From assembly GCA_028702435.1 (NCBI GenBank), contig JAQVOX010000005.1:1-32912 (forward strand): DNA of 32,912 bases. The letters are read 5' to 3'. Under the pieces are notes generated by a model, which was given only the letters and a program-made list of their open reading frames with translations, was not told the DNA's origin and ran no database searches. The DNA is from Desulfotomaculaceae bacterium. GTDB taxonomy: Bacteria; Bacillota; Desulfotomaculia; Desulfotomaculales; Pelotomaculaceae. Both the position numbers and the translations under genes were made by a program. Below, in pieces: positions 1-32,912 of this stretch (position 1 is its first letter; the number at the start of each line of letters is the position of its first letter).

Positions 1-233
1 CTCGTCACGTCACAGATTTTGATCACATCAACAAGCTTATGGAGCTGTTTCGTCACCTGCTCTAGAATCTGGTCATCACCTTCAACAACAATAGTCATCC
101 TGGAGATCCCGGGGTCTTCAGATCTGCCCACCGCCAGGCTTTCAATATTAAAGCCCCGCCTGCTAAATAGGCCGGCTACCCTGGCCAGTATACCCGGGGT
201 GTTTTCTACTAATACGGTAAGCGTGTGTGTCAC
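1..233 (-). CDS. ilvN: Acetolactate synthase small subunit, ACT domain (partial, cut by window start)
   Basis: Minus-strand translation from GTG at 233: [77 protein letters not shown], a classic IlvN/IlvH ACT domain; GGGAGG Shine-Dalgarno 8 nt upstream; directly downstream of ilvB. Confidence 0.93.
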
Positions 234-327
234 GATCAAAACCTCCCAATTTAGTCGTGGGTGGTTACACTTCAGCCTCTGGCCCAAATAACACAATATT
301 TTTTGCATACATCTAACATGGCCATTT

Positions 328-2004
328 TTACCCAAGCATATTATTCAAGGACTCGCCCGGCGGGACCATCGGCAGCACATTTTCTTCCCTTTCTACCATA
401 AAATCAAGCATCACCGGCTTGCTGGAACGGATCGCCTGCTCGAGTGCCTGGGCCACTTCCGACTGCTTGGTTACTCTGATCCCTTCGGCGCCAAATGCTT
501 CAGCCAACTTGACAAAATCAGGATTGAGCAGCTCAGTCTGGGAATAACGTCTTTTGTAAAATAGCTCCTGCCACTGCCTAACCATCCCTAAATAGCCGTT
601 ATCCATGATCGCTACATTAATGGGAAGTTCGTAATTAACCGCCGTGCATAGTTCCTGAATGTTCATTTGAATACTGCCGTCCCCGGCAATATTAAACACC
701 GTTTCATCAGGGCAGCCGACCTGAACGCCAATAGCTGCGGGCATACCATAGCCCATTGTGCCCAATCCGCCGGAAGATATAAAAGAACGCGGCTTGGTAA
801 AAGTATAATGCTGGGCAGTCCACATCTGGTGCTGTCCGACGTCGGTAGTGATCCGGGCATTCCCTCCGGTAGAGCGGTAAATTTGCCGGATTACAGCCTG
901 GGGTTTCAGTTCCCCGTTATCACAAAAACTAACCGGATACTCCTTTTTCCATTTCTGAATCTTTTCCCGCCAGGCTTCACCCAGTCTGGGCTGCAATATA
1001 TCAATAAGCTGCTTTAATACCTTTTTCACGTCCCCGATAATCGGCATGTCCACTTGGACGTTTTTTCCTATTTCCGCTGGATCTATGTCAATATGAATCA
1101 CCCGGGCCTCGGGAGCAAAGGTTTCCAGTTTACCTGTAACCCGGTCGTCAAAACGCGCCCCGATAGCAATCAGGAGATCGCAATCGCAAACAGCAAAGTT
1201 TGCGTACTTAGTGCCATGCATGCCGAGCATACCCAGTGACAGGGGGTGATTGCCCGGAAAGGCCCCTAGCCCCATCAGAGTAGTAGCCACCGGCGCTGCT
1301 AGAAGCTCTGCTAGACGGAGCAGTTCCGCATGGGCGCCGGAGATAATCACCCCGCCGCCGGCATAGATTAACGGTCGCTCCGAACCGGCAATGGCCCTGG
1401 CCGCTTCCATTAATTGCTGCGGATCGACCTCCCCCGCGGGCTGATAGCCCGGCAGGCTTATTGCTTCCGGTACTATATACTCGTCTATACTGGCGGAAAC
1501 ATCCTTAGGGATATCGATCAGCACCGGTCCTGGCCTGCCGGTGGTGGCAATATAAAAAGCCTCTTTAACAATGCCGGCTAGATCAGAAAGATCTCGGACC
1601 AAGTAGCTGTGCTTGGTGATCGGGAGGGTGATCCCTACGATATCAGCTTCCTGAAAAGAGTCCTTTCCCAATAAATCCTGGACAACCTGCCCGGTAATAG
1701 CCACCAGGGGCACTGAATCCATGTGGGCGTTGGCAATGCCGGTGACCAGATTAGTGGCGCCAGGGCCTGAAGTCGCCAGACAAACACCAGGCTTACCCGT
1801 AGCGCGGGCATAGCCGTCAGCCGCATGGGCTGCCCCCTGCTCGTGCCGGCAAAGGATATGCCGAATGTCAGAAGAGTATAGGGCGTCATAAATAGGTAAC
1901 ACCACTCCACCGGGGTAGCCAAAAATAGTGTCCACTGCTTCTGCTTCTAAACTCTTGATTAAGATTTCTGCCCCGGATAGCTTCACACCGCACACCTCCA
2001 TCAT
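328..2004 (-). CDS. ilvB: Acetolactate synthase large subunit (true start probably GTG near 1986)
   Basis: ThDP enzyme motifs: [95 protein letters not shown] followed by GTG AAG CTA TCC suggests an internal start. Confidence 0.96.
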
Positions 2005-3662
2005 TAGTCCCTGATAATTGCCCCGGTGCTGGCCGAGGTCACATGACGGGCATAACGGGCTAGATAGCCCTTCTTAATCCTTGGCTCCGGAGATTGCCAT
2101 TCCTTCAGGCGGGCAGAAATCTCAGCCTGGCTCAGGACCACATTCAGAGAATTATTCGGAATATCAATCTCAATTATATCCCCTTCCCTGATAATAGCAA
2201 TCGTGCCGCCTTCCGCAGCCTCCGGAGAGATATGGCCGATCGATGCGCCCCGGGTAGCTCCGGAAAAACGCCCGTCGGTTAAAAGAGCCACGTCCTTATC
2301 CATACCTAAACCGGCGACAGTCGCGGTGGGGGTAAGCATTTCCCGCATCCCCGGCCCGCCCTTTGGTCCTTCATAGCGAATGACGATGACATCGCCCTTG
2401 TTAATTTTCTTTTCAGTTATAGCCTGCACCGCTTCTTCCTCTGACTCAAAAACCCGGGCCGGTCCGCTGTGTTTCAACATTTCCGGCGCAACCGCAGACT
2501 TTTTCACTACCGCCCCGTCCGGGGCCAGGTTGCCGCGTAAAACGGCAATGCCGCCGCTGGAGCTGTAGGGATCCTCCACGCTACGGATCACATCACGTCG
2601 GAAAACAATCTTACCACTTAGGTTATCACCGACGGTACCGGTAACTGTCCGGGCTTCTAAATTGATTAAGCCCTTTTGGGATAATTCCGCCATGACCGCC
2701 GGGATACCGCCTGCTTCGTCCAGATCCTGCATAAAAAAGGGGCCTGCCGGGCTCAATTTGCAAAGGTTTGGCGTCCGCTCACTGGTCATATTTACCAAGT
2801 CCAAGTTTATCTCCACACCCGCCTCTGTGGCAATGGCCGGTAGGTGAAGCACAGTATTGGTAGAACAGCCCAAGGCCATATCAACAGCAAGGCCATTATT
2901 GAAGGCTTCTCTAGTCATAATATCAGACGGGCAAATGTCCTCCTGCACCAGCTTCATAATTTGCATCCCGGCCATCTTGGCCAAGCGGCGCCGGGCAGCG
3001 GACACTGCCGGAATCGTACCGTTACCGGGCAAAGCCATCCCTAGCGCCTCGGTCAGGCAGTTCATTGAGTTAGCCGTAAACATTCCGGCACAAGAACCAC
3101 AGCCGGGACATGCTGACTCCTCCACCTCGTGCAGTTCCTCCTCAGTCATGCTCCCGGCATATACTTTACCCACTGCTTCAAACAAATTGCTCAAAGATAG
3201 TTGCTGCCCATTATGGCGGCCGGCCAGCATCGGTCCGCCGCTAACCACGATAGCCGGGATATTTAACCTGGCTGCGGCCATCAACATTCCCGGCACAATC
3301 TTATCACAACTGGGAATCAGCACCAACCCGTCAAAGGGGTGGGCCTGGGCCATCACTTCAATGCTATCGGCGATCAATTCCCTGCTGGCCAAGGAGTATT
3401 TCATGCCGGTATGATTCATGGCAATGCCATCACAAACAGCTATTGCCGGAAATTCAATGGGGGTCCCACCGGCCAGGCGCACACCCGCCTTAACTGCTTC
3501 CGCAATATCATTGAGGTGCATATGACCCGGTACAATTTCATTATGCGAGTTTACTACACCAATTAAAGGAAGCTCCAGTTCCCGGTCAACATAACCCAAC
3601 GCCTTAAAAAGCGAGCGATGGGGCGCTTTCTCAATTCCTTTTTTCATAGCGTCACTGCGCAA
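2004..3662 (-). CDS. ilvD: Dihydroxy-acid dehydratase
   Basis: IlvD/Edd motifs: [91 protein letters not shown]. Confidence 0.96.
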
Positions 3663-3712
3663 AGACCATCCCTCCTTAACTTGCCGTTCATCACGGCAGT
3701 ATACTTAGTTTT

Positions 3713-3745
3713 TACAAAAAAATAGCCGGTTCTATGGCCGGCCCC
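3713..3745 (-). terminator. Weak intrinsic-terminator-like hairpin between ilvE and ilvD
   Basis: Minus strand GCCGG-CCATAGAA-CCGGC followed by TATTTTTTT (stem arms 3738-3742 / 3725-3729). Short stem. Confidence 0.35.
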
Positions 3746-3758
3746 GGTACGCCGTTTT

Positions 3759-4670
3759 TCAACGGCCACAACAACCTGTTGTTTCTTCGGGAAAGATCAG
3801 CGGGCCGTCAACCTTGGTCAATTCGCGGTAAACGGAGATTAGTTCCCGGGTCATTTTGCCCGGCCGGCCGTCAGCGATAATCCGGCCGTCAACCATTACG
3901 GTGGGAATAACCTCCGCGGCGGTACCGGTAAGGAAGCATTCATCCGCGTTATATACATCATGCAGAGTAAACACTTTTTCTTCTACAGCAATACCCTTTT
4001 CACGGGCCAAGTCCATCACAGTGTTGCGGGTAACTCCCTCCAGTATGCCAATATAGGTCGGAGGAGTGATCAGAACCCCTTTTTTTACTATAAAAATATT
4101 GTCACCGGTAGCCTCTGCCACATACCCCTCGGAGTTAAGCATAATCGCTTCCGGTACATCGGCCAGTTTGGCTTCCATTTTCGCGTAAATGTTGTTTAGA
4201 TAGTTCAACGATTTCACCCGCGGGGTTACAGCAGTAGGAATGTTCCGGCGGGTGGAAACGGTAACTATAATCAGGCCCTTTTCATATAATTCTTCCGGGT
4301 AAAGCTGGATGGAAGCAGTGATACAGAATACGGTTGGTCTGATACATTTATTAGGATCCAGCCCCAGATCACCTTTGCCACGGGTTATCACCAGACGGAT
4401 GTAGGCGTCATGCAGGTTATTTCGTCGCAGGGTCTCTAATACAACCTCTCGCATTTCATCAACAGACAGCGGAATCTCCACGTCAATGGTCTTAGCTGAT
4501 TCATAGAGACGAACCAAATGCTCATCCAATTTAAAAACCCTGCCGTTATAAGCGCGGATTCCTTCAAAAACCCCGTCTCCATATAGCAAGCCATGGTCAA
4601 AAACGGAAATAACCGCTCTCTCCTCGGGCACATACTCCCCGTCAAGATAAATAATCAGGCCCATCAACAA
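3759..4670 (-). CDS. ilvE: Branched-chain amino acid aminotransferase (PLP fold type IV)
   Basis: IYLDGEYVPEERAVISVFDHGLLYGDGVFEGIRAYNGRVFKLDEHLVRL..., SLNYLNNIYAKMEA, AEATGDNIFIV, EGVTRNTVMDLA, CFLTGTAAEVIPV-like motif; GGAGG upstream. Confidence 0.93.
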   Translation of the reverse strand: MLMGLIIYLDGEYVPEERAVISVFDHGLLYGDGVFEGIRAYNGRVFKLDEHLVRLYESAKTIDVEIPLSVDEMREVVLETLRRNNLHDAYIRLVITRGKGDLGLDPNKCIRPTVFCITASIQLYPEELYEKGLIIVTVSTRRNIPTAVTPRVKSLNYLNNIYAKMEAKLADVPEAIMLNSEGYVAEATGDNIFIVKKGVLITPPTYIGILEGVTRNTVMDLAREKGIAVEEKVFTLHDVYNADECFLTGTAAEVIPTVMVDGRIIADGRPGKMTRELISVYRELTKVDGPLIFPEETTGCCGR

Positions 4671-4802
4671 CTCCTCCGTCTAACATTAATAAAATGCAAT
4701 TAAAGAAAAGCCCTATTTGGATAAAATTCTAACTCCGAATTCAACCATAAGGGTCTTTAAATTCTCATGTTATTTATAACTCCCCTCTAAAAAAATATTT
4801 CA

Positions 4803-4862
4803 AAAAAAATAAAACAACCTCTCGTCCCTGGTAGTTTTTTACAAACTGCCAGGGACGAGAGG
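4803..4862 (-). terminator. T-box associated intrinsic terminator
   Basis: Minus strand CCTCTCGTCCCTGGCAGTTTGTAAAAAACTACCAGGGACGAGAGG followed by TTGTTTTATTTTTTTT: ~20-bp near-perfect stem plus U-tract. Confidence 0.93.
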
Positions 4863-5107
4863 TCAGAACCTTGCGCGTTACCACCCTGCTTGCTTCCGTA
4901 TTAGCGGAAGCCCCTAATGTGCCTTAAAGACACTACGTTATAACGGACGTCTGACCCGGCCCGGCTTACTGGTAATATTTCAGCCGGCAACTCTGGGGTG
5001 ATCTGAAGTAATGTATTCGAGGCGCCGGTTTTCAGCTCCCCCGGCTCTCTGCAGCCCAATACGCAGACTTCCTGTCCCCTTCACAGCCTTTTCAAAAATA
5101 TAGCTTA
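4803..5107 (-). promoter_or_regulatory. T-box leader, predicted isoleucine-specific (AUC specifier at 5002..5000)
   Basis: T-box core AGGGTGGTAACGCG (minus, 4887..4874); AGAGAG-type Stem I element; specifier loop between helices GGGG/CCCC (5079-5076 with 4998-4995) and GAAGT/ACTTC, with 3' side AGATCA giving ATC followed by A; terminator immediately downstream; located upstream of ilvE. Confidence 0.92.
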
Positions 5108-5113
5108 TAAAGC

Positions 5114-5142
5114 AGTATACAAAAAACCCAATAATGTGTCAA
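5114..5142 (-). promoter_or_regulatory. SigA-type promoter of the T-box/ilv operon
   Basis: Minus strand TTGACA (5142-5137) - 17 nt - TATACT (5119-5114). Confidence 0.85.
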
Positions 5143-5180
5143 GAAGTTTTACTAGTTAATATATCTTTTACTTTCAGTTT

Positions 5181-5209
5181 TTTACACTTATTTACATTTA
5201 GACTATAAA
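5181..5209 (+). promoter_or_regulatory. Candidate SigA-type promoter of the dynamin-like cluster
   Basis: TTTACA (5181-5186) - 17 nt - TATAAA (5204-5209), 86 bp upstream of the ATG. Confidence 0.55.
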
Positions 5210-5294
5210 ACATTTATCCGGTAAAAGTCATAAACTGTACCTTAAATAAATATATAAATTATAACAAATTTACTATTAGCTAGGAGCCCTTTTT

Positions 5295-7604
5295 ATGAGC
5301 GCTCTCAATAACTTTATTTTCCAGTCAGAAGAATTAAAGGAGTTTGTTGGTCTGGAATTTAAGCCTTCCATAGCTATTCTAGGTTCATTCAATGCCGGTA
5401 AGTCTACCTTGCTGAATAGGCTACTGGGAGAAAACATCAGCCCGGTAGGAGCACTTCCAACCACTGACTGCCTATTATACTTCAATTATGCGGACTCCTT
5501 CAGCGCAAAGTATACTGGAGCCAGGGGCAAGTATGTATTTAGCGATCGTGCCCGCCTAATCTCTTTCTTAGAGGGGCGGCAGCCCTCCGGCGGACGGGTG
5601 GATATTAAACTTCCGTCTCCGATTCTTAGAAAATGTCGCTTAATTGATACGCCCGGAATAGACGCGTTCTCTCATGAATCGATGCCTCTGGCTCAACAAG
5701 CAGCAAGTGAGGCCACCAGAATTATTTATCTTTTTCACCAGCGGGGCATAGAGAACTTTAGCCGTTTATTCCTGTATAAGCTCGCGTCAATCTGGAAGCA
5801 CAAAAAGTTAGAAGATATATCCTTCTGGCTAAACTGCAGCCTGGGGGAATGCGACGGTACTTCACTTGAAGCAACACGGGCAGAGCTAAGAAAAATCTTT
5901 CTTAGCAAGGTCAGGCTAAATGCTATAAATACTTTAAGACCTGAAAATATCCAGTCAATGTGTCTATTTCTGGAAGTGGAACTTGCCCAGGATTATTTCC
6001 ATAACCTCGCTAAAAAGTTAAAAAAAGTTGATCGCGAAATACCTGCCAGGCTAAAAAAAATCACCAAAATCAAAGATGATTCTCTTTTTTTATCTGAATT
6101 CTGGACGGCACGGGAAACAGCAAAAAAGCTTTTATCCGCAACTCAATCTTTTCATTCTATGCCGCTTATAGCAAAAGAAACAGAGGAACTAATAGAATCA
6201 ATCAATTCCCTCAACGTAATTAAGATAGCCCGCAGTCTCGGTGTGCAGAGGTACCATTTAAAAGCAACGGGCCTCAAGGAAAGTAAAAAATTGATCCTGG
6301 CCCTGATTAACGAATTAATGCAGGAAAAGCAGTTGAATGGTTTGTTGGAACGCTCCAAGCTGAAGACCCTGTCCGGCGAAATTTCAAAAGAACGTTTTAC
6401 AGTAATAGCAGCAGGAGGTTTCTCTACCGGCAAATCCACATTTTTCAATGCGTTAATGAAAGAAAAAATATTACTTACGGGTAGCGGACCGACAACCTCA
6501 TCCATAACCCGAATTTCACATGGCAGTGACAAGATAGCCACTGTCCATCTGCCACTGCAAGTTACCTTGCCCATATATGAAAGTACCGGGGGGATAAATC
6601 TCCTTTGCCGCGAGGAACTGAACACGCTGGGAAAATGGCTTGCCAATGAAAATATCGTTAACTTGGAGGTCTGCCAAGATAGCCGCTACAGACAAGTGGA
6701 TAGATATGAAATGATGGCGTTACTCAGCCAAACCAGGGATTTATTTGCCACGGGGGGTTCTGCCGGGAGTAACCGGGCGCCAGCTGTTTTTAAGCCTGTT
6801 TCCGACAAAGCAATAGCACGAAAAAAAGCACTCCAAATGGTCCGGCTTACGTTTAAGGATTCAGGAACGCAGAAATTTTGCCTATCCGACCCTGCCTCAG
6901 CTAAAGAGTTCAGGGAATTAACTAAACCTGATCACGCCTTCAGGATTGCAGGCATCAACATTGAACACCCCTCCGAGCTCCTTAAAACGGCAGATTTTAT
7001 AGATACACCGGGGTTTGATTCGATCCAAAAACACTATTTCAGAGAAACCTTTGACAGCTTCCGGCAATGCGACGCCTATCTTGTCTTTCTAAATGCCAAG
7101 CATATCCTACATGATTTAGATAGAGAACATTTAAAGCTTATTTTATTACCTCAGACACTTGGTAACTTCAATAAATTTTTCTTCGTTATTAATTTCTCGG
7201 ATACTCTGCCCCCTTCCCAACGGGAAACAGTGGCAAACTACGTCCGAAGAAACTTGACTAATCCGCCCGCTCCTGATATACAGGCCATACCAAACCCAAA
7301 GATATTTCTGATTTCCGCTCTGGGTGGACTCACCGGAACAGACCGTGGCATGGAGCTTTTATTAAAAAACATTGAAGAAGAGATCATGCGTTACCGGGGC
7401 TGGGATTTTTTCAGAAATAAACTGGATGAACTCTACACCATGCTTAATGATTTTTCGGAAAAGATTACTCGTGAATTATTTCAATATAATCTCGCAAACA
7501 GCAGAAGAAAAAATAGACTGCGCCAGGCATTAGATATACTCAGGGAGTCCCGTAGGAAAATAAAAAATATCAGGAGTACTATTTATAACCTCAGGAGGTC
7601 GTGA
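5295..7604 (+). CDS. Dynamin-family protein with two tandem GTPase modules
   Basis: Two P-loops (GSFNAGKSTLLNRLLGE at aa ~30 and GGFSTGKSTFFNALMKE), two G3 motifs (LIDTPGID and FIDTPGFD), switch-I-type threonines (ALPTTD, GPTTSS), helical linker and C-terminus; AGGAG upstream. Confidence 0.88.
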   Translation: MSALNNFIFQSEELKEFVGLEFKPSIAILGSFNAGKSTLLNRLLGENISPVGALPTTDCLLYFNYADSFSAKYTGARGKYVFSDRARLISFLEGRQPSGGRVDIKLPSPILRKCRLIDTPGIDAFSHESMPLAQQAASEATRIIYLFHQRGIENFSRLFLYKLASIWKHKKLEDISFWLNCSLGECDGTSLEATRAELRKIFLSKVRLNAINTLRPENIQSMCLFLEVELAQDYFHNLAKKLKKVDREIPARLKKITKIKDDSLFLSEFWTARETAKKLLSATQSFHSMPLIAKETEELIESINSLNVIKIARSLGVQRYHLKATGLKESKKLILALINELMQEKQLNGLLERSKLKTLSGEISKERFTVIAAGGFSTGKSTFFNALMKEKILLTGSGPTTSSITRISHGSDKIATVHLPLQVTLPIYESTGGINLLCREELNTLGKWLANENIVNLEVCQDSRYRQVDRYEMMALLSQTRDLFATGGSAGSNRAPAVFKPVSDKAIARKKALQMVRLTFKDSGTQKFCLSDPASAKEFRELTKPDHAFRIAGINIEHPSELLKTADFIDTPGFDSIQKHYFRETFDSFRQCDAYLVFLNAKHILHDLDREHLKLILLPQTLGNFNKFFFVINFSDTLPPSQRETVANYVRRNLTNPPAPDIQAIPNPKIFLISALGGLTGTDRGMELLLKNIEEEIMRYRGWDFFRNKLDELYTMLNDFSEKITRELFQYNLANSRRKNRLRQALDILRESRRKIKNIRSTIYNLRRS

Positions 7605-7608
7605 GTAA

Positions 7609-7803
7609 GTGGAAAACGCCAGATTGCTGGATGAACGGCTGCGCAAAATTATCCTTGAGGTTAGCAGCCATACCGGAAGGGAAATAAAAAAAAACTTGCT
7701 CCAGGATGTTGATGCAGGCGTTAACAAAGCAGTGCAAAAAAACCTTCAACAAGAAACTGTTAGAATACTTGCGCTACTAAAAAGCGCCATTGATAAATTA
7801 TAA
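7609..7803 (+). CDS. Small helical/coiled-coil protein (64 aa) in the dynamin cluster
   Basis: GTG start 4 nt after the dynamin stop, with AGGAGG upstream; amphipathic helical composition (MENARLLDERLRKIILEVSSHTGREIKKNLLQDVD...). Confidence 0.7.
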   Translation: MENARLLDERLRKIILEVSSHTGREIKKNLLQDVDAGVNKAVQKNLQQETVRILALLKSAIDKL

Positions 7804-7819
7804 CTGCAGGAGGGGTAAA

Positions 7820-8119
7820 ATGGATATTAAACTGGAAAATATGAGCGGTGAAAGAAATGGCGATGTACTAATCCGGCAAATGTTGGCGGAAATCCTTACC
7901 GGCCTGAAAATTAAACTGGTGCAGCCCGTGCTGGAGGAAAATAATAAAATTGCCGGTCAGTTAAAAGATTTGCAGGAACAGGAGCAGAAAGATATAGCAG
8001 CCCTGAAAGAAAATCTAGCGGCACTAGACGTCCGGATGCAGCAACTACCTCTAGTCATCCTGACAGCCCTTAGGGATGCCATTAATCAAGTCGGTGAGGG
8101 CAACCAAAATGAAGATTGA
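7820..8119 (+). CDS. Small coiled-coil protein (~99 aa) in the dynamin cluster
   Basis: ATG at 7820 preceded by AGGAGGGG; MDIKLENMSGERNGDVLIRQMLAEILTGLKIKLVQPVLEENNKIAGQLKDLQEQEQKDIAALKENL... heptad-like. Confidence 0.75.
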   Translation: MDIKLENMSGERNGDVLIRQMLAEILTGLKIKLVQPVLEENNKIAGQLKDLQEQEQKDIAALKENLAALDVRMQQLPLVILTALRDAINQVGEGNQNED

Positions 8120-8366
8120 GCCGGCTGATCAACGGGCTGAGATAGTCAGTGCACTGGCCTCAACAATCCAGGGAAAAATTATGATGCCGGCTGAGGAAAA
8201 GACAGCTACCCTTAAGGATGCCATTAATCAAGCGAATGAAAGGATCGATTACCTTGAACAAAAATTATTTACTCTAACCACCGCACACGGACGGACAAAG
8301 GCCATGACAATAGTATTAGTTTTAGGTCTGTTGATCTTATTTTCCGTTCAGATGATTTACTTTTAA
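8109..8366 (+). CDS. Small tail-anchored coiled-coil membrane protein (85 aa)
   Basis: ATG at 8109 overlaps the upstream ORF stop by 11 nt; coiled coil followed by C-terminal TM TKAMTIVLVLGLLILFSVQMIYF ending at the stop. Confidence 0.72.
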   Translation: MKIEPADQRAEIVSALASTIQGKIMMPAEEKTATLKDAINQANERIDYLEQKLFTLTTAHGRTKAMTIVLVLGLLILFSVQMIYF

Positions 8367-8371
8367 AAAGT

Positions 8372-8689
8372 CTATTCTTTTTTAATCCCCCGGCCGGACT
8401 TCATTAAAGTGTAAACAAAAGTAGTCGCTGCTAAAATAACCAGTACCTTGATAATAAAATTGGTCTTCTCGGATTTAAAACCCTCTTTTTCTTTTCTAAT
8501 TTCCACTACAGGGTCTAGTCTTAAGTCATAATAATTACCTTGATTCTCCATCTTATACTGTAGGTTCTCAAGTTTTACCATTTTCTCTTCATGCTTTGAC
8601 ATACTGGTCATAAAGCTTACCATCTGAATACCGAGGAAAGCTAAGGCAAATAAAATAAGCAACAGTCGGGAAAAACGAGAGTTAGTCAT
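8372..8689 (-). CDS. Small protein with N- and C-terminal TM helices flanking a charged coiled segment
   Basis: MTNSRFSRLLLILFALAFLGIQMVSFM...KSEKTNFIIKVLVILAATTFVYTLMKSGRG; convergent with, and 5 bp from, the tail-anchored ORF; AGGAGA upstream. Confidence 0.65.
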   Translation of the reverse strand: MTNSRFSRLLLILFALAFLGIQMVSFMTSMSKHEEKMVKLENLQYKMENQGNYYDLRLDPVVEIRKEKEGFKSEKTNFIIKVLVILAATTFVYTLMKSGRGIKKE

Positions 8690-8860
8690 AACGTCTCCTT
8701 TTACAGATTAATGGGAATATACTTCAAACTTACTGTAGAAAATTCAGGTTTTTTTTGGAGTTTAATACATATAATTTCCATTAAAATTTAATCACTCATT
8801 CTATTCAGCAAGAATCTCAAAATCCCTTCTGCTATTACCATATAAACTAAGGAGTGTTAT

Positions 8861-9841
8861 ATGGAATATTTAATAGAAAATATGACTACTCAACTTCGCT
8901 GGATAAAAAATTGCCAAATTCTTAGCCCGGGCCATGCTGCAGACGGTGCGATTAAAAAGTATCCTAACCAGGGCTGGATCAATCCCTATTTTGCTAATTT
9001 TGCGGCAACAGCTATGTTGGAAGCCCCTGTGAACTACCCTTTGGTCAAGCGCTATTTAAACTGGTATCTCCGCCATCTTGAAAACAACGGAACCATCCTC
9101 GACTATCACTATGACGATCAATTACTATTCAAAACAGCCGGACCGGATTCAGAAGACTCTTATGCCGGCACTTATCTCTCCCTGGCCAGCTCATACCATT
9201 ACCGGACCGGGCAAACAGACTGGGTTAGGAAAAACCTCCCCCGCTTAAAAAAAATAGCCGGGGTGATCATAAACCTGATGGACCGGGACGGTCTTACCTT
9301 TGCCCTGGCCGGCTACCATGTGAAATATCTCATGGACAACTGCGAAGCCTACCGGGGTTTAAAGGATTTCGCTAATCTTCTGCATTCGATCGGCGACCAG
9401 GATGCGGCTGTCTATCAATCTAAAGCCGGTGCTATTGCCGCTGGTATTGAAAAAATGCTCTGGAACCCGCGTACCAGGTGCTACCATGCCAGCAAAACAG
9501 GCTGGTTCAGAAACCGAATCCGCCTAAGAAAATTTTATCCGGACGCAGCCTGTCAGGTTTTTCCTGTGCTATATGGATTGCTCAAGCCTGGTTCAAAGCG
9601 GGCAGACAGCCTTTATAACTTATTTAACAATTTCCAGCCAGATTGGGTTATTATTAAGCCACCGGATTTTCCATGGATGCTTCTGGGTTATTACGCCTGC
9701 CTGCACGGTGATTTCAAACGCGCGCTTGAGAAAATTAAGCAAGCTAACAAAGTCTATATCGAACCGCAGTCAGGGAACTGGTACTGTGCCGAGGCAGCCT
9801 TTTACGTCTTGACCTGTGTAAAATTAATTATGTCCAAATAA
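8861..9841 (+). CDS. (alpha/alpha)6 six-hairpin glycosidase-like protein (GH15/amylo-glucosidase-like)
   Basis: GPDSEDSYAGTYLSLASSYHYRTG, YLMDNCEAYRGLKDFANLL, PQSGNWYCAEAAFYVL; adjacent to a GH15 gene; ATG with AAGGAG upstream. Confidence 0.65.
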   Translation: MEYLIENMTTQLRWIKNCQILSPGHAADGAIKKYPNQGWINPYFANFAATAMLEAPVNYPLVKRYLNWYLRHLENNGTILDYHYDDQLLFKTAGPDSEDSYAGTYLSLASSYHYRTGQTDWVRKNLPRLKKIAGVIINLMDRDGLTFALAGYHVKYLMDNCEAYRGLKDFANLLHSIGDQDAAVYQSKAGAIAAGIEKMLWNPRTRCYHASKTGWFRNRIRLRKFYPDAACQVFPVLYGLLKPGSKRADSLYNLFNNFQPDWVIIKPPDFPWMLLGYYACLHGDFKRALEKIKQANKVYIEPQSGNWYCAEAAFYVLTCVKLIMSK

Positions 9842-9913
9842 ATGGCTTAAATTGTATATACATTTATACTATTCCCCGGACCTAAGCCGGGCATAATATG
9901 AAAACTATGATGA

Positions 9914-11932
9914 GTGGTGGTGAAAAAAATAATTAATCCGAAACCCCATCCAGAAATGCCGGAAGCTATTATCGGGAACTCAAAAATGCTGGCCTCGATC
10001 AGAGACAATGGAGAGATTTACAAGCTTTTTTGGCCACAAATTGATTATGGCCAGCACCTTGGACACTTCTGGCCGGGGATCAGGCTGTCCTTGCCGGAAG
10101 GACAAAGTTTCACTAAGTGGTTCCACCTAAATATATGGAGGTCTACGCAACGCTACCTGGAGGATACCAATATATTTGAAACGGAAATGTCCAGCCAGAC
10201 TCATAATCTTAAAGCGGTCCAACATGATTTCATTCTTCCAGACCGGGACATCCTGGTTAGACACTATATATTAACAAATAGCGGCAAGAAACCCGAAAAG
10301 CTTACATTTATGGTCTATTGCGCCTTTGAAATTGAGGAATCCACTCTGTACGACGACGCTCAAATCGATTTTTCAAATAATTCCCTCACCTTTTCCCGGA
10401 GAAATATCTATCTGGCTTTAACCGGGGCTGGTTATCCCTTGAGCGGCTACCAATGTGGCAGGCGAGGCACCCACTCCGACCCTTTTCAGGATGCCTCCAG
10501 AGGTGTGCTCCGGGGTGGCAGTGACAATATCCGGCATAGTTCCGGAAGCCTGGACTGGGACATGGGTGAACTAAAACCGGGAGAATCAAAGAGCCTAACC
10601 CTTTACCTGGCAGCAGGTTCAGGGCAGGAAATAGTAAGAGCACTACTCGCTGAGGCCACTGCCAAAAAAGGTTGCGACTGGCTGGAACATACGAAACAGT
10701 ACTGGTACAATTGGCTCGGGAAAGGAATGGCAAAGGCAAGCGAAAATGTGGACAACAGAGCGTTCCACCGGTCACTTTTGGCCATGAAGCTAATGTCAAA
10801 CAAGGAAACAGGCGCATCAATCGCCGCACCGGAGTTTGATCCTTACTATCTGATGTGCGGCGGCTATGGTTACTGCTGGCCACGTGACGCTGTTTATGTT
10901 GCCGCTGCTTTCGATGAAGCTGGTTATCATCGTGTCGCCGCAAAATTTTACGATTTTACCTGCTTAGTCCAGAGAAAAGAAGGTGGCTGGGAACAGCGCT
11001 ATTTCACGGACGGCTCGGTGGCGCCGAGTTGGGGCAAGCAAATTGACCAGATCGGTGCTGTATTATGGGGTTACGGTCACCACTACGGGCTCACCGGAGA
11101 TAATGATTTTCTGGACCGGATCTGGACCTCCCTGGACCTGGGAGCAAGTTTCCTCACTAATAACCTGGAAACAAACGGCCTCCCTGTCCCCAGCTTTGAC
11201 CCGTGGGAAGATGAATACGGCCAGGGCACTTATTCCGCGACAGCGGTATACGGTGGCCTGGTGGCAGCGAGCGAAATTGCATTGATAAAAGGTAACAAAG
11301 AAGCCGCGGAAAGGTGGCGCCTGGCAGCTGAAACAGTTAGAGAAGGTATACTGAATAACCAGTGGTCACCCAGACACAATAGATTCCTGCGCGGCGTCAA
11401 CAGAAGGGTTCACCAGGATACTTACAATCATGCCGCTTATGAAGGAAAAAAAACCTTCACCGGTACCGATCCCGCCGGTATTTACCCGACCTACTGGGTT
11501 GGAGAAGATGAACGGGTGGACTCAGCCCTATTAGGACTCGCCTTTCCATTCCGGGTACTAGAACCAAATGATGAAAAGCTGCAAGCCACCGTTCAGGCCA
11601 TTGAAGAACAGCTATGGAACAACAACACCGGTGGCCTGCATCGCTATACCGGTGATAGTTACCGGGGTGGAAACCCCTGGCTGATTACCACCTTTTGGTT
11701 GGCGATCTATTACTGCATGTCCGGAAAGCGTGACCGGGCCGAAGTACTCTACCGCTGGTGTCTGGCGCAGGCAAACCGTCATTTGCTTCTTCCCGAGCAG
11801 ATCGACAAAAACCGTGGCGGTCCAGTCTGGGTAATGCCCCTGAACTGGTCTCATGCCATGCTCGTGCTGGCCAGACTGGCGCTAGAGGACCATTTGAGTA
11901 TTATTAAACCGGCAAATCAAACCACCAGCTAG
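9914..11932 (+). CDS. Glycoside hydrolase family 15 / glucoamylase-like protein
   Basis: Diagnostic GH15 blocks: GGYGYCWPRDAVYVAAAFDEAGYHRVA, WEQRYFTDGSVAPSWGKQIDQIGAVLWGYGHHY, PSFDPWEDEYGQGTYSATAVYGGL, GGNPWLITTFWLAIYY. Confidence 0.88.
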   Translation: MVVKKIINPKPHPEMPEAIIGNSKMLASIRDNGEIYKLFWPQIDYGQHLGHFWPGIRLSLPEGQSFTKWFHLNIWRSTQRYLEDTNIFETEMSSQTHNLKAVQHDFILPDRDILVRHYILTNSGKKPEKLTFMVYCAFEIEESTLYDDAQIDFSNNSLTFSRRNIYLALTGAGYPLSGYQCGRRGTHSDPFQDASRGVLRGGSDNIRHSSGSLDWDMGELKPGESKSLTLYLAAGSGQEIVRALLAEATAKKGCDWLEHTKQYWYNWLGKGMAKASENVDNRAFHRSLLAMKLMSNKETGASIAAPEFDPYYLMCGGYGYCWPRDAVYVAAAFDEAGYHRVAAKFYDFTCLVQRKEGGWEQRYFTDGSVAPSWGKQIDQIGAVLWGYGHHYGLTGDNDFLDRIWTSLDLGASFLTNNLETNGLPVPSFDPWEDEYGQGTYSATAVYGGLVAASEIALIKGNKEAAERWRLAAETVREGILNNQWSPRHNRFLRGVNRRVHQDTYNHAAYEGKKTFTGTDPAGIYPTYWVGEDERVDSALLGLAFPFRVLEPNDEKLQATVQAIEEQLWNNNTGGLHRYTGDSYRGGNPWLITTFWLAIYYCMSGKRDRAEVLYRWCLAQANRHLLLPEQIDKNRGGPVWVMPLNWSHAMLVLARLALEDHLSIIKPANQTTS

Positions 11933-11946
11933 GTTGGTGGTTTAAT
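11919..11946 (+). terminator. Intrinsic-terminator-like hairpin after the glucoamylase gene
   Basis: AAACCACCA (11919-11927) loop GCTAGGT TGGTGGTTT (11935-11943), short T-rich tail; overlaps the stop codon. Confidence 0.5.
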
Positions 11947-11985
11947 TGTGTTCATCATGAAATTTTACTAAGCGCGGCATTTAAA

Positions 11986-13044
11986 TTAACTTTGAACAAG
12001 GTCATCCAGCGTTTCAAACGAATATCCCTGTGCCTTTGCATCTTTTATAATACGGTCCATCGCCCCCGCAGTATCTTTAGAAACTGCATGGAGCAGGATC
12101 AAGGCGCCATTATGCAAATTATCCATTACCGACTGGTAAGCTTCCTGCGAGCCGCCCGGCATCGGAACCCAATCTACCATCGCTAGACTCCAAAGTATAT
12201 TATAATAACCCAATTCTTTAGTCACTGCCAGGGTGCGCTCACTATATTCGCCTTTAGGTGGGCGAAGGTACTTCATTCCTTTATTGCCGGTTATTTTCTC
12301 GAACTCTTGCTCAACGATCTGAAGCTCCCTAATAATTTGTTCATCAGATATGTCCGGTAGACTTGGATGGGTGTCGGTATGATTGCACACCAGATGCCCT
12401 TCATTTACTATTCGTTTGATCAGTTCAGGCTGGGACTTCAAGTAATGCCCGGTGACAAAAAAGGCAGCTTTTACATTGTTGGCTTTAAGGGTATCTAAAA
12501 TCCCGTTGGTGTACCCATTTTCATAACCGTTATCGAAGGTCAAGTATACTACCTTTTGCTCAGGGCTACCAACCCAATATGCGCCGTATTTGCTAAGTTC
12601 GGTGCTAATTGAAGTGGGCATCTCCGGCTGTAGGTGCTGACTATTACGCTTTAGCCCCCAGCCGCGCTTAATGTTGGACAATTGGCTCACTGTGGTCGTG
12701 GTGGACGGCTCACCCGCAGTAGTTATTTTGGTTGCAGGTTTTTCTATAACTTGCGTCATGCTGCCCGCTCCAACCTCATTAGCGTTTGCTCCCAAGGCTG
12801 GGGTACCGGATACCTCAGACACCTCACTACCTTGCTTGTCTGCTATGGCTTTTTCACCATCCTGGCTGTCCGGCGCCGCCATATTGGGGTAAGTTTCCCC
12901 AGGACCACCCGTCCGAGCTGTTCCCAGCTGGTTTTGCCAAACATACCCGGACATAACATACCCGGACACACCTAGCAATAAAACAACGGCCGCCAGGACA
13001 ATAACCTTTCTGTTTTTTAATTTTTCTAGTTGTTTTTTCATCAT
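11986..13044 (-). CDS. Polysaccharide deacetylase, PdaA-like (NodB fold) with N-terminal TM/signal anchor
   Basis: VVYLTFDNGYENGYTNGILDTLKANNVKAAFFVTGHYLKSQPELIKRIVNEGHLVCNHTDTHPSLPDIS... KYLRPPKGEYSERTL; N-terminal VIVLAAVVLLLGVSGYVMSG. Confidence 0.9.
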   Translation of the reverse strand: MMKKQLEKLKNRKVIVLAAVVLLLGVSGYVMSGYVWQNQLGTARTGGPGETYPNMAAPDSQDGEKAIADKQGSEVSEVSGTPALGANANEVGAGSMTQVIEKPATKITTAGEPSTTTTVSQLSNIKRGWGLKRNSQHLQPEMPTSISTELSKYGAYWVGSPEQKVVYLTFDNGYENGYTNGILDTLKANNVKAAFFVTGHYLKSQPELIKRIVNEGHLVCNHTDTHPSLPDISDEQIIRELQIVEQEFEKITGNKGMKYLRPPKGEYSERTLAVTKELGYYNILWSLAMVDWVPMPGGSQEAYQSVMDNLHNGALILLHAVSKDTAGAMDRIIKDAKAQGYSFETLDDLVQS

Positions 13045-13234
13045 TGCCCCCCTGAATGTACTTGAGACATTATTATAATTGACGGATCGCTGGATTATTA
13101 TCCTTTCCCTAAAAAGCTCCTGCTGACAAGATTCAACAAAAACTAATCATATCCTTTTGAAAAGGTTTACGTATTATATTATTCAGGGGGTAAATGTTTT
13201 CCGGCGCCAAGCACCGGAGAAAAAACCAGGCAAT

Positions 13235-14149
13235 TTAGCCGGGAAAAAGTGCATCAACAAATTCTTTGGCATTAAAAGGTCGGAGGTCCCCGGGTTCTTC
13301 CCCAATACCAATCAGTTTAACCGGGATACTTAAGGCTTGGTTCACTCCTATTACCACTCCGCCCCGGGCACTCCCGTCCAGCTTGGTCAGGGCAATCCCG
13401 GTTACACCTGCCGCCGCACTAAACTGCTGGGCCTGGTTGATGGCATTCTGGCCAGTGGTAGCATCCAGCACCAGTAAAACTTCATGGGGCGCCCCAGGCA
13501 TTTCACGATCCAGCACCCTGCTAATCTTTCTTAATTCTTCCATTAAGTTGCTTTTTGTATGCAGCCTGCCGGCAGTATCTATAAGTAAGACGTCTGCCCG
13601 GCGCGCTCTCGCGGCCTGAAGGGAGTCAAAAGCAACAGCGGCCGGATCAGCTCCTTCCTGGTGTTTGATCAGTTCCACTCCTACGCGGTTGGCCCAGGAC
13701 TCCAGTTGTTCTATAGCAGCTGCCCGAAAAGTGTCCGCGGCACCCAAAATAACTTTTTTTCCCTCAGATTTCAACAAGTAAGCTAACTTCCCGATGGTAG
13801 TGGTTTTACCCACCCCATTGACACCCAGTACTACAATTACTGTTGGAGCTTCACGATTAAAATTAATCGACGACCGGCCATCGTCTAGCATAATGCCGAT
13901 TTGCTCTTTCAAAATCGCTTTGAGTTCCCCGGCGTCTGCCACACGGCGCTCCCTGACCACACGCCGGGCCACCTCCACTAGTTCAAGGGCGGTGTTTACC
14001 CCTACGTCAGCCTGAATCAGCAATTCCTCCAACTCTTCGTAAAGTTCTTCATCGATAGACTTGTGGCGGTGCACTAGGTGATCAATCTTTTCAACTAAAC
14101 CACGGCGGGTTTTGGTCAGGCTTTCTTGCAAACGGTTAAAGAAACCCAT
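13235..14149 (-). CDS. ftsY: Signal recognition particle receptor FtsY
   Basis: SRP GTPase NG domain: VLGVNGVGKTTTIGKLAYLLKSEGKKVILGAADTFRAAAIEQLESWANRVGVELI, DVLLIDTAGRLHTKSNLMEEL, LTKLDGSARGGVVIGVNQ, GIGEEPGDLRPFNAKEFVDALF. Confidence 0.96.
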   Translation of the reverse strand: MGFFNRLQESLTKTRRGLVEKIDHLVHRHKSIDEELYEELEELLIQADVGVNTALELVEVARRVVRERRVADAGELKAILKEQIGIMLDDGRSSINFNREAPTVIVVLGVNGVGKTTTIGKLAYLLKSEGKKVILGAADTFRAAAIEQLESWANRVGVELIKHQEGADPAAVAFDSLQAARARRADVLLIDTAGRLHTKSNLMEELRKISRVLDREMPGAPHEVLLVLDATTGQNAINQAQQFSAAAGVTGIALTKLDGSARGGVVIGVNQALSIPVKLIGIGEEPGDLRPFNAKEFVDALFPG

Positions 14150-14215
14150 CGACTCATTATAGCCTCCCTTATTAGCAAATACTGCGTTATATTATCGGGT
14201 AATATGTATCTGCCT

Positions 14216-14920
14216 TTACTTATTACATAGCCGTACCAGGGCCATCTTGGCTGCCTTTTGTTCCGATTCTTTTTTAGAACGACCGGCTCCGGTACCAACC
14301 ACCTTACCCTGGTATACTACACCGGCGGTAAAAGTCTTATCATGATCCGGACCCTCTTCCTTGATAATTATATACGAAACAGGCCCTAGGCCACGCTGTT
14401 GCACCATCTCTTGCAGCACTGTCTTATAATCCTGATCCAACCGGCCCTCCAGAACATCATCAATAACCGGAGCCAAAAACCGGATTGCTAATTCAGCAGC
14501 ACGGGCCAGTCCCTGATCTAGATAAATCGCCCCCAGCAAAGCCTCAAAAGCATCGGCTAGAATAGATGGGCGCTCCCTGCCACCGGAACCTTCCTCACCC
14601 TTGCCCATACTGAGACATAAGCCGAGCTTAAGTTCGTCGGCAACTTTGGCGAGGGATGACTCGCATACAACTGCAGCCCGGAATTTAGTTAATTCACCTT
14701 CACCCCAGTTAGGGTTATTCCGGTACAGAAAGTCACTAACCACCAGTTCCAGCACAGCATCACCTAAAAACTCCAGACGCTGGTTGTTTACCAATCCGGT
14801 CTGGCGCTTTTCACTGACAAAAGAACTATGAGTAAGGGCCTGGGACAGCAGGCTGTCGTCGCGCCAGTCGACACCAAGCTGCTTTCTCAACCGGAACCTG
14901 TACTCCCCCGTTTTGGACAC
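14216..14920 (-). CDS. rnc: Ribonuclease III
   Basis: QALTHSSFVSEKRQTGLVNNQRLEFLGDAVLELVVSDFLY; ILADAFEALLGAIYLDQG; C-terminal dsRBD GRSKKESEQKAAKMAL. Confidence 0.96.
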   Translation of the reverse strand: MSKTGEYRFRLRKQLGVDWRDDSLLSQALTHSSFVSEKRQTGLVNNQRLEFLGDAVLELVVSDFLYRNNPNWGEGELTKFRAAVVCESSLAKVADELKLGLCLSMGKGEEGSGGRERPSILADAFEALLGAIYLDQGLARAAELAIRFLAPVIDDVLEGRLDQDYKTVLQEMVQQRGLGPVSYIIIKEEGPDHDKTFTAGVVYQGKVVGTGAGRSKKESEQKAAKMALVRLCNK

Positions 14921-14954
14921 GACATCACCCCTAAACCCCGGTAAGATTAGCTAT

Positions 14955-16199
14955 TTAATAATGCCGTTTAAACAGCAGCGTAGCATTATGCCCACCAAAT
15001 CCAAAAGAATTGGAAAGCGCTACGTTAACTTTAGCCTCTCTAGCTACATTGGGAACAAAGTCCAGATCGCACTCATCATCAGGATATTCATAATTGATCG
15101 TAGGCGGGATAACCCCACGGGTTATAGCCATCACACAAACAGTAGACTCCAGGCCACCGGCAGCGCCCAGCAGGTGGCCGGTCATAGACTTGGTTGAACT
15201 GACGGCCAGCTTGTTGGCATGTGCCCCAAAGACTTTTTTGATGGCACTTACTTCAGCCTTATCCCCAATCGGTGTAGAAGTTGCGTGAGCGTTAATATAG
15301 TCTACCTCTTCCGGTGCGATCCCGGCATCTTTGAGCGCACCAAGCATTGAATTCACTGCCCCGTGCCCTTCGGGATCAGGAGCAGTAATATGGTAGGCAT
15401 CACATGAGCTGCCGTACCCGGCAATCTCAGCATAAACCCGCGCGCCCCGGCTCAGGGCATGTTCCATCGTTTCCAGAACTAAAACCGCAGCTCCCTCACT
15501 GGATACAAAACCATCCCGCCGGGCGTCAAAAGGCCTGCTCGCTTTTTCCGGCTCATCGTTACTAGTTGACATGGCCTTCATCGAACAAAAACCAGCCATC
15601 GCCAGCGGGGTAAGCGGCGCTTCCGTTCCTCCGGAAATCATTACATCCGCATAGCCCCACTGCAGCATTCTAAACGCATCTCCCAGCGCATTGGAACTGG
15701 AGGCACACGCCGAAACGCTGGTGACATTAGGACCAAACAGGCGGTAACTTATCGCTACCTGTCCGGCTCCCATATTGGCAATCATCATCGGTACGAAAAA
15801 AGGGCTGACCCGCCCCGGGCCCTTCTCCGCTAAAACCCTTGCCTGCTCCTCCAGGGTTTCCATACCGCCTATTCCCGAACCGAGAATTACTCCAATCCGG
15901 TTCCTGTCCTCTGCTTCCAGATCAAGTCCCGCATCTGCAAGGGCCATACCGGTAGCAGCTACCGCAAATTGAGTAAAGCGGTCCATGCGCCGAGCTTCTT
16001 TTTTGTCTATATATTTAGTATGTTCAAAATCAACAACTTCACCGGCAATTTTAGTGCTATGGTTAGCTGGGTCAAACCTGGTTACCCGCCTGATCCCGGA
16101 AATTCCCCCGGTAAGAGAAGACCAGAATCTTTCCAGACCGGTACCCACCGGAGAGATAATCCCCAAACCGGTAATTACAACCCGCTTTTGCAACAACAT
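14955..16199 (-). CDS. fabF: 3-oxoacyl-ACP synthase II
   Basis: RVVITGLGIISPVGTG..., SVSACASSSNALGDAFRMLQWGYADVMISGGTEAPLTPLAMAGFCSMKAMS, HATSTPIGDKAE, STKSMTGHLLGAAGG, NSFGFGGHNATLLFKR. Confidence 0.96.
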   Translation of the reverse strand: MLLQKRVVITGLGIISPVGTGLERFWSSLTGGISGIRRVTRFDPANHSTKIAGEVVDFEHTKYIDKKEARRMDRFTQFAVAATGMALADAGLDLEAEDRNRIGVILGSGIGGMETLEEQARVLAEKGPGRVSPFFVPMMIANMGAGQVAISYRLFGPNVTSVSACASSSNALGDAFRMLQWGYADVMISGGTEAPLTPLAMAGFCSMKAMSTSNDEPEKASRPFDARRDGFVSSEGAAVLVLETMEHALSRGARVYAEIAGYGSSCDAYHITAPDPEGHGAVNSMLGALKDAGIAPEEVDYINAHATSTPIGDKAEVSAIKKVFGAHANKLAVSSTKSMTGHLLGAAGGLESTVCVMAITRGVIPPTINYEYPDDECDLDFVPNVAREAKVNVALSNSFGFGGHNATLLFKRHY

Positions 16200-16214
16200 T
16201 CCTCCTCCTTCTTC

Positions 16215-16244
16215 AAAAAAGTCCCGTGGTTTCCCCCGGGACTT
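16215..16244 (-). terminator. Intrinsic terminator (possibly partial) between acpP and fabF
   Basis: Minus strand AAGTCCCG-GGGGAAACCA-CGGGACTT-TTTT: 8-bp perfect stem with T-run. Confidence 0.7.
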
Positions 16245-16260
16245 GCAGTCTGACGAAAAA

Positions 16261-16500
16261 TTATTGGCGCTCCTGAATGTATCTAACAGCCTCGCCTACG
16301 GTACGTATTTTTTCCGCATCCTCATCAGGAATTTCCAGGTCGAATTCTTCTTCTAAAGCCATGACCAGTTCAACAATATCTAAAGAGTCGGCTCCCAGGT
16401 TATCGACAAAGGACGCCTCCATTTGAACCTCCTCTTCTTCTACACCTAATTGATCAACAATGATGGACTTAACTTTGTCAGCTATCAACATAGCGAACAC
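16261..16500 (-). CDS. acpP: Acyl carrier protein
   Basis: [44 protein letters not shown] with the DSL phosphopantetheine site. Confidence 0.97.
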
Positions 16501-16537
16501 TCACCCCCTTTCGGTACTTTAACCAAAACAGCTTCTG

Positions 16538-17284
16538 TTACATACATACTATTCCGCCATCTATGTTTATGGTCTGTCCCGTTATGTATCCAGCCGCTTC
16601 TGAGGCCAGATAAACTACCAATCCGGCGACCTCTTCCGGACTGCCGAACCTTTTCAAGGGAACCTGGGCCAACATATTTTCCCTGACGTTTTCCGGCAGT
16701 AACCTGGTCATATCCGTATCAATTACCCCCGGAGCTATAGCGTTTACGGTTATATTACGGGAACCGAGCTCCTTTGCCATCGCCCTCGTCAGTCCGATCA
16801 ATCCGGCTTTAGCAGCGCTATAATTAGCCTGCCCGCTGTTCCCGGTAATACCAACCACTGAACTAATATTAATGATGCGCCCGAAATGATTTCTAAACAT
16901 ACTCCGCCCGGCAAATTTGATACAGTTAAAGGCACCCTTAAGGTTAGCGCCAATAACAGCATCCCAATCCTCGTCCTTCATTCTAAAGATCAGATTGTCT
17001 CTAGTAATACCGGCATTATTGACTAGAATGTCTACTTTCCCAAATTCAGCCTGGGCCGCCTTAACCATAGACTCGGCCTCTGCCGGGTCGGCTACATTAG
17101 CCTTATAAACCAGGGCTCGCCCGCCGGCGCCTTGAATGGCCTCCGACACTTCACCTGCCGCATCTGCCCCGCTGTTGTAATTCACCAATACAGCAGCCCC
17201 TTCCTTTGCTAGAGCAAAAGCGATGGCTCGACCGATACCCCTGGATGAACCGGTAACAATAGCAGCCTTGCCGTTAAGAACCAT
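16538..17284 (-). CDS. fabG: 3-oxoacyl-ACP reductase (start taken at MVLNGKAAIVTGSSRGIGRA)
   Basis: SDR motifs TGSSRGIG, NNAGITRDNLIFRM, YSAAKAGLIGLTRAMAKE, GYITGQTINIDGGIVCM. The ORF track extends to 17311, but the internal ATG at 17284 fits FabG N-termini. Confidence 0.95.
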   Translation of the reverse strand: MVLNGKAAIVTGSSRGIGRAIAFALAKEGAAVLVNYNSGADAAGEVSEAIQGAGGRALVYKANVADPAEAESMVKAAQAEFGKVDILVNNAGITRDNLIFRMKDEDWDAVIGANLKGAFNCIKFAGRSMFRNHFGRIINISSVVGITGNSGQANYSAAKAGLIGLTRAMAKELGSRNITVNAIAPGVIDTDMTRLLPENVRENMLAQVPLKRFGSPEEVAGLVVYLASEAAGYITGQTINIDGGIVCM

Positions 17285-17285
17285 T

Positions 17286-18227
17286 TTAGCTAACCTCCCT
17301 GACAAGTGCAAGGAATTTTTCCAAAGATGCTCTATCTTCTATGTTGCCTACCTTTATTTCCCGGCTGATTTTCTTCACTAGCCCACACAGGACCTTGCCG
17401 GGACCAACTTCAATGATGGCGGTGACACCGGATTGGATTAACAGCCGGATGCTTTCTTCCCAACGCACCGGGCTATAGACCTGACGAATCAACAATTCCC
17501 TTATTTCCGTTCCGGTGTGAGCAAATTCTGCAGTAACATTGGACACCACCGGTATGGTTGGTTCAGCTATAGATATTCGCTCCAGATCTACGGACAGTCT
17601 GTCCCCGGCCGGCTTCATCATACTGGAGTGAAATGGGGCGCTGACCGGTAAAGTAATAAACCGCTTCGCTCCAGACTCTTTAGCGAGTCGCTTGGCCGCT
17701 TCCAGCCCGGCATTATCGCCCGCTACCACTACTTGGCCGGGACAATTAAGATTAACCGCCTCGATGATCCCAAAATCTGAGGCATTACGACACAACTCCT
17801 GAACACGCTCACCGGAAAGCCCCATCACCGCAGCCATACCGCCTGCTCCGAGAGGAACAGCCTCCTGCATGTACTGCCCGCGCCCGCGAACCAGCCGCAC
17901 CGCATCTGCAAGTGGAATCGAACCGGCCGCTACTAAGGCAGTATACTCACCCAGACTATGTCCGGCCACAGCAGACGGGGGTAGGGCACCGGCCTGTCTC
18001 AATACTTCCAAACAGGCCACACTTGTAGTCAATACAGCAGGCTGAGTGTTTATAGTTTTATTTAACTCCTCTTCCCGTCCGGAAAAACACATTTCGGAAA
18101 TGGAAAACCCCAGGATTTCGTCAGCGTTATCAAACACAGCGCGGGCCTCCGGGTAGTTTTCATAAAACTCCCGCCCCATCCCAATGTACTGGGAACCCTG
18201 GCCGGGAAAGACAAAAGCAACGCTCAC
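17286..18227 (-). CDS. fabD: Malonyl-CoA:ACP transacylase
   Basis: VAFVFPGQGSQYIGMGREFYE, VAGHSLGEYTALVAAG, QVVVAGDNAG, VSAPFHSSMMKPA, VEVGPGKVLCGL-like motif. Confidence 0.96.
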   Translation of the reverse strand: MSVAFVFPGQGSQYIGMGREFYENYPEARAVFDNADEILGFSISEMCFSGREEELNKTINTQPAVLTTSVACLEVLRQAGALPPSAVAGHSLGEYTALVAAGSIPLADAVRLVRGRGQYMQEAVPLGAGGMAAVMGLSGERVQELCRNASDFGIIEAVNLNCPGQVVVAGDNAGLEAAKRLAKESGAKRFITLPVSAPFHSSMMKPAGDRLSVDLERISIAEPTIPVVSNVTAEFAHTGTEIRELLIRQVYSPVRWEESIRLLIQSGVTAIIEVGPGKVLCGLVKKISREIKVGNIEDRASLEKFLALVREVS

Positions 18228-19177
18228 GGTTTTTTCACCACCAACTTACTCAAATTATTCATAACCAGATCAGCCTCTTCAACCAATTCCATAATAATTT
18301 CCCGTGCAGTTTGTACTTTGCCAACCATAGCGCAAACCTGCCCAGCCATCACTGTACCGTTGTCAACATCACCATCAACCATGGTCGCCCTGAGACTACC
18401 CATACCCAACTTTTCCAGCTCTTCAGCAGGAACCCCATTTTTCTCCATAACTTTAAATTTCCTGGTCAATTTATTACGCAGGGATCGTACCGGATGCCCA
18501 AGTGAGGCGCCGGTAATAGTCGTGTCCCGATCTTTCGCATTTATTATCGCTTCTTTAACCCGGGGGTGAATCGTGCATTCCTCCGCACACATAAAGCGGG
18601 TGCCCATCTGCACACCAACCGCACCCAGTGCTAAGGCTGCCATGAATCCCCGACCATCAAAAACACCTCCGGCGGCTATAACTGGAATGCTAACCCCATC
18701 CACCACCTGAGGAACCATAGCCATAGTAGTAATATCTCCGATATGCCCCCCGGATTCCATGCCCTCAGCAATTAATGCGTCCACTCCGGTGCGGGCAAGT
18801 CTCTTCGCCAGCGCTACGGAGGATACAACCGGAATAATTTTTGTTCCTACCTCTCGTAATCCGGGCACGTACTTGCCTGGATTACCTGCTCCAGTGGTGA
18901 TCACCGCCACAGGCTCTTCCTTAAGCAAAGTCATAATTTCTTCTAGGAATGGTGAAAGAAGCATTACATTGACACCGAAAGGTTTTTTCGTTAACTGCCT
19001 GGCTTGACGAATCTGTTTCCTAAGCCAATCAGCCGGTGCAGAGCCTGATCCAATAATGCCTAGTCCCCCTGCCTCGGATACAGCAGCGGCCAGTTCGGCA
19101 GTAGATACCCAGGCCATGCCGCCCTGAATAATCGGATAATCTATATTAAGCAAGTCACATAATGCGGTACGGAACAA
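18224..19177 (-). CDS. fabK: Enoyl-ACP reductase II (FabK-type, NMO-family flavoprotein)
   Basis: LLNIDYPIIQGGMAWVSTAELAAAVSEAGGLGIIGSGSAP, EGMESGGHIGDITTMAMVPQVVDGVSIPVIAAGGVFDGRGFMAALALGAVGVQMGTRFM; sits between fabD and fabH. Confidence 0.93.
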   Translation of the reverse strand: MFRTALCDLLNIDYPIIQGGMAWVSTAELAAAVSEAGGLGIIGSGSAPADWLRKQIRQARQLTKKPFGVNVMLLSPFLEEIMTLLKEEPVAVITTGAGNPGKYVPGLREVGTKIIPVVSSVALAKRLARTGVDALIAEGMESGGHIGDITTMAMVPQVVDGVSIPVIAAGGVFDGRGFMAALALGAVGVQMGTRFMCAEECTIHPRVKEAIINAKDRDTTITGASLGHPVRSLRNKLTRKFKVMEKNGVPAEELEKLGMGSLRATMVDGDVDNGTVMAGQVCAMVGKVQTAREIIMELVEEADLVMNNLSKLVVKKP

Positions 19178-19260
19178 TACCTCCCGCCCCCTGTACGATA
19201 TATTCTATAATTCCAAAGAAAAAAATACCATAAAAAATATTAAAAGTAAAGCGCTACCAT

Positions 19261-20286
19261 TTACCACTTAATAACTACTGCCCCCCAGGTCAGTCCAGCA
19301 CCAAAACCTACCATTACCACATAGTCGCCGCTTTTGATCCTACCGTCCCGCACAGCTTCATCCAGAGCCAACGGGATTGAGGCCGTCGACGTGTTACCAT
19401 ATCGATTGACGTTAACCATTACTTTTTCCATGGGTATACCCAGCCTCCTGGCAGCGGGTTCAATAATCCGGATATTTGCCTGGTGTGGAATAAAAAAGTC
19501 TATGTCTGATTTGTCAAGCCCGGCCGCAGCCAGTACCTCCTCTGCCGCTTCCCCCATTACTCTGACGGCAAATTTAAAAACTTCCCGGCCATTCATCTGG
19601 AGGAAATGAAGCCTGCCGTCTAAGGTTTCCCTGGTAGCAGGATTCCTGGAGCCACCGGCTGGAATAAGCAAGTGAGGGCCACCGGCGCCGTCCGAATAGA
19701 GTTTAAAAGCCAGAATACCGCTGCCTTCCGGCACCGTTCTTAGAACCACCGCCCCGGCGCCATCGCCAAAAAGCACACAGGTGCTGCGATCTTCCCAGTT
19801 AAGCATCTTGGATAACGTTTCAGCGCCAATAACCAGCACTGTACGGCAGCTACCGGCGGCAATAAACTGGCTACCAACAGTAAGCGCATGGACAAAACCG
19901 GTGCACCCTGCCGCCAGATCGAAAGCACCTGCACTTTTCTTGATCCCTAGCCGTTCCTGCACCATGCAGGCGGTGGCAGGCATCAACATATCCGGAGTGT
20001 TTGTGGCAACAATAACTAGATCTACCTCTTCCGGGTTTATCCCGGCATTGGTCAGTGCCCGCCCGGCTGCAACTGTAGCCAGGTCCGAGGTAGCCTGCTC
20101 AGGGCCGGTAAGCCGCCTTTCATTGATCCCGGTTCTGGAAAAAATCCATTCACTAGTGGTGTCTACCATATGTTCTAACTCAGCATTGGTTAAGATCCTG
20201 TCCGGCACACAAACTCCGACCCCTACAATTCCCGCGTTAAGCACTTCCCTGCGCATCGGTACAACCAACCTCTTTCTTTTCAGCAA
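19261..20286 (-). CDS. fabH: 3-oxoacyl-ACP synthase III (likely start at the ATG giving MRREVLNAGIVGVG)
   Basis: DTTSEWIFSRTGINERR, AFDLAAGCTGFVHAL, FFIPHQANIRIIEPAARRLGIP, VNRYGNTSTASIPLAL. Confidence 0.96.
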   Translation of the reverse strand: MLKRKRLVVPMRREVLNAGIVGVGVCVPDRILTNAELEHMVDTTSEWIFSRTGINERRLTGPEQATSDLATVAAGRALTNAGINPEEVDLVIVATNTPDMLMPATACMVQERLGIKKSAGAFDLAAGCTGFVHALTVGSQFIAAGSCRTVLVIGAETLSKMLNWEDRSTCVLFGDGAGAVVLRTVPEGSGILAFKLYSDGAGGPHLLIPAGGSRNPATRETLDGRLHFLQMNGREVFKFAVRVMGEAAEEVLAAAGLDKSDIDFFIPHQANIRIIEPAARRLGIPMEKVMVNVNRYGNTSTASIPLALDEAVRDGRIKSGDYVVMVGFGAGLTWGAVVIKW

Positions 20287-21268
20287 TCCTAATACTTTCC
20301 CTGATCGCGCTTACCAAATTATTATCAACTGCCTCTTTTGCCACTCTTATTGCATTTTTAATTGCCTTAGCTGTAGACCGGCCATGGCAAACCACCGATA
20401 CCCCGTTAACTCCAAGCAACGGGGCACCACCATACTCTGCATATTCAATCCGCTTTTGAATTCCTTCTAAAGCAACTCCAGTCATTGTGCCACCGGCATT
20501 GAGCGATAATAGGCTTTTCGCAACTTCCTCCTTCATAATCTTAAACAAAAATTCGGCTAATCCTTCTCCCGCCTTTAAAAGAATATTTCCGACAAAACCG
20601 TCACACACCAAAACATCAACTACACTACGGTAAATATCTCTTCCTTCCACATTTCCAATAAAATTAATTCCGGCATTAGCCAGCAAAGGAAACGCCGCAA
20701 GTGTTACTTCATCCCCCTTTGTTTCTTCTTCCCCATTGCTCAGCAAGCCAACCTTTGGGTTGGCAACGCCGAGAATTTGCCTAGCATAGAGGGAACCCAT
20801 CATGCCAAATTGAAGCAGGTTATGTGGCTTACAGTCTACATTAGCTCCAATATCCAGCAGCAAGGTAAAGCCATCTTCTCCCGGCAGAACAATAGCTATA
20901 GCCGGGCGGTCGATACCTTTAATTCTACCCAAGCTCAGCAATGCAGACGTCATAGAAGCACCGGTACTCCCGGCAGAAACAACGGCCTGGGCGGCACCAT
21001 CCTTTACCAGTTGGGTAGCTTTAACGATGGATGAATTTTTCTTGCGACGAACAGCGACCGCCGGATGATCCCTCATTTCAATAACTTCAGGAGCATGAAC
21101 AACTCTTACCAGGTCACCGGCGTCGTATTTATCCAGCTCAGCATAAACCTGTTCTTCGTCACCAACCAGATCAATAGCCAGTCCGTATTCCTCGACCGCC
21201 TGAAGTGCTCCTTTAATAATTTCAACAGGGGCAAAATCACCGCCCATCACATCCACAGCAATTCTCAC
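20237..21268 (-). CDS. plsX: Phosphate acyltransferase
   Basis: MRIAVDVMGGDFAPVEIIKGAL, VVSAGSTGASMTSALLSLGRIKGIDRPAIA, DIGANVDCKPHNLLQFGMMGSLYA, DVLVCDGFVGNILLKAGEG. Confidence 0.97.
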   Translation of the reverse strand: MRIAVDVMGGDFAPVEIIKGALQAVEEYGLAIDLVGDEEQVYAELDKYDAGDLVRVVHAPEVIEMRDHPAVAVRRKKNSSIVKATQLVKDGAAQAVVSAGSTGASMTSALLSLGRIKGIDRPAIAIVLPGEDGFTLLLDIGANVDCKPHNLLQFGMMGSLYARQILGVANPKVGLLSNGEEETKGDEVTLAAFPLLANAGINFIGNVEGRDIYRSVVDVLVCDGFVGNILLKAGEGLAEFLFKIMKEEVAKSLLSLNAGGTMTGVALEGIQKRIEYAEYGGAPLLGVNGVSVVCHGRSTAKAIKNAIRVAKEAVDNNLVSAIRESIRIAEKKEVGCTDAQGSA

Positions 21269-21354
21269 TGCGATACTTCCTTTGTTTGGTTTTGTAATGT
21301 ACTAGCCAGCACTTTTTTTGCCATATACCAGTTGCTAAAGGCAGGGAAACAATA

Positions 21355-21371
21355 TTAGTATCAAGTGCTAA
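21355..21371 (-). promoter_or_regulatory. FapR-like operator B upstream of plsX
   Basis: Minus strand TTAGCACTTGATACTAA: 17-nt inverted repeat closely resembling the FapR box as remembered (TTAGTA-CCTNN-TACTAA class). Confidence 0.65.
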
Positions 21372-21373
21372 AA

Positions 21374-21390
21374 ATAGTATAATGTACTAA
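21374..21390 (-). promoter_or_regulatory. FapR-like operator A upstream of plsX
   Basis: Minus strand TTAGTACATTATACTAT: second 17-nt FapR-like inverted repeat, overlapping the -10 element. Confidence 0.65.
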
Positions 21391-21404
21391 ATGCGTATTG
21401 ACAA
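21376..21404 (-). promoter_or_regulatory. SigA-type promoter for the plsX-fab operon
   Basis: Minus strand TTGTCA (21404-21399) - 17 nt - TATACT (21381-21376). Confidence 0.75.
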
Positions 21405-21410
21405 GTTAAT

Positions 21411-21452
21411 GGAAAAAAAATAAGCTTATGGTTTAAATACCGAAGCTTATTT
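21411..21452 (-). terminator. Intrinsic terminator downstream of rpmF
   Basis: Minus strand AAATAAGCTT-C-GGT-ATTTAA-ACC-AT-AAGCTTATTT followed by TTTTT. Confidence 0.88.
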
Positions 21453-21472
21453 AACAACATATGCTGTTTTTC

Positions 21473-21652
21473 TTATTCTTTCGCCACGACTTCTCTGGTA
21501 TTATAATACCCACACTCCGGACATAAGTGGTGAGGCATAATCATGGCACGGCATTGCGGACAATTTACCAGTGCCGGCGCTTCCAGTTTCATATTAGCCG
21601 CACGCCGTTGTCTACCGCGTTGTTTGGAAGATCTCCTTTTTGGTACACCCAT
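21473..21652 (-). CDS. rpmF: 50S ribosomal protein L32 (C+ zinc-ribbon form)
   Basis: MGVPKRRSSKQRGRQRRAANMKLEAPALVNCPQCRAMIMPHHLCPECGYYNTREVV. Confidence 0.96.
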   Translation of the reverse strand: MGVPKRRSSKQRGRQRRAANMKLEAPALVNCPQCRAMIMPHHLCPECGYYNTREVVAKE

Positions 21653-21711
21653 TGTTAACACACCTGGTTTCTGAACCTAAACTATTCTGACTGTTTAGAT
21701 TCCTTTTCCGC

Positions 21712-21860
21712 TGACTAAACGGAATGCAGTATCACAGGTTTGCTGGCTGCAAGCTTACGCCTACATTCCGGGTGGTAATAAACCGCCACATTGAGGTGAG
21801 CTACCCGAAAGAGAAGTTCCCGCCACCTGTGCTATTTTTCCCTGAGCGCCTGTTTTTACC
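21712..21860. ncRNA. Candidate structured RNA / leader in the yceD-rpmF gap (strand undetermined)
   Basis: Nested inverted repeats: CACAGGT (21733-21739) / ACCTGTG (21825-21831), TTCCG/CGGAA, CGGGT/ACCCG, GCTGGCTGCAAGC-type hairpin. The region is GC-richer than flanking intergenic DNA and has no convincing ORF. Confidence 0.35.
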
Positions 21861-22078
21861 GTTAACTTCTTGACGCTGCATAGGATGAAACTGCCAAGAA
21901 ACCTTTTCCTTCCCTTATTATTTTACCTGACCGGCATAAATTATCTACCCTCTTTATATCTTCAATGTAGGATTTTCATAAACACCTTCGTCTATTTTAC
22001 TTACTGGTTTGCGACCTTTACGACTAAACGCGGAATGACGGTAGTAAAGAACCCTTTTCCCGCAGGGAACTATTACTG

Positions 22079-22582
22079 CTAAGAATTTGTTTTCTTCAAA
22101 AGCGCCTGCAAGACACTTAAACGTGGGTCAATATCTTCATTTTCACAGTCACACCGGCCTTTATTTAAATTGCAGCCACACTTGGTACAAAGACCCAGGC
22201 AGTCTTCACTGCAAATCGACTTCATCGGCAGCGACAGGATAATGCTCTTGATCACCTCAGGAGTAATATCAATAACATCACCACTGTATGACACTACCTC
22301 ACCATTGTTTGGTATATGAGCATAGCTTTCTTTAACCGGAGATTTAAAAAAGTAGTTAAAAGGCTCCAGACAACGATCACAAGTGGGCTTAAGACTACCA
22401 GATACATCTCCCTCTAAAATTATGCTCGAACCGGTGTTACTAACAAGTAGATTGACTTTAACTGGAGCAGAAAAATGCCACATTCTGCCTTGCAGTTCGA
22501 ACAAAGAAATTTCTTCCTGCAATTCTAAGCGGATAAATTCGCCCGGCATCCTTTTCAACATTTCAACATCCAGTCGCAACAC
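22079..22582 (-). CDS. yceD: DUF177 / YceD-family protein
   Basis: Typical YceD pattern: LKPTCDRCLEPFNYFF ... ICSEDCLGLCTKCGCNLNKGRCDCENEDIDPRLSVLQALL; upstream of rpmF; GAGGTGG plus GTG start. Confidence 0.9.
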   Translation of the reverse strand: MLRLDVEMLKRMPGEFIRLELQEEISLFELQGRMWHFSAPVKVNLLVSNTGSSIILEGDVSGSLKPTCDRCLEPFNYFFKSPVKESYAHIPNNGEVVSYSGDVIDITPEVIKSIILSLPMKSICSEDCLGLCTKCGCNLNKGRCDCENEDIDPRLSVLQALLKKTNS

Positions 22583-22607
22583 AGCTTACCACCTCACAAC
22601 ACAAGAA

Positions 22608-22637
22608 ATTATATAAAAGATATTGTGGCTTTGTCAA
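22608..22637 (-). promoter_or_regulatory. SigA-type promoter of yceD
   Basis: Minus strand TTGACA (22637-22632) - 18 nt - TATAAT (22613-22608). Confidence 0.85.
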
Positions 22638-22904
22638 GATTTTTCCTGCCTTTAGCGAAAAACCATTATTTTATAACTTCTCCCGTCAATAAATATTTTA
22701 AGGAATCGCCGCGATGACCTGCGACGTGTTTTCTGGACATCCAAGAATGATTATTGCTTGCAAACGGGTTTCAGGAGAGCCAATTATGTCTGTAGTGATA
22801 CTTTGTATACTATGCAAGTGTTTTATTATAAAAACATATCTATATGAATCATCTAATAAATTAAAAATAGAAGTGATAGTGTTGATGTATTTGGGGGAGA
22901 ACTG

Positions 22905-24164
22905 ATGATAAAAAAGAAAGGATATCTTCACAAACTACCGGGCCAATCAAAAGACTATTATAGATTATTATGGACAATTTTAGTGATTCTCTTTGTAATT
23001 TCAATGATGTTCCAGCCGAGCATAGCTTTTGAAGGTGCTGTTATGGGGTTAAAAACCTGGTGGAACATCGTTTTCCCTTCGCTTTTGCCTTTTTTTATCG
23101 CATCAGAAATGTTAATGAGCTTCGGAGTGGTTCACTTTATGGGTGTACTGCTTGAGCCAGTGATGCGCCCTTTATTTAACATTCCAGGGACTGGCTCTTT
23201 TGTAATGGCCGTTGGTTATAGTAGCGGATATCCGATCGCAGCTATGGTTACTTCTAAGCTCCGTTTACAAGGATTATGTACACGAGTTGAAGCCGAGAGG
23301 ATGGTTTCCATGTGTAACAACTCCAGCCCTCTTTTTATGCTGGTGGCAGTTGCCGTAGGCATGTTTCATAATCCTGCTCTGGGTTGGATTATTGCCGGGG
23401 CACACTATTTGTCCAACCTCACCCTTGGATTTGCCCTGCGCTTTTATGCGCGCCACGATACTGAGCACATCCCCGGACCGCCACCTCGCAGCAAAGGCTT
23501 GATTAGCCATGCCGTTTCACAGGCGCTGCAAGTACAACGTAGAGACAACCGTCCGCTGGGGAAAATAATGGGGGACGCAGTGCGTAACGCTGTGACAAAC
23601 CTGCTCAATATAGGTGGCTTCATTATCCTTTTCGCGGTAATCATCAGACTGTTGACTAACGCCGGCTGCATTGGCGCTATGGCCGGCTGGCTGAGTATTT
23701 TTCTCCTCCCGCTTGGATTTTCCCCAGAGATCCTCCCCGCCTTGGCCAGCGGGTTTTTCGAAATGGCGATCGGCTCGCAAGTGACCAGTGAGACTGCAGT
23801 CCCGCTGCTCCAACAGGTAGTCGCCGTGGGGATGATCCTGGCCTGGAGCGGCCTGTCCGTACACGCTCAGGTAGCCGGTATGATTAGCGAAACGGATATC
23901 CGGATGACACCCTTTATTATCAGCCGCGTGGCGCATAGTCTTCTAGCCGGCCTCTACACCTACATTATTTTCCAATATTACAGCCCGCTTGAGCCAGCCG
24001 CAACCGCAACTGCTACCGCCGTAGAGTGTCAAAATCTTAGCTTTACCTACCTTAATTTGCAAATATTCGGTTTTTTTATAATATCCCTGATAACGATAAT
24101 ATCACTGGGAATAATTCTTCATCTTGCCGGCAGGGTCAGACTGTTTGGCTTCAGGTTTAAGTAA
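22905..24164 (+). CDS. ylbJ: Sporulation integral membrane protein YlbJ-like (nucleoside-recognition/Gate family)
   Basis: WWNIVFPSLLPFFIASEMLMSFGVVHFMGVLLEPVMRPLFNIPGTGSFVMAVGYSSGYPIAAMVTSKLR; multi-TM; GGGGGAG upstream. Confidence 0.88.
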   Translation: MIKKKGYLHKLPGQSKDYYRLLWTILVILFVISMMFQPSIAFEGAVMGLKTWWNIVFPSLLPFFIASEMLMSFGVVHFMGVLLEPVMRPLFNIPGTGSFVMAVGYSSGYPIAAMVTSKLRLQGLCTRVEAERMVSMCNNSSPLFMLVAVAVGMFHNPALGWIIAGAHYLSNLTLGFALRFYARHDTEHIPGPPPRSKGLISHAVSQALQVQRRDNRPLGKIMGDAVRNAVTNLLNIGGFIILFAVIIRLLTNAGCIGAMAGWLSIFLLPLGFSPEILPALASGFFEMAIGSQVTSETAVPLLQQVVAVGMILAWSGLSVHAQVAGMISETDIRMTPFIISRVAHSLLAGLYTYIIFQYYSPLEPAATATATAVECQNLSFTYLNLQIFGFFIISLITIISLGIILHLAGRVRLFGFRFK

Positions 24165-24232
24165 TTTTACGAGCATCCTGAACCTCGTTGGGGAAATAAT
24201 GCTTAAAAATTCTAACTAACCATGGGACGTGC

Positions 24233-25015
24233 TTAGAAGCGTCCTGTAAACTGAGCAAAGAGTACAATTATTCCCAGCAACAGTACATAGACGGAAAAAA
24301 CTTTTAATGAACCTCTTTTTATGATTGAAAACATCCACTTGACAGCCAAATATCCAAAAACACCTGCCATTACGGTACCAATAAACAATGAAGACAAGGG
24401 CATTGATTCCATTTGCCCCTGATAAAGGCTATAGCTTTGTAAAAGTACTGCTCCGGCAACGGCTGGGATTGAAAGTAAAAATGAAAAATAAGCGGCAGTA
24501 TCCTTATTTACTTTGCGGATCAAGGCAGCAGCAATGGTTAAACCGGACCGCGAAATAGCCGGCAATATTGCCACTGCTTGAAAGGTCCCGATGATCAAAA
24601 CATCAGTATTACTGATGTCATTAACATTCTTAAATCCTTTTCCCTTAAGGTTATCAGAATACCAGAGGATCAACCCGGTGGCAATGAACTCCCAGCCAAT
24701 GGTCACACCAGTTCTAGAAATTTCCTCGAAGAAATCCCGGAAAGTCAGTCCAACTACAATAGCTGGTATTGTTCCCAGAATCAATAAAATACTGAGCCTA
24801 CTAAGTGGTCTTCTGACGATGGCAAGCAAATCAGTCCAATAGATAATTACCAAAGCAATTAGAGTACCCAAATGCAACATTGTGTCTAAAAATAAACCGG
24901 CTTCATCCAGTCCAAAAAAATGCCGACCTAAAAATAAGTGTCCCGTGCTGCTGACCGGCAGAAATTCAGTCAGTCCCTGAATGGCTCCCAAAATTGCCGC
25001 TTCCAACCAACCCAT
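24233..25015 (-). CDS. uppP: Undecaprenyl-diphosphatase
   Basis: GWLEAAILGAIQGLTEFLPVSSTGHLFLGRHFFG; AVAILPAISRSGLTIAAALI; multi-TM. Confidence 0.96.
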   Translation of the reverse strand: MGWLEAAILGAIQGLTEFLPVSSTGHLFLGRHFFGLDEAGLFLDTMLHLGTLIALVIIYWTDLLAIVRRPLSRLSILLILGTIPAIVVGLTFRDFFEEISRTGVTIGWEFIATGLILWYSDNLKGKGFKNVNDISNTDVLIIGTFQAVAILPAISRSGLTIAAALIRKVNKDTAAYFSFLLSIPAVAGAVLLQSYSLYQGQMESMPLSSLFIGTVMAGVFGYLAVKWMFSIIKRGSLKVFSVYVLLLGIIVLFAQFTGRF

Positions 25016-25115
25016 AGCGCTTACACCTCGGTTAATAATATTACTATATTATCATATAATCTGAACTTCTAAAGTTATTTTTTTCTATATCCCATGACTC
25101 ACGATAAATAAAAGC

Positions 25116-25958
25116 TCAGGTCAATTGGGGTTTTACGATCAGCGTACATAGATAAAACAGGGCAGCAAACAAAACAATGGTAGCGCCGGTGGCAGTCGAC
25201 CAGTAATACGACATTAGCAGTCCCGCTATACCTGAAATCAGGGTGATCATTATGGAGAACACATGGTATTGCCGCATGTTCCGGGATATATTACGGGCAG
25301 CCGCAGCCGGCAAAATCAAGAGCGAATTTATAATCAGGATTCCAACCCACTGAATGGAAATAGTAACGACTACCGCCGTGCTGATACAAAACAGAGTTTC
25401 CACCAGGCGCACCGGGATACCCCCACTAAGCGCCAGAGACGGGCTAACACTGACGAGTAAAAACTTGTTGAACATCAAACTCCACAGAATAAGCACCCCT
25501 ACCAGCGAGAAAGCCAGTAGCAGCAATTCTTTCTGAGTAATACTCAACAAATCTCCGACCAGAAACCGTGAAAATTTATTAAAACCGCCCCCGCGTGAGA
25601 GAATCACAATGCCAAGCGCCACCATAGTGGCGGAAACAGCTCCTAAAACCGTGTCTGTGGAGGTGGTGGTCCAGACCTTCAACATAGATATGACAATAGC
25701 CAAAAGGACTGAAAAGACCACCATAATCAATAATGGGTCCTGGAAACCCAAAAGCACCCCGATAGCAATGCCGGTGAGGGCAGAGTGCCCGATTGTATCA
25801 GAAAAGAAAGCCATTTTATTGTTGACGACCATAGTCCCCATGATCGCGAACATCGGGCTGACTAGAAGCACAGCCAACAGCGCATTTTTCATAAAGCTGT
25901 GATTAGCCCAGGCAAATGGAAACAAATGTTCGATTAACGCATACCACATTTCGATCAC
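25116..25958 (-). CDS. Metal (Zn/Mn) ABC transporter permease, ABC-3 family
   Basis: MFAIMGTMVVNNKMAFFSDTIGHSALTGIAIGVLLG; IQWVGILIINSLLILPAAAARN; multi-TM. Confidence 0.93.
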   Translation of the reverse strand: MIEMWYALIEHLFPFAWANHSFMKNALLAVLLVSPMFAIMGTMVVNNKMAFFSDTIGHSALTGIAIGVLLGFQDPLLIMVVFSVLLAIVISMLKVWTTTSTDTVLGAVSATMVALGIVILSRGGGFNKFSRFLVGDLLSITQKELLLLAFSLVGVLILWSLMFNKFLLVSVSPSLALSGGIPVRLVETLFCISTAVVVTISIQWVGILIINSLLILPAAAARNISRNMRQYHVFSIMITLISGIAGLLMSYYWSTATGATIVLFAALFYLCTLIVKPQLT

Positions 25959-26776
25959 GCCTGAACACCCCCGCTACGGTGAATTATTTGCGGCTTCATT
26001 CGAAGCGGGGCCATATCTTCTTGAGCAGCCGGCCCGTAGGCCTGTAGGACCTGTTCATTGGAGAAAACTTCCTGCGGCGTCCCGCAGCACTGAACCGTCC
26101 GGTCAAGGAGGACAATGCGGTCTGCATAATGGGATACCAACCCCCAATCATGTGAGACCAGGATAATGGACAGGTCATATTTCCGGCGCAGATGAGAAAT
26201 CAGATCATAAAACATATCCTTGCCCTGAACGTCGATACCGGAAACAGGCTCATCCAGCAATAGCAAGTCTGGACTGGAATCTAGAGCCATGGCCAGAAGC
26301 ACTCGCTGTAGCTCGCCCCCCGACAACCCTCCCAGACACCGGTTCAACAGGTGTTCTGCCTGCACACTGGCCAGGCTGGCTGAGGCCTGTTCCCTCATTC
26401 TTTGGGAGTGGCCGAGACAGACCGGCCAGGATGACGAGCAGGCAGAAAACAAATCTAGCACACTGATCGGCGATCCAGGTTCAAAATCAATCCGCTGGGG
26501 AACATAGCCAACAACTGGTGTCCTCAGGCAATCCTCAGCATCCAGAAAATGCAATTCTCCGGTATGTTTAATCTCACCCAGTATTGCCTTTAATAGGGTT
26601 GTCTTGCCTGCCCCGTTGGGACCAATCAGAGCAGTCAGTTCCCCACAGTGAATATGAAGATTAATATCATGCAGGATCTCTGTTCTACCGATAGTAACCC
26701 CGAAATTAATCAGCTTGGTACAACACAAGCCACAGGTTTTTTTATGCAATGCTTTCATAAAACCAATATAAGACAT
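25955..26776 (-). CDS. Metal (Zn/Mn) ABC transporter ATP-binding protein
   Basis: LIGPNGAGKTTLLKAILG (Walker A), LGGLSGGELQRVLLAMAL (signature), LLLLDEPVSGID (Walker B). Confidence 0.95.
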   Translation of the reverse strand: MSYIGFMKALHKKTCGLCCTKLINFGVTIGRTEILHDINLHIHCGELTALIGPNGAGKTTLLKAILGEIKHTGELHFLDAEDCLRTPVVGYVPQRIDFEPGSPISVLDLFSACSSSWPVCLGHSQRMREQASASLASVQAEHLLNRCLGGLSGGELQRVLLAMALDSSPDLLLLDEPVSGIDVQGKDMFYDLISHLRRKYDLSIILVSHDWGLVSHYADRIVLLDRTVQCCGTPQEVFSNEQVLQAYGPAAQEDMAPLRMKPQIIHRSGGVQA

Positions 26777-26777
26777 T

Positions 26778-27686
26778 TTATTTTAACGCCTCTTCCAATA
26801 TTGTTAAGTTAGATTCCATGATTTTGATATAAGCGTCAGGTTCCATCGGACCGGTCACCACCGGGTCCAGAATAAATACCTTTGCCCCGGTTTCGCGGGC
26901 AATAGTCTCAGCAGCTTTGGCCGTATACTGGGGCTCAGCAAAGAGAGCCATGATTTTTGCACTACGGACAGTTTCGATGGTATCCGTTAATTCGGCGGCG
27001 CTTGGTTCGGAGCCTGGCTCCCGCACAATTACAGCCACGATATTCAGGTTAAATTCCCGGGCAAAGTAGGGGAAGGCTTCATGAAAAGTAATAATGTCCC
27101 GATTATTTGCCCCGTCCAGGGCTTGGCGCATCTTGTCGCGGAGCGCCCCCAGCCTTTCAATGTAAGCGTTAGCGTTAGCGCTATACTGTGCGGCATGGTC
27201 CGGGTCCATCTTGGCTAACTGCAGCCCGATATTTTCAACCTGCTGGATTGCATTGGATACACTCACCCAAACATGTGGATTATCTCCTTCGTCACCCTTA
27301 ATTAACTGGATACCCTCGCTTGCATCAACTATTTTTATGTGCGGCTGTTGTGCAACCACCTTGTCTAAAAATGACTCCATCCCCGCACCGTTTACCACAA
27401 GTATCTGCGTCTCACTGAGGGTCTTTAAGTCATCTGGTTTGAGCTGATAGTCATGCAAGCATCCTGTTGACGGCTGAGTCAGGTTTACGACTCTGACACC
27501 GGGTATATCCCCTGCAACATTCACGGTAGCAACATATACTGGATAAAACGACGTGGCAATGGTCAAAGTTTTACCAGTTGCCGGCTGCTGCGGCGCTAGA
27601 GGAGTTTGTCCCTGACATGCCGACAAAAACAGGGCAACCGTAGCGAGCAAGCAGGCAGAAATAAAAAGACAAGTTGGTTTACGAAT
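26778..27686 (-). CDS. Metal (Zn/Mn)-binding lipoprotein of the ABC transporter; start proposed at ATT (27686-27684)
   Basis: ZnuA/TroA-type sequence with lipobox FLSAC; extending the frame upstream to ATT gives IRKPTCLFISACLLATVALFLSAC, a complete lipoprotein signal peptide with AGAAGG 8 nt upstream. The ORF track starts at 27650 (TTG). Confidence 0.85.
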   Translation of the reverse strand: MRKPTCLFISACLLATVALFLSACQGQTPLAPQQPATGKTLTIATSFYPVYVATVNVAGDIPGVRVVNLTQPSTGCLHDYQLKPDDLKTLSETQILVVNGAGMESFLDKVVAQQPHIKIVDASEGIQLIKGDEGDNPHVWVSVSNAIQQVENIGLQLAKMDPDHAAQYSANANAYIERLGALRDKMRQALDGANNRDIITFHEAFPYFAREFNLNIVAVIVREPGSEPSAAELTDTIETVRSAKIMALFAEPQYTAKAAETIARETGAKVFILDPVVTGPMEPDAYIKIMESNLTILEEALK

Positions 27687-27905
27687 TTACAAAACCTTCT
27701 TTCTATTTATTTTCATCTATAAACAATTCAATTGGTTAATAAGAAACCCGCCCTAAAAGAAAAAAGATTTGCAACGTGAACTTTTGTTGCCGTCTTGCTT
27801 AAACCCAAATAATATCTATTCTTATTTACAATTCAATATTACTTATATCCTGAAAAATAAAAAGTGTCAATAACCCTTTATAAATTAAATTAATGAATAC
27901 TATTT

Positions 27906-27954
27906 GCGCTCCCGGCAAAATATAAAAAAGACATTTGCCGGGGAGCGCCTTTTT
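27906..27954 (+). terminator. Strong hairpin with T-tract in the leader of the acetyl-CoA synthetase gene
   Basis: GCGCTCCCGGCAAA - ATATAAAAAAGACA - TTTGCCGGGGAGCGC followed by CTTTTT; 14-bp stem with one bulge, 45 nt upstream of the CDS. Confidence 0.75.
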
Positions 27955-27998
27955 CATAATCATGCTATTGGCGCACTGAGGATAAGAGGTGAAGAAAT

Positions 27999-30101
27999 TT
28001 GGCCAGCCTGACCAGTTTTTTTAACCCCAAGTCAATAGCTATTATCGGCGCCTCCAAATCGCCGGAGAAAATAGGGAATGTTATTGTAAAAAACATTCTC
28101 TCCAGCGGCTATACTGGTAAAGTTTTTCCAATTAATCCGAGGGAAAAAGAGATCAACGGGCTGCTCTGTTACCCTTCAATCAATATAGCGCCTGCACCAG
28201 TTGAACTGGCGGTTATATCGGTACCGTCGTCCATGGTGCTGGACGTTGCAAAGGATTGTGGAAAGAACGGTGTTAATAACCTGGTAGTAATCACTGCCGG
28301 GTTTAAGGAAACTGGCAAAGAAGGGCTTAGGTTAGAAAAAAAGCTGGCTGGTATATGCCACCAATACAAAATGCAGATGTTGGGCCCTAACTGTGTGGGC
28401 TTTATGGATACTCACACCCCGATAAATGCTTCTTTTGCCGCCGGCTTTCCCTTGAAGGGCGAAATTGCCTTTATCTCTCAAAGCGGGGCCATGGTAATAT
28501 CTATACTGGACTGGAGCTTTTCGGCCGGCCTAGGGTTCAGCAAATTTATCAGCCTCGGTAATAAGGCAAACCTGACTGAAGCCCACTTTATTGAACACGC
28601 CGCTGATGATCCGCATACCAAAGTAATTCTTTGCTACATCGAAGACGTGGAAAATGGTACTCTTTTTCTCGAGACAGCCCGGCGGGCCAGCCGGAAAAAA
28701 CCGTTGATAATCCTTAAGTCCGGAACCAGTCAGGCCGGCGCCCGGGCAGCGTCTTCCCACACCGGGGCACTGGCAGGCAGCGACCTGGCTTACGAAGCCG
28801 CTTTCCGCCAAAGTGGGGTAATCAGGGTCAGAAGTATGCCGGAATTATTTGATTTGGCCATTGCTTTCGCCAACCAACCAATACCCCGGGGAGAACGGGT
28901 GGCTATTGTTACCAACTCCGGTGGCCCAGGCATTGTAGCTACCGACAACATAGAATTAAAAAATTTAAAAATGGCCCATTTCTCTAGAGATACAATTAAG
29001 CAACTTAGTCAACGTCTCCCAGGGGAGTCAAATATATACAATCCAGTAGATGTGCTGGGGGATGCTAAGGCAGAACGGTACCGTTTAGCCATGGACAAGG
29101 TCATGGCCGACCAGGGCGTTGACAGCACCGTTGTCCTGCTCTGCGCAGGAGGGGTAACTGAGCCGGTGGAAACAGCCAGGGCGATAATAGAGGTAAGCAA
29201 AAACTATCCAGAGAAACCCCTGGTAGCCGCTTTTATGGGCGGTGAACAAGTAGCGGAAGGCGCAAAAACCCTTGCCGCCGCGCGGATACCTTGCTTTACC
29301 TTCCCGGAGCCAGCCATCTCATCGATCAGTGGCATGGTCAGTTATGCCCGGTTCAGGGATCTGCCGAAAGATGACGCTGTGTTGTCCTATGAAAACATAG
29401 ACAAGAAAACAGTCAAGTCAATACTAGATCAGGTAAAAACAGACAATCGCCTGGTACTACTGGGCAGCGAGGCGGCAAAGCTAATCAACGCTTACGGAAT
29501 TCCCGCAGCAACTACCATACTGGCCACTCAACCGGAAGAAGCCGCAGATATGGCAGAAAAGATAGGTTACCCGGTAGTGCTGAAGGTGGCATCGCCAAAA
29601 ATAATGCATAAAACTGATGTAGGCGGGGTTAAATCCGGGCTTGAATCATTTGAAGAAGTGCGCAAGGGCTTTATCGAAATCATGGAAAAAATCCAGATTT
29701 ATATGCCCAGGGTGGCTGTTTACGGAGTCGAGGTTCAAAAAATGATGCCCAAGGGTATTGAATTAATCATTGGCATGACTAGGGATATCCAGTTCGGGCC
29801 TTTAATCGCCTTTGGCCTAGGCGGCATATATGTAAATTTAATTAAAGATGTTTCATTTCGCCTTACACATGGTCTATCAGTAAGGGAAATGAAAAAATTA
29901 ATAAGTGAAACTAAAGCATATTCCCTACTGCGCGGCTACCGGGGAGAACCGCCTGCGGATATAGAAGCAATAGTTGAAGTAATCGGTAGGTTTACGAAAC
30001 TAGTTACCGATTTTCCTGAAATTACCGAGGTCGATATTAATCCAATATTCGCATACAATAAAGGAGTCTCAGCAGTTGATGTCAAAATAACCGTATCGTG
30101 A
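27999..30101 (+). CDS. Acetate--CoA ligase (ADP-forming), fused alpha+beta subunits
   Basis: N-terminal CoA-binding FFNPKSIAIIGASKSPEKIGNVIVKNI; FISQSGAMVISILDW; SSHTGALAGSDLAYEAAFRQSGVIRV; C-terminal ATP-grasp PVVLKVASPKIMHKTDVGGVKSGL ... GMTRDIQFGPLIAFGLGGIYVNLIKDVSFRL. Confidence 0.94.
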   Translation: MASLTSFFNPKSIAIIGASKSPEKIGNVIVKNILSSGYTGKVFPINPREKEINGLLCYPSINIAPAPVELAVISVPSSMVLDVAKDCGKNGVNNLVVITAGFKETGKEGLRLEKKLAGICHQYKMQMLGPNCVGFMDTHTPINASFAAGFPLKGEIAFISQSGAMVISILDWSFSAGLGFSKFISLGNKANLTEAHFIEHAADDPHTKVILCYIEDVENGTLFLETARRASRKKPLIILKSGTSQAGARAASSHTGALAGSDLAYEAAFRQSGVIRVRSMPELFDLAIAFANQPIPRGERVAIVTNSGGPGIVATDNIELKNLKMAHFSRDTIKQLSQRLPGESNIYNPVDVLGDAKAERYRLAMDKVMADQGVDSTVVLLCAGGVTEPVETARAIIEVSKNYPEKPLVAAFMGGEQVAEGAKTLAAARIPCFTFPEPAISSISGMVSYARFRDLPKDDAVLSYENIDKKTVKSILDQVKTDNRLVLLGSEAAKLINAYGIPAATTILATQPEEAADMAEKIGYPVVLKVASPKIMHKTDVGGVKSGLESFEEVRKGFIEIMEKIQIYMPRVAVYGVEVQKMMPKGIELIIGMTRDIQFGPLIAFGLGGIYVNLIKDVSFRLTHGLSVREMKKLISETKAYSLLRGYRGEPPADIEAIVEVIGRFTKLVTDFPEITEVDINPIFAYNKGVSAVDVKITVS

Positions 30102-30102
30102 G

Positions 30103-31164
30103 GTGTTATCGGTGAAGAGTCTTTATATCATGGGTACTTCAGGCAGCGGAAAAACCAGCGTGGCCGTTGGCCTGGCTTTGAGATATCGTCAGGAAGGGTA
30201 TCGGGTAGCCTATTTTAAACCGGTGGGAAGCAGCACGGGCAGCGCCGCACGGGGAGACGAGGATGCAGTATTAATGAAAGAACTGCTACAAATGGAACAT
30301 CCCATAGAAACAATCGTTCCTTATCTAGCAGGCCCTTCCTATCTATCAGGTTATAAACACTCATGTGTATCGGTGCAAACAATCAAGCAGGCGTATGAAA
30401 CAGTGGCAGACGGCACAGATCTGGTTATAATCGGCGGCGCTAGTTTTCCACACATCATGGGTTGCCTCGGACTTGATGCGGCTAGTCTAACTAAAGAGTT
30501 TCAGGCGGCTCCACTATTTACCATCAGAATTGAAAGCGACTACAGCCTTGATATGGCCATTTTTTTCAACAGCTATCTTGAATGCAAAGGTATCTCCACG
30601 CTGGGTAACATTTTTCATAATGTACCGGAGTCCTTAATTGCCAAAACCGAAGGAATTTACCAGCCCATCCTAGAAGAACACGGTTATCATATTCTTGGGG
30701 TTATTCCTAAACATCCCATAACAACCTCACCAACAGTTAAAGAATATTATGAGGTGCTGGGTGGCGAAATCCTGGCCGGAAAAGAAAACCTGGATCGCGT
30801 AGTAGAGGACGTAGTAATTGGGGCGATGACTATCGAAAGCGCTCTTGGTTACCTGCGACGCACTGCCAATAAGGCCGTCATCACCGGTGGAGACCGTCCT
30901 GAAATAGCCCTGTCAGCGTTGGAAACCAGTACTTCGGCTATTTTTCTTACCGGGGGCTTTTACCCTAACGTAAAACTAATTGCCCGAGCAGAAGAAAAAG
31001 GCATACCAATAATTCTGGTACACCAAGACACCTACACAACCATTGAAAAGATGTCGGAAGTAACTAGACAAATCAGGGCTAATGATCAACAAGCCATTGA
31101 TATAGCGGTGGAAAATATAGACGCATATTGTAACTGGCGGGGTATCTTAAAAGCATTGCAATAA
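30103..31164 (+). CDS. BioD-like P-loop + DRTGG domain protein (Pta N-terminal-region-like); likely GTG start at 30112
   Basis: LYIMGTSGSGKTSVAVGLALRYRQEGYRVAYFKPVGS; DRTGG-type C-terminus VIGAMTIESALGYLRRTANKAVITGGDRPEIALSALETSTSAIFLTGG. Confidence 0.88.
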   Translation: MLSVKSLYIMGTSGSGKTSVAVGLALRYRQEGYRVAYFKPVGSSTGSAARGDEDAVLMKELLQMEHPIETIVPYLAGPSYLSGYKHSCVSVQTIKQAYETVADGTDLVIIGGASFPHIMGCLGLDAASLTKEFQAAPLFTIRIESDYSLDMAIFFNSYLECKGISTLGNIFHNVPESLIAKTEGIYQPILEEHGYHILGVIPKHPITTSPTVKEYYEVLGGEILAGKENLDRVVEDVVIGAMTIESALGYLRRTANKAVITGGDRPEIALSALETSTSAIFLTGGFYPNVKLIARAEEKGIPIILVHQDTYTTIEKMSEVTRQIRANDQQAIDIAVENIDAYCNWRGILKALQ

Positions 31165-31245
31165 AACAACTTATGTGCACAAACTGAATAAACTGTATCG
31201 CCTCATGCGACCGAGCACCCCAGGTTATATCCAACACAAGTCTAT

Positions 31246-31692
31246 CTACTTAATGTCCCTTAACTCCGAGCGACTATGTTCAATCTGGCTGAGTACCTTA
31301 CCGATATCCTCTCCCATATTTGCTAGAATTTCATCAGCATAGTCCCGCGCACCCTCCCTAATCTCCCGGGCTACTGCTTCAGCCTTATTAACAATTTCCT
31401 CAGCCATAATTTTAGCTTGGCGAGTTATTTCACTATCGTCAGCATGCTTTTCCAATTGTTTTTGGGCATCTTCCATGATCCGAACTGCCTCTTTTTGGGA
31501 ATCATGCAGTACTTTTTCCCTTTCTTGAATAACCCATTTAGCCTGGCGAATTTCTTCTGGTATAGTTGTCCGGATTCGGTCCATAAGGTCAAACAATCGC
31601 TCTTCATCTACTACCACTTTTCTAGTTAAAGGAATCTTACCGCTTGATTCAATAAGTTCTTCCAGTTCATTAAGTGCGTTCAGTAAGTCCAC
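31246..31692 (-). CDS. Coiled-coil protein (DivIVA-/'ATPase'-annotated family near coaD)
   Basis: MDLLNALNELEELIESSGKIPLTRKVVVDEERLFDLMDRIRTTIPEEIRQAKWVIQEREKVLHDSQKEAVRIMEDAQ...; conserved-looking position next to coaD. Confidence 0.8.
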   Translation of the reverse strand: MDLLNALNELEELIESSGKIPLTRKVVVDEERLFDLMDRIRTTIPEEIRQAKWVIQEREKVLHDSQKEAVRIMEDAQKQLEKHADDSEITRQAKIMAEEIVNKAEAVAREIREGARDYADEILANMGEDIGKVLSQIEHSRSELRDIK

Positions 31693-31697
31693 AGTTG

Positions 31698-32213
31698 TTA
31701 TACCTCCCTGCTGTCACAACAACCACCGATAAAGCTACCGCTTAATTTTTTTCTTAGTTTCTTCTCTACCAGTGGTGGCACAAGCCTATCTAACGGTCCG
31801 CCAAAAATTGCCACATCCTTTACGGCACTGGAACTAATATAAGAGTACTCAGCCCTCGTCATTAAAAATAATGTTTCGACATGACAAGCTATATTTTTAT
31901 TGATCAACGCCATCCGGAATTCATTTTCAAAGTCAGAAATTACCCGTAAACCGCGCACAATGGCCACCGCATTTTGCTCCGTGGCGTAAGAAACCGTGAG
32001 ACCATCAAAAGAATCAATCGTTACATTATGGTAGGGCTTTAAAACTTCCTTTAACATTTCAACCCTTTCTGATATAGAAAACATAGGGTTTTTAATCGGA
32101 TTCCTGGAAACAGCCACTATAACCCGATCAAAAATAACAGAAGCCCTGACGATTATATCTAGATGCCCTAAGGTAACAGGATCAAAACTGCCCGGACAAA
32201 CTACAGTCCGCAA
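31698..32213 (-). CDS. coaD: Pantetheine-phosphate adenylyltransferase
   Basis: VCPGSFDPVTLGHLDIIVRA; SISERVEMLKEVL; VRGLRVISDFENEFRMALINK; YSYISSSAVKDVA. Confidence 0.97.
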   Translation of the reverse strand: MRTVVCPGSFDPVTLGHLDIIVRASVIFDRVIVAVSRNPIKNPMFSISERVEMLKEVLKPYHNVTIDSFDGLTVSYATEQNAVAIVRGLRVISDFENEFRMALINKNIACHVETLFLMTRAEYSYISSSAVKDVAIFGGPLDRLVPPLVEKKLRKKLSGSFIGGCCDSREV

Positions 32214-32238
32214 ACCATATTCCCCCCTCTAGTAAATG

Positions 32239-32793
32239 TTAATTCATGGTGTAAAAAGAAAGCAGATTATCCCCATATTTCTCCTGACGCAACAACCTTA
32301 AAAAGGCAGACTCCAGGGGGAGAATATCTTTTTTACTACTTTCAATAACAACCGTTCCCTCCTGAATCAACAAATCATTCCTTACTATGCCCCTCAATGC
32401 GCCTGGTACTAGATCATGATGGTAAGGCGGATCCATAAAGATTATGTCGAACTTTTGCCCCTTTTTACCCAACAGCGGGAGGGCTTGGTCAACACTTGAG
32501 CACAATAAATGTGCATTTGCCGTAAATCCGGTAATGTTTAGGTTTTGTCTGATTATACTGATATTTTGAATCTTATTCTCCACAAATACTGTTTTTACAG
32601 CTCCCCTACTTAACGCTTCAATGCCAACATTGCCGGAACCAGCAAACAAATCCAAAAAGCGGCTTCCATCTACCCGAAGCCCCAAAATGTTAAAAATCGC
32701 TTCTTTTACCCGGTCTGACGTCGGTCTTACCGAAAGTCCACGGGGAGCTTTCAACTGCCGTTTCTTAGCAATACCCGCAATTACCCGTAAAAT
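32239..32793 (-). CDS. rsmD: 16S rRNA (guanine966-N2)-methyltransferase; start proposed at ATT (32793-32791)
   Basis: Frame extended upstream of the track ORF: I-L-R-V-I-A-G-I-A-K-K-R-Q-L-K-A-P-R-G-L-S-V-R-P-T-SDRVKEAIFNILG, LDLFAGSGNVGIEALSRGA, IIFMDPPYHHD (N-DPPY). AAGGAAGG Shine-Dalgarno 7-8 nt upstream of the ATT. Confidence 0.92.
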   Translation of the reverse strand: MLRVIAGIAKKRQLKAPRGLSVRPTSDRVKEAIFNILGLRVDGSRFLDLFAGSGNVGIEALSRGAVKTVFVENKIQNISIIRQNLNITGFTANAHLLCSSVDQALPLLGKKGQKFDIIFMDPPYHHDLVPGALRGIVRNDLLIQEGTVVIESSKKDILPLESAFLRLLRQEKYGDNLLSFYTMN

Positions 32794-32912
32794 ATTAATC
32801 CCTTCCTTATATTAAAAAACATTATAGCATAATAATTAAAGAAAATCGAATTTTTGCTAATCATCTGTCAAAATACGTTTTATGGTATATTATTGCTCAA
32901 ACAGGACAACCT

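Follow-up and report, generated by a model that had tools for sequence, protein, structure and literature searches.

A tandem dynamin and three small genes encoded behind it, here called A, B and C, form a four-gene unit that is confined to one bacterial order. The linkage and distribution of these genes support this well. A further reading, to which we give a probability of about 0.5, is that the four genes make up one functional unit, in which the recruitment or regulation of the soluble tandem dynamin falls to the tail-anchored protein C together with A and B. The locus lies in the window, that is, the whole stretch of 32,912 nt that was analysed, which comes from contig 89 of a draft genome (G000; 1.97 Mb in 185 contigs). 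The features of the locus and the domains of the dynamin are listed below.

5227..5256, + strand: promoter-like or operator element, GTCATAAA-N12-TAAATATATA, about 38 nt 5′ of the dynamin start
5295..7604, + strand: tandem dynamin, 769 aa, with two Pfam Dynamin_N matches
Dynamin residues about 20-215: GTPase 1
Dynamin residues 216-307: neck helices of GTPase 1
Dynamin residues about 366-680: GTPase 2
Dynamin residues 684-768: neck of GTPase 2, a two-helix tail
7609..7803, + strand: small gene A, 64 aa, soluble; GTG start, SD AGGAGG, 4-nt gap after the dynamin gene
7820..8119, + strand: small gene B, 99 aa, soluble helical protein; ATG start, SD GGAGG
8109..8366, + strand: small gene C, 85 aa, C-terminal TM helix; ATG start, 11-nt overlap with B
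8372..8689, - strand: gene D, 105 aa, two hydrophobic stretches, convergent; a neighbour outside the module

The dynamin gene and genes A, B and C together span positions 5295-8366, their ends being close or overlapping. Inspection of the locus agreed with the original description of three tiny ORFs with a 4-nt gap, SD sites and an 11-nt overlap. The interval that had been proposed, 5181-8689, included the promoter-like element at 5227-5256, with coding beginning only at 5295. The genes ilvE, ilvD and ilvB lie 5′ of the dynamin gene on the opposite strand, while a GH15-like gene and a fatty-acid synthesis cluster are found further 3′ of the module. The 769-aa protein was the sole clear dynamin of the source genome, the other Pfam matches corresponding to short pieces in other frames.

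The linkage between the dynamin and the small genes was surveyed in 113 genomes of the order, using a threshold of E ≤ 1e-30 for the dynamin. Gene A was present in 57 of these genomes and the dynamin in exactly the same 57, with one module in each. The two genes lay directly one behind the other, within 1 kb and on the same strand, in 56 of the 57; in the 57th (G068) they were located on two contigs, A beginning at base 191 of its contig. Profiles derived from the window proteins identified B and then C, in that order, after dynamin-A at all of the 35 loci read, which belong to six families. These findings on gene neighbourhood sustain the earlier proposal of a multi-component dynamin system. 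Further, clustering of neighbouring ORFs showed dynamin, A, B and C to be the only genes common to all six families, the other neighbours being variable. Both B and C were single-copy and confined to the module (20 genomes tested for B, 10 for C). No dynamin of this kind was detected at E ≤ 1e-40 in about 385 genomes sampled evenly across the phylum outside the order; a search for A in about 385 genomes outside the order gave one match, with an E value of 8e-4, which was taken as chance. A plasmid collection yielded distant partial matches only, and no match for A was found among viral contigs. In the dynamin tree, and in a tree built from A, B and C together, every family formed one group, with a bootstrap support of 96-100% each. 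Since both trees recover each family, the unit has been inherited together, with losses.

Pfam analysis of the 769-aa protein identified Dynamin_N (PF00350) twice, above the cut-off (E 4e-35), in line with the two GTPase units expected. A P-loop and a DxxG motif are present in both units (GSFNAGKST/DTPG and GGFSTGKST/DTPG), and all four motifs are conserved. In the AlphaFold2 model (mean pLDDT 79.8; 22 sequences), a short helical neck accompanies each of the two GTPase domains. A Foldseek search with this model retrieved Campylobacter DLP1/2, BDLP and mitofusin, with E values of 1e-11 to 1e-13. As modelled, the protein thus has a dynamin fold, consisting of GTPase domain and helical neck, and GTP hydrolysis and membrane remodelling would be its predicted functions. 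Neither a trunk nor a paddle was present in the model of the window dynamin, and the protein had no TM segment, so the description of a dynamin with short helices and no TM or paddle holds. When the dynamin set was scanned for TM segments, there were two exceptions: a borderline window in one case and, in the other, an upstream extension of the frame. Cytosolic dynamin-like proteins (DLPs) can bind membranes by means of amphipathic loops, which are invisible to hydrophobicity scans, a point that weighs against the recruitment reading.

The G4 site, canonically N/TKxD, reads INFSD or INFAD in GTPase 2, while GTPase 1 has FW(L/I)NC instead; the base specificity or the activity of GTPase 1 may therefore be unusual. 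Residues 143-190 of GTPase 1 include two conserved signatures, YLFHQRGI and FW(L/I)NC...DGTSLE, although FWxNC is absent from three dynamins of family f5. At one locus in a closed genome (L058; G012:C1:2140127-2142417), the dynamin frame breaks near residue 424 to give two frames that overlap, the promoter element and genes A, B and C being intact; the break is either a sequencing error or a true frameshift.

The family of the window has a short form of the dynamin. A longer form, with a helical C-terminal extension of 190-250 aa, is found in families f12, f16 and f18. One such long dynamin (G047; 976 aa) was modelled with a pLDDT of 76, its extension forming a helical trunk, and it matched BDLP over 776 columns. 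A, B and C accompany the short and long forms alike. Because A, B and C are also encoded beside the long dynamins, the small proteins are not a mere replacement of a lost trunk, and the simple rule suggested originally, that adaptors are there because the dynamin lacks a stalk, is not supported.

Each of the small proteins of the module has conserved sequence motifs. A begins with a near-invariant N-terminal signature, MENARxLDERLRKIIxEVSxxTGxEIKK, in which residues A4, R5, L7, R10, L11, I14 and G23 are invariant. B contains the motif ILxGLKxKxVQPVLEEN, an invariant proline 36 and a conserved C-terminal PLVILAALRDAINQAGG, and C contains an ELVxSLAxTI...PAE motif. Between relatives, the dN/dS values of A, B and C were 0.09-0.37. 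These values, and conservation at 35 of 35 loci, indicate that A, B and C are real genes. In the family of the window, B and C overlap by 11 nt at almost every locus. No TM segments were found in A or B, both of which are helical by sequence pattern. As had been anticipated for the 85-aa ORF, C ends in a TM helix, which was present at all 35 loci with 0-8 residues beyond the TM window. With a single TM helix at its extreme C-terminus, C is, as judged from its sequence, a tail-anchored protein, most likely inserted with its N-terminus in the cytoplasm. At every locus, the module has no strongly hydrophobic segment other than the one in C.

The three small proteins had also been described as coiled coils. 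When averaged over the family, the heptad patterning of A, B and C exceeded that of shuffled sequences, in a crude test with related sequences; among the window proteins taken alone, only C stood out. No family matching any of the three was found in Pfam, NCBIfam or PADLOC, nor did the PDB yield a relative of A or B above chance. The Pfam matches obtained for A, B and C were limited to single members and fell below the cut-off, and were taken as chance. Among the three, only the profiles of B and C resemble each other, and weakly (probability 14); we do not claim that the small proteins share an origin.

A conserved two-part element precedes the dynamin operon. Its family consensus is GTCATAAA-N12-TTAATATAT, the copy in the window ending in TAAATATATA, and in most loci it is located 23-71 nt 5′ of the dynamin start. 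A score of at least 14 of 17 was reached in 24 of 32 upstream regions (0-3 in shuffled sequences), and the 12-nt spacer is dominant and near-constant across families. A search of 25 family genomes gave 22 exact matches, of which 17 stand 5′ of the dynamin gene; most of the others precede unrelated genes. The element is thus nearly private to the dynamin operon. None of the sigma-factor consensus sequences tried fitted it, which makes it either an operator or a promoter of an unusual kind. An AT-rich stretch resembling it precedes an ArsR-like regulator gene at three loci (L121, L130 and L131). A wider regulon was considered and rejected: of the five other exact matches, three precede an ArsR-like gene, their AT-rich stretch being attributed to chance similarity, and the remaining two gave no lead.

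Several known systems resemble parts of the module. B. subtilis DynA (NF052648) likewise combines two dynamin GTPase units in one chain; of the dynamin models in NCBIfam, it lay nearest (E 1.6e-29). However, the window dynamin scored 102 bits against an equivalog cut-off of 1600, with partial coverage, and has 769 aa and no trunk, whereas the DynA model has 1187 positions. We know of no counterpart of A, B or C for B. subtilis DynA. The best match in both structure and sequence was Campylobacter jejuni DLP1/DLP2 (5owv, 5oxf), in which the GTPase pairing is heterotypic; these are, however, two separate full-length DLPs with trunks, and small tail-anchored partner genes are not reported in the accessible portion of the paper (PMC6104087). 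Nostoc BDLP, SynDLP and IniA share the dynamin fold with a neck, and use a paddle or trunk tip of their own to contact the membrane (PMC6715688). In contrast, the window dynamin lacks a BDLP-type trunk and membrane-inserting paddle, having no TM segment and, in the model, only short necks. LeoA/LeoBC (Eleos) are also dynamin-like GTPases encoded in an operon, but the LeoA and LeoBC models matched only in part and the gene content is unlike; instead of a LeoA plus LeoBC gene pair, a single tandem gene is present, with no second dynamin among its neighbours. In eukaryotes, according to the part of the literature consulted, the tail-anchored proteins FIS1 and MFF recruit soluble DRP1 (PMC9377713). 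The module likewise pairs a soluble dynamin with a short tail-anchored helical protein, a likeness that we treat as an analogy, no sequence kinship being claimed.

On the recruitment reading, the C-terminal helix would hold C in the cytoplasmic membrane, its helical part lying on the cytoplasmic side, and A and B would either connect C with the soluble tandem dynamin or make the short neck bundles of the dynamin complete. Once GTP drives the two GTPase domains to pair, they could tether or reshape the membrane where C is located. The physiological role, for which our guess is membrane maintenance or stress repair, is inferred, as are the physical complex, the direction of recruitment and the remodelling of membranes. 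By analogy, adaptor-recruited dynamins of the kind that cut mitochondria may have a bacterial version in this unit. It is a tentative proposal that the module represents a class of dynamins that delegates membrane targeting to small proteins including a tail-anchored adaptor, with a nearly private promoter element, and that this class is an independently evolved counterpart of MFF/FIS1-DRP1.

Some of the same observations would fit A, B and C acting as regulators or structural pieces that control assembly or GTPase activity, or form a 'stalk' of separate chains, while the dynamin finds membranes alone. A and B are helical by pattern and have no TM segment, the model gives the dynamin short necks only, and a partner chain controls activity and assembly in Campylobacter DLPs, as described in the available text of PMC6104087. 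The location of the sole strongly hydrophobic segment of the module in C, at every locus, argues against this arrangement, which we regard as rather unlikely. The small proteins might also be pieces of a missing dynamin trunk separated by gene fission, an idea to which the 190-250 extra C-terminal residues of the f12, f16 and f18 dynamins lend some appeal; it is refuted, however, by the co-occurrence of these long dynamins with complete A, B and C genes, which they themselves precede, and we give it almost no weight.

Two other explanations concern the role of the unit. A factor for sporulation or cell division of spore-forming clostridia, comparable to Streptomyces DynA/DynB, would suit a spore-forming order (Spo0A was found in 105 of the 113 genomes) and the CotF-like coat gene that lies near the module in several family members. 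However, about half of the genomes bearing Spo0A lack the module (57 modules against 105 Spo0A), and no common sporulation sigma consensus was found upstream. This difference makes sporulation unlikely as the sole role; the co-occurrence with Spo0A was discarded as evidence of a link since it does not discriminate. The module had been thought to be an accessory or phage-defence cassette, and a system against phages or membrane damage, resembling that of B. subtilis DynA or of LeoA/LeoBC, would agree with a weak PADLOC match to LeoA (68 bits) and with B. subtilis DynA, also a tandem protein, conferring population-level phage resistance and membrane surveillance (PMC8844932, part of which was available). 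The findings do not support this view: the LeoBC partner is absent and the PADLOC match covers the P-loop region, the module occurs as a single copy in one order with family-wise inheritance, its context is one of housekeeping genes (ilvBDE, fab genes, ylbJ), and no close plasmid or viral relatives were found among the collections searched. A phage-defence role is thus improbable; membrane repair as such may still be a role of the unit.

To our knowledge, bacterial dynamins work alone or as dynamin pairs. In the open-access literature, no report was found of small dynamin partners like A, B and C, or of dynamin work on Pelotomaculum. If the recruitment reading is true, an obligate set of three partners beside a trunkless tandem dynamin would be another way of bringing a dynamin to the membrane. 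The module would also provide a context for three families of 'hypothetical' proteins from an order of anaerobes that matters ecologically, and the four-gene unit is compact enough to be expressed and tested as a whole.

The convergent gene D, which encodes a protein with two hydrophobic stretches, had been proposed as a further part of the system. It was not found in the other five families; in many relatives it lies 0.8-3.4 kb from the module, beyond other genes, and in one genome (G011) it is on another contig. A complete genome from another family, one with neither the dynamin nor A, also contains a copy of D (G036:C17:22892-23179), indicating that D has a role of its own. Its absence, its separation and this copy ruled out D as a component of the module. 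At four loci (L044, L045, L046 and L071), a spore-coat gene named CotF-like by resemblance lies between C and D. In the window, D is followed by two adjoining glycoside-hydrolase-like genes (8861-11932) coding for 326 and 672 aa; the 672-aa product has a GH15 domain, and the 326-aa product matches MGH1-like GH weakly.
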